Assembly (NCBI GenBank): GCA_030529365.1
Contig: JAUMXB010000015.1
Location: forward strand, 1-58,183
Origin: Cardiobacteriaceae bacterium
GTDB lineage: Bacteria > Pseudomonadota > Gammaproteobacteria > Cardiobacteriales > Cardiobacteriaceae
Length of the DNA stretch: 58,183 nucleotides
Direction: 5' to 3'
A model generated the notes under the pieces. The model made no database searches, was not told where the DNA came from, and worked only from the letters and a program-made list of their open reading frames with translations. Positions within the stretch are counted from its first letter, which is position 1; every line of letters starts with the position of its first letter. Below are positions 1 through 58,183 of this stretch, piece after piece. A program made the translations under genes and the position numbers.

Positions 1-342
1 AGACAGCCTGTTTTGCGAATATTCCTTATGACTATCTTTAGAGCGTTGGCTATATGAAAGCGGCTACTGTGATACAAGTTCTCGGCACTCATTCACCATG
101 AGACTGCGCCTGAGAACTTGTTTCAGGAATGGGCATCGGCTGTGGCTTGCAGATGATGACGCTGAGCATGACCGGAATGAGCTCTTGGCATCAAGTAAAA
201 GATTTTGCTGACAGAATTTCTGAGGAGAATGCAGACCATGATGTCAGCTTCAAAATTGAGACGTTGCCGTACACCATCACCAAGATTGGCAGTAAACGCT
301 GGTGTCATTGCGGGCCATTAGCACCAAGCATACAGGTAAATT
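1..342. other. Unassigned left edge without a recognisable gene
   Basis: No convincing gene is seen in this stretch. Open frames exist on both strands (129-446 plus, 123-308 minus), but neither has a clear ribosome site or a recognisable domain, and the plus frame runs into the palindromic repeat at 361-411. An imperfect inverted repeat CAAGTTCTC-GGC (75-86) / GCCTGAGAACTTG (108-120) flanks a 21-nt loop. In many gammaproteobacteria cdsA would follow uppS here, but no cdsA-like frame is present. The DNA is less GC-rich than the neighbouring genes and could be a decayed insertion; that is a guess. Confidence 0.4.
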
Positions 343-360
343 TATATAAATATCATTTTT

Positions 361-411
361 ATAGTAATTTTTTACCACATCAAGCGCTTTGGTTTGATAA
401 AAAATTACTAT
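361..411. repeat. AAGCGCTT palindromic repeat, copy 1 (single core)
   Basis: Core at 382-389. Arms ATAGTAATTTTTTA (361-374) and its exact complement (398-411) form a 14-bp stem. It lies directly after the uppS stop on the minus strand and may also act as a transcript end, although no separate terminator is seen. Confidence 0.85.
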
Positions 412-442
412 ATAAAGCGATTAATTTTATATTTTTTGCCAC

Positions 443-1144
443 CTAACCTTTGAGACCACCATAACGGCGATCACGTGCCCCATACTGCGCAAGGGCGGCA
501 TCGAAGTCGGCGGCTGTGAAATCCGGCCACAAGGTATCGCAAAAGACCATTTCCGCATAAGCCATTTCCCAGAGGTGGAAGTTGCTGATGCGCATTTCGC
601 CGCTGGTGCGGATAAGGAGATCGACGGGCGGCATGGCAGGCAACGGACGATATGCCGCAAAAGCATCGGCATCTATCGCCTCGGCGGCCATACCGGCGCG
701 CACGAGGTTGCGCGCGGTTTCCACAATGGCCCACTGGCCGCTGTAATTGATGGCGAAAACGATGTTGAGCGCCGTATTGTTTGCCGTTTGCGCTTCCACT
801 TCGTCCATGGCAGCCGCCAGTTTTGGGGAAAGCCCGGCACGGCTGCCGAGAAAATGGAGACGGATGCCGTTATCGCTCATTTGCCGCCATTTTTCCTGCA
901 AGGCGCTCAGCATGAGATCCATGAGAATGGAGACTTCAGCCTGCGGACGACGCCAGTTTTCAGTACTGAAGGCAAAAAGCGACAGCCAGGGAATCCCCGC
1001 CTTGCGGCAATGCGACACGATCCGCTCAACCGTGTCGCGTCCGGCACGATGGCCGAAGACACGCGGACGTCCGCGTTGCTTCGCCCAACGTCCGTTGCCG
1101 TCCATGATGATGGCAACATGCTCTGGCAGGGCATCCATCGCCAT
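443..1144 (-). CDS. uppS: Undecaprenyl diphosphate synthase
   Basis: This cis-prenyltransferase adds eight isopentenyl units to farnesyl diphosphate, giving the C55 carrier lipid for peptidoglycan and O-antigen. The 233-aa length is typical or slightly short. The N-terminal signature DGNGRWA (catalytic Asp15) and the later LLIRTSGEMRISNF block, holding the RTSGE motif for diphosphate binding, are intact, and so is the C-terminal LWPDF motif. The ATG at 1144 follows the frr stop by two bases, so it is translated from the pyrH-frr-uppS transcript. Unusually, no cdsA follows; the next DNA is a repeat and unassigned sequence. Confidence 0.97.
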   Translation of the reverse strand: MAMDALPEHVAIIMDGNGRWAKQRGRPRVFGHRAGRDTVERIVSHCRKAGIPWLSLFAFSTENWRRPQAEVSILMDLMLSALQEKWRQMSDNGIRLHFLGSRAGLSPKLAAAMDEVEAQTANNTALNIVFAINYSGQWAIVETARNLVRAGMAAEAIDADAFAAYRPLPAMPPVDLLIRTSGEMRISNFHLWEMAYAEMVFCDTLWPDFTAADFDAALAQYGARDRRYGGLKG

Positions 1145-1146
1145 GC

Positions 1147-1704
1147 TCAGATTTCCATCAGTTCCTGTTCTTTTTTCGCAAGCACTTTATCGACTTGCGC
1201 GACGTAGTTGTCCGTCAGCTTCTGGACTTCCGCTTCCGTGCGGCGCTCGTCGTCCTCGGAGATTTCCTTGTTGGTGACGAGCTGCTTTACGGCGTTATTG
1301 GCATCACGGCGAATGTTGCGCACGGCCACCTTGGCCTGCTCGCCTTCGCCACGCACGACTTTGACGAGCTCCTTGCGGCGCTCTTCGGTCAGCGGCGGCA
1401 GGTTGATGTGAATGTTTTGTCCGGCAGTGTTGGGCGTCAGGCCCAGATCGGAGTCGATCAGCGCTTTTTCAATCACTTTCACCATGTCGCGCTCCCAAAT
1501 CTGGATATTGAGGGTGCGATGGTCGGTGACTGTCACGTTGGCCGCCTGCGACAGCGGCACCAGGGAGCCGTAGTATTCCACTTGCACGTGATCCAGCAAC
1601 GCAGGATTGGCGCGGCCTGTGCGGATTTTTACCAGTTCGTTTTCCAGCGTGGCCACGCTTTTTTTCATGCGCGCTTCCGCGTCTTTGAGTACATCTTGAA
1701 TCAT
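1147..1704 (-). CDS. frr: Ribosome recycling factor
   Basis: RRF acts with EF-G to split post-termination ribosomes. The 185-aa length matches the family exactly. The N-terminus [20 protein letters not shown] and the conserved [11 protein letters not shown] segment, which lies in the long helical domain, are typical, as is the [14 protein letters not shown] stretch. It sits 11 bp downstream of pyrH and 2 bp upstream of uppS, the usual order, so cotranscription is likely. No anomalies seen. Confidence 0.98.
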
Positions 1705-1715
1705 GAACAGTCCTT

Positions 1716-2438
1716 TTATGAATGAACAACCGTGCCGACGTCTTCGCCCATCACCGCGCGCACGATTTCACCCGGGCGGGTCATGTCGAACACGAGAAGC
1801 GGCATGTCATTGTCGCGGCACATCACGATTGACGTGGCATCCATGACTTGCAATCCCTCGGTCAGCACCTGCTGGTAGCTTAAAGAGGCGTATCTTACCG
1901 CATCTTGATGGCGTTTCGGGTCCTTTGTATAAATGCCGTCAACCTTGGTTGCCTTGAGCATGGCATCCACTTCCAGCTCGATTGCGCGCAGGCTGGCGGC
2001 GGAATCAGTGGTAAAGAAAGGATTGCCGGTGCCAGCCGCGCAAATGACCACCCGCCCCTTTTCCAGATGGCGAATAGCGCGGCGGCGGATAAACGATTCG
2101 CACACTTCCTCGATACGCAGGGCAGATGTAGTGCGCACCTCAAGCCCTTTTTGCTCCATGGCATCCTGCAATGCCAGTGCGTTCATGATGGTAGCCAGCA
2201 TCCCCATATGGTCGCCGGTCACCCGCTCCATGCCGAGCGCGGCCAATTGCGCGCCGCGAAAGAGATTGCCGCCGCCCACGACAATCGCCACTTGCACGCC
2301 TGCTTCCTGTAATGTTTTGACTTCCTCGGCGATGCGGGTGACCACACCTGCATCCAGACCGAAGGACTGTTCGCCCATCAGCGCTTCGCCGCTCATCTTC
2401 AACAGAATGCGGCGGTATTTCGGTTGTTTGTCCTGCAT
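1716..2438 (-). CDS. pyrH: Uridylate kinase (UMP kinase)
   Basis: It phosphorylates UMP to UDP in pyrimidine nucleotide synthesis; bacterial enzymes are hexameric, of the amino-acid-kinase fold, and are regulated by GTP and UTP. The 240-aa protein carries the N-terminal KMSGEAL loop, the glycine-rich [10 protein letters not shown] phosphate loop, the [15 protein letters not shown] region and [12 protein letters not shown]. It is separated from the upstream tsf gene by a strong terminator at 2488-2517, so pyrH probably starts a separate transcript with frr and uppS. An AACGGAGG-type ribosome site lies just upstream of the ATG. Confidence 0.98.
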
Positions 2439-2487
2439 TAGAAGCCTCCGTTACCTATTGATATTGCGTTTTTACCTCATGACAGGC

Positions 2488-2517
2488 AAAAAAAACCGCC
2501 GTGGAATGCGGCGGTTT
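2488..2517 (-). terminator. Intrinsic terminator after tsf
   Basis: A 9-bp perfect stem, AAACCGCCG (2493-2501) with CGGCGGTTT (2509-2517) and a 7-nt loop, is followed on the minus strand by eight T residues. It separates rpsB-tsf from pyrH-frr-uppS. Confidence 0.9.
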
Positions 2518-2537
2518 GGGTTCGGCATGGCGAAAGG

Positions 2538-3419
2538 TTACTCACCTTTTGCCTGTGCCATGACTTCAGCCACGAAGTCGGTTTCTTCTTTTTCAATGCC
2601 TTCGCCCAGTTCATAGCGCACGAACTGAATCACCTTGGCATTGTGCTTGGCAAGCAGCTGCTCGATGGTTTGCTCCGGGTCTTTCACGAAAGACTGGCCC
2701 ATCAGGGTGACTTCGCCAAAGAGTTTCTTCATCGCGCCTTCTACCATTTTTTCAATGATATTGGCCGGCTTGCCGCTCGCTTGCGCCTTGGCGGTGTGGA
2801 TTTCGTTTTCCTTGTCGAGGAAATCCTGCGGCAGGGAAGCGGCATCGAGCGCAATCGGGTTGCTCGCAGCAATGTGCATGGCAATGTCTTTGGCAAGATT
2901 GATGTCGCCGCCTTCCACTTCTACCAGCACGCCGATTTTCTGGCCATGCAGATAAGAGCCGATCACGCCATTGGCGCTTGTCAGCGTCACAAAGCGGCGC
3001 ACGCTCATGTTCTCGCCGATTTTTGCCACCAGGGCACGGCGTTTTTCATCAACGGTCACGCCAGACTCGAATTCGCTCGCGTTCAGCGCATCAACGCCAT
3101 CAAGGCCTTTTTCACGTGCAATCACGGCCAAACGGCCGGCAAAGTCGCGGAACTCGTCGCCCATTGCCACGAAATCGGTTTCGCAGTTGGCTTCCAGCAG
3201 CGTAACAACCTTGTTGTCGGCAGACGCAGAAACCACCAAGGCGCCTTCGGCAGCCACACGGCCAGCTTTCTTGTCAGCCTTGGCCAGACCGGTTTTGCGC
3301 ATGTGCTCGATGGCCGCTTCGATGTCGCCGCCGACTTCCTGCAAAGCCTTTTTGCATTCCATCATGCCTGCGCCGGTACGCTCACGCAGCTCTTTCACCA
3401 ACTGGGCAGAAATACTCAT
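2538..3419 (-). CDS. tsf: Translation elongation factor Ts
   Basis: EF-Ts is the nucleotide-exchange factor that regenerates EF-Tu-GTP. The 293-aa protein has an N-terminal UBA-like domain ([20 protein letters not shown]), the CETDFVA motif near residue 80 whose Asp-Phe contacts EF-Tu, and the C-terminal dimerisation/core repeat. The gene lies 81 bp downstream of rpsB, the universal arrangement. The gap holds an inverted repeat CCGCATC (3472-3478) / GATGCGG (3489-3495) without a T-run, which could attenuate read-through. Confidence 0.98.
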
Positions 3420-3500
3420 TTATTCCGTTCTCCTAAATTTTAAAAATACTTGCCTGGCATGGCTCGCAGCGCCGCATCGGCGGCGCCGGATGCGGGCAGA

Positions 3501-4274
3501 TTATTCGCCGCTGTTGTCGCCTGCGTTTTCTTCAGCGCTTTCCACAACGCTCTCAAGCGCGGCTTCGGCATCTTCGCCACCACCGGTCACCACAGAGCTT
3601 TTCGCCGCCTGAATGGCATCGGCTGCCGCTTCCACGTAAAGGCGGATGGCGCGCACGGAGTCGTCGTTGCCCGGCACGATGTAATCAACGCCGTCAACCT
3701 GGTTGTTGGTATCGACAATGCCGACGACCGGAATGCCGAGCTTATTGGCTTCCTTGATGGCGATGTGCTCATGGCCCACGTCAATGACGAACAGCACGTC
3801 CGGCAATTGGCGCATGTGGCGGATGCCTTTCAGGGAACGCTCGAGTTTCTCACGCTCGCGGCCAAGCATGATAACTTCTTTTTTCGACAGTTTTTCGAAA
3901 GTGCCATCTTCGCCCATTTTCTCGATTTCTTCGAGGCGGCGGATGGACTGGCGGATGGTTTTGAAGTTGGTCATCATGCCGCCGAGCCAGCGGAAGTTGA
4001 CGTAGGGCATGCCGCAGCGGGTTGCCGCTTTTTCAACAGATTCGGTGGCGCTGCGCTTGGTGCCCACAAACATCACGCGGCCGCCATTGGCCACGACAGC
4101 GCCAAGGAAATTCAGGGCATCATTCAGCATCGGAACGGTTTTTTCGAGGTTGATGATGTGGATATCGCCGCGCTTGCCATAAATGTAAGGGGCCATCTTC
4201 GGGTTCCAGAAACGGGTGCGGTGACCGAAGTGCGCGCCAGCCTCGAACAGTTCGCGCATATTGACTGAACTCAT
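3501..4274 (-). CDS. rpsB: 30S ribosomal protein S2
   Basis: S2 binds the head-body junction of the 30S subunit. The start is placed at the ATG giving [18 protein letters not shown], the conserved S2 beginning; an upstream in-frame extension to 4319 runs through the structured leader and is not family-like. The protein is 257 aa. Typical motifs are [24 protein letters not shown], and [13 protein letters not shown] near residue 160. The C-terminal acidic tail ([19 protein letters not shown]) is family-typical. It heads rpsB-tsf. Confidence 0.98.
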
Positions 4275-4372
4275 AAATACTCCAAATAAATAAAGGGTTT
4301 TGCCTCCAGACACCCGCAAGCACCAACCCGAAGCATGCTACGGGCACCCGGTGCGGCGTGATGGTGTCTGTG
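4275..4372 (-). promoter_or_regulatory. rpsB mRNA leader with a three-tier hairpin (candidate S2 autoregulatory element)
   Basis: Read on the minus strand, the DNA before rpsB folds into nested stems: CAGACACC/GGTGTCTG (4363-4370 with 4307-4314), GCACC/GGTGC (4350-4354 with 4320-4324) and CCCG/CGGG (4341-4344 with 4327-4330) around a 10-nt apical loop. Leaders of rpsB in gammaproteobacteria are known to bind S2 and repress rpsB-tsf. The position and nested shape fit that class, but homology to the described element has not been tested. A ribosome site (GGAG) follows the structure. Confidence 0.6.
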
Positions 4373-4441
4373 TGTTGTCTTGCCTTATCGGCGGGGGCTT
4401 TATACCATAGTCGCCCTTTTTTACCAACCGCTATTTGCCTC

Positions 4442-5236
4442 ATGGCCATTATCCTGAAAACGGCAAGCGACCTTGCCGCCATGCGCGAAGCCGGTGCAAT
4501 CGCCGCCGACGTGCTCGACATGATCACGCCCCATGTGCGTCCCGGCGTCACCACCGAAGCGCTTGACAAGCTCTGCCACGATTACATGCGCGACGTGCAC
4601 GGCGTGGTTTCCGCCTGTCTTGGCTACGGCAGCCCGCCCTTTCCCAAGGCCACCTGCATTTCCGTCAACCACGTGGTCTGCCACGGCATCCCCGGCAGCA
4701 AAATCCTGAAAGACGGCGACATCATCAATATCGACGTCACCGTCATCAAAGACGGCTTTCACGGCGACAGCAGCCGCATGTACACCGTCGGCAACATCAG
4801 CGTCATGGCCAGACGCCTGATAGACGTCACCTACGAAGCCATGTGGAAAGGCATACGCGCCGTAAAACCCGGCGCCACACTTGGCGACATCGGCCACATC
4901 ATCCAGACTTATGCCGAAGGCGAGCGCTTTTCCGTGGTGCGTGATTTTTGCGGTCACGGCATCGGCCGCGGCTTTCATGAAGACCCGCAAGTGCCGCACT
5001 ATGGCAAACCCGGCCTCGGCGTCACTCTGAAACCGGGCATGACCTTCACCATCGAACCCATGATCAATGCCGGCCGCGCCGCGCTGAAAATCCTCCCCGA
5101 CGGCTGGACAGCCGTTACCAAAGACCGCTCGCTCTCCGCGCAATGGGAGCACATGCTCGCCGTCACGGAAAGCGGCTATGAAATCTTCACCCTGAGCGCA
5201 GCAGAAAAAGCGCGCGGCATCAGCGCAACTGGATAA
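4442..5236 (+). CDS. map: Methionine aminopeptidase, type I
   Basis: It removes the initiator methionine from nascent proteins using a dinuclear metal site. The start at 4442 gives MAIILKTASDLAAMREAG, the normal beginning, and a 264-aa protein (E. coli length). Metal ligands sit in the expected motifs: IDVTVIKDGFHGD (two Asp), GHGIGRGFHE (His), TIEPM (Glu) and the C-terminal WEHMLAVTE (Glu). It is transcribed divergently from rpsB, a common arrangement. Confidence 0.97.
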   Translation: MAIILKTASDLAAMREAGAIAADVLDMITPHVRPGVTTEALDKLCHDYMRDVHGVVSACLGYGSPPFPKATCISVNHVVCHGIPGSKILKDGDIINIDVTVIKDGFHGDSSRMYTVGNISVMARRLIDVTYEAMWKGIRAVKPGATLGDIGHIIQTYAEGERFSVVRDFCGHGIGRGFHEDPQVPHYGKPGLGVTLKPGMTFTIEPMINAGRAALKILPDGWTAVTKDRSLSAQWEHMLAVTESGYEIFTLSAAEKARGISATG

Positions 5237-5252
5237 TTCACAAAACAGCATA

Positions 5253-5334
5253 AAATAGTATATTTTTACCAATTATAAGCGCTTGTCTTGAGAAAATTTA
5301 TCACTGCAAGCGCTTATGGTTGAGAAAATTTACC
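5253..5334. repeat. AAGCGCTT palindromic repeat, copy 2 (paired cores)
   Basis: Cores at 5277-5284 and 5308-5315, 31 bp apart start to start, surrounding a GAGAAAATTTATC palindrome. It fills most of the 224-bp gap between map and the next gene. Confidence 0.85.
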
Positions 5335-5460
5335 ATCCCCTTAAACTACCTTGCAAAACCCTTCCCCGCCCTGCCCCGGCAAAAACACGCAGCAAAGCAC
5401 AACATCAGCCTGTATCAATGCACAACCGAGCAGGTATAATCGCCGCTTTGCCAAAACTGC

Positions 5461-5742
5461 ATGTTAAAGCGCATCCTGACCCTCGTTCTCCTCCTCGCGG
5501 CGGGCGTATTCGGCGGCGCGAGAATCGGGCAACTGGCCAGCTACTGGTTCGCTCCCGACCTCTTTCGCCTCTACCTCGCGCCCGGCGACTACTGGCAGCG
5601 TCTGCCCCAGTGGCTCGTCCGCGATGATCCCACGGGGCTTACGCAAACCGTTCTCGCCTGTTCGCTTGGCGGCGGCGTGGCGGGCGGCGCCATCATGCTG
5701 GTGATGTATTACTACTTGAACCGACACAGGAAAAAACCATGA
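5461..5742 (+). CDS. Small two-helix membrane protein upstream of aspS
   Basis: A 93-aa protein with two hydrophobic segments, about residues 4-20 ([19 protein letters not shown]) and 67-85 ([18 protein letters not shown]). They are joined by a roughly 45-residue loop rich in Trp/Tyr/Leu, and the tail is basic (NRHRKKP). Its stop overlaps the aspS start (ATGA), which strongly suggests translational coupling and supports a real gene. No family is recognised. No good Shine-Dalgarno precedes the ATG, so the exact start is uncertain. Confidence 0.75.
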
Positions 5743-7523
5743 GCAAATATCGCACGCACTACGCGGCCGACGTCAACGAAGCCCTCGACGGGCAAACCGT
5801 GCGCGTTGCCGGCTGGGTACACCGCCGCCGCGACCACGGTGGCGTCATCTTCATCGATCTTCGCGACCGCAGCGGCCTCGTGCAAATCGTCATCGACCCC
5901 GATACCGCCGACGCCTTCGCCAAAGCCGAACAAGTGCGCAGCGAATATTGCCTCTCCGTCGAAGGCCGCGTGCGCCTGCGCCCGGAAGGTACCGCCAATG
6001 CCGACATGGCCAGCGGCAAAATCGAAATCCTTGCCAAGGAGCTAGACGTTCTCTCGCAATCGGCAGCGCTCCCCTTCCAGCTCGATGACGACGTCTCCGA
6101 AGAAGTGCGCCTCAAGCATCGCACCATCGACCTGCGCCGCGAGCAAATGCAGAAAAACCTCATCCTGCGCAGCAAAGTCGTCTCTGCCATGCGCCGCTAC
6201 CTCGACGGCCACGGCTTCATGGACATCGAAACCCCGATGCTCACCAAAGCCACCCCCGAAGGCGCGCGCGACTACCTCGTGCCCTCGCGCACCCACCCCG
6301 GCAAATTCTTCGCCCTGCCGCAATCGCCGCAAATCTTCAAACAAATGCTCATGATGAGCGGCTTTGACCGCTACTACCAAATCGTGCGCTGCTTCCGCGA
6401 CGAAGATCTCCGCGCCGACCGCCAGCCCGAATTCACCCAGCTCGACATCGAAACCAGCTTCCTCGAAGAAGAAGACATCCTGCAACTCATGGAAACCATG
6501 ATTCGCGGCATCTTCCAGGAACAGCTCGGCGTCGAACTCGTCAACCCCTTCCCGCGCATGACCTACCGCGAAGCCATGCGCCGCTATGCCTCCGACAAAC
6601 CGGATCTCCGCATCCCCCTCGAACTCGTTGACATCGACGACCTCGTCAAAGACTGCGAATTCAAAGTCTTCTCCGCCCCGGCCAAACAGGAAAACGGCCG
6701 CGTCGTCGCCCTGCGCCTGCCCGAAGGCGGCAAACTCACGCGCAAGGAAATCGACGACTACACCGCCTACGTCGCCCGCTACGGCGCTAAAGGCCTTGCC
6801 TACATCAAAGTCAATGACGCCAGCCAAGTCGAAGGCCTGCAAAGCCCCATCGTCAAATTCCTGGGCGATGCCGTCGCCATGGAAATCGTCAAGCGCGTCG
6901 GTGCCGAAAACGGCGACCTCATCTTCTTCGGCGCCGACAAGGCCAGCATCGTCAACGACGCCATCGGCGCCCTGCGCATCAAGCTCGGCCACGATCTCGG
7001 ACTGCTCACCCACGATTGGGCGCCGCTCTGGGTCATCGACTTCCCCATGTTCGAATTCGACGAAAAAGACGGCCGCTGGTACTCCATGCACCACCCCTTC
7101 ACCCAGCCGAAAACCCAAGACCTCAGCGAACTCGACCGCGATCCCGGCAACGTTCTCTCGCGCGCCTACGACATGGTGCTGAACGGCACCGAAGTCGGCG
7201 GTGGCTCCATCCGAATCCACCGCGAAGACATGCAGCAGCAAATCTTCAAAAGCCTCGGCATCAGCGACGAAGAAGCCCAGGAAAAATTCGGCTTCCTCCT
7301 CAATGCCCTGCGCTACGGCTGCCCGCCGCACGGCGGCATCGCCTTCGGTCTTGACCGCCTCATCATGCTCATGGCCGGCGCCAAATCCATCCGCGACGTC
7401 ATGGCCTTCCCGAAAACGCAAACCGCCTACTGCCTCTTGACCGATGCCCCGGCGGAAGTCTCCGACGCGCAGCTTAAGGAACTGCATATCCGCAAACGCC
7501 AGCAGGAAAAACCGGCAAATTAA
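5739..7523 (+). CDS. aspS: Aspartyl-tRNA synthetase
   Basis: A class II synthetase of bacterial type, 594 aa. An N-terminal OB-fold anticodon-binding domain (about residues 1-105) is followed by a catalytic core with motif 2 ([19 protein letters not shown], near 215-233) and motif 3 ([12 protein letters not shown], near 535). The large GAD insertion between them is typical of bacterial enzymes. It is coupled to the upstream membrane-protein gene by a 4-bp overlap and ends in a strong terminator. Whether it discriminates Asp from Asn tRNAs cannot be judged by eye. Confidence 0.98.
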
Positions 7524-7530
7524 TAAACAA

Positions 7531-7558
7531 AAAGCGCTCCTTAGAGAGCGCTTTTTAA
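7531..7558 (+). terminator. Intrinsic terminator after aspS
   Basis: Stem AAAGCGCTC (7531-7539) / GAGCGCTTT (7546-7554) with a 6-nt loop and a T-run. It contains an AGCGCT palindrome like the dispersed repeats but lacks their arms, so it is classed as a plain terminator. Confidence 0.9.
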
Positions 7559-7573
7559 TTAAAGGGAAAGAGT

Positions 7574-8650
7574 ATGGAAAATTTACCTATAGATAAAGAT
7601 TTACTAATAAGATCACTAAAAAATCTTCAATCTATCTCCCGACAAGGATCTCAAGAGTCAGAAGATAAAATAAGATATTGTTATAAAATATTAGAGTTAA
7701 TAATTAGTTCTGAAGATTCCTGGAAAAGCCATTGTCCAATTTCATATAGAATTTACAAAGAAGAACTAGAAAATATTTTCAAAGAATTAACAGCTTCAAG
7801 CGATATTCACTATGATCGCTTAGTTTTTATTTTGAGCATCTTTCTCAAAGAAGCTAGCTTAACCATTGAGAGAATAGGAGAGAAGATATCAGAAGACATG
7901 AGACATTTGTTAAATGACTTGCAAAACAACTTAGTTCACATAGAAAACAGTATCCTTTTTAATCATATTTTGTATGAATTCCCGACAAAAGTTATAAACT
8001 ACTATATAAGTGACCTAGAATTCCAAAAAAAATATAAGTCACTACAAAAAGAATCATTCGAAAAATTTGATGAAATTATCAAAACATCAGAAAAACATCT
8101 AAATGAAATAAAAGAAAAACAAAAAATAGTTGAAATATTAAAAGTAGCTCTCGATAAGCAAGTTGAGGGATATAATTTTGTAGGGTTATCAAAGGGTTTT
8201 AAGAATCTTCTCAATGACAAAGAAAAAAGAAAAATTGAAGTATTTAAGTTTCTTATTTTAATGGGAACACTTACACTTTCTCCATTAATTTATCAGGTCT
8301 GGAGTATATTTCAAGATCAAAATTATAAATTTGTTTGGGAGAATGCTATCCCTGTGGTTGGTTTAGAACTAATTATGATATATTTTTTTCGAGTAGTTTT
8401 GTCACATTATCATTCTATTCAAACACAAATTATGCAACTTGAACTTCGTCAGTCTTTATGCCAATTTATTCAAAGTTATGTAGAATATGCGAAGAAAATG
8501 CGCAAAAATGGAGATGATAGTAGTAAGGATACACTTGATAAATTCGAAAACTTAATTTTTAGCAGCATCCTTTCCAATCCAGATAAGGTTCCAGGAACAT
8601 TTGACGGGATCGAAGGTTTGGCTTCCTTTCTGAAAGAGCTTAAGAAATAA
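7574..8650 (+). CDS. AT-rich membrane-anchored helical protein of unknown function
   Basis: The 358-aa protein is encoded in DNA that is strikingly AT-rich (many AAA, AAT, TTA, ATA codons) between GC-rich neighbours, which points to recent acquisition. A good ribosome site (AAAGGGAAAGAG) precedes the ATG. Residues 1-215 are predicted helical and charged, with Glu/Lys-rich stretches around 150-195 that look coiled-coil. Two hydrophobic segments follow (about 222-242 and 256-276). The C-terminal part (about 277-358) contains LRQSLCQFIQSYVEYA and GTFDGIEGLASFLKEL. No enzyme motif is seen. The layout resembles membrane-tethered accessory or defence proteins, but that is inference. Confidence 0.85.
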   Translation: MENLPIDKDLLIRSLKNLQSISRQGSQESEDKIRYCYKILELIISSEDSWKSHCPISYRIYKEELENIFKELTASSDIHYDRLVFILSIFLKEASLTIERIGEKISEDMRHLLNDLQNNLVHIENSILFNHILYEFPTKVINYYISDLEFQKKYKSLQKESFEKFDEIIKTSEKHLNEIKEKQKIVEILKVALDKQVEGYNFVGLSKGFKNLLNDKEKRKIEVFKFLILMGTLTLSPLIYQVWSIFQDQNYKFVWENAIPVVGLELIMIYFFRVVLSHYHSIQTQIMQLELRQSLCQFIQSYVEYAKKMRKNGDDSSKDTLDKFENLIFSSILSNPDKVPGTFDGIEGLASFLKELKK

Positions 8651-8695
8651 TTTTCTCGAAAAAAATTAATTACATTCTGTTCCAAGGGAATTAGT

Positions 8696-9052
8696 GTGAA
8701 AAAAGAAACGCTCGATCCTGCCGCCGCACAGGCGCGGATTCATGAAATCCAGCAACTCTATCGCGAATGGACGCAACTGCTTCCCAAGCTGGAAGCGGCG
8801 AAGGCCGATTGGCAGCGCGGGATAGAGATCATGCAAAAGCTCGCCCATTTCTATTTCGAGGGCGAGTATTTGCAATATCATCAGGCGATTGAGGAAGGTT
8901 TGCCTGTCGATTTGCGTACCGAGGGCGAATACAGCGTGATGAGCGAGGATGCAATCTGGAATGCCTTTCACGAACAGGATGCGCTCGCCTGGCAGCGCTT
9001 GCGCTCGGCCATTGCCGTGCTGGATCGCTATGGCGAAGAGGCTTCCGCCTGA
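8696..9052 (+). CDS. DUF4298 family protein
   Basis: A 118-aa soluble, largely helical protein. It is recognised from the middle-to-C-terminal pattern GEYSVMSEDAIWNAFHEQ, the conserved YSVLSEDxxWN block of DUF4298, preceded by an YYxxxxIEEGLPVDL-like strip. Start GTG at 8696 has an AAGGGAA ribosome site. The function of the family is unknown to me. Codon use is typical of the host, unlike the gene just upstream, so the two do not look co-acquired. Confidence 0.8.
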   Translation: MKKETLDPAAAQARIHEIQQLYREWTQLLPKLEAAKADWQRGIEIMQKLAHFYFEGEYLQYHQAIEEGLPVDLRTEGEYSVMSEDAIWNAFHEQDALAWQRLRSAIAVLDRYGEEASA

Positions 9053-9112
9053 TGCCCGAAATCTTTCGGCAGGCTTGAGGAAAAGATCCGCCCATTTCTT
9101 CAGCCAATCATC

Positions 9113-9198
9113 GTGAGAAATTTTCTCATCAAAAAGCGCTTTACGTGATACATTTTCTCACCATAAGCGCTTAATAGTGGTAAAAAACCTCTATTTTT
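9113..9198. repeat. AAGCGCTT palindromic repeat, copy 3 (paired cores)
   Basis: Cores at 9134-9141 and 9165-9172, 31 bp apart, flanked by TGAGAAATTTTCTCA and GGTAAAAAACC-type arms. It forms the left part of the duplicated block described next. Confidence 0.85.
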
Positions 9199-9814
9199 CA
9201 ATAATTATTGAAACCTCATGACATGGCCATTCACCCTGAAAACCTTCGCATAAATCTCTGATAAACAAGCCATGCAAACGTAGGTCGGGCACTTGTGCCC
9301 GACATCAACCCCGTGTCGGCCATGAATGGCCGACCTACGAACGTGCCGCACGATGGCGGAACGATTGGCTGTAGGGACGTTGCCTGCAACGTCCGTGGTG
9401 CATGTTTTGGTGATTCAGGGACGTAGAGAACATAGGTCAGGCACTTGTGCCCGACATCAACCCCATGTCGGCCATAAATGGCCGACCTACGAACGTGCCG
9501 CGCGATGGCAGAACAATTGGCTGTAGCGCTTTACGTGATAAATTTTCTCACTATAAGCGCTTAATATTGGTAAAAAATCTCTATTTTTAATGGCTATTGA
9601 AACCATCCGATATAGTCATTCACCCTGAAAACCTTCACATAAATCTCTGATAAACAGGCAATGCGAACGTAGGCCGGGCACTTGTGACAACATTAACTCT
9701 ATGTCGGCCATGAATGGCCGACCTACGAACGTGCCGCACAATGGCAGAACGATTGGCTGTAGGGACGTTGCCTGCAACGTCCGTGGCGCATGTTTTGGTG
9801 ATTCAGGGACGTAG
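9137..9814. repeat. Direct duplication of a ~290-bp block with a third partial copy
   Basis: Block A (9137-9426) recurs as block B (9527-9814) at high identity. Both begin CGCTTTACGTGATA and end GGTGATTCAGGGACGTAG. Between them, 9427-9526 is a third partial copy containing only the inner REP-like part. Each copy carries the nested palindromes GTCGGGCAC/GTGCCCGAC and GTCGGCCAT/ATGGCCGAC, and A and B also carry GGACGTTGC/GCAACGTCC. No gene is seen in 9053-9948. Confidence 0.9.
9524..9588. repeat. AAGCGCTT palindromic repeat, copy 4 (left core damaged)
   Basis: Left core reads TAGCGCTT (9524-9531), intact core at 9555-9562, spacing 31 bp. The left half is cut exactly where block B of the duplication begins, which marks the recombination joint. 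Confidence 0.8.
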
Positions 9815-9948
9815 CGGACTATGTGCCTATATCTGCGTCGTCTGCTTGTCGGAGATTTATGGGCTTTCGGATTGCATAGCCATATCTCTTGAGCATGAAG
9901 TGCTTGACGCACTGCTTCATACCGGATGCCGCTATTGCAAGTACGGGT

Positions 9949-10299
9949 TTAGCGGAATCCGTGTGCGGCGAAGCGCTGATAGCAGTTGACCGCAGCCTGT
10001 GCGGTGAGGTTGACGAGAGCCTGATCCGTTTGTCCGCTGCTAAATTGCACGATTTGCTGCATGCCCATTTGCTGCGCGGCTTCTTCGGCGGCGCATTGGC
10101 AGATGCGGTTCTCCCAGCGTTGCGCTTCTGCGCCCAACACCATTTTTGCGCTTTGCCACAGGGGCTGGCGATTGATGTTGTCGTGGCATTGGTGGATGAG
10201 CATGTCGCGGGCAGCGTGTTGCATAAGGTTGCCGCCCTGATAGCCGCTACAGCCGCCCAGCATGGCGACTGCAAGCACAAGCAGTAATTTTTTTCTCAT
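9949..10299 (-). CDS. Small predicted lipoprotein
   Basis: A 116-aa protein with a classic lipoprotein signal: MRKK followed by a hydrophobic stretch and the lipobox LGGC (Cys16), so it is probably acylated and sorted to the envelope. The mature part is polar, has four further cysteines (HQC, CQC, NCY) and no recognised domain. It stands alone, flanked by repeats on both sides. Host-like codon use supports a genuine gene; function unknown. Confidence 0.8.
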   Translation of the reverse strand: MRKKLLLVLAVAMLGGCSGYQGGNLMQHAARDMLIHQCHDNINRQPLWQSAKMVLGAEAQRWENRICQCAAEEAAQQMGMQQIVQFSSGQTDQALVNLTAQAAVNCYQRFAAHGFR

Positions 10300-10310
10300 T
10301 TTTCTTCCTT

Positions 10311-10365
10311 ATATGATTATTTTTTACCACTATAAGCACTTCATGGCGGTAAAAAATCACGATTA
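10311..10365. repeat. AAGCGCTT-family repeat, copy 5 (degenerate single core AAGCACTT)
   Basis: Core AAGCACTT at 10334-10341 between ATTTTTTACC and GGTAAAAAAT arms. Located between rluB and the lipoprotein gene. Confidence 0.75.
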
Positions 10366-11157
10366 TCGCGGGGAAGGCGGTTGTTTTTCCGGGCGCGGTT
10401 TTTTGCGCACGAGGGAGAGCAAGGCGCTGGTTTCCGCTACGGAGAGTTCGCGGTAGCGGCCGGCCGCGAGTTCCTTGGGCAGGCTGATGTTGCCGAAGCG
10501 AGTGCGTTTCAGGCGGCTGACCTGGCAGCCTGCCGCTTCCCAGAGGCGGCGCACTTCGCGGTTGCGCCCTTCCTTGAGGACGACGCTGAAATAGCGGTTG
10601 TATTGTTCGTCGTCTTCGTGCAGGGCGTGCAGCGGCTGGATGTCGTCGAATTTGGCGAAGCCGTCTTCCAGTTCCACACCGCGGCGCAGCATTTCGAGCG
10701 TTTCTTCGCTGACGTCGCCAGCAACGCGCACCCAGTATTCGCGTTCGATTTCCGCGCTGGGGTGCATCAGGGCGTTGGCAAGGCCGCCGTCGTTGGTGAA
10801 AAGGAGCAGGCCTGCGGTATTGAGGTCAAGACGGCCGATGCTGACCCAGCGCCCCTGACGCAGGCGCGGCAGGCTTTGGAAGACGGATTTGCGCCCTTCC
10901 GGGTCTTTGCGCGTGCAGATTTCGCCGACCGGCTTGTGGTACATGAGGATTTTGCGCGGCGGGTCCTTTTCCGGGGAGACGCGCAACGGGCGGCCATCGA
11001 GGCTGATGCGCTCATGGCCGGTGATTTTCTGGCCGAGTTCTGCGGGCTTGCCATTGATGCGCAAGCGGCCTTCGCGTATCCAGCCCTCGATTTCGCGGCG
11101 CGAGCCAAGGCCGCGCGCGGCCAGCCATTTTTGAATGCGTTCGTGTTGGTCTTTCAT
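10363..11157 (-). CDS. rluB: 23S rRNA pseudouridine synthase B
   Basis: RluB converts a 23S rRNA uridine (U2605 in E. coli) to pseudouridine. The 264-aa protein has an N-terminal S4 RNA-binding domain (about 5-62: RIQKWLAARGLGSRREIEG) and the RsuA/RluB-type catalytic domain with GRLDLNTAGLLLFTNDG, where Asp111 is the nucleophile. The Lys/Pro/Arg-rich tail fits RluB. The start overlaps the scpB stop by 4 bp, the widely conserved scpB-rluB order. Confidence 0.95.
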   Translation of the reverse strand: MKDQHERIQKWLAARGLGSRREIEGWIREGRLRINGKPAELGQKITGHERISLDGRPLRVSPEKDPPRKILMYHKPVGEICTRKDPEGRKSVFQSLPRLRQGRWVSIGRLDLNTAGLLLFTNDGGLANALMHPSAEIEREYWVRVAGDVSEETLEMLRRGVELEDGFAKFDDIQPLHALHEDDEQYNRYFSVVLKEGRNREVRRLWEAAGCQVSRLKRTRFGNISLPKELAAGRYRELSVAETSALLSLVRKKPRPEKQPPSPR

Positions 11158-11699
11158 AAGGGGGTTCCTTGTTGCATGTCGTCATCGACTGTGGGAGGGG
11201 TTTCGTCCGACAGCGGCGGCAGTTCATCCAGCGCTTTCAGGGCGAAGTCGTTCAAAAAATCGCGGGTGGTGGCGAGCAGTTCGGGGCGGCCCGGCAGTTC
11301 GCGGTGGCCGACGACGCGTATCCATTCCAAATCAAATAATTGGCGATAGATGCCGCTGCCGGTACTGACGCCGCGCACGGCATCGATTTCCGCACGCGTG
11401 CAGGGTTGGTGGTAGGCGATGTAGGCGAGCGTTTCCCAAAAGGCGCGCGAGTAACGCGGTGGTTCGCGGTTTTCCAGCGCTTGCAGGTCGTCGTAATACT
11501 CGGCGCGCAGTTGCAGACGCCAGCCACCCGCCACTTCCACGACTTCCATGGCGCTTTCGCCATAGCGCTCGGCCAATGCCTGCAAACCGGCCTGCACGTC
11601 ACTTTCATCCAGCATCAGGGCATCGGCGATCACGACGCGCGGCAGCGGTTGCTCGCGGGTGAACAGCAGGGCTTCGATGCGGGCGGCAGTGGAGGGCAT
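11154..11699 (-). CDS. scpB: Segregation and condensation protein B
   Basis: ScpB is the winged-helix (kite) subunit of the SMC-ScpA-ScpB chromosome condensation complex. The 181-aa protein has the family pattern ALLFTREQPL, LQLRAEY, and FWETLAYIAYHQPCTRAEIDAVRGV, followed by the second winged helix. It is coupled to rluB downstream. The usual upstream partner scpA is not adjacent: a binding-protein gene lies there instead, so scpA must be elsewhere if the complex is intact. Confidence 0.94.
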   Translation of the reverse strand: MPSTAARIEALLFTREQPLPRVVIADALMLDESDVQAGLQALAERYGESAMEVVEVAGGWRLQLRAEYYDDLQALENREPPRYSRAFWETLAYIAYHQPCTRAEIDAVRGVSTGSGIYRQLFDLEWIRVVGHRELPGRPELLATTRDFLNDFALKALDELPPLSDETPPTVDDDMQQGTPL

Positions 11700-11852
11700 G
11701 GCAATATCCGACGGGAAACGCGCGGCATTATATAGCGCGCCGCCAGATTTACCTATTTGCCCTTGATGGGCCGACGAAAATGCGCGCGCAAAAATGCCCG
11801 GATGCGGATGGGCAGATCCGCGTCCGGGCGTGCGCTTGCCGATATGGCTGGC

Positions 11853-12632
11853 TTATGGATCGCCGTAAATGTCTTCTTCGAAGTATTTGTCGTTGACTTC
11901 CTTGTACTTGCCGTTTTCACGCAGGGCGAGAATGCCGGCGTTGAAGCGCTCGCGCAGGGCATTGTCGCCTTTGCGCACGGCAATGGAGGAGCCGTCGCCA
12001 TAGTATTCGCGCTTGTGGAATTTCGGCGCGGCAGCAGCAAATCCCGCGCTTTCGCCGCTGGCGAGGAAACCGGTGGTGAGCTGGGTGGCATCGGCATAGA
12101 CGGCATCAAGACGGCCGGCCTGCAAATCGAGAAGCGCTTCTTCCTGAGTGTTGTAGCTCTGGATGCGGTCGAGCGTATCTTTCAGCTCGCCTTCCAGGAA
12201 GCGCTCGTGAATGGTGCTGCGCTGCACGCCGACGATTTTGCCTTTGAGCACGGTTTTGTAGTTTTCTTCGTTGAGTTCCCCAGCTGCCGCGCTTTCCATG
12301 ACGAACTTGCCGCCGCTGCGGTTATAGTATTTGTTACTGAAATCAACGTTTTTGCGGCGCTCGTCGGTTGCCGCCATGGACGCGATGATGGCGTCAATTT
12401 TTTCGCTGTTCAGCGAGGGAATCAGCCCGTCCCAGGAGGTTTCCACCAGCTCGCATTCCGCCTTGATTTCTTCGCACAGCGCGCGGGCAAAATCGATATC
12501 GAAGCCGCTGAGTTCGCCTTTTTCCGTTTTGAAGGAAAACGGCGGATAGGCGCTTTCCACGCCGATGCGCAAGGTATCCGCCTGGGCAGCAAGGCTGCAA
12601 GCGGCGAGAAGGGAAATGGCGAGTTTTTTCAT
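11853..12632 (-). CDS. Periplasmic amino-acid-binding protein (ABC importer), paralogue 1
   Basis: A 259-aa solute-binding protein of the HisJ/ArgT (family 3) type. Signal peptide MKKLAISLLAACSLAAQA; then LRIGVESAYPPFSF, GFDIDFARALCEE, WDGLIPSLNSEKIDAIIASM and GVQRSTIHERF, the normal ligand-pocket motifs of basic or polar amino-acid binders. The start at 12632 gives the signal peptide directly; an upstream extension to 12668 is not supported. It is separated from a close paralogue by a repeat. No permease or ATPase gene lies nearby, so it must share a transporter encoded elsewhere. Confidence 0.93.
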   Translation of the reverse strand: MKKLAISLLAACSLAAQADTLRIGVESAYPPFSFKTEKGELSGFDIDFARALCEEIKAECELVETSWDGLIPSLNSEKIDAIIASMAATDERRKNVDFSNKYYNRSGGKFVMESAAAGELNEENYKTVLKGKIVGVQRSTIHERFLEGELKDTLDRIQSYNTQEEALLDLQAGRLDAVYADATQLTTGFLASGESAGFAAAAPKFHKREYYGDGSSIAVRKGDNALRERFNAGILALRENGKYKEVNDKYFEEDIYGDP

Positions 12633-12654
12633 GAAGTTCTCCAGTAAGAAGATG

Positions 12655-12737
12655 ATAATTTTTCTCACTAAAAAGCGCTTGTATCGATATTTTTTATCGC
12701 AACAAGCGCTTATTGATGGTAAAAAATCACTATTTTT
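12655..12737. repeat. AAGCGCTT palindromic repeat, copy 6 (paired cores)
   Basis: Cores at 12673-12680 and 12704-12711, 31 bp apart, enclosing CGATATTTTTTATCG. It lies between the two paralogous binding-protein genes and abuts the stop of the upstream one. Confidence 0.85.
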
Positions 12738-13507
12738 CAGTATATATCGAAATCAAAGTATTTGCCGTTGATTTTTTGGTATTCGCCGTTGTCGCGAATG
12801 GCGCGGATGGCCGTGTTCAGCGCGCCGCGCAAGGTATCGTCACCCTTGCGAATGGCGATGGATACGCCCTCGCCATAAAACGCCGGATCATTGATGACGG
12901 GAGCGGCCATGGCAAAGCCTTTGCCGTCATCAGTTGCGAGAAAGCCGCTGGCAAGCGCGGTCTGATCCGCCAGCGTCACATCAATGCGCCCGACAACAAG
13001 ATCGATATTGGCTTCTTCTTGGGTGTTGTAGCGGCGGATGTCGGCAAACACGTCTTTTGCCGTTTCCGTGGCATAGCGGTCATGTATGGTGGCGCGCTGT
13101 ACGCCGAGCGTCTTGCCTTTCAGTGCCTGGCGCCAGTCACTGTCGCCAAGCGTGGCGGCGGCAGCCTCCTGAAGCACGAACTTGCCGGCGTTGGCATAGT
13201 ATTTGTCGGTAAAATCGACGCTTTGCCGTCGCTCCGCCGTGGCCGACATGGAGGCGACGATGGCATCGATCTTGCCGCTGTTGAGCGACGGAATCAGGCC
13301 ATCCCAGGCCGTTTGCACCAGTTCGCAATCGCGCTGCATCTGCTTGCACAGGGCGAGGGCGATATCCACATCGAAGCCGTGCAGCTGCCCTTGCGCATCC
13401 ACGGCGGAAAACGGCGGATATTCGCCTTCAATGCCGATGCGCAGCTTTTCATGGGCAAATGCCTGACTCGCCAGGGCCAGAACGCTGGCCAACAGAATTT
13501 TTTTCAT
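12737..13507 (-). CDS. Periplasmic amino-acid-binding protein (ABC importer), paralogue 2
   Basis: A 256-aa family 3 solute-binding protein, clearly a paralogue of the gene at 11853-12632. Shared blocks include YPPFS, GFDVDIALALCKQ, WDGLIPSLNSGKIDAI, RRQSVDFTDKYY, GVQRATIHDRY and YNTQEEANIDL. Signal peptide MKKILLASVLALASQAFA supports the start at 13507, preceded by a GGAGGAG ribosome site. Ligand-pocket differences (for example LVVGRIDVTLADQ against LQAGRLDAVYADA) suggest a distinct specificity. No transport partners are adjacent. Confidence 0.93.
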   Translation of the reverse strand: MKKILLASVLALASQAFAHEKLRIGIEGEYPPFSAVDAQGQLHGFDVDIALALCKQMQRDCELVQTAWDGLIPSLNSGKIDAIVASMSATAERRQSVDFTDKYYANAGKFVLQEAAAATLGDSDWRQALKGKTLGVQRATIHDRYATETAKDVFADIRRYNTQEEANIDLVVGRIDVTLADQTALASGFLATDDGKGFAMAAPVINDPAFYGEGVSIAIRKGDDTLRGALNTAIRAIRDNGEYQKINGKYFDFDIY

Positions 13508-13669
13508 GCTCTCCTCCGTTGTTATACGTGAAAGCGCCATATCATCGCGCAAAAATGCCGGAAGAGAAAGCCTTTTTTATCGCTTTTTTTCAGGCAGCAA
13601 TCTTTTTTCCTGCACGCTTTCGCCACATGCAAGAAAAAACCTGCAAGAAAAAGATTCAAATGATAGAAA

Positions 13670-14314
13670 TCACTTTTTTCTGGATGCCGACGGCTGCACA
13701 TCCTGACCGTTGCGGTCAATGCGGCGGTGCTGCCCGTTATTGACGACGACGGCCTGCCCCCTCTCGAACGGCCATACCTTGTCGTAACGCGGCGTGATCA
13801 CTTCGCGGCCACTGGCATCGATAAAGCCCCAGCGCCCGTTTTTCTGCACGGGCGCGCGCCCTTCGCCAAAGGTCAGGGCATTGTCGTACTGCGGCGCAAT
13901 TACTATGCGTCCGCTACCGTCGATAAAACCCCAGCGGCCATTTTTCTTAACAGCCGCCATGCCTTCGCGAAATTCCCAGACCGCCTCGAATTGCGGAGCA
14001 ATCACTTCCTGCCCCTTGCGATCCACAAATCCCCACTGACCGTTGCGGGCGACAGCAGCAAGCCCTTCGCTCGCGGGGCGATGCTGGTCGTAACGCATGC
14101 GCGCCGGATTGCCCTGCGGCTTGCTGCCTCGCAAAATCGTTGGCGCTTTGGCATCGCGACGGGAAAGCTGACGGCTTTGCGGATTTGCGCCGGTTTGCTC
14201 TTCCACTCCCTGCCCGATAACGGCTTGCGCCTGTGTCAGCACCTGTTGCGCGAATGCGGACGGCGCCAGTAAAAAAGCGCTGGCAAGCAAAGCATATTTG
14301 GCGAAATTCTTCAT
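13670..14314 (-). CDS. Exported WG-repeat protein
   Basis: A 214-aa protein with signal peptide MKNFAKYALLASAFLLAPSA. After a low-complexity linker rich in Gln/Arg come four consecutive WG-type repeats, with cores NGQWGFVDRKGQEVIAPQF, NGRWGFIDGSGRIVIAPQY and NGRWGFIDASGREVITPRY; the fourth has lost the Trp-Gly (NGQHRRIDRNGQ). WG repeats form beta structures in many bacterial surface or periplasmic proteins of unknown role. The gene is monocistronic. The start at 14314 is chosen because it exposes the signal peptide. Confidence 0.9.
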   Translation of the reverse strand: MKNFAKYALLASAFLLAPSAFAQQVLTQAQAVIGQGVEEQTGANPQSRQLSRRDAKAPTILRGSKPQGNPARMRYDQHRPASEGLAAVARNGQWGFVDRKGQEVIAPQFEAVWEFREGMAAVKKNGRWGFIDGSGRIVIAPQYDNALTFGEGRAPVQKNGRWGFIDASGREVITPRYDKVWPFERGQAVVVNNGQHRRIDRNGQDVQPSASRKK

Positions 14315-14526
14315 GTTTTCATGACTCCAATGCTTCAAGCGAACGATTGGCATTCTGCGTTCTGCCATTTGTTACATTCCATTCATAATAAAGCTTACTC
14401 CATAAGCAAAGCCAACGCCAAGCAGGATTTTATGCACAAAAATACGGCCATACCGCTGCTGTGGCATGGCCTTTTTCCAAATTCCGAATATAAAACGGGA
14501 ATTTTTCGCATACCGCACATACGGCC

Positions 14527-15261
14527 TCAGCTGCCGAGAATCTGGCGCACGTCCACCGCCGCTTCCTGGCCAAACTCATGGCTCAGGCAATAGGAAACGA
14601 TTTTGATGGCGGTATCGTCCGCATCCTGCAAGGTGCCGCTGTCGTGCAGATGCTGGAAGCGGTCGCGCAGGGGAAAACCGGCATCATTGCGAATTTCCGC
14701 CTGCATGGCGGTATCGACCACGCCGGGCGCAATGCAGACGATGCGGGTTTGCGTGTTTTCCATCAGGCCCACGCGCGCATGCTGCTTGAGGGCGGCCTTG
14801 CTGGCGCCATAGATGCTCCAGCCGGGATAGGCAGTCGCCGCCGCGCCGCTGCCGATATGGACGATATTGACCTGCGTTTTCGCACCGGCCGCCGCCACCA
14901 CGGCATTGGCCAGCAGAATTGGCGCGAGGATATTGAGATGCACGGCCTGCACGATGGCATCGGCATCCTGCTCGCCCAGGACGCTGGCGGGCTGAACGGT
15001 TCCGGCGTTGTTGAAAAGCCAGAGGCGCTTGCTTTCGCGGCAGAATTCGCGGAACGCATTGCTGCGCGCCACATGCATGAGTGCATCCACATCAGCAAGA
15101 TCGGCGAGCATTTCCTGAAAATGCGCGGGATAGGCGGCTTTCAGCGCGGCATTGCCGTGGCGCGCCACGCCGAAAACCGTGGCATCCAGATCCAGCCAGG
15201 CATTGGCCAATGCTGCGCCGAGGCCACGGCTATGGCCGGTGATAATGACGTGTTCACTCAT
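14527..15261 (-). CDS. Short-chain dehydrogenase/reductase
   Basis: A 244-aa classical SDR. It shows the nucleotide-binding TGHSRGLGAAL (residues 8-18), NNAG at 84-87 and the catalytic triad Ser138, Tyr151, Lys155 in SIYGASKAALKQHA. The substrate is unknown; the overall look is closest to the sepiapterin/benzil-reductase-like SDR group. Its start overlaps the rsmA stop by 8 bp, so it is translated with rsmA as the distal gene of an lptD-surA-rsmA-SDR string, although a repeat separates surA and rsmA. Confidence 0.9.
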   Translation of the reverse strand: MSEHVIITGHSRGLGAALANAWLDLDATVFGVARHGNAALKAAYPAHFQEMLADLADVDALMHVARSNAFREFCRESKRLWLFNNAGTVQPASVLGEQDADAIVQAVHLNILAPILLANAVVAAAGAKTQVNIVHIGSGAAATAYPGWSIYGASKAALKQHARVGLMENTQTRIVCIAPGVVDTAMQAEIRNDAGFPLRDRFQHLHDSGTLQDADDTAIKIVSYCLSHEFGQEAAVDVRQILGS

Positions 15262-16045
15262 GTTTTTTCTCCAACATGCGTTGCGCAAGGGCGGCGAAAT
15301 CGCTGCCATGCAGGTTTTCCGCGCGTGCGGTGGGGTCTATGTCGAGATCGGCGAAATCCGCGCCATCAAACCATTGCCCGAGCGATTTCCGTACCATCTT
15401 GCGGCGCTGGCCAAAGGCGGTGCGCACCAGCAGGGCAAAGGCGGCATCATCGGCGACCGGCCAGCGCGGCGCGGCAAGCGGCACCAGGCGCACCACGGCG
15501 GAATCCACTTTCGGCGGCGGATCAAAGGCATCGGGAGAAATATCGATCAGCCATTCCGTATCGCATTGCTGCTGGATCATGATACCGAGGCGGCCATAAG
15601 CCTTGCTGCCGGGATCGGCGACGATGCGCTCGACGACTTCTTTTTGCAGCATGAAGTGCATATCGGCGATGACGGCACGCGCCGCAAGGCAATAAAACAA
15701 AATGGGGGATGACAGGTTGTAGGGCAGGTTGCCGATCAGGCGCAACGGCTTTGCCAGCGGCAAGGCGGCAAGATCGACATTGAGCACGTCCTCATGGATC
15801 AGGGTCAGCTCGCCATGCGGTTTGGCCTTGCGCGCGAGAATGTCGAGCACGCGGGTATCAAATTCAATGGCCGTCATGGCCTTGCAGCGCTCAAGCACCG
15901 GCAGGGTCAGCGCGCCAAGCCCCGGCCCGATTTCCACGATGCTGTCGCCGGGGCGCGGATCAATTTCCGCGACCATGCGCGCGATGACGCCTTCGTCGCG
16001 CAAAAAATGCTGCCCCAGAGATTTGGCAGCGCGAACTTCGCTCAC
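15254..16045 (-). CDS. rsmA: 16S rRNA dimethyladenosine transferase
   Basis: KsgA/RsmA dimethylates two adjacent adenosines near the 3' end of 16S rRNA as a late 30S assembly checkpoint. The 263-aa protein begins AAKSLGQHFLRDEG and holds the SAM-binding VEIGPGLGALT and the catalytic NLPYNLSSP motif. Its usual neighbours pdxA and apaG are absent: surA lies upstream, and a short-chain dehydrogenase overlaps downstream. Confidence 0.97.
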   Translation of the reverse strand: MSEVRAAKSLGQHFLRDEGVIARMVAEIDPRPGDSIVEIGPGLGALTLPVLERCKAMTAIEFDTRVLDILARKAKPHGELTLIHEDVLNVDLAALPLAKPLRLIGNLPYNLSSPILFYCLAARAVIADMHFMLQKEVVERIVADPGSKAYGRLGIMIQQQCDTEWLIDISPDAFDPPPKVDSAVVRLVPLAAPRWPVADDAAFALLVRTAFGQRRKMVRKSLGQWFDGADFADLDIDPTARAENLHGSDFAALAQRMLEKKHE

Positions 16046-16083
16046 GCTTTTATCCTTGTTTCAAAAAAATCGGTTTTATAGTG

Positions 16084-16160
16084 TGTTTTTATCACGATAA
16101 GCGCTTAATTATGGTAAAAAATCACTATTTCAAGCGCTTAGTATAGTGATTTTTTACCAT
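16084..16160. repeat. AAGCGCTT palindromic repeat, copy 7 (paired cores)
   Basis: Cores at 16099-16106 and 16132-16139, 33 bp apart. The central arm is GGTAAAAAATCACTAT, which pairs with ATAGTGATTTTTTACC at 16143-16158 as a 16-bp perfect stem. Confidence 0.88.
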
Positions 16161-16168
16161 TGTATATC

Positions 16169-17452
16169 TCAGCGAATCACCACATAGGCATTTTCGCGCA
16201 GCTCCAGCAATTTTTGCTGCCAGGCTTCTTCCACTGCCTTGTTGTAGAGGCTGTCGCGGATGCGCTCGCGCAGCTTTTCCTCGCTTCTGTCCACGTTGCG
16301 CAGTTCATCGACGACCAGCACATGCCAGCCGAAGCTGCTCTTGAACGGCGCCGAGAGCTGCCCCGGTGGCGTGGTCAGCATGGCGCGGGCAAATTCCGGC
16401 GCGACCTGGTCGGTACTGATCCAGCCGAGTTCGCCGCCTTTCACTGCGGATGCCTGGTCGTGCGAAAAGCGGCGCGCCAGTTCGGCAAAATTCGCGCCAG
16501 CATTCAGCTGGGCATGGATGCGATGGATATTTTCTTCCTGGGTCTTGTCATCCATCTGCGACTGGCTGCGCAGGAGAATATGGCGCACCTTGCCTTCAGG
16601 GATGACAGTCGCACCGCCGCCGCTGGTTTTGGAGACGACTTTCAGGAAATGCATACCATCGCTGTCGATGACGGGCTGCGGCACCATTTGCCCAGGCGCG
16701 AGCGTTACCACGGCGCGGGCGAAATTGGGCGGAATCTGGCCGATGTTGATGACGCCGAGATCGGCGAAATTCGCACCCGGCACTTTGGCAGCGGCCTCGC
16801 GCAGGTCATGGCTGGCGGCAACGGCAGCGGAAACCGCGGCAATGCTGTCCTTCACGGCCTGGCCGCGCTGGTTGGGCTCGCCTTCTGGCAGGCGGATAAG
16901 CAGATCCTGCACATGGATGGTGCTGCCCTGTTCGCGCGCGATTTGCGTAATTTGGTCATCAATCGCTTCCTCGCTCACGCGCACGCTGTCGGCAATCAGC
17001 GCCTGCTTGAGTTTTTCATGCGCGAGATCTTCGGCAAGCTGGGCGCGGTAAGCGGCGGCATCGAGGCCGGTATCCTGTTTGACGCGGCGCAGCAGTTCCG
17101 CTTCGCTGACGCCGTTTTGCTGCGCAATCAGGGCAAGGCCACGCGCCACTTCTTCCGCACTGATCTGGATATTAGCCTGTGCTCGCAAGTCATCGAGAAG
17201 ATGCTTCATGATGACCTGATCCATGGCACGCTCGGCCACCAGTTTTTCGCTCACGCCCTGTGGCGCACCGATTGCGCGCCGCGCCATCTCAAGTTCTCTG
17301 GTTAGCGTGCGGCGACTGATGGCGGTGTTGTTCACGATCAGGCCGATTTCATCGAGCGTCTTGCCCTGGCTGGCATCGGCAGGTGGGCCGAATTGCAGGG
17401 CGGCAGCATCATGGATGACCAGCCAGGCCATCAGCATCACATACTTTTTCAA
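16169..17452 (-). CDS. surA: Periplasmic chaperone and peptidyl-prolyl isomerase SurA
   Basis: SurA escorts outer-membrane proteins, including LptD, across the periplasm. The 427-aa protein has a signal peptide, an N-terminal chaperone domain (EIGLIVNNTAISRRTL) and two parvulin domains (about 170-275 with IHVQDLLIRLPEG, and 285-385 with VRHILLRSQ and GELGWIS). Translation begins at TTG (17450-17452), overlapping the lptD stop TGA, with an AGGAGAG site in front. This is one of the few non-ATG starts here and implies coupling to its client gene lptD. Confidence 0.95.
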   Translation of the reverse strand: MKKYVMLMAWLVIHDAAALQFGPPADASQGKTLDEIGLIVNNTAISRRTLTRELEMARRAIGAPQGVSEKLVAERAMDQVIMKHLLDDLRAQANIQISAEEVARGLALIAQQNGVSEAELLRRVKQDTGLDAAAYRAQLAEDLAHEKLKQALIADSVRVSEEAIDDQITQIAREQGSTIHVQDLLIRLPEGEPNQRGQAVKDSIAAVSAAVAASHDLREAAAKVPGANFADLGVINIGQIPPNFARAVVTLAPGQMVPQPVIDSDGMHFLKVVSKTSGGGATVIPEGKVRHILLRSQSQMDDKTQEENIHRIHAQLNAGANFAELARRFSHDQASAVKGGELGWISTDQVAPEFARAMLTTPPGQLSAPFKSSFGWHVLVVDELRNVDRSEEKLRERIRDSLYNKAVEEAWQQKLLELRENAYVVIR

Positions 17453-19650
17453 AACTTTCTCTCCTCAGCCAAGCGTTTGAATCCGTTTATTTGTTTTTCC
17501 AACATATTGCCGGAACGACTGCCCATGTTACCCAATCCTTTCAGGACGAATTCCAGATAGACGGCATTGTTCACCTTGGCGCTTTCCGGGCTGTCGCGAT
17601 AATGACGCCCGGCAAGACGCCAGGCCCAGCAGCAGTCGTCATATTCCACGCCAAGCACGCTGTTGAAGGCGCGGTCGGCATGGAAAGAATAATCCTGGCG
17701 GACAAAGCCGCGCCAGCGTTCGTTGAAGCGCCACACACCGGCAAGTGAAATCTGGTCGTAATCGTCGCTGTTATAATAATGCCCGAGTTCGACGAAGCGG
17801 TCTCTGTCGAGACGATAGCGCAAGTTGACGCGGTTGCGGCGGATTTCGTTCTTGTCCGTATCCCAGAAGCTGACGCCGCGAAGCGACCAGTGCCGGTCAA
17901 TGTTGTAATGGCCGGCGGCAACCAGCAACGATTTGCCGTCGCGCTCGGGTTTATTGCCGCGCAGGCGTACCTTGCGATCATCAAAATACTGGATTTGCCC
18001 AAGGGAAAGATTGAATTTTTCCTGGCCGTCGCTGTTTCTGAAAAAGCGGGTAGTCACGGCGGTGGTCAGCTGGTTGGCATCGCCAATGCGGTCGGTGCCA
18101 CTGAAACGGTTGCGCGCAAAGAGCGCATTCCACGACATGTCGCGCTCGGCGCTGTCGAAAAGCGGCAGCATGGACTGGTTTTTATAGGGCGTGTAGAGAT
18201 AAAAGAGGCGCGGCTCCAGAGTCTGCGTCCAGGAATCCCCCATCCATTTGAAATTTCTTTCGAATTCTAGTTTGCCATCCACGCTCAGGGTGGGCAGCAC
18301 ACGCGTCTGTTTTTTTCCCTTCAGGCGGTCGTCACGCGCGGCAAAATCGTAGTGGGTGAAGCGCAGGCTGGCTGCCGGCTCAAGATAGCCGTAAGGACGG
18401 GAAAAACGGTAACTTGCATCCACGCCACTGTCGAAGCGGTTGGCAGCGCCCAGCCGTTTTTTCTGGAAACGGGTGAATTCACCATGCAGATCAATGCGCC
18501 AGTTCCCCTGCCGCCAGCCCTTGGTATAAAGGAGCTGCGGTACGCGACTGTAAGGATTGCTGCCCGGCAGCACGTCGGCATCCACGCGCTCGAAATCCTG
18601 TACGCGGAACAGGAATTTTCCGGCGCGAGTATTGCCGTCCACGCGGAAATAGCGCTCGAAATACCAGTCGTCATAAGTGCGCAGCGGCGATTTGAAGTCT
18701 TCCAGATAGCGCAGGTCGGAAACGTCCTGATACAGGGTTTCCGCGCGCCACTGGTCATTGAAGCGGTATTGGTGCAAAGCGCGCGCGCTCCAGCGGTTGG
18801 CATCGGCCTTGCGATCGGCAGGTAAAAACGTGCCCTGGAATTCAAAATTCTGTTTCTTGCCGAGATAGCGGTATTCGCCTTCCGCCATCAGACCGCGCTC
18901 GCTCATCGGCCGCAGGGCGAGCGTGGCATCCTGGTTGGGCGCGATATTGAAGTAATAGGGAACATAGATTTCCAGGCCGCGCGATTTGCTGGAGCCGGCC
19001 GAAGGCAACAGGAAACCGCTGGCGCGCTTGTTCGATATAGGAAAACTGAGATAGGGCAGATACAGCACCGGTGTATCCTTGATGCGCAGGGTGACATGGC
19101 GCGCCCAGGCGCGCTCTTCCACCTTGTCCACTTCCAGCCTTTTCGCCTTCAGGTTCCAGGTGGGCGAAGCGCGCTCGCAAGTAGTCCAGGTAACGTTGTG
19201 GAAAAGGCCTTGCTGGTTGTCGCGGTCAACCGTGATGTCTTCTGCCGAACCCAGCGCCGCCATGCCGTGTTCGTTTTTCATGAAATACTCGGCACGGTTG
19301 AAATGTCCGCTTTCGTCGTTGGCACTGTAGCGGCCGTCGGTCGCGCGTACAGCAAGACGCGGTGAGCCGAAAACACCGCCTTCCAGCAACTCGGCATTGC
19401 CGGTTTCCGGCGAGTAGCGCAAGCGCGGCGCCTGCAAGTGCATGTCGCGGTAACGCAGATTGACTTTGCCTTCAAATTCCGTTTGTTGGAAATTGCCTTC
19501 GGAAAGGTCGGAATCGATATAGAGCTGGTCATCCTCGCGGTCGCCGCCCAGCGTGGTAAAGGACGCCAACGGATCCGTCGGACATTGGATGGCCCATGCA
19601 GTCACGGAAACCGCAGGCAACCCGATAAAAAGCCATTTAAAATAACGCAT
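17449..19650 (-). CDS. lptD: LPS-assembly protein LptD
   Basis: LptD is the outer-membrane barrel that, plugged by LptE, inserts lipopolysaccharide into the outer leaflet. At 733 aa it is in the family range. A signal peptide (ending near AWAIQCP) is followed by the OstA-like jellyroll (about 45-190: LRYRDMHLQAPRLRYSPETG) and the C-terminal barrel (YRFSRPYGYLEP, LRYRLDRDRFVELGHYYNSDDYDQ). Cysteines near the N-terminus and the paired DDCCW at the C-terminus fit the conserved disulfides. It overlaps surA and is divergent from purH. Confidence 0.96.
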   Translation of the reverse strand: MRYFKWLFIGLPAVSVTAWAIQCPTDPLASFTTLGGDREDDQLYIDSDLSEGNFQQTEFEGKVNLRYRDMHLQAPRLRYSPETGNAELLEGGVFGSPRLAVRATDGRYSANDESGHFNRAEYFMKNEHGMAALGSAEDITVDRDNQQGLFHNVTWTTCERASPTWNLKAKRLEVDKVEERAWARHVTLRIKDTPVLYLPYLSFPISNKRASGFLLPSAGSSKSRGLEIYVPYYFNIAPNQDATLALRPMSERGLMAEGEYRYLGKKQNFEFQGTFLPADRKADANRWSARALHQYRFNDQWRAETLYQDVSDLRYLEDFKSPLRTYDDWYFERYFRVDGNTRAGKFLFRVQDFERVDADVLPGSNPYSRVPQLLYTKGWRQGNWRIDLHGEFTRFQKKRLGAANRFDSGVDASYRFSRPYGYLEPAASLRFTHYDFAARDDRLKGKKQTRVLPTLSVDGKLEFERNFKWMGDSWTQTLEPRLFYLYTPYKNQSMLPLFDSAERDMSWNALFARNRFSGTDRIGDANQLTTAVTTRFFRNSDGQEKFNLSLGQIQYFDDRKVRLRGNKPERDGKSLLVAAGHYNIDRHWSLRGVSFWDTDKNEIRRNRVNLRYRLDRDRFVELGHYYNSDDYDQISLAGVWRFNERWRGFVRQDYSFHADRAFNSVLGVEYDDCCWAWRLAGRHYRDSPESAKVNNAVYLEFVLKGLGNMGSRSGNMLEKQINGFKRLAEERKF

Positions 19651-19765
19651 GTTTCTACTGTCTTGCAGGACGTGGGGGCGATCATTCTAACATTGCCTGC
19701 CGAAAAGCGTACTGCCAAGGCGGGGCGCTTCTAGTATCATGCGCCTTTTTTACCGGAAGCGAACC

Positions 19766-21331
19766 ATGTCTGCCATCACTCCCCGACGCGCCCTGCTCAG
19801 CGTGGCCGATAAAAGCGGCCTGATTGATTTTGCCCGCCATTTGCGCGCCCTGCACACCGATATCCTCTCCACCGGCGGCACCGCCTCCGCCCTGCGCGAA
19901 GCTGGTATTGAAGTAACCGATGTCAGCGCCCATACCGGTTTCCCGGAAATCATGGGCGGACGCGTCAAAACCCTGCATCCGGCCGTACACGGCGGCATTC
20001 TCGGACGCCGCGGGCAGGACGAAGCCGTCATGGAAACGCACCGCATCGCCCCGATCGATCTGGTTGTCGTCAACCTCTATCCCTTCCGCGAAACCGTGGC
20101 GCGCGAAGGCTGCACCATTGAAGACGCCATCGAGAATATCGACATCGGCGGCCCGGCCATGTTGCGCTCGGCTGCGAAGAATCACGAATCGGTGGGCGTT
20201 GTGGTTGACCCTTCCGATTATCCCGACATTATCCATGCCATCGAAGAAGGCCGCTACGATCTGGAATTGCGCTGCAGGCTGGCCATCAAGGCCTTCACGC
20301 ATACCGCCGATTACGACCGCGCCATTTCCGCCTGGCTGTCGCAAACCTTCCTGCCGGAGAGCGAAAATGTCTTCCCCGAGCAGCTCGCGCTCAACTACCA
20401 GCTCGCCGACACCCTGCGCTACGGTGAAAACCCGCACCAGCGCGCCGCCTTCTACAAAAGCCACCACCCTGTCGCCACCAGCCTCGCCACCGCGCGCCAG
20501 CGCCAGGGCAAAGCGCTTTCCTACAACAACCTTGCCGATGCTGACGCTGCCCTGCGCACCGTGATGAATTACGACGAAGACCCGGCCTGCGTCATCGTCA
20601 AGCATGCCAACCCCTGCGGCATCGCCCTCGGCGACAACATCCTCACCGCCTACAACGCCGCCTACCGCTGCGATCCCACTTCCGCCTTCGGCGGCATCAT
20701 CGCCTTCAACCGCGGCCTCGATGAAGACACCGCGCGCGAAATCCTCTCGCGCCAGTTTGTCGAAGTCATCCTCGCCCCGGCATACAGCGATGCCGCGCTC
20801 GACATCCTCGCCGGCAAACCTGCCATCCGCGCCCTCGAAGTGCGCAACGACGGCCATCACCACCATGGCTGGCAAGTCACCGCCGTGCGCGGCGGCGTAC
20901 TCGTGCAGGATTGGGACAAGGGCCACCTGAAACACGAAGACCTGAACATCGTCACTGAACGCGAACCCAGCCACGACGAACTCAAAGACCTGCTCTTTGC
21001 CTGGCAGGCCGTGAAAGCCGTCAAGTCCAACGCCATCGTGCTCGCGAAAAACCGCGCCACCATCGGCATCGGTGGCGGGCAGACCAGCCGCGTCTATGCC
21101 GCGAAACTCGCCGTCATGAAAGCGCAGGACGAAGGCTACGACATCAATGGCGCAGTGCTCGCGAGCGACGCTTTCTTCCCCTTCCGCGACGGTGTGGACG
21201 CTGCGGCAGCCGCAGGCGTCAAGGCCATCATCCAGCCCGGCGGCTCCATCCGCGACCAGGAAGTCATCGATGCTGCCAACGAACACGGCATCACCATGAT
21301 CTTCACTGGCATGCGCCATTTCCGTCATTGA
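19766..21331 (+). CDS. purH: Bifunctional AICAR transformylase / IMP cyclohydrolase
   Basis: It catalyses the last two steps of IMP synthesis. Start at 19766 gives [19 protein letters not shown], the canonical beginning, and 521 aa. The N-terminal cyclohydrolase domain has [11 protein letters not shown] and [16 protein letters not shown]. The C-terminal transformylase domain has the KHANPCG motif (Lys-His catalytic pair), [11 protein letters not shown], and the final FFPFRDGVD and [15 protein letters not shown] blocks. Purine genes are usually scattered in this group, so the solitary location is not unusual. Confidence 0.98.
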
Positions 21332-21412
21332 TGGTAAATTTTCTCACCATGAAGCGCTTATTGTGATATTTTTTACCACAAATAAGCGCTTATCGTGAGA
21401 AAATTTCTCAAA
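21332..21412. repeat. AAGCGCTT palindromic repeat, copy 8 (paired cores)
   Basis: Cores at 21352-21359 and 21384-21391, 32 bp apart. Immediately follows the purH stop and precedes a bidirectional terminator. Confidence 0.86.
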
Positions 21413-21426
21413 AAATAATGGAATAT

Positions 21427-21458
21427 AAAAATCCCCGCTTTAACCGGCGGGGATTTTT
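21427..21458. terminator. Bidirectional terminator between convergent purH and lysP-like genes
   Basis: Perfect 12-bp stem AAAAATCCCCGC (21427-21438) / GCGGGGATTTTT (21447-21458) with an 8-nt loop. A/T runs on both sides serve both directions. Confidence 0.9.
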
Positions 21459-21511
21459 TATGGGCGCGGCATCCGCAAACGGCAAACCTGCCAGGCAGGC
21501 TTGCGCCTGTA

Positions 21512-22990
21512 TCAATCGATATCTTGGCGCAGATCCACCTGCATGAGCGGCACTTTGCTCGTCCTGTAGCGCAGCTTGTGGTAGAAGAAAAAAGCAAAAA
21601 ATACCGGCAGGCCCATATAGGTGACGAGAATGCGGTTCCAGTCCAGCTCGCCGTGCAGCACCAGCGAGGTATCCTGGCCGATAATCACCAGCACACACAG
21701 CGACAGCGCCAAGAGCGGCCCGACCGGGAACCATTTGGCGCGATAGACCAGATCATCTAGATTGCGCCCCTGCGCCACATAGGCGCGGCGGAAGCGGTAA
21801 TGGCTCACGGCAATGCCGAGCCAGGCGATGAAGCCGGTGAGCCCCGAGGCGGCGACGATATACTGATAAAGGCTTTCGCTCAGGCGCTCGTTCAGCTGCA
21901 ACAGGAAAATCGCGAGCACCACGCCCGCCGTCGCCAGCACCGCAGGCATCGGTACGCCGCGCGCATTGGTCTGCGCGAATACCGGCCAGGCAAGGCCATC
22001 CTTGCCCATGGCATAGAGCATGCGCGTCGAGGCGTACATGCCGGAATTGCCGGCAGAAAGTATGGAAGTAAGGATAACCGCGTTCATCAAGGCCGCGGCA
22101 AAAGCGAGTCCCGCGCGTTCAAACACCAGAGTGAACGGCGATCGCGCGATTTCATGGGTATCGGCGCCGAGCAGTTGCGGGCTGGTGTAGGGAATGAGCA
22201 GACCGATCACCGCGATGGCGAGGATATAGAAAATCAGGATGCGCCAGAAAACCTGACGCACGGCGCGCGGAATGCTTTCGCGCGGATTGGCGGATTCACC
22301 GGCGGTAATGCCGATCAGCTCCGTGCCCTGAAAGGAAAATCCGGCAATCAGGAACACGCCGAGCATTGTGAGGAACTGCCCGCCCGCGCTGCCGCCAAGG
22401 AAAGGCGCGTCGCCCACGGTGAAGTTGGCAAAGCCCACATATTCGCCGCCGAGAATGCCAAAGATGGTGAGCACACCAACCGCCAGAAACACGATAACCG
22501 TCAGCACCTTGATCAGGGCAAACCAGTATTCCGATTCACCATAGGCTTTTACCGACAACAAATTGAGCGCAAAGATCAGCCCGAAGAAACATACGCTCCA
22601 CGCCCACGGCGGCATAAAGCGCATTGGCTCCCAGTAGCTCACCACCACGGCAGCAATCACCACATCCGCCGCCACGGTAATCACCCAGTTGAACCAGTAA
22701 TTCCAGCCCAGCGCAAAGCCCAGCGAGGGATCGACGAAACGCGCGGCATAGGTGGAAAACGATCCCGATACAGGCAGATAGGTGGCCATTTCGCCGAGCG
22801 ACGTCATCAGGAAATACACCATGAGGCCAATCGCCGCATAGGCCACCAGCGCCCCGCCCGGCCCGGCCTCGCTGATGGCGGAGCCGCTCGCCATGAAAAG
22901 CCCGGTGCCGATACAGCCTCCGATGGCAATCATGGAAAGATGGCGGGTTTGCAAATGGCGTTTGACTTGGGTGGATGCGGATGAGGACAT
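21512..22990 (-). CDS. lysP: Amino-acid permease, lysine-specific (LysP) type
   Basis: A 492-aa APC-superfamily proton symporter with about 12 membrane helices. It matches E. coli LysP block by block as I recall it: MIAIGGCIGTGLFMASG, FQGTELIGITAGES, IPRAVRQVFWRILIFY, VILTSILSAGNSGMYASTRMLY and GFIAWLGIAVSHYRFRR. Lysine is therefore the likely substrate, but the exact specificity is inferred. No lysine riboswitch is visible in the short 54-bp space before the next minus-strand gene, so regulation is unclear. Confidence 0.9.
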   Translation of the reverse strand: MSSSASTQVKRHLQTRHLSMIAIGGCIGTGLFMASGSAISEAGPGGALVAYAAIGLMVYFLMTSLGEMATYLPVSGSFSTYAARFVDPSLGFALGWNYWFNWVITVAADVVIAAVVVSYWEPMRFMPPWAWSVCFFGLIFALNLLSVKAYGESEYWFALIKVLTVIVFLAVGVLTIFGILGGEYVGFANFTVGDAPFLGGSAGGQFLTMLGVFLIAGFSFQGTELIGITAGESANPRESIPRAVRQVFWRILIFYILAIAVIGLLIPYTSPQLLGADTHEIARSPFTLVFERAGLAFAAALMNAVILTSILSAGNSGMYASTRMLYAMGKDGLAWPVFAQTNARGVPMPAVLATAGVVLAIFLLQLNERLSESLYQYIVAASGLTGFIAWLGIAVSHYRFRRAYVAQGRNLDDLVYRAKWFPVGPLLALSLCVLVIIGQDTSLVLHGELDWNRILVTYMGLPVFFAFFFYHKLRYRTSKVPLMQVDLRQDID

Positions 22991-23044
22991 GGTAAAACCG
23001 GCTAATCAAAAGCGCGACATCATACCGGAAAAGCCGCGCCACCA

Positions 23045-23596
23045 TCACCAATACTGCACAAACCCCGCAAGATCCGTATTCTTTTCGCCGCTCGCCGGCG
23101 TGCGCGCCGTGCCCACCGGCAGGAGCGCGATGATTTTGTCGTGCGCCGTGCAGGCAAAAGCGCTGCGCAGGGCCTCGCTGTCCACCCATTTGCCGCTGAT
23201 CCAGACGTTGTCAAACCCCTGCGCGGCGGCGGCAAGCTGGATGGCATAGGCGGCGCAACCGGCCGTCAGCAGCTGCTCCCATTCGGGCACCGGGTTGTCC
23301 GGCTTCAGCGCGGCCACCACACCGATCACCACGGGCGCCATGCTGCCGACGCGTTTCGCCTTTTGCAGCCCGTCCTCGCCGAGCGCCATATCGTCTGCCG
23401 CCTTGAGTAAAGTCTCGCGAAAACGGGCGAGCGCCGCCTCGCCGCGAATCACCACAAAGCGGAACGGCGTCAGCAGGCCGTGATCGGGCACCTGCGTGGC
23501 CGCCTGCAACATGCGCCCAAGCTGCGCGTCATCGGGGGCGGGTTCGGTCAATTGCTTGCTGGAGCGGCGGGTCGTCAACAAATCAAGGGCATTCAT
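23045..23596 (-). CDS. Nitroreductase-family FMN oxidoreductase, YdjA type
   Basis: A 183-aa protein. The start at 23596 gives MNALDLLTTRRSSKQLTEPA, the usual nitroreductase beginning with the Arg-Arg-Ser FMN-phosphate contact. PFRFVVIRGEA, GCAAYAIQLAAAAQGF, and the C-terminal KIIALLPVGTA complete the fold. The short length and QVPDHGLLTPFRF match the YdjA subgroup, small FMN enzymes whose natural substrate is unknown. It may be cotranscribed with the lysP-like gene 54 bp downstream. Confidence 0.9.
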   Translation of the reverse strand: MNALDLLTTRRSSKQLTEPAPDDAQLGRMLQAATQVPDHGLLTPFRFVVIRGEAALARFRETLLKAADDMALGEDGLQKAKRVGSMAPVVIGVVAALKPDNPVPEWEQLLTAGCAAYAIQLAAAAQGFDNVWISGKWVDSEALRSAFACTAHDKIIALLPVGTARTPASGEKNTDLAGFVQYW

Positions 23597-23726
23597 GGCA
23601 ATCCTGTGGCAAAACTGAAAGAAGCGCGGTTGTACCACAAGGCGGCTTTCACGCCAACACCCGTCGCCGTTCGGGGCTGATATGATATGCCGCTCGCGGA
23701 CATCAGCCTGAAACAGGTAACAAGAC

Positions 23727-23793
23727 AGATTTTCTCACCACCAAGCGCTTATTACGGGAAAATTTCTTACCAAAAGCGCTTTTTGGTGGTAAA
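23727..23793. repeat. AAGCGCTT palindromic repeat, copy 9 (paired cores)
   Basis: Cores at 23743-23750 and 23774-23781, 31 bp apart. It ends just before the NYN-protein ribosome site; an ATG at 23796 right at its edge is therefore an unlikely start. Confidence 0.85.
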
Positions 23794-23816
23794 CAATGAT
23801 CACAGGAGCAGAATTC

Positions 23817-24773
23817 TTGGATGGAAACAAAAAACTGGCCATTTTGATTGATGCCGACAACGCTTCCGCCAATACGGCACAGGAAATATTTGCGGAAATT
23901 GCCAAATACGGCATTGCCAGCGTCAGGCGCATTTATGGCGACTGGAGCAGCCCTGCATTGAATGGCTGGCAAAAAATCCTGCTTAAACATGCGATAACGC
24001 CGGTGCAACAGTTCGCCTATACCAGGAGCAAAGATGCCACGGACATGAAACTCATCATTGACGCCATGGATTTGCTGTACAGCGGCACATTTGACGGCTT
24101 CTGCCTCATCTCCAGCGACAGCGATTTTACGCCGCTGGCGGAGCGCATACGTGCCAACGGCTTGCTGGTTTACGGATTTGGCCGCAAGACAACGCCCGAA
24201 GCCTTCCGCCAGGCATGCGACCGCTTTTTCTACGTGGAAAACCTGGAAGCTGCCGGCAATGGCAAGCCGGATGACGGCAATGCGGCGAATGCACAGCTCC
24301 CGCTTGCACCACCTGTTCGCCAACCCATTGCCGGTGCGTTGAAAAACCTGTTATACAAAGCCATCAAGGATTGCACGGACGAAACGACAGGCTGGGCATT
24401 TGTCGGGCAAATCGGCAGTTATCTCAACCAAACCCAGCCGGATTTTGATTCGCGTACCTACGGATACGGAAAATTGTCTGCCATGCTCAAGGCGATGGGC
24501 GGTTTGCAATTCCGCCATGATGAAGCCAATCGCATGTATTGCCGCAAAATTCCCTATGGAGAACTGATCAAACTGCTGGCAAACGAAGCCTTGCCGAAAT
24601 TCCGGAACCAGCAGGGCTGGGCGAAAATCCATGCAATAGAAAAATATGTGAAACCGCGCTGGAGTTTCGCGGAATACGGCTTTGCATCCTTTGCCGATTT
24701 GCTGGAAAGCGTACATGGCGTGGAAATTCAGGGAGAAAGCATGAAAATCTTACCCTTGAACAAAGCAGAATGA
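23817..24773 (+). CDS. NYN-domain putative ribonuclease with two OST-HTH/LOTUS domains
   Basis: A 318-aa protein. The N-terminal NYN (PIN-like) domain, about 1-150, has acidic residues in LAILIDADNAS, KDATDMKLIIDAMDLL and CLISSDSDFTPLAERI, the expected metal-binding nuclease site. Two LOTUS-like modules follow: GWAFVGQIGSYLNQ...YGYGKLSAMLKAMG and GWAKIHAIEKYVK...YGFASFADLLESVHG; such modules bind RNA, including G-quadruplexes, in other proteins. The TTG at 23817 is preferred over the ATG at 23796 because AGGAG lies 8 bases before it and it yields a family-like MDGNKKLAILIDADN start. Likely role in RNA cleavage or turnover, by inference. Confidence 0.88.
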   Translation: MDGNKKLAILIDADNASANTAQEIFAEIAKYGIASVRRIYGDWSSPALNGWQKILLKHAITPVQQFAYTRSKDATDMKLIIDAMDLLYSGTFDGFCLISSDSDFTPLAERIRANGLLVYGFGRKTTPEAFRQACDRFFYVENLEAAGNGKPDDGNAANAQLPLAPPVRQPIAGALKNLLYKAIKDCTDETTGWAFVGQIGSYLNQTQPDFDSRTYGYGKLSAMLKAMGGLQFRHDEANRMYCRKIPYGELIKLLANEALPKFRNQQGWAKIHAIEKYVKPRWSFAEYGFASFADLLESVHGVEIQGESMKILPLNKAE

Positions 24774-24820
24774 TAAAATTTACCAACCATAAGCGCTTAT
24801 AATGATAAAATCTCTCATAT
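24770..24820. repeat. AAGCGCTT palindromic repeat, copy 10 (single core)
   Basis: Core 24791-24798, between GATAAAATTTACC and GATAAAATCTCTCA arms; overlaps the stop codon of the NYN gene. Confidence 0.8.
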
Positions 24821-24981
24821 AAATCGCAATACTCGATAAAAAAACCATAAAATGCAATTTTATAAATTTATATCCCTGCCCCGACCCTGCACGAATTCAG
24901 CGAAGCCTCTGCCCGGCAGCACAGCAGCCACGCGAATTTTTCCTCCTGCCTCCCTCACCCGCACAACCGGAATTTCCCCGC

Positions 24982-25500
24982 ATGAACACGCCCCGCACTC
25001 CCCTCTGGCGCAAAACCCTGCGCCTTGTTGGCTACCTTTTGCTTGCGCTCGTCCTCATCACCGCCGTCGATATCTACCGCTGGCCGGACAGCCGCGGCCT
25101 CGCCCATGCCAGCTTCACCACTACCCGTGGCGAAGCGCTTGACCTGCACCACACCGGCAAACCCGTTTTCCTCTACTTCTGGGGCAGCTGGTGCGGCATC
25201 TGCCGCTACACCTCGCCGCAAGTGCAATCCCTGAAAAACGCCGGTTACCCCGTCGCCAGCATCGCCATCGGCTCCGGCAGCGATGCCGGAATTCATGCCT
25301 ATTTGCAAAAGCACGGCTGGAATTTCCCCGTCATCAACGATGACAGCGGCGAACTGCAAACCGCCTTCGGCATCGCCGCCGTGCCCACCATCGCCATCGT
25401 GCAGGATGGCCGCATCCGCCTTGCCACCAGCGGCTGGAGCAGCGCCTGGGGCCTGCGCGCGCGCTACCACCTCGCCCGCCTCTTTCCCGCAGCAAATTGA
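24982..25500 (+). CDS. Membrane-anchored thioredoxin-like protein (ScsD/TlpA type)
   Basis: A 172-aa protein with an N-terminal transmembrane anchor (about 14-30, VGYLLLALVLITAVDIY) and a periplasmic thioredoxin domain. It contains the active-site FWGSWCGIC (CxxC) and the cis-proline loop AVPTIAIV. The architecture matches TlpA/ScsD-type thiol oxidoreductases that reduce or isomerise periplasmic cysteines. No DsbD- or ScsB-like electron donor lies nearby. The role is inferred from the motif only. Confidence 0.88.
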   Translation: MNTPRTPLWRKTLRLVGYLLLALVLITAVDIYRWPDSRGLAHASFTTTRGEALDLHHTGKPVFLYFWGSWCGICRYTSPQVQSLKNAGYPVASIAIGSGSDAGIHAYLQKHGWNFPVINDDSGELQTAFGIAAVPTIAIVQDGRIRLATSGWSSAWGLRARYHLARLFPAAN

Positions 25501-25602
25501 CTGCCCATCCAACAAGATAGATACCGCACTTGAGGCGGCACCGCCCTTCTGATATGGTCAGCCTGACCGAGCAATCGGCATGACAAACACAAGGAGACCA
25601 TC

Positions 25603-25893
25603 ATGCAATACAACCTCACCGGCAAGCATCTGGATATCAGCGATGCCCTGAAAGCGTATGTGAATGAGAAACTGGCCCGCATCGACGAACGCGACGGCGA
25701 AATCGTCAGCGCCCAGGTCACCCTCGGCACCGACCGTCACCTGAAAACGGCGGAAGCCACCCTGCACATCCGCTCGGGCCATACCCTGCATGCCGACGCC
25801 GAGCATAGCGACATGTACCATGCCGTTGACCTCCTCGTGGACAAACTCGAAAAACAGGTGCGCCGCAACAAGGAAAAACTCCAGTCCCATTGA
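25603..25893 (+). CDS. hpf: Ribosome hibernation promoting factor (short HPF)
   Basis: A 96-aa protein matching short HPF/YhbH: MQYNLTGKHLDISDALKAYVNEKLARI, then HADAEHSDMYHAVDLLVDKLEKQVRRNKEKL. Short HPF helps pair ribosomes into inactive 100S dimers in stationary phase. In E. coli hpf follows rpoN. Here it stands alone about 20 kb from rpoN, with a good GGAG ribosome site and its own terminator, so its regulation is probably independent. Confidence 0.95.
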   Translation: MQYNLTGKHLDISDALKAYVNEKLARIDERDGEIVSAQVTLGTDRHLKTAEATLHIRSGHTLHADAEHSDMYHAVDLLVDKLEKQVRRNKEKLQSH

Positions 25894-25944
25894 GCGCCCC
25901 ATCTCTTGACCAAATTTCATGGCCGAGTTTCATGGCCAAGCTGC

Positions 25945-25972
25945 AAACCGGATGCCCCACATCCGGTTTTTT
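25945..25972 (+). terminator. Intrinsic terminator after hpf
   Basis: Stem AAACCGGATG (25945-25954) / CATCCGGTTT (25960-25969), 5-nt loop, run of six T. Confidence 0.9.
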
Positions 25973-25992
25973 CTCATAAAATCAACAAAAAC

Positions 25993-26045
25993 AGTAAATT
26001 TTTATCATGGCAAGCGCTTTATCATGATAAATAATCATTATTTTT
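25993..26045. repeat. AAGCGCTT palindromic repeat, copy 11 (single core)
   Basis: Core 26012-26019, flanked by TTTATCATGG and ATCATGATAAA. Lies between the hpf terminator and glpK. Confidence 0.8.
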
Positions 26046-26187
26046 GCTAAAAATTTGAAAAATAATATTCCGACGACCTGCACGCCTCGCCTTTTGCATT
26101 CCCGCGTGCAGCAAGTTCTTCGGCATTGGCATCCCCATCCCTCGCCAAATTCCGCGATAATGCCCGCATTGCCACAGGAGAAGCGAC

Positions 26188-27693
26188 ATGGAAAAACAGC
26201 CCCAATATCTCCTCGCCCTCGACCAGGGCACCACCTCATCCCGCGCCATCATCTTCAACCGTCGCGGTGAAAGCATTGCCAGCGCCCAGCGCCCTCTTGG
26301 CCAGCATTTCCCGCAACCCGGCTGGGTGGAGCATAACGGCAAGGAAATCTGGGCCTCGCAAATTGGCGTCCTTACCGAAGCGCTCGCCAAATCCGGCCTT
26401 GATGCCGCCGACATCGTTGCCATCGGCGTCACCAACCAGCGCGAAACCACCCTGCTCTGGGACAGGGAAAGCGGAGAACCCGTGCACAACGCCATCGTCT
26501 GGCAAGACCGCCGCACCGCCGTTTATTGCGACAGCATCCGCGCCGCACATGGCGAACGCATCCGCCAGAAAACCGGCCTCATCCTCGATCCCTATTTCTC
26601 CGCAACCAAACTGCAATGGCTGCTCGACAACATCCCGGGCGCGCGCGAACGCGCCGAACAGGGCGAACTCTGCTTCGGCACGGTGGACAGCTGGCTCGTC
26701 TGGAACCTCACCCGCGGCAAGGTGCACGTCACCGACCCGAGCAACGCCAGCCGCACCATGCTCTACAACATCCACACCCTCGCCTGGGATGACGAACTCC
26801 TCGACCTTTTCACCATCCCCCGCGCCATCCTCCCTGAAGTACGCAGCTCCAGCGAAATCTACGGCGAAACGGAAACGCGCTACACCGAATGCCCCATCCC
26901 CATCGCCGGCATTGCCGGCGACCAGCAGGCCGCCCTCTTCGGCCAGCTCTGCACCGAACCCGGCATGCTGAAATGCACCTACGGCACCGGCTGCTTCCTC
27001 CTCATGAACACCGGCAACACCCCGGTTGATTCGCAAAACAACCTCCTCACTACCATCGCCTGGCAACTCGGCGGCCAAACCACCTATGCCCTCGAAGGCG
27101 GCGTCTTCGTCGGCGGCTCTGCCGTGCAATGGCTGCGCGACGGCGCGCGCATGATCCGCACTTCCGCCGACGTCAACACCCTCGCCGCCACCGTGGACGA
27201 CAACGGCGGCGTCTATTTCGTCCCCGCGCTCACCGGCCTTGGCGCCCCGCACTGGGATCCGCACGCGCGCGGCGCCCTGTTCGGCATCAGCCGCGGCACC
27301 ACCGACGGCCACATTGCCCGCGCCACGCTTGAAGGCATCGCCTTTCAGGTACACGACATCGTCAAGGCCATGGAAGCCGATGCCGGGCGGCAAACTGTCG
27401 AACTCCGCGTGGATGGTGGCGCCAGCAGAAGCGACTATCTCATGCAAACCCAGTCCGATCTCTTTTCCTTCAACATCGTGCGCAGCAAAACCATAGAAAA
27501 CACGGCACTCGGCGCTGCCTATCTGGCAGGGCTTGCCACCGGCTACTGGCAAAGCCTCGACGACATCCGCAGCCACTGGAAAATCGGCAAAGTCTTCCGC
27601 CCGCAACTTCCGCCGCAACAGGTCGCGCACATGCTGGCCAACTGGCAGCGCGCCGTCAAAGCCACGCGGCTTTTCACGGCTGCGGAAGAGTAA
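26188..27693 (+). CDS. glpK: Glycerol kinase
   Basis: It phosphorylates glycerol to sn-glycerol-3-phosphate. The 501-aa FGGY-family enzyme shows the N-terminal [13 protein letters not shown] nucleotide loop, [18 protein letters not shown], the Asp of [10 protein letters not shown] and the C-terminal signature region [18 protein letters not shown]. It has a clear GGAGAAG ribosome site. No glpF or glpD is adjacent, so glycerol uptake and oxidation are encoded elsewhere. Confidence 0.97.
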
Positions 27694-28043
27694 GAAGCAC
27701 TCCCGGGGATTGCTGACAATTCAGTTTGTTATGCAATGAACTTCAAGCAAAAATGTTGGGGTTCGGCAAAGCCTCACCCCAAGCTACCTGCGCTTCACTG
27801 CCGTGCGACTGCGCAAGCGCTTGTAGGGTGTGTGGACGCAGTCCACGCACGCGGTTTGCAGTGCAGTTTTTTCGCGTGTGTGTCGGCATCGCCGCCACAC
27901 ACCCTGCGGCAAAAAAAGCCTAATGCATTGCTTTACCTGATGTTCATTGCATGCAAGAAAACTTTAAAAGTAGCTGTTTTTTACCGCAACAAGCGCTTCT
28001 TCATGGTAAAAAACTACTATTTTTGAGTGTTTTTTAAATAACC
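27694..28043. other. Intergenic region with two REP-like hairpins and one AAGCGCTT repeat
   Basis: No gene is seen. Two separate palindromes occur: TTGGGGT...ACCCCAA with an inner GGC/GCC (about 27754-27781), and AGGGTGTGTGG (27825-27835) / CCACACACCCT (27895-27905) with an inner TGGAC/GTCCA hairpin. Both look like dispersed repeat modules of different families. Copy 12 of the main repeat follows. Confidence 0.6.
27971..28024. repeat. AAGCGCTT palindromic repeat, copy 12 (single core)
   Basis: Core 27991-27998 between GTTTTTTACC and GGTAAAAAACTACTAT arms. Confidence 0.82.
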
Positions 28044-28802
28044 TCAAATCACCAGCAAATATCCTTCATCATAACCCGCTGCCTTGCGCCTGGCGCCGCG
28101 CTGGTTGCTGATAAAGGAAGTATTGCCGATGCGGGCGTTGATATTGGTATGGCTGTGGCCGTAGATCCAGAAGCCGGCGCGCGGATAAAGCGCAGGTAGA
28201 TCGCTGGCCCAGTAGGCACTTTTGATGAGCGCTTCCTGATCCTGCCCGTGCTCGGGGGCAACGAGCGCGTGGCTTGGCAGGAAATGGCTGATGACGACTT
28301 TTTCGCGCACGTTTTCGGTTGCCAGTGCATGGTGCAGAAAATCGCAGGATTGTGCGTGCCAGATGCGCATGGTCTCCGGGGTGAGCGGTGCACCGCTGTC
28401 GTCGCGTATTTCCCTGAAATCCGGCAAGGTATCGCCCGCCCATTGCATGGAAGCCTGGGCATCGCTGGCGAGGGCAAAATCCGTCCATAGCGTCGTGCCG
28501 CAAAAAAGCACGTCCCCAAAAATCACCGCTTCGTCATCGAGCAGACGGATATCGTAAGCCTCGGCCAGCGCGCGGTGCGCGGCCACGCCTTCGGCGCGCG
28601 TCATGCCGTAGCGGTCGTGGTTGCCGAGGATGTAGAGCACTGGCAAGTGCGGCGCATCCTCCCGCAATTGCGCGAAAAATTCGGGCAGCGTTTGCAGATT
28701 GCCGATATCGCCGCCAAGGATAAGCAATTCCGCCCATTCAAGCGCTTCAAGGCGGCAGGGGCTGATTTCGGTGTGCAAATCGCTGTGGACGGCAATGCGC
28801 AT
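28044..28802 (-). CDS. Calcineurin-like metallophosphoesterase
   Basis: A 252-aa protein. Start at 28802 gives MRIAVHSDLHTEISP. Dinuclear-metal motifs are visible: SDLH (DxH), LGGDIGN (GD), GNHDRYG (GNHD), SHFLPS (H) and GHSHTN (GHxH). The family hydrolyses phosphomonoesters or diesters; the substrate cannot be inferred. It is downstream of the 82-bp tandem array, which occupies its promoter-side DNA on the minus strand. Confidence 0.9.
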   Translation of the reverse strand: MRIAVHSDLHTEISPCRLEALEWAELLILGGDIGNLQTLPEFFAQLREDAPHLPVLYILGNHDRYGMTRAEGVAAHRALAEAYDIRLLDDEAVIFGDVLFCGTTLWTDFALASDAQASMQWAGDTLPDFREIRDDSGAPLTPETMRIWHAQSCDFLHHALATENVREKVVISHFLPSHALVAPEHGQDQEALIKSAYWASDLPALYPRAGFWIYGHSHTNINARIGNTSFISNQRGARRKAAGYDEGYLLVI

Positions 28803-28828
28803 GATTTTTTCCGGTGACGAAAATGGTA

Positions 28829-29286
28829 GGCCGACGCTGAAATCCCTGCCGGGCACGAAGTGCCCGACCTACGAACGATATTCGTGTCCCTTCCGTAGGT
28901 CGGCCATTCATGGCCGACATCAAAGTCCCTATCGGGCACGAAGTGCCCGACCTACGAACGATATTGTGCTCCATCCCTAGGTCGGCCATTCATGGCCGAC
29001 ATCGAAGTCCCTGTCGGGCACAAAGTGCCCGACCTACGAACGATATTGTGCTCCATCCGTAGGTCGGCCATTCATGGCCGACGCCGAAATCCCTATCGGG
29101 CACAAAGTGCCCGACCTACGAACGATATTGTGCCCCACCCGTAGGTCGGCCATTCATGGCCGACGTCGAAATCCCTGTCGGGCACAAAGTGCCCGACCTA
29201 CGAACGATATTGTGCTCCATCCGTAGGTCGGCCATTCATGGCCGACGCTGAAATCCCTGTCGGGCACAAAGTGCCCGACCTACAGG
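28829..29286. repeat. Tandem array of an 82-bp REP-like unit
   Basis: Five units start exactly 82 bp apart at 28895, 28977, 29059, 29141 and 29223 (the last truncated), preceded by a degenerate partial unit from 28829. Each unit holds two palindromes, GTCGGCCATtcATGGCCGAC and GTCGGGCAC/GTGCCCGAC, between GTAGG and CCTAC ends, then a unique-looking linker CGAACGATATTGTG. Units differ at only a few bases. The same module occurs at 9279-9524. Confidence 0.95.
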
Positions 29287-29294
29287 AGACAATA

Positions 29295-30455
<1,161 letters not shown>

Positions 30456-30467
30456 GTTTATTCCAAA

Positions 30468-30551
30468 AATAGTGATTTTTTACCATCAATAAGCGCTTGT
30501 TGCGGTAAAAAATCACTATAACAAGCGCTTAATATAGTAATTTTTTACCAT
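30468..30551. repeat. AAGCGCTT palindromic repeat, copy 13 (paired cores, best-preserved B-type arms)
   Basis: Cores 30491-30498 and 30523-30530, 32 bp apart. ATAGTGATTTTTTACC before the first core pairs perfectly with GGTAAAAAATCACTAT between the cores. Confidence 0.9.
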
Positions 30552-30599
30552 TTTACTCAAAAAGAGCATGATGCGAAAGCGCGCATCATCGCACAAAAA

Positions 30600-30633
30600 G
30601 GCGGGCGCGTTGAGGGCTGCTGTGGTGCGCCCG
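30600..30633 (-). terminator. Possible terminator after the CDF transporter gene
   Basis: Stem GGGCGC (30603-30608) / GCGCCC (30627-30632) with an 18-nt loop; on the minus strand it is followed after two bases by five T. Modest quality. Confidence 0.45.
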
Positions 30634-30657
30634 TGTTTGCAGAGGGGCAAAACCGTC

Positions 30658-31608
30658 TTACGATTCTCCTCCGCCGCACAGCACGCTGTCGCCATGCGGA
30701 TGGCGTTCGCTTTCCGCCTGGATGGTAACGTGCATGATGTTTCTCTCGCGCAGCGCCGCTTCCAGCGCATAGATCAGGGCTTCGCTTTCGTGCACGCGCA
30801 GTTCGCCGTCCACCACGATATGGCAGGAAAGCGCATGGAAATTGCTGGTGATCGTCCACAGATGCAGGTCATGCACAGCGCGCACGCCTTCATGGCTCTG
30901 GATGAAGGCAAGAATGTCGCTGGCGTCGATGTCTTCCGGCGTGCCTTCGAGCAGGATATGAAAGGTTTTGCGGCAGACTTGCCAGCCGCTGCGCGCCACG
31001 AGTACGGCGACAACCAGGCTTGCCAGCGGATCCGCCCATTGCCAGCCGAAGGCCATCATCAGAAGCGCCGCCACAATGGCGGCCACGGAACCAAGCAGGT
31101 CGCCCAACACATGAAGATAGGCGCCGCGCATGTTGATGTTGTGTTCGGTATCGCTGTTTTTCAGCATGTACCATGCGATGAACAGGTTCACCAGCAACCC
31201 GGCAACGGCGATGGCGAGCATGCCGAGCGTGGCGATGTCGCCGGGTTCGCGCAATCGCTCGATGGCTTCCAGCACGATGAGAATGGCGATCATGACGAGC
31301 GTCATGCCGTTGGCCATGGCGACGATGATTTCCAGCCTTTTGTAGCCATAGGTTTTATGGAAGGTGCTTTTGCGCGCGGCGAAATGGAAGGCAAGGAGCG
31401 CAATGCCGAGGGCAAAGGCATCGGAGAACATGTGCCCGGCGTCGGAGAGAAGCGCGAGCGAGCCGGTCAGCCATCCACCGACCGCTTCTGCCATCATGAA
31501 AGCAGCAATGATGGCAAAGGCGAGGCGCAAGGCTTTGCTGTTGCCTTCATGAACGTGATGGTGGTGATCATGATGGTGATCGTGATCATGATGATGCCCG
31601 TGTGCCAT
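30658..31608 (-). CDS. zitB: Cation diffusion facilitator (Zn2+ efflux) transporter
   Basis: A 316-aa CDF exporter. The N-terminus is His-rich (MAHGHHHDHDHHHDHHHH), typical of the ZitB/CzcD subgroup. Six helices follow, with the metal site in SDAGHMFSDAF (helix II) and HVLGDLLGS (helix V), then a cytoplasmic metal-sensing domain (about 210-300). Start at 31608 is chosen because the in-frame extension upstream overlaps the neighbouring gene and has no family similarity. Zinc is the likely substrate; the symbol is by similarity. Confidence 0.92.
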   Translation of the reverse strand: MAHGHHHDHDHHHDHHHHVHEGNSKALRLAFAIIAAFMMAEAVGGWLTGSLALLSDAGHMFSDAFALGIALLAFHFAARKSTFHKTYGYKRLEIIVAMANGMTLVMIAILIVLEAIERLREPGDIATLGMLAIAVAGLLVNLFIAWYMLKNSDTEHNINMRGAYLHVLGDLLGSVAAIVAALLMMAFGWQWADPLASLVVAVLVARSGWQVCRKTFHILLEGTPEDIDASDILAFIQSHEGVRAVHDLHLWTITSNFHALSCHIVVDGELRVHESEALIYALEAALRERNIMHVTIQAESERHPHGDSVLCGGGES

Positions 31609-31634
31609 GGCCTTTTCCTCCGTTGCTTTTTCAA

Positions 31635-32903
31635 TCAGGCTGTTGCCGGTGCATTCGCGGCGAACAGGGTTTCGTGGCGTTTTTGCAGGATGGCGAGATC
31701 GGCGGAGAAAAGCCCGGCATCCCCGGCGCGCGCGAGAGCCTGCACGGCCATGTCGGCAGCAGCCTGTGCCACATCCGCTTCCGGCACGCCGCACCAGACG
31801 GCAGCGAGCACTTCCTGCAACATTTCCCCGACTTCGACAATCCCCGCACCATCGCGGGCGATCGGGCCGAAGCTGTCGCGAATCCAGCGGCCGCCCGGCA
31901 TGGGCACGAGCGCCAGACGATCATATGCAATGCCATCGGGCGCTTCATCCTTGTCGGGGCGCGCTTCGATGAGAAGACGCATCATGCGCGCCATGACGTT
32001 CACCGCCGTGCCCGGATCATTGACCGCAGGCGATAGCGCACGTTGTGCCGCTTCGCTGAGCACGACGAGTCCCCAGCCCGGATCCTGTTCATAGGTGCGC
32101 GAGATATTGAGCACGAAGCAGCGGCGCAGGGCATCGAAATCTTCCACGTTTTCCGCCGCAATGCGCGCGAGCAGGTTGCCGGGAATCACCAGTTGGCCGG
32201 GGCGCACGGCGATATGGATATGGCCATCCAGCGCTTCCGCCTGTTTTTGCAGCGAGGCCATGTCGATATGGGTGAGATAGCCGCCCTCTTCGGCATAAAG
32301 CTCGATGGCGTTCGGGCCGGCCACCCCTTCCCACGCCGCGCCCATTTGCGGATTGCGGCGGTAGTTCAGGAGCGACGTGCGCGTTGCTTCGTAAATCTTG
32401 TCGAGCGTGTTGCCCATGCGGCCAAGCTGCGACAGGGTATGCACCCAGCGAATCAGCGTGATGATGAGATAGGCGAGCACCAGCGCGGTACTGACAAAGA
32501 GCACGAAGCGCCCGTTTTGCGCGTAAAACCCCATGCCGAGCGCGGTTTTGGCGATGATGGCGTAAATGAAGGCGGAGATGAAGCTGGCAATGGCCATGCG
32601 CGTGTTGTCATCGCCCATCACCAGTTCGGTGGCGCGCGGCGTGGCGCCGCTCGATGCCGAGGCAAAGGCGGACACCATGATGGAAAGCGAGAAGGTGCTC
32701 ACCGCCAGCATGCTGGAAGCGATCACGTCGAGCAGCCCTTCCAGCGTGGAAAGTTCAATATCGGGGAGAATGTCGGGCGGCAGCCACACGTTCACCAGCT
32801 TGGCGGCAAAGGCAAACAGCGTGGCGAGTATCGCGCCCAATGCGGGCGTGACCCAGAGGCGGTTGCCCGGCTTTTTCATCATCAACAGCCAGCGATAGAG
32901 CAT
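31635..32903 (-). CDS. DUF2254 family membrane protein
   Basis: A 422-aa protein with four hydrophobic segments in the first 165 residues (about 20-40, 62-82, 103-125, 135-155) and a large soluble C-terminal domain. The block VSTFSLSIMVSAFASASSGATPRATELVMGD and the later SEAAQRALSPAVNDPGTAVNVMARM are characteristic of DUF2254. Function unknown. It lies 26 bp upstream of the CDF gene on the same strand and probably shares its transcript, which may hint at a link to metal or envelope homeostasis (inference). Confidence 0.9.
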   Translation of the reverse strand: MLYRWLLMMKKPGNRLWVTPALGAILATLFAFAAKLVNVWLPPDILPDIELSTLEGLLDVIASSMLAVSTFSLSIMVSAFASASSGATPRATELVMGDDNTRMAIASFISAFIYAIIAKTALGMGFYAQNGRFVLFVSTALVLAYLIITLIRWVHTLSQLGRMGNTLDKIYEATRTSLLNYRRNPQMGAAWEGVAGPNAIELYAEEGGYLTHIDMASLQKQAEALDGHIHIAVRPGQLVIPGNLLARIAAENVEDFDALRRCFVLNISRTYEQDPGWGLVVLSEAAQRALSPAVNDPGTAVNVMARMMRLLIEARPDKDEAPDGIAYDRLALVPMPGGRWIRDSFGPIARDGAGIVEVGEMLQEVLAAVWCGVPEADVAQAAADMAVQALARAGDAGLFSADLAILQKRHETLFAANAPATA

Positions 32904-32926
32904 AATACCTCAAATATTAATTAAAA

Positions 32927-32980
32927 ATAGTGACTTTTTACCGCAATAAGCGCTTCATTATGGTAAAAAGATGTTATTTT
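32927..32980. repeat. AAGCGCTT palindromic repeat, copy 14 (single core)
   Basis: Core 32948-32955 between ATAGTGACTTTTTACC and TGGTAAAAAGATG. Confidence 0.82.
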
Positions 32981-33051
32981 TTGGCTAAACATGAAACTCA
33001 TCAGTTGCCAGGATGCGCGCTGTTCACCCCATCCCGCCTTTCCGGCAATTA

Positions 33052-33810
33052 TCACGCATCCCATTCGCGCAGCAGCCCGTCCGCCATGATCAGGCTGTGC
33101 AGAATATGGCCGGCCATCATGATGCCGAACTGCGCGGGCAAATAGGAAATCGTGCCGTTGACCGCGCGCGGGCGTCCCGGCGTTTCTCCGCCAACGGGCT
33201 GATGCGGCAAGGGTTGGCGACGCGGTTCGTCGGAAAAGACGACGGGATAGCGCAGATTCGCCCCCATGTCTTTCAGGCGCTTGCGCATTTCGCGCGCCAG
33301 CGGGCAGCCGCTCGTCTGGTTCAGTGTTTTGATTTTGGTGCGGGTGACGTCGAAGCGGTTGCCCGCGCCCATCGCGGAGATCACGGGAATATCGCGCTGC
33401 TGCGCCGCATGCACCAATGCCGCCTTGCAGGCAATGGAATCAATGCAGTCGGCAAGAAAATCCAGCCTGCCGACGCGCTCAAGCAGGTCATCCGCGCCAT
33501 CCGGCTGCAAAAACTCCTGCAAAACCATCAATTCAATGTCGGGATGGATGTCGCGCAAGCGCTTTTCCATCACTGCCGTCTTGCGCTCGCCAATGGTGGA
33601 ATGCAGGGCGAGCAGCTGGCGGTTCAGGTTGGAGGGCGCGACCGTGTCATGATCGAGAATCACCAGTCGCCCGATGCCGCCACGCGCCAGCGCTTCCGCA
33701 CAATAGCCGCCGACGCCGCCAAGCCCCGCCACCATTACGCTTTTTTCGCGCAAGGCAGCAAGCGCTTCCTCGCCGAGCAAGATTTCTGTTCGCGCCTGGG
33801 GATGGGGCAT
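33052..33810 (-). CDS. tcdA: tRNA threonylcarbamoyladenosine dehydratase (E1/ThiF-like)
   Basis: TcdA (CsdL/YgdL) uses ATP to convert t6A37 of tRNA to its cyclic form. The 252-aa protein has the ThiF Rossmann motif VAGLGGVGGYCAEALARGGIG, the nucleotide-binding NLNRQ and the ADCIDSIACKAAL segment. Start at 33810 is preferred to 33834 because GGAG lies 7-10 bases upstream. The protein lacks an obvious second domain, as in other TcdA. The assignment rests on overall pattern; another ThiF-like enzyme is possible. Confidence 0.88.
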   Translation of the reverse strand: MPHPQARTEILLGEEALAALREKSVMVAGLGGVGGYCAEALARGGIGRLVILDHDTVAPSNLNRQLLALHSTIGERKTAVMEKRLRDIHPDIELMVLQEFLQPDGADDLLERVGRLDFLADCIDSIACKAALVHAAQQRDIPVISAMGAGNRFDVTRTKIKTLNQTSGCPLAREMRKRLKDMGANLRYPVVFSDEPRRQPLPHQPVGGETPGRPRAVNGTISYLPAQFGIMMAGHILHSLIMADGLLREWDA

Positions 33811-33938
33811 GGTCAGTCTCCGCAAGTCAATCAAATGGCGCGTATTGTAGCGTTATTCGCGTTCCGCCAGTCTGCCAGTTCTGCCACCGCTTCGCGACCT
33901 CAAAGCAGTAATTCCATAAAAATACAATTTATAATTGT

Positions 33939-34012
33939 TTTTTCTCATAAAGAAGCGCTTATATTGAGAAAATTTATCGCAACAAGCGCTTGTTGATGAG
34001 AAAATTTACCAT
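33939..34012. repeat. AAGCGCTT palindromic repeat, copy 15 (paired cores)
   Basis: Cores 33953-33960 and 33984-33991, 31 bp apart, TGAGAAAATTTA palindromes on both sides; its right edge overlaps the stop of the tatD-like gene. Confidence 0.86.
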
Positions 34013-34755
34013 CCAAACAATTCATTGGCCGCTGCGGTGCTCGCAGCGGCAACTTCTGCCGACGTTTGCCCGGTAAGCTGCGCCACTTCTTCGGCAACAA
34101 CGGCTGTGAGCCACGGCTCGTTCATCTGCCCCTGCCGCCCGAAAAGCGGCTGATCCGGCGCATCGGTTTCCAGCAGATATTGCCCCGGCTGCAAGCGGGC
34201 AATCTGGCGACGCAGGCGTGCCGCACGCGGATAGGTGCAGGTGCCGCCAATGCCGATAACGCCACCGAGCGCGAACAGCTGATCCAGCTGCTGGTCGGAG
34301 CCGGTAAAGCTGTGCACCACGAAGCGCAGACCGGGAAAGCGCTTCACGGTTTGCAGCACGGCCTCCAGCGAACGCCGCGCGTGGATGATGGCGGGCAGAT
34401 GCAGGCGGCTGGCAATATCGAGTTGCGCCTCGAAATACCATTGCTGCTGCGCTGCCGGCAAATCGACGAAATAATCCAGCCCGCATTCGCCCACGGCCAC
34501 GGCAGGATGATGGGCGAGCCAATGCTCCAGCGCGGCAATATGTGCTTCGCGATGATCGGCAAGATAGATGGGATGCAGGCCATAGGCGGCAAAGCAGTGG
34601 CTGTCGGCGGCGCAAAGATCGGCAATGCGCGCCCAGTTCCATTGCGCCACGGCAGGAATGACGATGCGCGCAACGCCCGCATCCGCACAGCGCGCCATCA
34701 CTTGCGGCAAGTCAAATTCGGGAAAATCGAGATGGCAGTGGGAATCGGTGAACAT
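34006..34755 (-). CDS. TatD-family metal-dependent hydrolase (YjjV-like)
   Basis: A 249-aa TIM-barrel hydrolase. N-terminal DSHCHLDFPEFD (two metal His), VGECGLDYF (Glu), IIHARRS, VVHSFTG and LLETDAPDQPL are in the correct order for TatD DNases. Family members cleave DNA 3' ends or act on nucleotides. Shorter than TatD itself and closer to the YjjV group. It is 142 bp downstream of speD on the same strand. Confidence 0.92.
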   Translation of the reverse strand: MFTDSHCHLDFPEFDLPQVMARCADAGVARIVIPAVAQWNWARIADLCAADSHCFAAYGLHPIYLADHREAHIAALEHWLAHHPAVAVGECGLDYFVDLPAAQQQWYFEAQLDIASRLHLPAIIHARRSLEAVLQTVKRFPGLRFVVHSFTGSDQQLDQLFALGGVIGIGGTCTYPRAARLRRQIARLQPGQYLLETDAPDQPLFGRQGQMNEPWLTAVVAEEVAQLTGQTSAEVAAASTAAANELFGW

Positions 34756-34897
34756 GGTTTTGACGGGATGAGGAAATGGTTGGAACGGATGTTGCCTGCA
34801 AGCTCCATCGCGAAAGAACAGCAGGTGCAGTTAAGCCAACACGTACATTTTGTGCCTGTTGGTTCTGTACGGTTACGGCGCTTCGCACTTGAGCGTA

Positions 34898-35263
34898 CTA
34901 CGTCTGCCCCGGCAAATCCGTACCGCGCTTTTCCACCCGCCATTGCGCACGGCTGCCGGGAAAGGCGCGGCACAGGCTTTCGCGCGCGGCTTCCAGCTTG
35001 AGTTCGCCGCAGAGGAAAATATCAAAGGCGGCAAAGCGGTGTTCCGGCCAGGTGTGGAGGCTGATGTGCGATTCGGCGAGGAGCAGCACGCCAGTCACGC
35101 CCGCGTTTTCTCCGAAATGATGGAAATGCGCGGCGAGAATGGTAGCGCCTGCCTGTGCAGCGGCGTGACGCAGCTGTGCTTCCAGATAGGCGGCATCGCC
35201 GAGCAACGCGGCATCGCAGTGGTAGAGATCAAGCAGGCCGTGGCTGCCGGGGCTGTGCGTCAT
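34898..35263 (-). CDS. speD: S-adenosylmethionine decarboxylase proenzyme (short prokaryotic type)
   Basis: A 121-aa pyruvoyl enzyme that decarboxylates AdoMet to the aminopropyl donor for spermidine. The self-cleavage site is ESHISLHTWPE: Ser65 becomes the pyruvoyl group, and His70 and Cys85 (IFLCGE) are the processing and catalytic residues. Its start shares a base with the upstream stop (TAATG), so translation is coupled to a 53-aa membrane peptide and the DUF4178/SPFH/DUF350 genes. No spermidine synthase is nearby. Confidence 0.94.
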   Translation of the reverse strand: MTHSPGSHGLLDLYHCDAALLGDAAYLEAQLRHAAAQAGATILAAHFHHFGENAGVTGVLLLAESHISLHTWPEHRFAAFDIFLCGELKLEAARESLCRAFPGSRAQWRVEKRGTDLPGQT

Positions 35264-35424
35264 TATTTGTGCGATCCCGATGAAAAGCCGCCGCCACTCG
35301 GCACAAAAACCGTGCCGCCGCTGTGCGTGCGCGAACCGGCCTGCGGATCCACGAGGCTGTAGTTAACCACCGTGCCAAAGCCAATCAGCAACATCGCCAC
35401 TATCAGATACGCGCCTTTACTCAT
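35263..35424 (-). CDS. 53-aa membrane peptide in the DUF4178-AdoMetDC operon
   Basis: One N-terminal transmembrane helix (about residues 5-22, AYLIVAMLLIGFGTVVNY) and a Ser/Gly-rich tail (THSGGTVFVPSGGGFSSGSHK). Its start overlaps the DUF4178 stop by 8 bp and its stop joins the speD start (TAATG). Tight coupling on both sides makes it a true gene despite its size. The start at 35424 is preferred over an extension to 35475, which would run further into DUF4178. Function unknown; probably a subunit of the operon's membrane complex. Confidence 0.82.
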   Translation of the reverse strand: MSKGAYLIVAMLLIGFGTVVNYSLVDPQAGSRTHSGGTVFVPSGGGFSSGSHK

Positions 35425-36931
35425 GTTTGCCCTTCCCGAGTTTGTGCAGGAGATAAATGACGATGCCGGAAACAAAGATGGAGAAAGCGAGATTGTCGCT
35501 GTTCATATTGAGCCATGCCGGCACGTTGAGGAACAGGAAAAAGGCAATGAGGAAAAGCGGGAGCGTACGTTTTTTATCGTCCTGCCGGGCCAGTGCTGGC
35601 GCGAAGGCCTTGCCGAACCATTTTGCCATCTGCGCTGTCGAGACGGGATGGCTTTCGCTCCAGGCAAGCTCGTCGGCGGACTGCTCCGCACCAAGTTTCT
35701 TGTTGCTGCCGAGGGAGAAATCGCGGTGCAGAAGAATATCGCCATGGCGGATACGCCAGTAAAACGCCCCTGCCGCATAGCTGACCTGGCTGCCGTATTC
35801 GTAAAGCAGCGAAGCGCCCTGCGGATTGCCTTTGCGGTTCAGGCGCGGCCATTCATTCAGGGTGCGCGAGATGCTCCATTCGCCATCCTCGGTTTCCACC
35901 AGCCAGAGGAATCCCCTTTCGGGATGATAGAGCAGATATTCCGTCCAGCTGCCTTCCGCACCGAGATGGCGCACGCCGTCGTGGCGCAGGGCGCGCGAGG
36001 CGAGCTCGATATCGACTTCATTCTTTTTCACCACGCCGATGACAACATAGCGCTTGCCATTGATCTCGCCCTGAGTGCCAAGCGGCAAGGTGAGCCGGCT
36101 TTCCATGGATTCGCGATACTTGCCCGCTTCGACGAGTTCGGCCTTGTCGCCACTGGTATCCAGCGTGCTGGCGCAGCTGCGGCAAATCAGCGTGCTGGTT
36201 GCGCCGCTCACCCATTCCACCTGCGAACCGCAGTTGGGGCAACTGGCGGCGCTGCGCGCGCCCTTGAGCTTGCCAGCCGTGGCCAGGATTTGCGCGTCAT
36301 CGCGGGTATTTTGCAGATGCAGACCATCCAGCGTAACGCCATGGCCGTAAAAGGCTTCCGGCAGATTTTCGGCATAATCCAGAGTCAGGAAATGGTTTTC
36401 GCAACGAAAGTCGGCAACGCGGTTTTCCATGCGCTCGGGCACGACGAAAGGCAGCTCGCCCTGCGCCGCCGTGCGCGACAGCATGATTTCGCGCACATCG
36501 GAAGCGCGGAAATCCTTGCCTTCGTAATCAAGCGTGGTATGCCCGGCGACGATTTCCGTGAACGATGGTGCCTCGGCAGGCGCTGCCACCGGGCGGAGAA
36601 AAACATACAAATCCCCTGCTTCCGAGAGCCAGCCGGTGCTGCCGTCAGCAAAAAGCGCATGCCATTCGTTCCAGACACCCGCATCGTATTGCGCTTGCAG
36701 GCGCCCGATCAGGGTAAACGGCATGTCGCCGAGCTTGCCCGTGGTGCCAACCTGCAAGGGGCTGAAATCCTCGAGCAGCGCGCTGTCGCGTCCGGTATCG
36801 CTCAGCGTGTTGTCATGCCGCAAAAGCAGGCTGTGGCAATAGTCGCACACCAGCGTGACGGCAGTGGCCGAGTGCACGGCCACCGGCGCGCCGCAGCTCG
36901 GGCAATCCGTTTTGAACAGGGGCGCGTTCAT
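35417..36931 (-). CDS. DUF4178 protein with two zinc ribbons and C-terminal membrane anchor
   Basis: A 504-aa protein. Cys10-x2-Cys13 and Cys29-x2-Cys32 (CPSCG, CDYC) form an N-terminal zinc ribbon; a second ribbon lies near 225-255 (CPNCG, CRSC). Each is followed by a DUF4178-like beta domain (for example FTLIGRLQAQYDAGVWNEWHALFADGSTGWLSE, and YVVIGVVKKNEVDIELASR...WTEYLLYHPERGFLWLVETEDGEW). Two hydrophobic helices near the end anchor it. The ATG at 36931 is 4 bases after the SPFH stop; an in-frame TTG at 36943 is possible. Function unknown; context suggests a membrane complex. Confidence 0.9.
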   Translation of the reverse strand: MNAPLFKTDCPSCGAPVAVHSATAVTLVCDYCHSLLLRHDNTLSDTGRDSALLEDFSPLQVGTTGKLGDMPFTLIGRLQAQYDAGVWNEWHALFADGSTGWLSEAGDLYVFLRPVAAPAEAPSFTEIVAGHTTLDYEGKDFRASDVREIMLSRTAAQGELPFVVPERMENRVADFRCENHFLTLDYAENLPEAFYGHGVTLDGLHLQNTRDDAQILATAGKLKGARSAASCPNCGSQVEWVSGATSTLICRSCASTLDTSGDKAELVEAGKYRESMESRLTLPLGTQGEINGKRYVVIGVVKKNEVDIELASRALRHDGVRHLGAEGSWTEYLLYHPERGFLWLVETEDGEWSISRTLNEWPRLNRKGNPQGASLLYEYGSQVSYAAGAFYWRIRHGDILLHRDFSLGSNKKLGAEQSADELAWSESHPVSTAQMAKWFGKAFAPALARQDDKKRTLPLFLIAFFLFLNVPAWLNMNSDNLAFSIFVSGIVIYLLHKLGKGKHE

Positions 36932-36935
36932 GACA

Positions 36936-37955
36936 TCAGCCAATCAGTTTTTTGAGAATTTCGGCCTTGGCCTGGTCGTAATCTTCCTGGCTGATCAATT
37001 GCTGATCGAGCATGGCTTTCAGCTTGGCAAGACGCGCCTGCGGATCTTCCCCACCTGCGGCCTGCGCCGGTGCTGCCTGTACCGGTGCAGATGGCTGCAT
37101 GCCGCCCATCGCGCCAGCCATCGCCTGGCCAATCGCCGCCCCCACGCCAACGCCTGCACCGATACCGGCAAGCCCGCCCTCGTTCTGCGCGGCAAGGGGA
37201 ATGGCGGCAGCCGTCTGATATTGCGTGTATTTGCCAAGGTCGCCGATGATGCCCATGGAAATGCGCTCGTCCAGCGTTTTTTGCAGCGCTTCCGGCAAAG
37301 TGACGCTTTCCACGGTGAAACTCTCCAACGCCAGCCCCAGCTTGGCAAAGGCAGGCGCAAGCAGCTCGGTCATTTTCTGCGAGAGCAGCATCTGGTTGGC
37401 CGCCATATCGAGGAAAGGAATGCCGGAGGTGCCAAACGCGGCGGCGAGCTGCGTCATGGCGAGGTTGCGCAACTGCCCTTCCAATTGGCTTGACCGGTAA
37501 ACCTCGGTCACGCCCGCCACTTCATGGAAAAACTGCGCCGGATCGCTCACGCGGAAGCTGTACATGCCAAAGGCGCGCAATTGCACGATGCCGAATTCGC
37601 TGTCGCGCACTGTTACTGGCTGTGCCGTGCCCCAGCGCTGTCCGAGCTGTTGGCGGGTATTGAAGTAATAAACGTCCGACTTGAAGGGCGAGGCAAAGAA
37701 TTTGTCCCAGTTTTGCAGGTTGGTGAGAATGGGCAGGGTTTGCGTGTTGAGGGTGTAAGTGCCGGCCGTGAAAAGATCCGCCGTCTCCCCTTCGTTGACG
37801 AACATCGCCATCTGCGCTTCGCGCACCACCAGCACGGCACCATTCTGGATTTCCTGGTCAGTGGCCGGGAAGCGCCACATCAGCACATCGTTTTCGGGAT
37901 TCGGCCATTCGATGACATCAATAAACTGCTTCTTGATAAAACTGCCGATCATCAT
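36936..37955 (-). CDS. SPFH-domain protein with C-terminal SHOCT motif (YdjI-like)
   Basis: A 339-aa protein. The SPFH/band-7-like region spans about 20-245 (VLVVREAQMAMFVNEGETADLFTAGTYTL...AFGMYSFRVSDPAQFF). A Gly/Ala-rich hydrophobic linker (about 255-285) follows, and the final residues form a SHOCT-like short helix pair (LAKLKAMLDQQLISQEDYDQAKAEIL), often an oligomerisation module. There is no N-terminal membrane hairpin. It lies 7 bp after the DUF350 gene and directly before DUF4178, a gene set seen together in other bacteria. Confidence 0.92.
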   Translation of the reverse strand: MMIGSFIKKQFIDVIEWPNPENDVLMWRFPATDQEIQNGAVLVVREAQMAMFVNEGETADLFTAGTYTLNTQTLPILTNLQNWDKFFASPFKSDVYYFNTRQQLGQRWGTAQPVTVRDSEFGIVQLRAFGMYSFRVSDPAQFFHEVAGVTEVYRSSQLEGQLRNLAMTQLAAAFGTSGIPFLDMAANQMLLSQKMTELLAPAFAKLGLALESFTVESVTLPEALQKTLDERISMGIIGDLGKYTQYQTAAAIPLAAQNEGGLAGIGAGVGVGAAIGQAMAGAMGGMQPSAPVQAAPAQAAGGEDPQARLAKLKAMLDQQLISQEDYDQAKAEILKKLIG

Positions 37956-37962
37956 GAACTCC

Positions 37963-38370
37963 TTAGCTCAGGCAGGCCGCATTGAGCAGCCCGATGGAAA
38001 CGGATACGGCGGCAAGCCATGCGCCCACTGCCACATTGTTGGCCACCAGCTCCTCATTCGCCTGCGGAATGAAGCGGGTAGCGCCGAAATAGACGAGAAT
38101 CTGGATCACGCCTGCGGCAATGCCCCACAGGAAAAAATCCAGCAGATTGACGCTGTGCGAAATGCTCGATGCGATGGCCAGCGAAAAACCGACCATTGCG
38201 CCGCCGAAAGACAGCGCACAGGCCAGATTGCCCTGTTTGGCGAGCTTGAGCTCGGCGGCTGGCGTGATGCGCAGGTAAACCACGCTGAACAGCGCCAGCA
38301 TCACTGTGCCCAGCACCATGTATTGCAGATACAGCCCGTATTGGCCAAGGGAAATAATCATAGCCTTCAT
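37963..38370 (-). CDS. DUF350 (YjfL-like) integral membrane protein
   Basis: A 135-aa protein with four predicted helices (about 10-33, 48-70, 77-98, 110-130) and the DUF350 pattern (LLDFFLWGIAAGVIQILVYF). Start at 38370 gives MKAMIISLGQYGLYLQY; an alternative at 38361 is possible. It is the first gene of a five-gene run (DUF350, SPFH, DUF4178, 53-aa peptide, speD). In other genomes DUF350 proteins accompany PspA-type envelope stress loci such as yjfIJKL, so a membrane-integrity role is a reasonable inference. Confidence 0.88.
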   Translation of the reverse strand: MKAMIISLGQYGLYLQYMVLGTVMLALFSVVYLRITPAAELKLAKQGNLACALSFGGAMVGFSLAIASSISHSVNLLDFFLWGIAAGVIQILVYFGATRFIPQANEELVANNVAVGAWLAAVSVSIGLLNAACLS

Positions 38371-38542
38371 GACTCCCGTAAGAAAAACCAGGAGAATTAT
38401 AGCCAGACTGCGGGAAAAACTGTACGAACCTTCATTTGCAAACGCGAAGCAAAGATCCCATCCAGCACCAATCAACTTCTAGCGGTGGAGTTTTCCAGCA
38501 AAAACAGGTCGCCAATCAAATAAAAACAAAAATCATAGAAAA

Positions 38543-38625
38543 TAATTCGTTTTTACCATAAATAAGCGCTTATCATGAGAAAATTTCTCACAATAAGCGC
38601 TTATCCATGATAAAAAATCACTATT
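38543..38625. repeat. AAGCGCTT palindromic repeat, copy 16 (paired cores)
   Basis: Cores 38564-38571 and 38595-38602, 31 bp apart, enclosing TGAGAAAATTTCTCA. Confidence 0.88.
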
Positions 38626-38629
38626 CTGC

Positions 38630-39250
38630 TTATTGCAGCGCCTGTGCCTGATAGAGGCGTATTGCTGCTTCAGCCACGCCGCGCCGGGAAAACATCAATT
38701 GCCAGCGGCTGCCGCCATAGGCACGCCACAGGCTGCCCGCCCGCACCGCACAAAGCAGCAAAGCACGAATCTGCGCGGCAATTTCCGCCTGCTGCAAATA
38801 ATCGGGATTGCCGCTGACCATGATGCGCGCGCCCACCTTGCCCACGGTATCCTGATAAATGCTGGCAGCTTGCGCAATCACGCTTTCATGCACGGGAGAA
38901 AAATGCCCGGTTTGACGTTGCAGGGCTTGCAGACGGGAAATCAGCACGCCGGTCATCTCGCGATTTTTGGAGAGTTTCTTCTCCAGAAACAACACTTGCA
39001 TGCCGTATTTGAGAATATCGGTCTCCGGCTCGCGCCCAAACAGCTCGGAGAGCAGCACCAGTCCTTCGTTAAGCGGCGCGCTGCAATCATAATAGTCGCG
39101 CACATGCGCCTGGTTGAAGCGCACCAGGCTTGGCATCAAAGCCGGCAAGGCTTCGCGGATATCGCGTCCGTGATTGGCGAAATCATGCACCGCATGCAGA
39201 GCCAGTGCCCATGCCCCCAGTGCGCAAACCTGGTCATCAAAATCGCTCAT
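38630..39250 (-). CDS. hflD: HflD-family protein (high frequency lysogenization regulator homologue)
   Basis: A 206-aa all-helical protein. HflD in E. coli is a membrane-associated factor that binds the lambda CII activator; its host role is unclear. Family features are ALALHAVHDFANHG near the N-terminus, LSELFGREPETDILKYGMQVLFLEKKLSKNREM and the C-terminal IRALLLCAVRAGSLWRAYGGSRWQLMFSR. In many gammaproteobacteria hflD follows mnmA directly; here an outer-membrane protein gene and a repeat intervene. Confidence 0.9.
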   Translation of the reverse strand: MSDFDDQVCALGAWALALHAVHDFANHGRDIREALPALMPSLVRFNQAHVRDYYDCSAPLNEGLVLLSELFGREPETDILKYGMQVLFLEKKLSKNREMTGVLISRLQALQRQTGHFSPVHESVIAQAASIYQDTVGKVGARIMVSGNPDYLQQAEIAAQIRALLLCAVRAGSLWRAYGGSRWQLMFSRRGVAEAAIRLYQAQALQ

Positions 39251-39317
39251 CTGTTTCTCCTCCCTGAAAACGGGCGTACGGCCACCGGATAATCACCCTG
39301 TTCATTGTGTATTGATA

Positions 39318-39842
39318 TCATTTCGGTGAATAGCGAAAGCCAACGGTCGCCAGCATACCCGAAGCAGCCAAAAATTGCAGTTCCATAAAAAGCTGGCGGT
39401 AATCCAGTACAACGGCAGGCAACACAACAGGTGCCACGCCATGGCGGTTGCAGGGAATCTTGTCGCGGTATTCATCGCGATAGCCGTAAATAAGCCCGCC
39501 GGTTACGCTGCCACGCAGGCGGAAATGCTCGTGCTGCCACAAAAGCCATTCCTTGCCCGCATAGAGATAAAGCGTGGGCTGATGGAAGGAATTGCGGAAA
39601 TAGGCGGCGCCTGCAAGCCAGGCATCATCGCGGCGATATTCGATGCCGATGAGGCGCTGGTGATTGTTGTGCTCGGGCCTGGGATGGTAATGCCGCGTGT
39701 AAACGCTGGTGCGAAAGCGCCATTCTCCGCCTTCCCAGCCTGGTTGTGCGTCGCCGAACCAGCGTGTTTCATCCGTGGCGGATGTTTCGGCAACGGTGGC
39801 ACAGGCAATGAACGGGAAAATCAGGAAGATTATTTTTATCAT
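39318..39842 (-). CDS. Predicted small outer-membrane beta-barrel protein
   Basis: A 174-aa protein with a short signal peptide (MIKIIFLIFPFIACATVAE). Alternating hydrophobic/polar strands rich in Tyr, Trp and Arg follow, for example HQRLIGIEYRRDDAWLAGAAYF and TLYLYAGKEWLL, then FRLRGSVTGGLIYGYRD and a terminal strand MLATVGFRYSPK. The pattern resembles an eight-stranded barrel; similar proteins are often annotated only as hypothetical. It is inserted between mnmA and hflD, and its leader side carries a repeat. Function unknown. Confidence 0.8.
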   Translation of the reverse strand: MIKIIFLIFPFIACATVAETSATDETRWFGDAQPGWEGGEWRFRTSVYTRHYHPRPEHNNHQRLIGIEYRRDDAWLAGAAYFRNSFHQPTLYLYAGKEWLLWQHEHFRLRGSVTGGLIYGYRDEYRDKIPCNRHGVAPVVLPAVVLDYRQLFMELQFLAASGMLATVGFRYSPK

Positions 39843-39854
39843 TTTTATAGTATA

Positions 39855-39910
39855 TATAGTAATTTTTTATCGCAATAAGCGCTTCATGATGGTAAAAAAT
39901 CACTATTTTT
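39855..39910. repeat. AAGCGCTT palindromic repeat, copy 17 (single core)
   Basis: Core 39877-39884 between ATTTTTTATCG and GGTAAAAAATCACTAT; overlaps the last codons of mnmA. Confidence 0.84.
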
Positions 39911-40988
39911 GTCGCTCAAATATAATTCCGCCACCCAGACAGCGATCGCCGTCATAAAGCACTACATATTGCCCGGGCGTAACCGCGCGCTGCGCTTCGT
40001 CAAAATTGACGACGAGTGCATCGCCCCGCCAATGCACGGTGCAGGCCTGGTCTTGCTGGCGATAGCGCGTTTTCGCGTGATAGCGCCCGCCATCTTGCGG
40101 CGTTTCATTGAGCCAGGCGCAGGATCTTGCAACGAGTTTGCGATGATAGAGCAGCGGATGTTCGCCCTGGCCAACCACGAGCACATTGCGCTCGAGATCC
40201 TTGTCGAGCACGTACCACGGCGCATCGTCGGCACCAGCCACGCCGCCAATGCCAAGCCCCTGGCGCTGGCCGATGGTATAGAACATGAGGCCCATGTGCT
40301 CGCCCACCCAGATGCCTTCCGGCGTTTCCATGCGCCCGGGCGAGGCCGGAAAATAGTTGCCCAGGAACTCGCGGAACGGCCGCTCACCGATAAAGCAGAT
40401 ACCGGTGGAATCCTTCTTGTCGAAGGTGATCAGGCCCGCCTTTTCGGCGATGGCACGCACCGCGCCCTTTTCCATGCCGCCGAGCGGGAAAAGCGCTTTT
40501 TGCAGTTGCGCGGGCGTCATCTGATGGAGGAAATAGCTTTGGTCCTTGTTGGCGTCCAGCCCCTTGAAAAGCGCGGCCTGCCCGGCGAACGTGCCGCGCC
40601 GCGCATAATGCCCGGTCGCGAGATAATCGGCGCCGAGTTCCTGCGCATAATGGGCAAGCTCGGCAAACTTGATCTCGCGATTGCAGAGCACATCGGGATT
40701 GGGGGTGCGTCCGGCCGCATATTCATCGAGAAAGAGCTTGAACACGCGCTCGTGATACTGCTGGACGAAATTGACCACATGCAGCGGAATATCGAGCGTT
40801 TCGCAGACATCGCGCGCGTCTTCGATATCTTCTTCCAGCGTGCAATAGCCGCTCGCAAACGACTCTTCCCAGTTTTTCATGAAGACGCCGAATACCTCGT
40901 AACCCGCTGCTTTCAGCAGATACGCCGCCACCGACGAATCCACGCCGCCGGAAATTCCCACCGCGATTTTCGCGCCTTTTTCGGGCAT
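39903..40988 (-). CDS. mnmA: tRNA-specific 2-thiouridylase
   Basis: MnmA installs the 2-thio group on U34 of Lys, Glu and Gln tRNAs. Start at 40988 gives [19 protein letters not shown] (PP-loop at 13-19) and 361 aa; the in-frame upstream extension to 41084 is not family-like. FMKNWEES, the catalytic Cys in [14 protein letters not shown], the second Cys in [12 protein letters not shown], and the C-terminal beta barrel ([14 protein letters not shown]) are intact. It is transcribed away from ubiG. Confidence 0.97.
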
Positions 40989-41148
40989 GAAATCCACGCC
41001 ACATCCCCTGTCAACAAAAGCGGCATAGCCTACCATGCCTTGCCCGCGAGCCAAAGCACCGGCCTGATTCCACGGGCAAAACACGGCAATGCCTCGGGAA
41101 AGCGCAGATTCGCCATTGAATTTCTTATTATTTTAAAATTTTAACTAA

Positions 41149-41229
41149 AATAGTTATTTTTTACCAATATTAAGCGCTTATTGTGATAAATTTTCTCACA
41201 ATAAGCGCTTTATAATGAGAAAATTTCCC
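41149..41229. repeat. AAGCGCTT palindromic repeat, copy 18 (paired cores) in the divergent mnmA-ubiG gap
   Basis: Cores 41172-41179 and 41203-41210, 31 bp apart. It is the clearest copy placed between two divergent promoters; the remainder of the 352-bp gap (40989-41340) shows no gene or other structure. Confidence 0.88.
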
Positions 41230-41340
41230 ATATTCATCCCCACAACCCCATCCTGTCCGCAAAGATGGCTTTCCCGCCGGGGCGGCTATAGAATGCCACC
41301 TTTCATTTATCCGTCTGCCAAGCTTCTTGCGAGAACCCCC

Positions 41341-42024
41341 ATGTCCGATACCAGCTTCGACCTGCACGGCGCCCAGTTCTGGGACAAAAACGGCCCTTAC
41401 CGCACCCTGCACCACATCAATCCCGCGCGCCTGCAATTCATCCGCCGCCATATCGATCCCAAAGGCAAGCGCATACTGGATATCGGCTGCGGCGGCGGCA
41501 TTCTCACCGAAGCGCTTTATCACGCTGGCGCGCTGGTTTCCGGCATCGATCTCTCCGAAGCCGTCATCGAAGCGGCGCGCGAGCACGCCGCGCTGGAAAA
41601 TCTCGCCATCGACTACCGCGTGCAAAGCACTGGCGAATGCGTCGCCGCTGGCGAGCAATATGATCACGTCACCTGCCTGGAAATGCTCGAGCATGTTCAT
41701 GATCCCGGCGCCATTCTCCGCGACATCGAAGCGCTGCTGAAACCGGGCGGCTACGCCTTTTTCTCCACCATCAACCGCACGATGAAAGCGCGTCTGCTCG
41801 CCATTACCGTTGCCGAGAAAATTCTCCGCCTCGTGCCGCGCGGCACCCATGAATACGAAGGCTTCATCCGCCCGCAGGAGCTGGTCAACATGGCCGAACA
41901 CGCCGGTCTTCAGCCCATCGCGCTCTCCGGCATGGATTACCACCCGCTGCTGCGCCGCGCCGTGCTCTCGCGCCATTTCAACATCAATTATCTCTTTGTT
42001 GCCCGCAAACCGGAGGCCGCATGA
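41341..42024 (+). CDS. ubiG: Ubiquinone biosynthesis O-methyltransferase UbiG
   Basis: UbiG performs both O-methylations of ubiquinone synthesis. The 227-aa protein starts MSDTSFDLHGAQFWDKNGPYRTLHHINPARL, carries the SAM motif ILDIGCGGGIL and GIDLSEAVIEAA, and ends NYLFVARKPEAA. The W-D-x-x-G-xx-xx-LHxINPxR stretch is diagnostic. It overlaps the following phosphatase gene by 4 bp, the ubiG-mupP-yciK order known from Pseudomonas. Confidence 0.97.
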   Translation: MSDTSFDLHGAQFWDKNGPYRTLHHINPARLQFIRRHIDPKGKRILDIGCGGGILTEALYHAGALVSGIDLSEAVIEAAREHAALENLAIDYRVQSTGECVAAGEQYDHVTCLEMLEHVHDPGAILRDIEALLKPGGYAFFSTINRTMKARLLAITVAEKILRLVPRGTHEYEGFIRPQELVNMAEHAGLQPIALSGMDYHPLLRRAVLSRHFNINYLFVARKPEAA

Positions 42025-42689
42025 CATCCCGTTTCCAGGCCGTCTGGTTCGACCTCGACGGCACCCTGCTCGACAGCGCCGACGATCTGATCCCCGCCGT
42101 CAACCAAACCCTTGTGGATTTTGGCTATCCGCCCGTTCCTGAAGGGGTACTGCGCGGCGGCATCAACTTCGGCTCGCGCACCATGGTCGCGCGCGGCGCA
42201 GGGCTGACCTTCGAAGACCCGCAGTTTGCCGTGCTCATGGAGCGCTTCGCCGAGCATTATCTTTCCGCCCTCCATGTCCACAGCCGCTGGTATCCCGGCG
42301 TGGAAGCACTGCTCGCCCGCCTGGAGGCCGACAACATCCCCTGGGGCGTGGTCACCAACAAATACGAGCGCTTCACCCTCCCCCTCGCCAAAAGCCTCGG
42401 CATTGATACCCGCGCCGCAGCCATCGTCGGCGGCGATACCGTCGCCCGCAACAAGCCACATCCCGATTCCATCCTCCACGGCACGCGCCTGGCCGGCCAT
42501 GATCCGGCGCGCTGCCTTTTCGTCGGCGACAACAGTACCGACATCCTCGCCGGACGCGCCGCCGGCATGCAAACCGCGGCCTGCGCCTACGGCTACACCC
42601 CCACCGGCGAGAATGCCGCCGACTGGGGTGCGGACTATCTGCTGGAAAGCGTGGACGATCTCTATGCCGTCATCTGGGGTGCGCCATGA
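42021..42689 (+). CDS. mupP: N-acetylmuramic acid 6-phosphate phosphatase (HAD family)
   Basis: A 222-aa HAD hydrolase. WFDLDGTLLDSADDL holds the nucleophile Asp11 and Asp13. VVTNK is motif II, NKPHPDS motif III, and FVGDNSTDILAGRAAG motif IV. Such proteins are often called Gph, but the ubiG-X-yciK context is the one in which Pseudomonas MupP was identified as the MurNAc-6P phosphatase of peptidoglycan recycling. Assignment to mupP therefore leans on context. Coupled on both sides by 4-bp overlaps. Confidence 0.88.
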   Translation: MTSRFQAVWFDLDGTLLDSADDLIPAVNQTLVDFGYPPVPEGVLRGGINFGSRTMVARGAGLTFEDPQFAVLMERFAEHYLSALHVHSRWYPGVEALLARLEADNIPWGVVTNKYERFTLPLAKSLGIDTRAAAIVGGDTVARNKPHPDSILHGTRLAGHDPARCLFVGDNSTDILAGRAAGMQTAACAYGYTPTGENAADWGADYLLESVDDLYAVIWGAP

Positions 42690-43357
42690 AAATCCTCGTC
42701 ACTGGCGCCTGCGGCGGCATTGGCCGCGCCCTTGCCGAGCATCTTGATGGCGCAGGGCATGATCTCCTTCTCCTCGACATCGATCCCCTCGCCCTGGAAA
42801 AACTCGACGACGAACTCGCGGGTAACCATACCCTCGTCCCGTTTAACCTGTGGAGCGCAGGCGCCGACGATTACCTGCGCCTCGCCCGGCTGATCGAAGA
42901 AGACCACGGCCATCTCGATGCCCTCATCCACGTCGCTGCCTACTGCGGCAATCTGCGCCCCATCGTGCAAATCGAGCCGGAAAACTGGCTGAAAGCGCTG
43001 CAAACCAATGTCACCGCGCCGCTCTGGCTCTCGCAGACGCTGTTGCCTCTCCTGCGCGCAGGCGAGGGGCGCATCCTCTTTACCCGTTTTCCCGATCACA
43101 CCCGGCAAAGCGCTTACTGGCACGGCTTTGGCGTCAGCCAGGCCGCGCTCGATGCCCTTGTCCAGGCGCTTTACGACGAACGCGGCGGCTACCCGGAAAT
43201 CGGCATTGCCACCGTCTCGCCACCGTGGGTGGATACGCACCTGAGCCGCACCATCTTCCCCGACGGCCAGCCCGACTGGCGCTACCCGGAAGACATCGTC
43301 CATCTCTATACCCAGGCACTTGCCGCTCCCAAAAACCAACTCACGGACTACCTATGA
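42686..43357 (+). CDS. yciK: YciK-type short-chain dehydrogenase with degenerate active site
   Basis: A 223-aa SDR-fold protein in the YciK position. The nucleotide loop TGACGGIGRAL (6-16) is intact. The NAG segment is HVAAYCG, and where YciK has TSSSVG...GAYATSKFA this protein has TRFPDH...HGFGVSQAA. The catalytic Ser is absent, Tyr is Phe148 and Lys is Gln152. It is therefore probably catalytically dead as an SDR. The frame is complete and coupled to its neighbours (ATGA upstream, ATGA downstream), so it is kept under selection and is not a pseudogene. Confidence 0.88.
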   Translation: MKILVTGACGGIGRALAEHLDGAGHDLLLLDIDPLALEKLDDELAGNHTLVPFNLWSAGADDYLRLARLIEEDHGHLDALIHVAAYCGNLRPIVQIEPENWLKALQTNVTAPLWLSQTLLPLLRAGEGRILFTRFPDHTRQSAYWHGFGVSQAALDALVQALYDERGGYPEIGIATVSPPWVDTHLSRTIFPDGQPDWRYPEDIVHLYTQALAAPKNQLTDYL

Positions 43358-44322
43358 CTGATTGCACCTACTGGCTTGCCGCCGCGCGCGACGTGCTCGC
43401 CATCGAAGCTGACAGCATCCGCGCGCAACTGCCTACCATCAATGACGATTTCCTTGCCGCCTGCGAACGGATGCTCACCTGCCGCGGGCATGTAATCGTG
43501 GTCGGCATGGGCAAAAGCGGGCACATCGGTGCGAAAATCGCCGCCACGCTTGCCAGCACCGGCACACCTGCCTTTTTCGTCCATCCCGCCGAAGCCGGGC
43601 ACGGCGATCTCGGCATGATTACCGGCGATGACGTCATGCTCGCCCTCTCCTATTCCGGGGAAAGCGCGGAAATTCTCACCATGATGCCGCTGGTGAAAGC
43701 CATGGGCGTACCCGTCATTGCCATTACCGGCCGCCCGCAATCGGCGATGGCGCAAGGCGCCGATATCCATCTCCCCATCCATATCGAACGCGAAGCCTGC
43801 CCACTCGGTCTTGCGCCCACCTCCAGTTCCACGGCAACGCTGGCGCTCGGCGATGCCCTTGCCGTCGCGCTGATTGCCGCGCGCGATTTTCGCCCGGAAG
43901 ATTTCGCCCGCTCCCATCCCTTTGGCCGCCTTGGCCGTCGCCTGATTACCCGCGTACGCGACGTGATGCACACCGGTGATGCCGTGCCGGTCAGCGCGTG
44001 TGGCGATACCCTGCACCAGGCACTTTTCGTGATTACCGACAAAAAGCTCGGCGTCACCCTCATTGCCGACGACGACCGCCTGCTCGGTATCTACACCGAC
44101 GGCGATTTGCGTCGCACCTTCGAAAAACACGGCAACGACCTGACCCTTGCCATCGGCGACGTCATGACGCCCAATCCACACAACGTCCCTTCCGGCATGC
44201 TTGCCACAGAAGCGCTTCAGGAAATGGAAAAGCGCCATATTACGGCACTGCCTGTGGTGGACGACGGCAAACTCGTCGGCATCATCCATATCCACGATCT
44301 GCTGCGCGCAGGTGTCGCGTGA
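43354..44322 (+). CDS. kdsD: D-arabinose 5-phosphate isomerase
   Basis: KdsD makes arabinose-5-phosphate for Kdo, the inner-core sugar of LPS. The 322-aa protein has a SIS domain (GHVIVVGMGKSGHIGAKIAATLASTGTPAFFVHPAEAGHGDLGMI and SYSGESAEI) and two CBS domains (VRDVMHTGDAVP and IGDVMTPNPHNVP). The start at 43354 overlaps the yciK stop (ATGA); a longer open frame upstream is only a shadow of yciK. It leads the LPS block kdsD-lptC-lptA-lptB. A kdsC gene, often next to it, is missing. Confidence 0.96.
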   Translation: MTDCTYWLAAARDVLAIEADSIRAQLPTINDDFLAACERMLTCRGHVIVVGMGKSGHIGAKIAATLASTGTPAFFVHPAEAGHGDLGMITGDDVMLALSYSGESAEILTMMPLVKAMGVPVIAITGRPQSAMAQGADIHLPIHIEREACPLGLAPTSSSTATLALGDALAVALIAARDFRPEDFARSHPFGRLGRRLITRVRDVMHTGDAVPVSACGDTLHQALFVITDKKLGVTLIADDDRLLGIYTDGDLRRTFEKHGNDLTLAIGDVMTPNPHNVPSGMLATEALQEMEKRHITALPVVDDGKLVGIIHIHDLLRAGVA

Positions 44323-44879
44323 AGCGTGGCCTGTGGCAATACGCTTTTTTCGCCTGCGCCTGCGCAGGCATGACGGTATGGTGGTGGTCGATGCGTTTTA
44401 ACGAAGAAAGCGCACCTGTACCATCCGAAGACAGCCCCGTCCTCACCCTGCACAATATCAGCACATACCGCTATGGCGAAAATGGCCTGCGTGAAGATAC
44501 TCTGAAAGCCGATATCGTGCGCTATTACGGCGATGATCGCGACACACTTTTCACACGCCCGCGCCTGCGCCGCGACATTGAGGGCGGCCATTTTCATGGC
44601 GAAGCGGCAAACGGACGGCATGCGCCGGACGGCAGCGTGGAGCTGGAAGGGGACGCCCTGATGCAGCGCTTTGCAGGCGATATGGCGGAAATTTCCGTGC
44701 GCAGCCGCATCCTGCGCTACGACCCTGCGGCGCAAACCCTCGCCAGCGACGAAAGCGTCACCATCGACACCCCGGAAAGCCACACCACAAGCCTTGGCGC
44801 TCTCTGGCAGCTTGAGCACAATTCCCTTATACTCAAACAAAACGTCAGGAGCCATTATGAACCGAGTCTTCGCCGCTAG
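44319..44879 (+). CDS. lptC: LPS export system protein LptC
   Basis: LptC is a bitopic inner-membrane protein that passes LPS from LptBFG to LptA. The 186-aa protein starts with GTG at 44319, overlapping the kdsD stop (GTGA). One transmembrane helix (about 5-22, WQYAFFACACAGMTVWWW) is followed by a periplasmic jellyroll with ADIVRYYGDDRDTLFTRPRLR and VTIDTPESHTTS. Sequence conservation is low, as usual for the family; position between kdsD and lptA settles the call. Confidence 0.92.
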   Translation: MKRGLWQYAFFACACAGMTVWWWSMRFNEESAPVPSEDSPVLTLHNISTYRYGENGLREDTLKADIVRYYGDDRDTLFTRPRLRRDIEGGHFHGEAANGRHAPDGSVELEGDALMQRFAGDMAEISVRSRILRYDPAAQTLASDESVTIDTPESHTTSLGALWQLEHNSLILKQNVRSHYEPSLRR

Positions 44880-45318
44880 CCTGGTGCTTTGGAGTGCTTT
44901 TGCCATCGCCCAGCAAAACACTTCCGAGCTGCCCATCGACCTCACAGCCGATACCGGCGAATACGACGCAGTCAAGGGCATTGCGACCTACACCGGCAAT
45001 GTCGTCATCACCCAGGGGCAGATGAATCTCAAGGGTGACCGCGTGGTCATCCGTCTCAACGGCGGCGAAGTAGTCAGCCTTGAAGCATGGGGCAAGCTCG
45101 CCACTTTCCATTATGTGCCCGCCAACGAACCGCCGATCGACGGAGAAGGTGAATATCTGAAATATACCGTTGCCACCGCCACCGTCGATATTGACAAACG
45201 CGCCCGCGTCAAACAGGGCAAGAACGAAACCCGTGCCAACCATCTGAGCTACAATCTGGAAAAAGAATATGTCAAAGGCAAGGGAGTGCAAATGACATTT
45301 ACCCCGAAAAAATCATGA
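44857..45318 (+). CDS. lptA: LPS transport periplasmic protein LptA
   Basis: LptA forms the periplasmic bridge that carries LPS to LptD. The 153-aa precursor has a signal peptide ([19 protein letters not shown]) and the OstA-like domain: [37 protein letters not shown]. The start at 44857 is chosen for the signal peptide and the TCAGGAG site. It lies within the last 23 bp of lptC in another frame and overlaps lptB by 4 bp, so the whole lpt run is coupled. Confidence 0.95.
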
Positions 45319-46046
45319 CGGCCATGCTTCGCGCAGAACAGCTGGTCAAAAGTTATCGCACGCGGCGCATCGTCGATCATGCGTCATTGCAAGTCGCGGC
45401 CGCGGAAGTCGTGGGACTTCTGGGCCCGAACGGCGCAGGCAAAACCACCACCTTCTACATGACCATCGGCTTGGTGCGCCCCGATGAAGGCCGCGTATGG
45501 CTCGATGACCGCGACATCACCCATCTCCCCATCCACCAGCGCGCACGCCTCGGCCTTTCCTACCTGCCGCAGGAAGCGAGCGTGTTCCGCAAACTCTCGG
45601 TGCGCGACAACATCCTCGCCATCCTTGAACTGGCCAGTCCCCTGAAACGCGGCGAGCGTCTTGCACGTGCGCAAGCGCTCATGGAAGAACTCGGCATCGC
45701 CCACCTTGCCGATACTCCCGGCATTGCGCTCTCCGGCGGCGAAAGAAGGCGCTGCGAAATCGCGCGCGCGCTTGCCAGCAATCCGCGCTTCATTCTTCTC
45801 GACGAACCCTTTGCCGGCGTGGATCCGATTGCCGTTGCCGACATCCGCGACATCATCACCCATCTCACCGACTGCGGCATCGGCGTCCTCATTACCGACC
45901 ACAACGTGCGCGAAACCCTGAAAAGCTGCGACCGTGCCTACATCCTCTCCGAAGGCAAAGTCATCGTGAGCGGCAGCCCGCAGGACATTGTTGCCAATGA
46001 AGACGCGCGCCGCGTCTATCTCGGCGACGACTTCACCCTGAGCTGA
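45315..46046 (+). CDS. lptB: LPS export ABC transporter ATPase LptB
   Basis: The 243-aa ATPase drives LPS extraction with LptFG. Walker [11 protein letters not shown]-loop [17 protein letters not shown] (typical of LptB), signature [15 protein letters not shown], Walker [14 protein letters not shown] and switch His in ITDHNVRET are all present. LptF and LptG are not in the window, as usual. It is 7 bp upstream of rpoN. Confidence 0.98.
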
Positions 46047-46053
46047 GGCGAGC

Positions 46054-47460
46054 ATGGCCGGACAGTCGCACAATCTCGACCTCAGTCTCAAACAGCAGCT
46101 CACCCTCACGCCGCAGCTCCAGCAAGCCATCAAAATCCTTAACATGAGCACGCTCGAGCTGCAACAGGAAATCTCGCAAATGCTCGCGCACAACTTCATG
46201 CTCGAAGCCAAAAGCGAATTTTCCCTGGAAAGCGCGCGTGAAGAAGACGGCGAACCGGCAGAAGGCCTCACCGGCATCCTCTCCGACGAACTGGAATACG
46301 ACGCCGAATGGGACGACCATTACGACCACGACTGGCAAGACCACCAACCCTACCAGGAAGAAGCGCCCAATCTCGAGCAATTCGTCAGCCACACTCCCCA
46401 TCTCGGCGAATACCTCTGTGAACAGATCGCGCAAATGCCGATAGATCCTGCCCTGAAACACAACGCGGAAATTCTCGTTTACCTTCTCGATGAAAACGGC
46501 TACCTATACGAAAATCTCAAGGAAATCGCGGACAACCACCACACTTCCGAAAAAGCCATGGCCAAGGCGCTCACCGTCGTGCAAAGCTGCCTGCCGAGCG
46601 GCGTCGGCGCGCGCAGCCTTGAAGAATGCCTGAATCTGCAAATCGCCCTCCTGCCGCGCGACACCCCCTACCTCGAACTCCTTGAACGCATCATGGCGCG
46701 CCATTTTCTCTTCATCGCCAAAAACCCGAAAATGATCCGCCAGCGCCTCAACATCAGCGAAGCCGACTACAACCACGCCATCGCCCTGCTGAAAAGCCTC
46801 GATCCCCTGCCCGGGCAGAACTTCGCCAATGCCGCGCCGCAATTCGTGCAACCGGAAATCATCGTGCGCGAAAAAAACGGCATCAGCTACGTGGAAACCG
46901 GCGACACCCTGCGCCCCGACATCGAACTCAACACTGCCTACGCCAAACTCGTGGAACACTGCGCGGAAAAAGACCGCGTGCTCCTCTCCGCGCAGCTCCA
47001 GGAAGCACGCTGGTTTCTGACCGCTCTCGATAAACGCGCCGACACCGTCAAACGCGTGGCCAGCGTCATCGTCGCCATCCAGCAGGACTTCTTCCAGGAA
47101 GGCCCGACCGCCATGCGCCCGCTCACCCGCCAGAAAATTGCGGAAATGCTCGACATCCACGAATCCACCGTCTCGCGCGCCGTCAACGGCAAATACCTCA
47201 CCTGCAAGCGCGGCATCTACGAACTGCGCTACTTCTTCAGCACCCAGCTGGAAAACAGCGACGGCGACGAACAGTCTGCCACCGCCATCAAAGCCATCAT
47301 CGAAAAAATCATCCAGAACGAAGACCCGAAACGCCCCCTCTCCGACCAGGCCATCAGCGACCTGCTTGCCAAAGAAGGGCAACAGGTCGCACGCCGCACC
47401 ATCAGCAAATACCGCGAACAAATGAACATCCCCGCCACCGCGCAGCGCCGCAAGAGATAA
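46054..47460 (+). CDS. rpoN: RNA polymerase sigma-54 factor
   Basis: Sigma-54 directs transcription of nitrogen and many stress genes with AAA+ activators. The 468-aa protein has the Gln/Leu-rich region I (LKQQLTLTPQLQQAIKIL), an acidic region II (DAEWDDHYDHDWQDHQ), core-binding repeats, the helix-turn-helix DIHESTVSRAVNGKYL and the C-terminal RpoN box ARRTISKYREQ. It ends the lpt operon. The usual downstream genes (hpf, ptsN, rapZ) are absent; a repeat carrying a MITE follows. Confidence 0.97.
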   Translation: MAGQSHNLDLSLKQQLTLTPQLQQAIKILNMSTLELQQEISQMLAHNFMLEAKSEFSLESAREEDGEPAEGLTGILSDELEYDAEWDDHYDHDWQDHQPYQEEAPNLEQFVSHTPHLGEYLCEQIAQMPIDPALKHNAEILVYLLDENGYLYENLKEIADNHHTSEKAMAKALTVVQSCLPSGVGARSLEECLNLQIALLPRDTPYLELLERIMARHFLFIAKNPKMIRQRLNISEADYNHAIALLKSLDPLPGQNFANAAPQFVQPEIIVREKNGISYVETGDTLRPDIELNTAYAKLVEHCAEKDRVLLSAQLQEARWFLTALDKRADTVKRVASVIVAIQQDFFQEGPTAMRPLTRQKIAEMLDIHESTVSRAVNGKYLTCKRGIYELRYFFSTQLENSDGDEQSATAIKAIIEKIIQNEDPKRPLSDQAISDLLAKEGQQVARRTISKYREQMNIPATAQRRKR

Positions 47461-47477
47461 CAAAAAATTCTTAAAAA

Positions 47478-47890
47478 TAGTTATTTTTTTACTATCATCA
47501 AACACTACTGTCCGGAATAATTCTTAATAGAAAATAATATGTTGAAAAAACCCTAAAAATCGAAAAACAATTGCGGAATCAAACCCTTATCCCCGTGAAA
47601 CTCGCCAGAGCTCGCGAGCGAGATTGGGGTTGGGGTGAGAATAGCAAACAATATACTGATGTTGATGGAATTATTGCCCTTCGGGCAATCTCCTCTCTGC
47701 CCCTTCGGGGCATTTCTCGCTGCGCGAGCTGTTCCCCCCCGTAGGGGGAGATTTTGAGTGCAATCTTCAATTTTGTGCAAATGCCTTACTCTGCTGATTC
47801 AATTTAAGAATTATTCCAGACAGTAGTGCATCATCAAGTGCTTACAATGAGAAAATATCTCATAATAAGCGCTTATACATGACAAAAAAC
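47478..47890. repeat. AAGCGCTT palindromic repeat, copy 19, split by an inserted element
   Basis: Left part 47478-47502; right part 47830-47890 with a damaged core AAGTGCTT (47836-47843) and an intact core (47867-47874) 31 bp apart. Removing the insertion and one ATCATCAA restores the normal family layout, with a TTTTTTACTATCATCA arm running into the first core. Confidence 0.85.
47502..47829. mobile_element. MITE-like non-autonomous element with terminal inverted repeats and 8-bp target duplication
   Basis: Terminal inverted repeats at 47503-47527 and 47804-47828 match at 24 of 25 positions (outer end CACTACTGTC, inner end ATTCTTAA). ATCATCAA is present on both sides (47494-47501 and 47830-47837), an 8-bp target duplication. 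The 328-bp interior has no transposase; it contains GC-rich hairpins such as GCCCTTCGGGC and GCCCCTTCGGGGC, and CCCCC/GGGGG. It sits inside a palindromic repeat. An 8-bp duplication is known for IS1595-like and some other families, so the mobilising transposase would be encoded elsewhere. Confidence 0.85.
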
Positions 47891-47909
47891 CATCACAAAC
47901 AGCATAATC

Positions 47910-48599
47910 ATGAAACCCGATCCGCAATCCCCCATCAAACGCATCCTCCTCGTTGAAGACGACCCGGCCATTGCCGATCCACTGAGCTACGCCCTCGCCC
48001 GCGAAAACTGGCACGTCAACTGGTGTGCCACCGGCCGTGATGCATTGAGCACGCTTGCGATAAGCCCGTTCGACTGCATCCTGCTCGACATCGGCCTGCC
48101 TGATACCGACGGCTTTGCACTCTGCCGGGAAATCCGCAAAACGCTCGATACGCCGCTCATCTTCCTCACCGCGCGCAACGACGAAATCGACCGCATCGTC
48201 GGCCTCGAACTCGGCGCTGACGACTACCAGGGCAAGCCCTTCAGCAGTCGCGAACTCATCTCGCGCATCAAGGCCGTCTGCCGCCGCGCCGTGCCTGTTG
48301 CGGCAAGCGCTTCTCCCGTCTGGCAGCACGACGAAGCCGCGCAAACCATCCGCTATCACGGCACCCCTCTCGACCTCACCCGCTACGAATACCGTCTGCT
48401 CCGCCACTTCCTCGCCTATCCCGGGCAAACCTTCGACCGCGACCATCTCGTCAATACCCTGTGGGATCACCCCGATCATATCGACAACCGCACCGTGGAC
48501 AGCCACATCAAAACCCTGCGACAAAAGCTGCGCGCCATCACGCCCGAGCATGACCCCATTCGTACCCGCCGTGGCTACGGTTATCAACTGGATGGTTGA
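47910..48599 (+). CDS. OmpR/PhoB-family response regulator, CreB-like, without adjacent kinase
   Basis: A 229-aa two-domain regulator. The receiver has acidic VEDD (16-18), phospho-acceptor Asp60 (CILLDIGLPDTDGF), Thr87 in FLTARN and Lys109 in GADDYQGKPF. The C-terminal winged helix has LTRYEYRLLRHFLAYPGQTFDRDHL and RTVDSHIKTLRQKLRAI. Overall it most resembles CreB, the regulator of the E. coli Cre system. No histidine kinase gene follows; a repeat and a tRNA do. The partner kinase must lie elsewhere. Confidence 0.92.
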   Translation: MKPDPQSPIKRILLVEDDPAIADPLSYALARENWHVNWCATGRDALSTLAISPFDCILLDIGLPDTDGFALCREIRKTLDTPLIFLTARNDEIDRIVGLELGADDYQGKPFSSRELISRIKAVCRRAVPVAASASPVWQHDEAAQTIRYHGTPLDLTRYEYRLLRHFLAYPGQTFDRDHLVNTLWDHPDHIDNRTVDSHIKTLRQKLRAITPEHDPIRTRRGYGYQLDG

Positions 48600-48676
48600 T
48601 TTTTCTCATTAATAAGCGCTTATCATGAGAAATTTTCTCACAATAAGCGCTTAATCTTGAGAAAAATACACTATTT
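48599..48676. repeat. AAGCGCTT palindromic repeat, copy 20 (paired cores)
   Basis: Cores 48614-48621 and 48645-48652, 31 bp apart, around TGAGAAATTTTCTCA. The rest of 48677-48890 shows no gene. Confidence 0.88.
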
Positions 48677-48890
48677 CACAAGAAATCCTGTCCAGCATCG
48701 CAACATGGACAGACACTAAAGAACGACAGGCAAACTCGCCCTTTTCTCCTGAAAAAACTTGGCAGAACTGGATACCGCGCAGCGCGCAATGGTGTTGCAG
48801 AGTTGCAGATGCGTAACACTATTTTCAGCGCCATACTGACAAAAAGCGCGTAATGCGCAAAAAAGACAGAAAAAAACATTCGCGCAACAA

Positions 48891-48916
48891 AAAAAGCGCT
48901 ATTGAAAGCGCTTTTT
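48891..48916 (-). terminator. Terminator downstream of tRNA-Pro
   Basis: Perfect 10-bp stem AAAAAGCGCT (48891-48900) / AGCGCTTTTT (48907-48916), 6-nt loop, T-run on the minus strand (48888-48895 are A on plus). Probably bidirectional. Confidence 0.88.
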
Positions 48917-48972
48917 TCAGGATATTTTTCATTTCTTCAAAGAATTTGCATATACAATGCAGAAAGAGAATT

Positions 48973-49049
48973 TGGTCGGGGAGACAGGATTTGAACCTGC
49001 GACCCCTTGCACCCCATGCAAGTGCGCTACCAGGCTGCGCTACACCCCG
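48973..49049 (-). tRNA. tRNA-Pro (anticodon GGG)
   Basis: 77-nt cloverleaf with encoded CCA (48973-48975). Acceptor CGGGGTG/CTCCCCG, D-arm GCGC-AGCCTGGTA-GCGC, anticodon stem CTTGC/GCAAG with loop ATGGGGT (anticodon GGG), and T-arm GCAGG-TTCAAAT-CCTGT. The acceptor stem contains a U6-U67 mismatch; the rest pairs normally. Confidence 0.95.
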
Positions 49050-49084
49050 AACCAGACGCGCCATTATACGGAGAGGAAAAATTC

Positions 49085-49849
49085 ATGCAAGCATATTCGC
49101 AAAATTTATGGCTGGCGGCAGATTGGCCGCTGCAAGATCAGGTCGTTGCCGGTGTATCGCTCACCATGCACCCGCAAAAACCGCAAGGTTTCAACCTCGC
49201 CCTGCATGTGGATGACGATGCCGATGCCGTACAAAAACGCCGCGCCACCCTGCTGCAAAACCTGCCGACCAGCGCCCAACCGATGTGGCTGTCGCAAGTG
49301 CATGGCCATGCCATCGCAGACGACCGCCATTACACCCCGGGCATGGAGGCCGATGCCGCCATCAGCCGCTCTCCGCAATGGATGCCGATCGTGATGACTG
49401 CCGACTGTCTCCCCATTCTCCTCTCCGACGCGCATGGCAATACCGTGGCTGCCATTCATGCCGGCTGGCCCGGTTTGCACCAGAACATCATTGCCCGCAC
49501 CATTGCCGCCATGAACGTGACGGGCAATGCCCTGTATGCCTGGATAGGCCCTGGCATTTCCGCGGCCAATTATGAAGTGGACCTGCCGTTTTACCAACGC
49601 TTTGTCGCCATGGACAGCGCTTACGCCGCACATTTCCAGGCCAACCGCCCCGGCCATTTCCTTGCCGACCTGCCCGCCATCGCCCGCAGCCAGCTGCGCC
49701 ATGCCGGTGTGCCGCAAGCGCATATCTTCGCCAGCAACCATTGCAGCTTTGCCGACACACGCTTCTTCTCGCACCGGCGCGACCGCCACAAGGCCGGACG
49801 CATGGCGAGTTTTATCGTCCAACGTGAGTCCACAGAAACCTGCGCGTAA
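49085..49849 (+). CDS. pgeF: Peptidoglycan editing factor / laccase-domain protein
   Basis: The 254-aa YfiH-type protein. The zinc/copper-binding active-site residues are in place: His73 (SQVHG), Cys108 (TADCLP) and His125 (AIHAGWPGL). PgeF removes wrongly incorporated residues from muropeptide precursors in E. coli; older annotations call it polyphenol oxidase. Start at 49085 follows AGAGGAAA. It is divergent from tRNA-Pro. Confidence 0.94.
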
Positions 49850-49966
49850 TCAACGTCTATTTCCGTTCTCCAGCAGCCTTGAAAAATAAACGCCTTCAAG
49901 GAAATGGCCATATGGCATTCGTCTGGGGCGCGCTATATACTCCCGCTTTTTGCGAGGAGAAAAGCC

Positions 49967-51181
49967 ATGGGAATCAGAGATTGTCGCGTGCTGCTGCTGG
50001 AGGGCATACACCCCAATGCCGCAGCATTGTTTGCCGGGGAAGGTTTTCACCAGGTACGGGTGGAAAGCGCCGCACTTGACGGAGAAGCACTGACCCGTGC
50101 CTTAAGCGAGGCCGATATCGTCGGCATCCGTTCCCGCACCCATTTGACTGCCGACGTTCTCGCCCGCGCGCCACACCTGAAAACCATCGGCTGCTTCTGC
50201 ATCGGCACCAATCAGGTGGATCTGGATGCGGCCGCCCGACACGGCATTCCCGTATTCAACGCGCCTTTTTCCAATACCCGCTCCGTGGCCGAACTGGTCA
50301 TCGCACAAATCATCTCCCTGCTGCGCGGCATGACGGACAAGAGCCACTGCGTCCATACCGGCAGCTGGCCGAAGCGCGCCAAAGGCTCCTTTGAGGCGCG
50401 GGGCAAAACGCTCGGCATCATCGGCTATGGCAATATCGGTGCCCAGCTTTCCGTGCTTGCGGAGGGCTTGGGCATGCGCGTCATCTATTATGATGTGCTG
50501 ACCAAATTGCCACTGGGCAATGCCGAGCCAGTGCTTGCCATGAGCGATCTGCTGGCGCGTGCTGATGTCGTCACCCTGCATGTGCCGCAATTGCCATCCA
50601 CGAAAAACATGATCGGCGCACGCGAGCTGGCGCAGATGAAGCCAGGCTCCGTGCTCATCAATGCCGCACGCGGCCATTGCGTGGATATCCCGGCGCTTGC
50701 TGCTGCCTTGCGCAGCGGGCATCTGATGGGCGCTGCGCTCGACGTCTTCCCGGAAGAACCGGCCAATACTGACGAAGCGCTTGATTGCGAGCTGCGTGGC
50801 ATGGCCAACGTCATCCTCACGCCGCATATCGGTGGTTCCACCGAAGAAGCGCAAGCCAATATCGGCCTGGAAGTCGCGGAAAAGATGCTCAGCTATCTTT
50901 TGCGCGGAACGACGAGCGGAGCCGTCAATTTCCCGGAAGTCAGCCTGCCGCGCCAGCCGGGCACGCATCGCCTTGTGCATATCCATCACAACCAGCCTGG
51001 CGTGCTCTCCGCTGTCAACCAGATGTTTGCCGCCAAGGGAATCAACATCACGGCACAAACCCTGATGACTCGCGGAGAAATCGGCTATCTCCTCATGGAT
51101 GTGGATGACAGCAACGCACAAGTAGCGCTGGAAAATATCCGCCAGATAGACGGCACCATCCGCGTACGATTGCTGGGTTAA
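49967..51181 (+). CDS. serA: D-3-phosphoglycerate dehydrogenase
   Basis: First enzyme of serine synthesis, 404 aa. It has the substrate- and NAD-binding domains (IGYGNIGAQLSVLAEGLGM, the Rossmann loop; NAARGHCVD; LTPHIGGSTEEAQ with the catalytic His) and a C-terminal ACT domain (LVHIHHNQPGVLSAVNQMFAAKGINITAQ) that mediates serine feedback. The start at 49967 has a GAGGAG site; an extension upstream to 49904 is not family-like. The length and ACT type match the E. coli enzyme. Confidence 0.96.
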   Translation: MGIRDCRVLLLEGIHPNAAALFAGEGFHQVRVESAALDGEALTRALSEADIVGIRSRTHLTADVLARAPHLKTIGCFCIGTNQVDLDAAARHGIPVFNAPFSNTRSVAELVIAQIISLLRGMTDKSHCVHTGSWPKRAKGSFEARGKTLGIIGYGNIGAQLSVLAEGLGMRVIYYDVLTKLPLGNAEPVLAMSDLLARADVVTLHVPQLPSTKNMIGARELAQMKPGSVLINAARGHCVDIPALAAALRSGHLMGAALDVFPEEPANTDEALDCELRGMANVILTPHIGGSTEEAQANIGLEVAEKMLSYLLRGTTSGAVNFPEVSLPRQPGTHRLVHIHHNQPGVLSAVNQMFAAKGINITAQTLMTRGEIGYLLMDVDDSNAQVALENIRQIDGTIRVRLLG

Positions 51182-51208
51182 CGGTGCAAAAATCGAAACA
51201 AGGTTTTT

Positions 51209-51225
51209 ATGCTGCATTGCAGCAT
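51209..51225. promoter_or_regulatory. Perfect palindrome sharing a 12-mer with the downstream promoter spacer
   Basis: ATGCTGCA-T-TGCAGCAT, an 8+1+8 perfect inverted repeat. Its right 12 bases GCATTGCAGCAT (51214-51225) recur exactly at 51321-51332 within the promoter spacer 107 bp downstream. There is no T-run, so it is not a terminator; a repressor operator pair is a possible reading. Confidence 0.5.
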
Positions 51226-51315
51226 AAGATTCAAAACCCGAGATTAAAGCGCAACAGTATGTTTAATATATAAAAAATATATGTGCAAAAAGTCACAAAA
51301 AGTTTTTATTTTTTC

Positions 51316-51344
51316 TTGACGCATTGCAGCATTGTCTCTATAAT
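51316..51344 (+). promoter_or_regulatory. Near-consensus sigma-70 promoter
   Basis: TTGACG (51316-51321), 17-bp spacer, TATAAT (51339-51344), followed by a GC-rich discriminator GCGCCCC. It resembles the tRNA promoters in this window (AATGCGCGCTC after the -10). Confidence 0.85.
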
Positions 51345-51350
51345 GCGCCC

Positions 51351-51427
51351 CAACATCATCGATGTTATCTCCTCTATATCCTCCTTTGGTGGTTGTTTGC
51401 CGGATCTTTGGATCCGGCATTTTTTTT
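51351..51427 (+). ncRNA. Candidate small RNA (~77 nt) with intrinsic terminator
   Basis: Transcription from the promoter at 51316-51344 would begin near 51351 and end at the T-run at 51420-51427. The predicted RNA starts with a hairpin AACATC-ATC-GATGTT (51352-51366), has a single-stranded pyrimidine-rich middle (CUCCUCU, AUCCUCCUUU) and ends in the terminator stem. The UCCUCCUU stretch is complementary to Shine-Dalgarno sequences, as in several regulatory sRNAs. There is no downstream gene on this strand, so it is not an mRNA leader. No known sRNA family is recognised. Confidence 0.6.
51399..51427 (+). terminator. Terminator of the candidate sRNA
   Basis: GCCGGATC (51399-51406) / GATCCGGC (51411-51418), TTTG loop, then A and eight T. 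Confidence 0.9.
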
Positions 51428-51644
51428 GCCCAAATATCGGAAGACGGACATCTGCATAAACAGCAAAAGCTGCCGACATCGGCAGAAACTGATCCAGAAA
51501 AGGCCGCGCGCATCGACAAAGCCAAGCGGGCTCTGCTGAATATGCAAAACAAGGTACAAATCGTAAGCCATGCACAAACAACAATGCTCGCCCTTCTCTG
51601 AACAGAAAGATTCATGCGCCGCGCTGCCTTGCCGCAAAGGCGCA

Positions 51645-51678
51645 TAAAAAAGCCCGCAAGCCGACAACGGCTGCGGGC
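51645..51678 (-). terminator. Terminator after the YdcH-like gene
   Basis: GCCCGC-A-AGCCG (51652-51663) pairs with CGGCT-GCGGGC (51668-51678) with one bulge; seven T follow on the minus strand. Confidence 0.85.
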
Positions 51679-51698
51679 AGAGCAGAGAGAAAAACCGG

Positions 51699-51932
51699 TC
51701 AGGCTTTTCGTTCAGCGTCCTTGGCCTTGACGATACGGGTCAACTCGTCTTTCAGGCGCAGTTTTTCCCGTTTTTTCTGGTCGATTTCATCGTGACGGGA
51801 AGCGACAGCAACGGGATCGTTTTCCAGGCGGGCGATTTCTTCGTCCAGTTCATTGTGTTCGTTGAAAAGGCGCGCAAAGTGGTTGTCATTCTGGCGCAGT
51901 TCGTTAATCAGATCGCGGTATTCGTGCAGCAT
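51699..51932 (-). CDS. YdcH-like DUF465 coiled-coil protein
   Basis: A 77-aa helical protein: MLHEYRDLINELRQNDNHF, LFNEHNELDEEIARLE and the KKREKLRLKDELTRIV end match DUF465/YdcH, small two-helix proteins of unknown role. The start at 51932 follows a GGAGACA site; extension upstream to 52034 would overlap the glnA end. Followed by a good terminator. Confidence 0.9.
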   Translation of the reverse strand: MLHEYRDLINELRQNDNHFARLFNEHNELDEEIARLENDPVAVASRHDEIDQKKREKLRLKDELTRIVKAKDAERKA

Positions 51933-52011
51933 GTTGTCTCCTTGATAAAGAGGGTTGGATAATTTTTGGGAAGTATAGCGCGCTTTTGTGCCGGCAGACA
52001 GCAAAACGCGC

Positions 52012-53421
52012 TTAGCAGCTGTAATACAATTCAAATTCCATCGGATGAACTTGCAGACGCATTTTTTCCACTTCCTGACGCTTCAGCTGGATATAGGCGG
52101 CAATCAGCTCGCTGCTGAATACGTCACCGGCCAACAGGAAGGCATGATCGGCTTCCAGCGCATCCAGCGCCTGCTCGAGGGAAAAGGCGACTTGCGGGAT
52201 ATTGTCGGCTTCTTCCGGCGGCAGGTCGTACAAGTCCTTGTCCATCGCTTCGCCAGGATGGATTTTGTTGCGGATGCCGTCAAGCCCGGCCATGAGCAGC
52301 GCGGCAAAGGCAAGATAGGGGTTGGCGGTGGAATCCGGGAAGCGCACTTCGATACGGCGCGCACGCGGATTGGTGATATGGGGAATGCGCACGGAAGCGG
52401 AGCGGTTGCGCGCAGAATAGGCGAGCATGACCGGCGCTTCGAAATGCGGCACCAGGCGCTTGTAGCTGTTCACCGACGGGTTGGTAAAGGCGTTCAGCGC
52501 GCGGGCATGCTTGATGACGCCGCCGATGTAGTACAGCGCAATATCGGAAAGGCCGCCATAGCTGTCGCCGGAAAAGAGGTTTTTGCCGTCTTTGGCGAGC
52601 GACATGTGCACGTGCATGCCGGAGCCGTTGTCGCCGACGAGCGGCTTGGGCATGAAGGTGGCGGTGCGCCCGGAGGCGTGAGCGACGTTGCGCACGACGT
52701 GCTTGAATTGCTGCACTTCATCCGCCTTGTGCAACAACGTATTGAAACGCACGCCGATTTCGCATTGCCCGGCCGTGGCGGTTTCGTGATGGTGCACTTC
52801 CACTTTCTGGCCGAGCTGTTCGAGCACGAGACACATTTCCGCACGCAAATCGCCAAGCGAATCGATGGGCGCGACCTGGGCATAGCCGCCCTTGGCGCCA
52901 GGGCGGTAGCCGGTATTGGCGCCATCCATTTTCGCTGCGGTATTCCAGGCGCCCTCTTCGCTTTGGATTTCAAACATGACTTTCTGCATGCTGTTTTCGT
53001 AGCGAATGCCATCAAATACGAAAAATTCGTTTTCCGGGCCGAAGAAAGCGGCATCGGCAATGCCCGAGGACTTGAGATAGGCTTCGGCACGGCGCGCCAC
53101 CGAGCGCGGGTCGCGGTCATAGCCTTGCATGGTGTCGGGTTCGATCACGTCGCAAATGACTACCAGGGTTTTGTAGGCGGCGAAAGGATCGATATAGACA
53201 GAATCAGGATCCGGCATGAGGATCATGTCGGAATTGTCGATGCCTTTCCAGCCCGCCACGGATGACGCATCGAACATGCTGCCCTCTTCAAAGAAATCCT
53301 CGTCAACACGCTCGACCGGATAGCTGATGCGCAACTGCTTGCCGTGCGTATCGGTAAAGCGCAGATCCACAAAGCGGATTTCCTCATCTTCAATGAGGTC
53401 GAGAATTTCAGAGACGTTCAT
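52012..53421 (-). CDS. glnA: Glutamine synthetase, type I
   Basis: It makes glutamine from glutamate and ammonia as a dodecamer. The 469-aa GSI-beta enzyme has [56 protein letters not shown] and SAVRIP-like SASVRIP. The adenylylation site is the Tyr in [11 protein letters not shown] near residue 397, so activity is probably controlled by GlnE. No glnL/glnG follows, and no clear sigma-54 promoter was found upstream by eye. Confidence 0.98.
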
Positions 53422-53546
53422 GAGTATTGCCTTGAATAATTTTCAGATAACGGCGGAAAACTGCCGGGCCGCGCCCGCGGCGAAAACGGCGGCTATTGTG
53501 CATCATGGCCTGTGTTTTTGCACGGTTTTGTTATCCCAGAAGCAGA

Positions 53547-53632
53547 ATGAGAAAATTTCTCACAATTAAGCGCTTAATGTGAGAAATTTTCTCACGATAA
53601 GCGCTTATAAATGGTAAAAAATTACTATTTTT
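53547..53632. repeat. AAGCGCTT palindromic repeat, copy 21 (paired cores)
   Basis: Cores 53568-53575 and 53599-53606, 31 bp apart, around TGTGAGAAATTTTCTCAC; both arm types (GAGAAAATTTCTC and GGTAAAAAATTACTAT) are present. Confidence 0.9.
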
Positions 53633-53645
53633 GCCAATTTTATGA

Positions 53646-54752
53646 TCAGTATGCCAGTTTTGCCTTGCTGCGCGCCGTCTTGCCGGCAATTTGCGCCACC
53701 ACATGCCCCGGGCGCACCATGTGGTTGCGCCCCAGTGCGTAAATCGTGCCAGCCACCGGCGCATGCAGCGTCAGGCGCGGTTGGCGCGGATCCAGCGGAT
53801 CAATCAGGTCGACCACAGCCTGCCCTTCTTGCACATGCGCTCCGGCCGCCACGTGGAATTGCAGCAAACCGGCATGCGGCGCAGTGATGCGTGCCACGCC
53901 ATCCAGCGGCGTAGCCAATGGCGGCGCCTCGGCAATCGCCGCTTCTCCGGCCACTGCTCCCAGGTATTGCAGGAAACGCAGGAAATTCGCCGCATCACGC
54001 TGTGCCGTCGCTTCATCGATATCTCGCTCGCCGCGCAATTCCAGCGTGGTGGCAAACGGAGTGGCCGCAAATGCCAGTCCCAGCTTGTCGGCCAGGCGCC
54101 ACCACGGCGCGGCAAAGGCTTCATCAAAAGCCATGCTGTACAGATCATCTTCCAGCAGCAACACTTCAAGTGCCATACACTGCGCCAGCGCTTCCGCCTG
54201 CGCCTGATGACGGCGGCTGGCAAAGGCATGGGCGCAGGCCACCGCATCGCAATGCACATCGATCACCGCATCGGCATCATGCGCCAGCAATTGCAGCTCT
54301 TTGCGCAAGCGCTCCGCTTCCAGTTGCGGCTGCCAGTTGTCGAGCGCTTCGCGGAAAGCCGCGCGGATGGCCTTTTTTTGCGCTTCCGCATCCAGCGCTT
54401 GCAGATGCTGCGCTTGCAGCAAGGGATAGGCGGCGTCCGCCAATTCCAGATAGCCGCGGTTGAAATTGCCGCTGTAATCAAAATCGAAACGCCCCAATTG
54501 ATAGCCGCCCAAAAACTGCCGCAATCCAATCGGATTGGCAATGGGCACCACCACGATCTCGCCGGTGATTTCCGCCTGCTCCAGCAAATGATGCAAGTGG
54601 TGCAGCATCAGCACGCCCGGCCACTCGTCGGCATGCAGCGCCGCCTGCACATAGACCTTCGGGCCACTGCCCGCGCGGCCGTAACGCCAAATGGCAAGCG
54701 ACGTATGCGAACCGGGCGAACCGGCGTCAAGAATCAGTTTTTCGGGGGTCAT
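53646..54752 (-). CDS. Succinylglutamate desuccinylase/aspartoacylase-family protein (M14-like)
   Basis: A 368-aa zinc carboxypeptidase-fold protein. VYVQAALHADEWPG supplies the first zinc His and Glu, VIDVHCD the second His, and IANPIGLRQF and YSGNFNRGY fit the substrate pocket. The C-terminal 70 residues look like a lipoyl/biotinyl-type beta domain (ITAPHAGLLQFHVAAGAHVQEGQAVVDLIDP), a combination found in some AstE/AspA-like proteins. Start 54752 has a GGAG site 6-9 bases upstream. The substrate is unknown. Confidence 0.88.
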   Translation of the reverse strand: MTPEKLILDAGSPGSHTSLAIWRYGRAGSGPKVYVQAALHADEWPGVLMLHHLHHLLEQAEITGEIVVVPIANPIGLRQFLGGYQLGRFDFDYSGNFNRGYLELADAAYPLLQAQHLQALDAEAQKKAIRAAFREALDNWQPQLEAERLRKELQLLAHDADAVIDVHCDAVACAHAFASRRHQAQAEALAQCMALEVLLLEDDLYSMAFDEAFAAPWWRLADKLGLAFAATPFATTLELRGERDIDEATAQRDAANFLRFLQYLGAVAGEAAIAEAPPLATPLDGVARITAPHAGLLQFHVAAGAHVQEGQAVVDLIDPLDPRQPRLTLHAPVAGTIYALGRNHMVRPGHVVAQIAGKTARSKAKLAY

Positions 54753-54814
54753 GCGTACTCCAATCCACGGCAAAGGCGCTACAATATCGGCCTTTTGCCA
54801 CAGGTTTTCAAGCT

Positions 54815-56215
54815 ATGATGATCACACGTTTCGCACCCAGCCCCACCGGCGATCTGCACATCGGCGGCGTCCGTACCGCACTGTATTCCTGGCTCGCCGC
54901 GCGCCAGCACCACGGCGAATTCCGTCTGCGCATCGAAGATACCGACCGCGAGCGCTCCACCGAATCCTCAACCCAGGTCATACTTGACGGCATGCAATGG
55001 CTCGGGCTCGATCATCAGGGTGAAGTCATCTACCAAAGCAAGCGCTTTGACGTTTACAACAAAGTCATCGACGACATGCTCGCCAAAGGGCTTGCCTACC
55101 ATTGCTGGATGAGTGCGGAAGAACTCGATGCCCTGCGCGAAGCGCAAAAAGCGCGCGGCGAAAAACCGCGCTACAACGGTAAATACCGCAACGGCGGCGA
55201 TCCTGTGCCGGGCGTGACGCCCGTCGTGCGTTTCAAGAATCCGCTCGAAGGCAGCGTAAGCTGGGAAGACAAAGTGCGCGGCCGCATCACCATCAGCAAC
55301 GCCGAACTCGACGACATGATCATCCGCCGCTCCGACGGCAGCCCGACCTACAACTTCTGCGTCGTCGTCGATGATCACGAACAGGGCATCTCGCTCGTCA
55401 TCCGCGGCGATGACCACATCAACAACACCCCGCGGCAAATCAACCTCTACGAAGCGCTCGGCTATGCCATCCCCGAATTCGCGCACGTCCCCATGATTCT
55501 CGGTGACGACGGCAAGCGCCTGTCCAAGCGCCACGGCGCTACCAACGTCCTCTCCTACCGCGAAGAAGGCTATCTGCCGCAGGCCGTGCTCAATTATCTG
55601 GTGCGCCTCGGCTGGTCGCACGGCGATCAGGAAATCTTCAGCCTCGACGAATTGCTCGAAGTTTTCCGCATCGAAGACGTGCACAGCGCCCCGTCCACCT
55701 TCAATACCGAAAAGCTGCGCTGGCTCAACCAGCACTATATAAAGGAAAGCCAGCCGCAAGATTTGCTTGCAGGCGTCATGGAACAGTTCGCAGCCCTTGG
55801 CATTGCCGCCGATGAGCAGCGCGTGCTCGCCGCCATCCCCCATTATCAGGAACGCGCCAAAACTCTCAAGGAAATGGCCGAGCACATGCAATGGCTGTTC
55901 ACCGCGCCCACGGAATATCCCGAAAAAGCGGCAGCCAAAGCCTTCAAGAGCGACAGCCCTGCCCTCCTGCGCGATCTCGCCGCCCGTATCGGCGCGCTGG
56001 AAACCTTTACGGCAGAGAGCATCCACCACGCCATTGAAGCCAGTGTCGCGGAAAACGCTGTCGGCTTCGGCAAAATCGGCCAGCCTGCGCGTCTGGCACT
56101 CACGGGCGGCGCGCCCTCGCCTGATCTTGCCATCACTTTCTCGCTGCTCGATGCTGCGGAAGCCGCGCGTCGCCTCAATGCCGCTGCGGAATATATCGAG
56201 AAGAATCAGCCATAA
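54815..56215 (+). CDS. gltX: Glutamyl-tRNA synthetase
   Basis: A class I synthetase, 466 aa. The HIGH-like HIGG is at residues 15-18, and the KMSKS-like KRLSKRHGA near 234-242. RFAPSPTGDLHIGGVRTALYSWLAARQ, DHINNTPRQINLYEALG and NYLVRLGWSHGDQEIF are family-typical. The zinc-binding cysteines of the E. coli enzyme (CYC motif) are replaced by CWM, so this GltX is probably zinc-free. It precedes a tRNA cluster including two tRNA-Glu genes. Confidence 0.97.
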   Translation: MMITRFAPSPTGDLHIGGVRTALYSWLAARQHHGEFRLRIEDTDRERSTESSTQVILDGMQWLGLDHQGEVIYQSKRFDVYNKVIDDMLAKGLAYHCWMSAEELDALREAQKARGEKPRYNGKYRNGGDPVPGVTPVVRFKNPLEGSVSWEDKVRGRITISNAELDDMIIRRSDGSPTYNFCVVVDDHEQGISLVIRGDDHINNTPRQINLYEALGYAIPEFAHVPMILGDDGKRLSKRHGATNVLSYREEGYLPQAVLNYLVRLGWSHGDQEIFSLDELLEVFRIEDVHSAPSTFNTEKLRWLNQHYIKESQPQDLLAGVMEQFAALGIAADEQRVLAAIPHYQERAKTLKEMAEHMQWLFTAPTEYPEKAAAKAFKSDSPALLRDLAARIGALETFTAESIHHAIEASVAENAVGFGKIGQPARLALTGGAPSPDLAITFSLLDAAEAARRLNAAAEYIEKNQP

Positions 56216-56248
56216 ATAAAATTAGCAAAAATTTTTTTGATGGAGCCG

Positions 56249-56276
56249 TTGACAGCCTCATTTCCCCTGATAAAAT
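56249..56276 (+). promoter_or_regulatory. Promoter of the tRNA-Ala/tRNA-Glu cluster
   Basis: TTGACA (56249-56254), 16-bp spacer, TAAAAT (56271-56276), then GCGCGCTC, a GC-rich discriminator typical of stringently controlled stable-RNA promoters. Confidence 0.75.
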
Positions 56277-56297
56277 GCGCGCTCTCGTTAACAAGAC

Positions 56298-56373
56298 GGG
56301 GCTATAGCTCAGCTGGGAGAGCGCCTGCATGGCATGCAGGAGGTCAGCGGTTCGATCCCGCTTAGCTCCACCA
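56298..56373 (+). tRNA. tRNA-Ala (anticodon GGC)
   Basis: 76 nt with encoded CCA. Acceptor GGGGCTA/TAGCTCC, anticodon stem CCTGC/GCAGG with loop ATGGCAT, T-loop TTCGATC. Confidence 0.97.
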
Positions 56374-56387
56374 AAAGTTTCTGCCGC

Positions 56388-56462
56388 GTCCCCTTCGTCT
56401 AGCGGTTAGGACATCGCCCTTTCACGGCGGTAACAGGGGTTCGAATCCCCTAGGGGACGCCA
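56388..56462 (+). tRNA. tRNA-Glu (anticodon TTC), copy 1
   Basis: 75 nt with encoded CCA. Acceptor GTCCCCT/AGGGGAC, anticodon loop CTTTCAC, T-loop TTCGAAT. Anticodon stem TCGCC/GGCGG closes with a U-G pair. Confidence 0.97.
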
Positions 56463-56532
56463 TTTTTACTGGCGTAACTTTCCTTGTTAAAGATTCTTGT
56501 CTGCCTGCGGGCAACTCTGCAATACACACTCA

Positions 56533-56608
56533 GTCCCCTTCGTCTAGAGGCCTAGGACACCGCCCTTTCACGGCGATAACAGGGGTTCGAATCCCCTAGG
56601 GGACGCCA
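56533..56608 (+). tRNA. tRNA-Glu (anticodon TTC), copy 2
   Basis: 76 nt with encoded CCA, nearly identical to copy 1 but with one more base and other changes in the D-arm (AGAGGCCTA against AGCGGTTA). Its anticodon stem CCGCC/GGCGA has a C27-A43 mismatch at the base. Confidence 0.96.
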
Positions 56609-56700
56609 TTTGCGCTTTGCTTCTTTCCCTTTCCGAAAATATCTCCTCGCATTTCTGCAAAAAGCGTATCATGCCGCGTTTTAGCCACCGTCATCGCGCC

Positions 56701-57912
56701 ATGATCCAGAAATCGCACAAACTCGACAACGTCTGCTACGACATCCGCGGCCCCGTGCTCGAAGAAGCCGACCGCCTCATTCGCCAGGGCTACGACATCC
56801 TCAAGCTCAATATCGGCAATCCCGCCGTCTTCGGCTTCAATACGCCCGATGAAATGCGCGAAGACCTTCTCGCCAATCTTTCCAACGCGCAAGGCTACTC
56901 CGAATCCAGGGGCATCTTTGCCGCACGCAAGGCCATCATGCACGAAACCCAGCGTCTCGGCATCAAGGGCGTGACCGTCGATGACATTATTATTGGCAAC
57001 GGCGTGTCCGAACTGATTGTCATGGCCATGCAAGGCTTGCTCGATACCGGCGACGAAGTGCTGGTTCCCATGCCCGACTATCCGCTGTGGACCGCTGCTG
57101 TCAATCTCTCCGGCGGACGCGCGGTGCACTATCTTTGCGACGAGGAAAACGGCTGGCAACCCGATATCGACGACATCGCCGCCAAAGTCACCAACAAAAC
57201 CAAGGCCATCGTCCTGATCAATCCCAACAACCCTACTGGCGCGGTGTACAGCGCCGAGGTTGTGCGCCAGTTGGTGGAAATTGCCGAAGCGCACCAGCTG
57301 GTTATTTTTTCCGACGAAATCTACGACAAAATCCTCTACGACGGCGCCAAGCATACCCCGACGGCAACGCTGGTGGAAAATACGCTGTGCGTGACCATGA
57401 ACGGCCTTTCCAAAAACTACCGAGCCGCCGGATTCCGCGCTGGCTGGATGATACTCTCCGGCAACCTCGATTGCGCGGCCAGCTACATCCAGGGGCTCAA
57501 CATGCTCTCCTCCATGCGCCTGTGCGCCAACGTTCCCGCGCAATACATGATCCAAACCGCGCTTGGCGGCTATCAAAGCATCTACGACCTCGTGCTCCCC
57601 AAAGGCCGTCTGTTCGAACAGCGCAACCTCACGCACGAAATGGTCAATGCCATTCCCGGCCTTTCTGCCGTGGAACCGCAGGGCGCCATTTACACGTTCG
57701 TCAAAATGGACGTCGAGCGCTTCAATATTCACAACGACGAGCGCTTTGTTCTCGATCTCCTGCGCAGCAAGCAGATCTTGCTGGTGCACGGACGCGCCTT
57801 CAATTGGCATGCCCCGGATCATTTCCGCATTGTTTTCCTGCCTTATAAAAGCGATCTTGCCGTTGCACTTTCGAAGCTCGGCGATTTCCTGAAAAATTAC
57901 CGGCAGCGCTGA
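56701..57912 (+). CDS. alaA: Glutamate-pyruvate (alanine) aminotransferase
   Basis: A 403-aa class I PLP aminotransferase, very close to E. coli AlaA (YfbQ): KLDNVCYDIRGPVLEEADRL, LNIGNPAVFGF, IGNGVSELI, INPNNPTGAVYS, FSDEIYDKILYD, the PLP Lys in NGLSKNYRAAGFRAGWM, and MRLCANVPAQYMIQTALGGYQSI. It makes alanine from pyruvate with glutamate. Start at 56701 matches the family; ATG codons upstream (56671, 56617) are possible but unsupported. It lies between tRNA genes. Confidence 0.95.
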   Translation: MIQKSHKLDNVCYDIRGPVLEEADRLIRQGYDILKLNIGNPAVFGFNTPDEMREDLLANLSNAQGYSESRGIFAARKAIMHETQRLGIKGVTVDDIIIGNGVSELIVMAMQGLLDTGDEVLVPMPDYPLWTAAVNLSGGRAVHYLCDEENGWQPDIDDIAAKVTNKTKAIVLINPNNPTGAVYSAEVVRQLVEIAEAHQLVIFSDEIYDKILYDGAKHTPTATLVENTLCVTMNGLSKNYRAAGFRAGWMILSGNLDCAASYIQGLNMLSSMRLCANVPAQYMIQTALGGYQSIYDLVLPKGRLFEQRNLTHEMVNAIPGLSAVEPQGAIYTFVKMDVERFNIHNDERFVLDLLRSKQILLVHGRAFNWHAPDHFRIVFLPYKSDLAVALSKLGDFLKNYRQR

Positions 57913-57927
57913 GCAGAAAATTTCTCC

Positions 57928-57963
57928 GCGATGCTTGACGCGCTCCGCAAGCATCGCTAGAAT
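57928..57963 (+). promoter_or_regulatory. tRNA-Asn promoter with a 10-bp palindrome spanning its spacer
   Basis: TTGACG (57935-57940), 17-bp spacer, TAGAAT (57958-57963), GCGCGCTC discriminator. A perfect inverted repeat GCGATGCTTG (57928-57937) / CAAGCATCGC (57948-57957) overlaps the -35 and fills the spacer up to the -10. It may double as the alaA transcript end, although no T-run follows. Confidence 0.7.
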
Positions 57964-57982
57964 GCGCGCTCTTTTCCGGCAT

Positions 57983-58058
<76 letters not shown>

Positions 58059-58082
58059 TTTTACAATTTAATTTCATACCAT

Positions 58083-58158
<76 letters not shown>

Positions 58159-58183
58159 TCTTCTCTCTCATCATCCACTTTCA

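Follow-up and report, generated by a model that had tools for sequence, protein, structure and literature searches.

A SpeD-containing operon of a Cardiobacteriaceae bacterium, its membrane-fused aminopropyltransferase partner and a candidate lysine-ended acceptor peptide

The stretch of DNA analysed here (the window, 58,183 nucleotides) comes from a Cardiobacteriaceae bacterium and carries on its minus strand a row of five genes, encoding DUF350, SPFH/SHOCT and DUF4178 proteins, a 53-amino-acid peptide and SpeD, with gaps of 7, 4, -8 and -1 bp. The first gene of the operon specifies a DUF350 membrane protein of 135 amino acids (37963..38370, minus strand; PF03994, E = 7e-33), for which adjacent orthologues are present in relatives. 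The second encodes an SPFH/Band_7_1 protein of 339 amino acids with a C-terminal SHOCT domain (36936..37955, minus strand; PF13421, E = 3e-73). Its SHOCT match scored 27.9 bits against a cut-off of 27, and its sequence shows one Gly/Ala-rich hydrophobic stretch, whereas a published variant has two TM segments between Band_7 and SHOCT. The DUF4178 protein of 504 amino acids (35417..36931, minus strand; DUF4178, E = 5e-22) combines Zn ribbons and a β-rich cytoplasmic part with two C-terminal TM helices, placed at residues 452-468 and 481-498 in its AlphaFold model (pLDDT 86). A fold search of this model against the PDB gave no match at E≤0.001 and hence no functional hint. The 53-amino-acid peptide (35263..35424, minus strand) has a single TM segment and is our proposed carrier of a modified tail; no family match was obtained for it in the profile search. 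Its G/S-rich tail follows the TM segment (35266..35352, minus strand) and ends in SSGSHK-COOH, the His-Lys codons lying at 35266-35271. A scan of the operon for a sigma-70-like promoter or a terminator revealed nothing above chance or shuffled sequences. The tight packing of the five minus-strand genes is exactly as claimed in a preliminary description of this DNA, and the four families named there were confirmed by our profile matches.

By its sequence, SpeD (34898..35263, minus strand; 121 amino acids) is a complete class 1b AdoMet decarboxylase, and the earlier assignment as a complete pyruvoyl enzyme thus held. It matches AdoMet_dc (E = 4e-33), scores 114.5 bits against TIGR03330 (cut-off 75.65) and retains the ESHxxxHTWPE...C motif, while its residues S65, H70 and C85 align to S63, H68 and C83 of the T. 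maritima enzyme (structures 1tlu/1vr7), which are the pyruvoyl Ser, the catalytic His and the Cys. It is known that SpeD proteins which lack a SpeE partner can be neofunctionalised arginine or ornithine decarboxylases (SpeDA/SpeDC; PMC10407285), and if this were the case here the operon would be unrelated to decarboxylated AdoMet. We consider such a function very improbable, because the score is well above the AdoMetDC cut-off, the motif is conserved and the genome encodes SpeA, whereas genomes with anomalous SpeD are without SpeA/SpeC (PMC10407285). In addition, a transferase partner is present in the genome and is co-retained with SpeD.

This partner bears on the statement in the preliminary description that there is no spermidine synthase, which is correct for the operon but not for the genome. 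The sole Spermine_synth protein of the genome is a fusion of an N-terminal 7-TM domain to a C-terminal aminopropyltransferase domain (TM-APT), encoded on another contig (C12) and unlinked to the operon; its presence rules out the case of a SpeD without any synthase. TM-APT contains the invariant motifs GGGDG, D-x-P-D-P and YHE, its aminopropyltransferase fold is closest to thermospermine and triamine/agmatine enzymes, and a structure search with the model of an orthologue of 81% identity hit 1uir (E = 3e-18). Seven TM helices are seen in the TM-APT model (pLDDT 90), and the 7-TM domain has invariant buried acidic residues. We assessed topology from hydropathy, charge and the AlphaFold model, the last of which cannot itself tell inside from outside. 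K/R-rich loops lie on one side of the membrane, and the Cys content of the APT domain is 0.28 per 100 amino acids versus 1.61 in soluble SpeE. Being a 7-TM fusion whose APT domain is predicted to lie outside the cytoplasm, TM-APT does not have the soluble cytoplasmic form of SpeE. A FAD amine oxidase with a Tat signal is encoded on a third contig (C5), apart from both the operon and TM-APT, and is also predicted to be located outside the cytoplasm; an RR motif was found in 57 of 64 such oxidases. Neither the Tat-exported oxidase, nor the predicted outward-facing transferase domain, nor the C-terminal-lysine tail had been foreseen in the preliminary description.

Could SpeD and the distant synthase simply make ordinary spermidine or spermine, as a housekeeping or stress pathway? 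SpeD is intact, and TM-APT matches the NCBI model for 'polyamine aminopropyltransferase' (NF002956) with 687.5 bits. However, putrescine and spermidine are already covered in this genome by SpeA, carboxynorspermidine synthase and NspC, the last of these being a carboxynorspermidine decarboxylase encoded in the window but outside the system (29295..30455, minus strand; TIGR01047, 489.5 bits against a cut-off of 409). Also at odds with this explanation are the predicted external position of the APT domain and the finding that SpeD and TM-APT are both missing from most of the 32 genomes of the order that we surveyed. Membrane APT fusions have been described as taking no part in making Spd or Spm (PMC12803844, quoting the conclusion of Li 2019). 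Since spermidine is accounted for by SpeA and the carboxynorspermidine synthase/NspC route, SpeD and TM-APT form a separate branch, and together with the published statement this makes a housekeeping spermidine role decidedly unlikely.

We propose that the operon forms a single transcription unit within a system whose genes are scattered over three loci in this genome. In several related genomes TM-APT is divergently adjacent to DUF350-SPFH-DUF4178-peptide-SpeD. Among the 32 genomes surveyed, one and the same set of nine carries DUF4178, TM-APT and the oxidase, and eight of the nine also carry SpeD. We also examined 80 named loci, picked by similarity to TM-APT and not at random; among the 52 with enough flanking sequence the oxidase was present in 46, DUF4178 in 45, DUF350 in 44, SpeD in 41 and SPFH in 36, with all five in 31. 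As the linkage is conserved elsewhere, the gene arrangement is far above chance, and occurrence of the same set in dozens of named genomes rules out the operon as an isolated oddity. The preliminary description had allowed for a synthase elsewhere that fully explains SpeD, combined with a lack of conserved linkage. The genome does encode a synthase on another contig, but this is TM-APT, the membrane-fused protein that normally lies beside the operon, and the gene-neighbourhood survey which that description had called for showed strongly conserved linkage.

The same loci permitted examination of the small peptide. We defined a class of tail proteins by a TM or lipid anchor, a flexible tail rich in G/S/Y/H/R, a C-terminal HK or GK and a TM-APT neighbour. 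By automatic detection, 70 of 75 DUF4178 loci have such an end, HK in 59 and GK in 11. Of the five remaining loci, three (L075, L084 and L113) yielded a tail in a search requiring a C-terminal K, and two (L100 and L108) have a small ORF that clusters with GK-ending peptides. When the selection was blind to the C-terminus, 43 of 56 picks ended in K, the other picks being ten DUF350 proteins of half the usual size and a few ORFs chosen in error; in 37 of the 56, no lysine except the terminal one follows the TM segment. HK or GK ends occurred in only 4 of 737 background ORFs, and a random-placement control (n = 820) recovered genuine tails only and none elsewhere. In some loci the tail is fused to DUF4178, and the DUF4178 part is then followed by 1 or 3 TM segments; the lipoproteins of PspA-type clusters end in GK in 7/7 cases. 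Because lipoproteins carry the tail, and because of the number of TMs in the fusions, the tail is predicted to lie outside the cytoplasm. The 53-amino-acid peptide, with its anchor, its flexible tail and its GSHK end, belongs on sequence grounds to this class, which is spread over several bacterial phyla with no conservation besides the HK/GK end.

Clusters of this type have been published. A PspA/CesT operon with a 7TM-spermidine-synthase fusion, DUF350, DUF4178 and the Ctha_1186 lipoprotein was reported, as was a variant in which band-7/SHOCT replaces the PspA dyad and AdoMet decarboxylase and polyamine oxidase are added (Ravi et al. 2024, PMC11237479). The present system shares TM-APT (on contig C12 here, adjacent in relatives), DUF350 and DUF4178 with the PspA/CesT operon and, with the variant, Band-7 with SHOCT, AdoMetDC and the polyamine oxidase (contig C5). 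It differs from the PspA/CesT operon in having no PspA or CesT, in the dispersal of its genes over three loci, and in the replacement of the lipoprotein, which ends in GK, by a one-TM peptide ending in HK. The preliminary description had mentioned co-occurrence of DUF350 and AdoMetDC genes with PspA loci in other bacteria, and both the published clusters (PMC11237479) and the loci we examined bear this out for DUF350, SpeD and DUF4178. It was also right that PspA is absent, since no protein of the entire assembly, which is 96.6% complete, matched PF04012, and the SPFH/SHOCT protein occupies PspA's place in this operon. What is new here is the class of HK/GK-ending tail peptides; the lysine tail goes unmentioned in the main text of PMC11237479. 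More distant parallels are found in E. coli yjfIJKLMC and ygiBC (PspA, DUF2491, DUF350, a DUF1190 protein and an ATP-grasp 'peptide--spermidine ligase'), which have in common with our system the DUF350 neighbour and, on a lipoprotein-like partner, an S/G/R-rich C-terminal tail. In these systems, however, the enzyme belongs to the ATP-grasp ligases rather than the aminopropyltransferases, and the tail terminates in GG. The GG end was present in 4/4 DUF1190 proteins paired with the ATP-grasp YjfC/YgiC, annotated 'peptide--spermidine ligase' in RefSeq. The SpeD2-SpeE2 pair of P. aeruginosa (PA4773-PA4774) is likewise a second SpeD/aminopropyltransferase pair, envelope-linked and outside housekeeping spermidine synthesis, but SpeE2 is described as a 349-aa thermospermine synthase (PMC11107197), unlike the TM-APT fusion.

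These observations suggest the following scheme. SpeD would make decarboxylated AdoMet in the cytoplasm, so that a transferase acting outside needs a putative donor-export step; the 7-TM domain of TM-APT may pass the cationic donor outward. The outward-facing APT domain could then add aminopropyl, perhaps repeatedly, to the ε-amine of the C-terminal lysine of the 53-amino-acid peptide. The aminobutyl side chain of this lysine is similar to putrescine. The exported FAD oxidase might oxidise or trim the product, and the SPFH/SHOCT, DUF350 and DUF4178 proteins would scaffold and regulate at the membrane, the job of PspA in other versions. We put this scheme forward tentatively, at somewhat short of an even chance. 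The work of Li in 2019 is said to have treated the same SpeD/TM-APT pair with DUF350, to have spoken of a 'polyamine-independent role', and to have proposed no tail peptide as acceptor. In that work the isolated APT domain was reportedly inactive on putrescine, which would fit a different acceptor and would equally fit a loss of activity.

The local aminopropyl modification of lipid or protein suggested in the preliminary description remains the best reading, spermidine having its own route, but the lysine tail makes the peptide, rather than a lipid, the likeliest acceptor. The group aminopropylated at the membrane could nevertheless be that of a lipid head (e.g. phosphatidylethanolamine) or of some small amine, and the lysine tail would then be a sensor or pseudo-substrate through which the transferase is gated or its state read out. 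In favour of this, the fold and active-site motifs of polyamine aminopropyltransferases are preserved in TM-APT, a terminal lysine might plug the enzyme by imitating an amine substrate, and the P. aeruginosa pair is linked to envelope protection. This reading, which we regard as unlikely but worth serious consideration, leaves unexplained both the lysine at the extreme C-terminus of three unrelated carriers (peptide, DUF4178 and lipoprotein) and the GG ends of the amide-ligase systems. Docking, regulation or metal binding are other roles that a lysine at the C-terminus might have. One version of this gives it no chemical role: it would serve only in the docking, stability or export of a scaffold subunit, in a PSP-like membrane-repair complex whose polyamine genes tune membrane charge. 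The SPFH/SHOCT, DUF350 and PspA contexts are indeed of membrane-scaffold types (PMC11237479), but this version does not explain why a Lys end goes with the transferase and a Gly-Gly end with the amide ligase, and we find it rather improbable.

Aminopropylation of the peptide's C-terminal lysine may be part of a broader extracytoplasmic system, in which a membrane-anchored aminopropyltransferase would draw on exported decarboxylated AdoMet to extend the C-terminal lysine of dedicated tail proteins (lipoproteins, 53-aa peptides or DUF4178 tails) into a polyamine-like chain, and sister systems would ligate spermidine to C-terminal Gly-Gly, giving a hypusine-like, surface-tethered polycation in membrane stress. 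We offer this extension as a possibility, with more reserve than the scheme itself. A C-terminal lysine that hardly varies, on a partner with nothing else conserved, and its mirror image, the Gly-Gly of the ligase systems, provide a testable acceptor candidate, and bear on the polyamine-independent role of AdoMet decarboxylase and on the acceptor of the membrane aminopropyltransferase. If true, several bacterial phyla would share a new type of protein modification, and to our knowledge no earlier report has decarboxylated AdoMet at work outside the cytoplasm.

The operon comprises five minus-strand genes encoding DUF350 (37963-38370), an SPFH/SHOCT protein (36936-37955), DUF4178 (35417-36931), a 53-aa peptide (35263-35424) and the AdoMet decarboxylase SpeD (34898-35263). 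Its organization and spacing (gaps of 7, 4, -8 and -1 bp) are as given in the preliminary description; families were assigned with Pfam and NCBIfam, and the peptide, whose stop codon is overlapped by the SpeD start codon (TAATG), matches none. SpeD had been called a complete pyruvoyl enzyme, and full-length alignment to solved class 1b enzymes confirmed that the pyruvoyl serine, histidine and cysteine are all kept. Whole-genome searches likewise returned no PspA, as described. The supposed lack of a spermidine synthase did not hold genome-wide: a single Spermine_synth protein of 504 aa is encoded on contig C12, a 7-TM/aminopropyltransferase fusion (TM-APT) with seven TM segments in its N-terminal part. 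In related genomes its gene adjoins the DUF350-SPFH-DUF4178-peptide-SpeD genes divergently, and the gene after it encodes a flavin amine oxidase bearing a twin-arginine signal; in the window's genome the oxidase gene is intact on a third contig.

Across 32 genomes of the order Cardiobacteriales, DUF4178, TM-APT and the oxidase occur in the identical nine genomes, the oxidase additionally being seen as fragments in G011. SpeD is present in eight of the nine and elsewhere only as one broken, sub-threshold fragment. Several of the nine genomes carry the genes at scattered places, so that their co-retention is not mere linkage, with the caveat that the nine share ancestry. SpeD was not found in one relative, G002 (86% complete), at whose locus DUF350 is directly followed by DUF4178 fused to a tail ending LSSHK, with no SPFH.

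We surveyed gene neighbourhoods at 80 named loci fetched with the TM-APT alignment, spanning Proteobacteria, Acidobacteria, Gemmatimonadota, Bacteroidota, Verrucomicrobiota and others, and found conserved linkage. Among the 52 with sufficient flank, the oxidase was found at 46, DUF4178 at 45, DUF350 at 44, SpeD at 41 and SPFH at 36, with all five together at 31. Ravi et al. 2024 (PMC11237479) already describe this cluster type, as well as a variant of it that has band-7/SHOCT, AdoMet decarboxylase and polyamine oxidase; the window operon thus belongs to a known kind of system, in dispersed form. TM-APT of Neisseria elongata shares 81% identity with its counterpart in the window's genome and likewise stands alone with no partners nearby; most betaproteobacterial loci (e.g. 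L070-L087) share the gene order of the window's relatives, which suggests horizontal transfer. In six Bacteroidota SpeDs (L128, L133, L135, L136, L138 and L143; HTWPE...VFLSNF) serine replaces the catalytic cysteine (C83 in T. maritima), which is kept at the remaining 48 of 54 loci with SpeD. Solitalea agri (L143:6107-9937) carries a tandemly doubled DUF4178-peptide-DUF350 unit, both peptides ending SYYHK. A cluster from the same class (L053:5729-12513) combines SPFH, TelA, an XpaC-like Halogen_Hydrol protein, TM-APT, DUF350 and DUF4178, and adds a 67-aa one-TM protein ending RTHTGK.

The 53-aa peptide shows almost no sequence conservation among its counterparts. In every clade inspected, the slot beside DUF4178 is filled either by a small protein with a single TM or by a tail fused to a neighbour; in the window's peptide the tail is a G/S-rich stretch after the TM that ends SSGSHK. 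A selection by position, size and hydrophobicity alone, ignoring the C-terminus, yielded 56 ORFs, 43 with a C-terminal lysine; most of the others were half-size DUF350 proteins or ORFs picked in error. A fuller scan found HK (59) or GK (11) ends at 70 of 75 DUF4178 loci, on 56 separate peptides and 14 fusions to the DUF4178 C-terminus. Repeated at 820 random positions, the scan gave 13 matches, every one of which was again one of these tails, and 4 of 737 other ORFs (at least 120 aa) have such ends. The terminal residue is the sole lysine after the TM segment in 37 of the 56 peptides. In PspA-type clusters the tail carrier is a lipoprotein, ending GK in 7/7 cases, as do three further lipoproteins adjoining TM-APT. 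Ravi et al. do not use the word 'lysine' in their main text. Unlike these tails, the DUF1190 partners of ATP-grasp systems (E. coli YjfM and YgiB, and two others) end GG; RefSeq names those enzymes 'peptide--spermidine ligase', used here as a name alone. End chemistry therefore matches enzyme chemistry, an amine for the transferase and a glycine carboxylate for the amide ligase.

In the AlphaFold model of N. elongata TM-APT (pLDDT 90), seven long TM helices precede a C-terminal domain of aminopropyltransferase fold. Loops 2-3, 4-5 and 6-7 carry 3.0-3.6 K/R per sequence versus 0-1.4 in loops 1-2, 3-4 and 5-6, a split that predicts an inside N-terminus and an outside transferase domain. Cysteine density in that domain (0.28 per 100 aa versus 1.61 in soluble SpeE) is as would be expected of a periplasmic domain. 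The tail is likewise predicted to lie outside, because it can be lipoprotein-borne, because in fused proteins it is set apart from the cytoplasmic DUF4178 domain by 1 or 3 TM segments, and because separate peptides have a net charge of +1 before the TM and 0 after. An RR motif occurs in 57 of 64 oxidases. Three independent predictions thus place transferase, tail and oxidase on one membrane side. Invariant acidic residues in the TM-APT membrane domain (E22, E117 and D143, with E74 nearly invariant) are more than a plain anchor would need.

We considered whether SpeD and TM-APT serve ordinary spermidine synthesis. This is countered by the biosynthetic arginine decarboxylase SpeA encoded in the window's genome, a homologue of carboxynorspermidine synthase (matching at full length with E 5e-133, yet under the family's strict cut-off) and NspC, encoded within the window itself. 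It is also countered by a 2025 paper (PMC12803844), which states, citing Li et al. 2019, that experiments show no part for bacterial membrane-APT fusions in spermidine/spermine synthesis. The speA gene lies ~2 kb from the carboxynorspermidine synthase gene on one contig (C24), apart from nspC.

Alongside the observed gene content, co-retention and tail pattern, we propose that decarboxylated AdoMet would be synthesised inside and exported via the TM domain of TM-APT. The main rival holds that the acceptor is a lipid or free amine and the tail a sensor. Under the proposal that the tail itself is the acceptor, its terminal lysine would be aminopropylated outside and the Tat oxidase would then carry out oxidation, while SPFH/SHOCT, DUF350 and DUF4178 may organise donor synthesis and export, lysine aminopropylation and oxidation.

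Follow-up and report, generated by a model that had tools for sequence, protein, structure and literature searches.

What is encoded at 51316-51427, and what controls it? The window, i.e. the whole stretch of 58,183 nucleotides analysed here, carries this unit on its forward strand between a serA-like gene (same strand, ending at 51181) and the convergent DUF465 and glnA genes on the reverse strand. An earlier note had read it as a candidate small RNA with a possible operator pair; it overlooked a second anti-Shine-Dalgarno (anti-SD) stretch, CUCCUC, and did not identify the regulator. We propose with considerable confidence that 51316-51427 encodes a trans-acting anti-SD small RNA (sRNA), which would be repressed by PhaR (AniA), a protein known to sense stored carbon.

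A small RNA gene and its conservation

The unit begins with a sigma-70-type promoter at 51316-51344 (TTGACG at 51316-51321, TATAAT at 51339-51344), followed by a predicted RNA of about 77 nt at 51351-51427, whose start is placed from the promoter. The near-consensus promoter of the earlier note is correct to the letter, with 11 of 12 consensus bases and a 17-bp spacer; comparable sites number 2 in the sequence against 1.3 in shuffles, so the promoter alone is unremarkable. The RNA fold, unlike the promoter, is remarkable against chance: 51351-51427 reaches -23.5 kcal/mol (z -4.6), and none of 200 dinucleotide shuffles folded equally well. The predicted fold opens with a 5' hairpin, AACAUC-AUC-GAUGUU (51352-51366), and leaves anti-SD site 1, CUCCUC (CTCCTC in DNA, 51369-51374), single-stranded. 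Anti-SD site 2, UCCUCCUUU (TCCTCCTTT in DNA, 51379-51387), lies in the loop of a weak hairpin closed by GGUGG, and the intrinsic terminator at 51398-51427 has a 9-bp stem (51398-51419) and eight U. The stretch UCCUCCUU, first described as single-stranded, is not wholly so, since it can sit in this weak hairpin.

The decisive evidence for the feature is conservation. BLAST of 40 related genomes places the unit in 29: every one of the 12 Cardiobacteriaceae has it, as do 17 of the 18 genomes of f2, the sister family. It was not found in 2 genomes from other families of the order nor in 8 further genomes of the class. Named genomes scanned for exact matches to the core gave 22 stretches, from Cardiobacterium, Dichelobacter, Rappaport, Cardiobacteriaceae, Wohlfahrtiimonas, Ignatzschineria and one bin labelled Lysobacteraceae. 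Across the 12 Cardiobacteriaceae, the whole core and nearly all of the 5' hairpin are invariant and the terminator stem is variable. The sister-family counterpart of the 5' hairpin covaries: it is 100% paired, with 5 of its 9 pairs changed on both sides (11 distinct rows). The comparative alignment that the earlier note had proposed as a check favours its self-contained unit of hairpin and terminator between convergent genes, and the lack of the unit in close relatives, which it had named as counter-evidence, is not what we see. Anatomy, conservation and covariation can be read directly from the aligned genomes; on this comparative reading, we regard the feature as a genuine anti-SD sRNA gene that has been conserved, and we infer that the predicted RNA is transcribed.

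Two other readings of the stretch bear on this evidence. First, it might encode a small protein rather than a regulatory RNA, considering that an ATG-started frame of 79 aa (51362-51601) crosses the core and that Bordetella S17L also has a putative small ORF (PMC11722255). The sister family, however, does not keep this frame: its spacer from hairpin to core is one base shorter, and part of the family lacks the ATG; the terminator interrupts the frame, and the changes keep the hairpin. A coding role is therefore very unlikely and was dropped. Second, the position of the unit downstream of serA on the same strand would suit a leader or attenuator of a neighbouring gene, but the unit has its own promoter, a strong terminator and a convergent gene downstream, and flanking genes vary between the eight loci inspected. 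Because relatives have different neighbours, we take the unit to be a self-contained gene; a cis element is scarcely credible and was likewise set aside.

Likeness to known anti-SD RNAs

For each Rfam family that it resembles, the sRNA stays under the curated cut-off. At the gathering threshold, Rfam matched tRNAs and t44 alone in the whole window, the t44 RNA (RF00127) lying at 4297-4392 on the reverse strand with 52.9 bits. RF02278 (Betaproteobacteria_toxic_sRNA), which includes S17 of Bordetella, ncS03, ncS05, ncS27 and ncS62 of Burkholderia, and bdhR1, gives 35.5 bits (E 8.8e-6) against a gathering score of 50, which none of the 40 relatives reaches. The full model (positions 1-64) aligned, and its two-hairpin plan with two CU-rich anti-SD stretches is found here as a free CUCC site, a second anti-SD sequence in a GGUGG-closed loop and a terminator; the RNA here differs in a two-base insertion between the sites and in its additional 5' hairpin, which precedes the matched region. 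In S17, Site 1 is at the free 5' end and Site 2 in a loop, corresponding to CUCCUC and UCCUCCUUU, and S17 represses through ribosome sites of targets that include transporters and a sigma-54 activator (PMC11722255). The Burkholderia double-hairpin RNAs share the anti-SD likeness (PMC5688073).

MmgR of Sinorhizobium meliloti (alpha-r8; RF00519, suhB/mmgR) is also alike, with about 77 nt, three stem-loops, an anti-SD stretch and repression by PhaR/AniA through a promoter box (PMC12542648), and a PhaR-type promoter box is present here. MmgR is, however, alphaproteobacterial and also activated by NtrC (PMC7143759), whereas the sRNA here has two boxes about 107 bp apart; the RF00519 covariance score is 23.8 bits (E 0.0058), below the gathering score of 41. 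The sibling sRNAs NmsR/RcoF of Neisseria (RF02877) carry anti-SD sequences and repress TCA-cycle genes, but they form a tandem pair linked to the stringent response, and the excerpts describing them mention no PhaR; the NmsRb/RF02877 score here is 20.6 bits (E 0.4), the gathering score being 52. By likeness to S17, the Burkholderia double-hairpin RNAs and MmgR, the sRNA should mask ribosome sites, and the earlier suggestion that it does so in trans gains support from this likeness and from conservation. A literature search on small RNAs of Cardiobacterium found nothing relevant.

Second RF02278-like matches in the family belong to a different sRNA with Fur-box-like promoters. This second conserved Cardiobacteriaceae sRNA, at G000:C27:226683-226742 (L044) and at L045, L046, L047 and L053, has a TGTCWCATTGCCTCATGATGATTTGCCCC core and a terminator; with a promoter judged Fur-box-like by eye, it is likely an iron sRNA of the RyhB/NrrF type. 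In another gammaproteobacterial family, a possible RF02278-like RNA (G032:C219:1164-1225, L049; 30.7 bits) lies near an rplM-rpsI-like ribosomal-protein operon.

PhaR as the probable regulator, and the paired operators

Two putative operators flank and overlap the promoter: a perfect 21-bp palindrome, TTATGCTGCATTGCAGCATAA, at 51207-51227, and TTGACGCATTGCAGCAT at 51316-51332, where it spans the -35 hexamer and runs into the spacer. The 12-mer GCATTGCAGCAT, which the earlier note had placed in the promoter spacer and in the upstream palindrome, is indeed found at 51321-51332 and 51214-51225, exactly 107 bp apart. Both boxes are present in 9 of the 12 family genomes (a palindrome TGYTGC-N3-GCARCA upstream and GCNNNGCARCA at the promoter) and neither in the remaining three, which form genus g4 and include C. 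hominis and C. valvarum; none of the 18 f2 genomes has them. This joint occurrence bears out the operator pair of the earlier note as real. The dyad resembles a PhaR box, an idea that preceded the result of scanning for PF07879, the DNA-binding domain of PhaR. That domain occurs in 8 of the 9 box-bearing genomes, the exception (G008) being 72% complete, and was not found in the 3 box-less family genomes or in the 18 f2 genomes, which together include the other 20 sRNA-bearing relatives. The association of box and phaR, itself a matter of sequence counts, has a Fisher p of 0.018 in the family; over all 29 genomes with the sRNA it is 2.1e-6, and neither value is corrected for relatedness. In the genome of the window, phaR lies at G000:C24:13946-14119 (PF07879 E 1.8e-24) and its product combines the DNA-binding domain with PHB_acc; in one of three family PhaR proteins scanned, PHB_acc falls just below the cut-off.

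The published motif agrees with this assignment. The core of the S. meliloti PhaR motif is YGCRNYGCR, and PhaR binds the mmgR promoter efficiently in EMSA (PMC12542648); both sites here fit that core, the upstream palindrome through TGCATTGCA and the promoter site through CGCATTGCA. The two marks of a PhaR regulon, a YGCRNYGCR near the promoter and a phaR gene in the genome, are thus both found, PhaR is the best candidate regulator, and the sRNA is probably repressed by it. In several Cardiobacteriaceae (L070, L072, L073, L075, L076), phaR adjoins a speA-like arginine decarboxylase gene, named from its sequence. Three genomes, G014 (L074), G036 and G039, have phaR and no sRNA match in BLAST.

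The earlier note had suggested looping repression. The two sites either occur together (9 of 12) or are both absent (3 of 12), and the centre spacings in the nine genomes, 107, 109, 120, 118, 119, 118, 100, 121 and 121 bp, cluster on a 10.5-bp helical repeat (Rayleigh R 0.71, p 0.0072 with kinship ignored; p 0.029 with six genus means). Looping by the paired boxes is hence only suggested. The phaP1 and phaP2 promoters of the S. meliloti PhaR/AniA regulon likewise carry two palindromes each, but these closely flank the -35 (PMC12542648), whereas the boxes here are 100-121 bp apart. Searching for further operators, another proposal of that note, gave four exact copies of the 12-mer in the 2.3-Mb genome: two at the sRNA, one before the actP operon as part of a second operator pair, and one within a nagA-like ORF; a genome-wide regulon of the 12-mer was dropped. 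Strict palindromes number 42 in the 12 family genomes, a pattern that would miss weaker PhaR boxes; 8 are sRNA sites, 3 are actP sites (genus g1), and the 25 checked among the remaining 31 are all inside ORFs.

Do such boxes precede related RNAs elsewhere? RF02278-like RNAs occur in 64 of 274 genomes of the class at E up to 1e-4 (2 above the gathering score), and PhaR in 80 of the same 274. At the 63 class loci scored for YGCRNYGCR within 200 bp upstream, 8 of 19 in PhaR-bearing genomes have it against 3 of 44 in PhaR-less ones (p 0.0018); one of the latter three belongs to an incomplete genome (G241) from the same genus as the PhaR-bearing G118. A box matrix built from nothing but the 18 Cardiobacteriaceae sites, and controlled by shuffling each upstream region, matched 8 of 19 class loci in PhaR-bearing and 2 of 43 in PhaR-less genomes, 1 of 20 loci in f2 plus g4, and 9 of 17 new loci in a phylum-wide sample against 0.3 expected. 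In that sample, the model R1 matched 21 of 398 genomes, and the core occurs at 12 of 20 loci against 51 of 260 control windows (p 0.00019). Related genomes are non-independent samples in all these counts, and R1 matches are not independent proof of homology because R1 was built partly from RF02278 hits.

It could be argued that the sRNA is real and that some other regulator binds its dyad, in which case PhaR would be a bystander that disappeared along with the dyad. The core is missing within 200 bp upstream at 11 of the 19 class loci in PhaR-bearing genomes, the relatives are few and akin, and PhaR binding here is deduced from sequence likeness. Yet the dyad matches a PhaR core that was derived experimentally (PMC12542648), the boxes track phaR in distant families too, and the idea of PhaR had been set down before the PF07879 result. 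We judge another regulator improbable and keep PhaR as the probable repressor; given the 11 loci without a core match, its control of such RNAs would be frequent and not universal. A shared element, TATTAGAAAAT..CTTACATACTGATT, lies over the promoter at 23 of 44 PhaR-less class loci (e.g. L082, L085, L087, L088, L096, L104 and L105) against 4 of 19 PhaR-bearing ones, and at PhaR-less loci with this element another regulator may have replaced PhaR. Genomes G118, G254, G638 and G176 have two RF02278-like sRNA copies each, those of G176 being adjacent (G176:C83:5201-5261 and 5332-5393).

The ligand of PhaR is a further matter. The genome of the window has a PHB synthase domain (PF07167) beside a reductase that reads like PhaB. 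PF07167 was not found in seven PhaR-bearing relatives (G001, G002, G003, G005, G006, G007 and G010), although other synthase classes may escape the model; five of the seven are at least 93% complete, and the boxes are kept. It is possible, and we offer it tentatively, that repression of anti-SD sRNAs by PhaR, the carbon sensor, arose early and is widespread in Pseudomonadota, forming one circuit that takes in the 'toxic' RF02278 RNAs, MmgR and this RNA, and that in most Cardiobacteriaceae, with PHB synthase gone, PhaR survives mainly for this sRNA and with a non-PHB ligand. If so, the PhaR-MmgR link of Sinorhizobium would be a general circuit and not a rhizobial detail, and small bacteria in which no PHB synthase is detected, Dichelobacter and Rappaport among them, would be simple systems in which to look for this ligand. 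The consulted parts of PMC7011215 and PMC4603805 describe the RF02278 RNAs as having neither function nor signal assigned; if PhaR boxes do precede many of them, such boxes would be the input so far lacking and would connect these RNAs with carbon storage. Our literature search, which covered subscription journals little, found no PhaR-sRNA link outside alphaproteobacteria and no PhaR-RF02278 link, though the latter may exist in print. Term searches found no mention of PhaR in PMC11722255, PMC5688073 and PMC7011215; in PMC4603805 the matches to the term fell outside the RNA text, the one viewed being an affiliation. For PhaR in Dichelobacter, there was nothing among the matches listed.

Possible targets and mechanism

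Target prediction, also proposed earlier, yields candidates that point weakly to transport and metabolism. The sequence TAGAGGAG precedes an ATG 11 times in the genome of the window, the reversed control doing so 7 times, and the genes concerned include the actP operon and those for a peptide ABC binding protein, a TAXI-type binding protein and a predicted membrane transporter; elsewhere it precedes gdhA in C. hominis and gltA in G005. These names come from inspection of the sequences rather than a family search. Only actP (acetate symporter) combines a PhaR box pair with an 11-nt match to site 1, and it does so in genus g1 alone; actP of G003 and G005 has neither. Duplex energies as strong as that of own-genome actP are reached by 1 of 26 window ORFs with SD-like sites, as strong as that of the sister-species orthologue by 9 of 26, and as strong as those of the other candidates by 3 to 7. 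Because these energies resemble those of ordinary SDs, we claim no target and treat the candidates as leads.

The same energies could mean that the RNA is a general anti-SD mimic that slows all translation rather than acting on chosen mRNAs; indeed, cloned RF02278 relatives inhibit growth of E. coli, and overexpressed ncS27 slows growth (PMC5688073). However, conservation here reaches well past UCCUCC, and repression by S17 needed specific pairing, S17S barely affecting E. coli growth (PMC11722255). A general mimic is thus unlikely, and most likely the PhaR-repressed sRNA masks the ribosome sites of transport and central-metabolism mRNAs.

We propose the following sequence of events. PhaR bound at both boxes would block RNA polymerase, perhaps through looping. 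Titration of PhaR, which in Sinorhizobium is due to stored PHB and here would be due to PHB or another ligand, would allow the sRNA to be made. CUCCUC and UCCUCCUUU would then pair with ribosome-binding sites, probably together with Hfq, and this pairing would reduce translation from genes for uptake and central metabolism. In the genus of the window, PhaR may control the actP operon both directly and through the sRNA, a dual control made possible by its two PhaR boxes and a ribosome site complementary to site 1.
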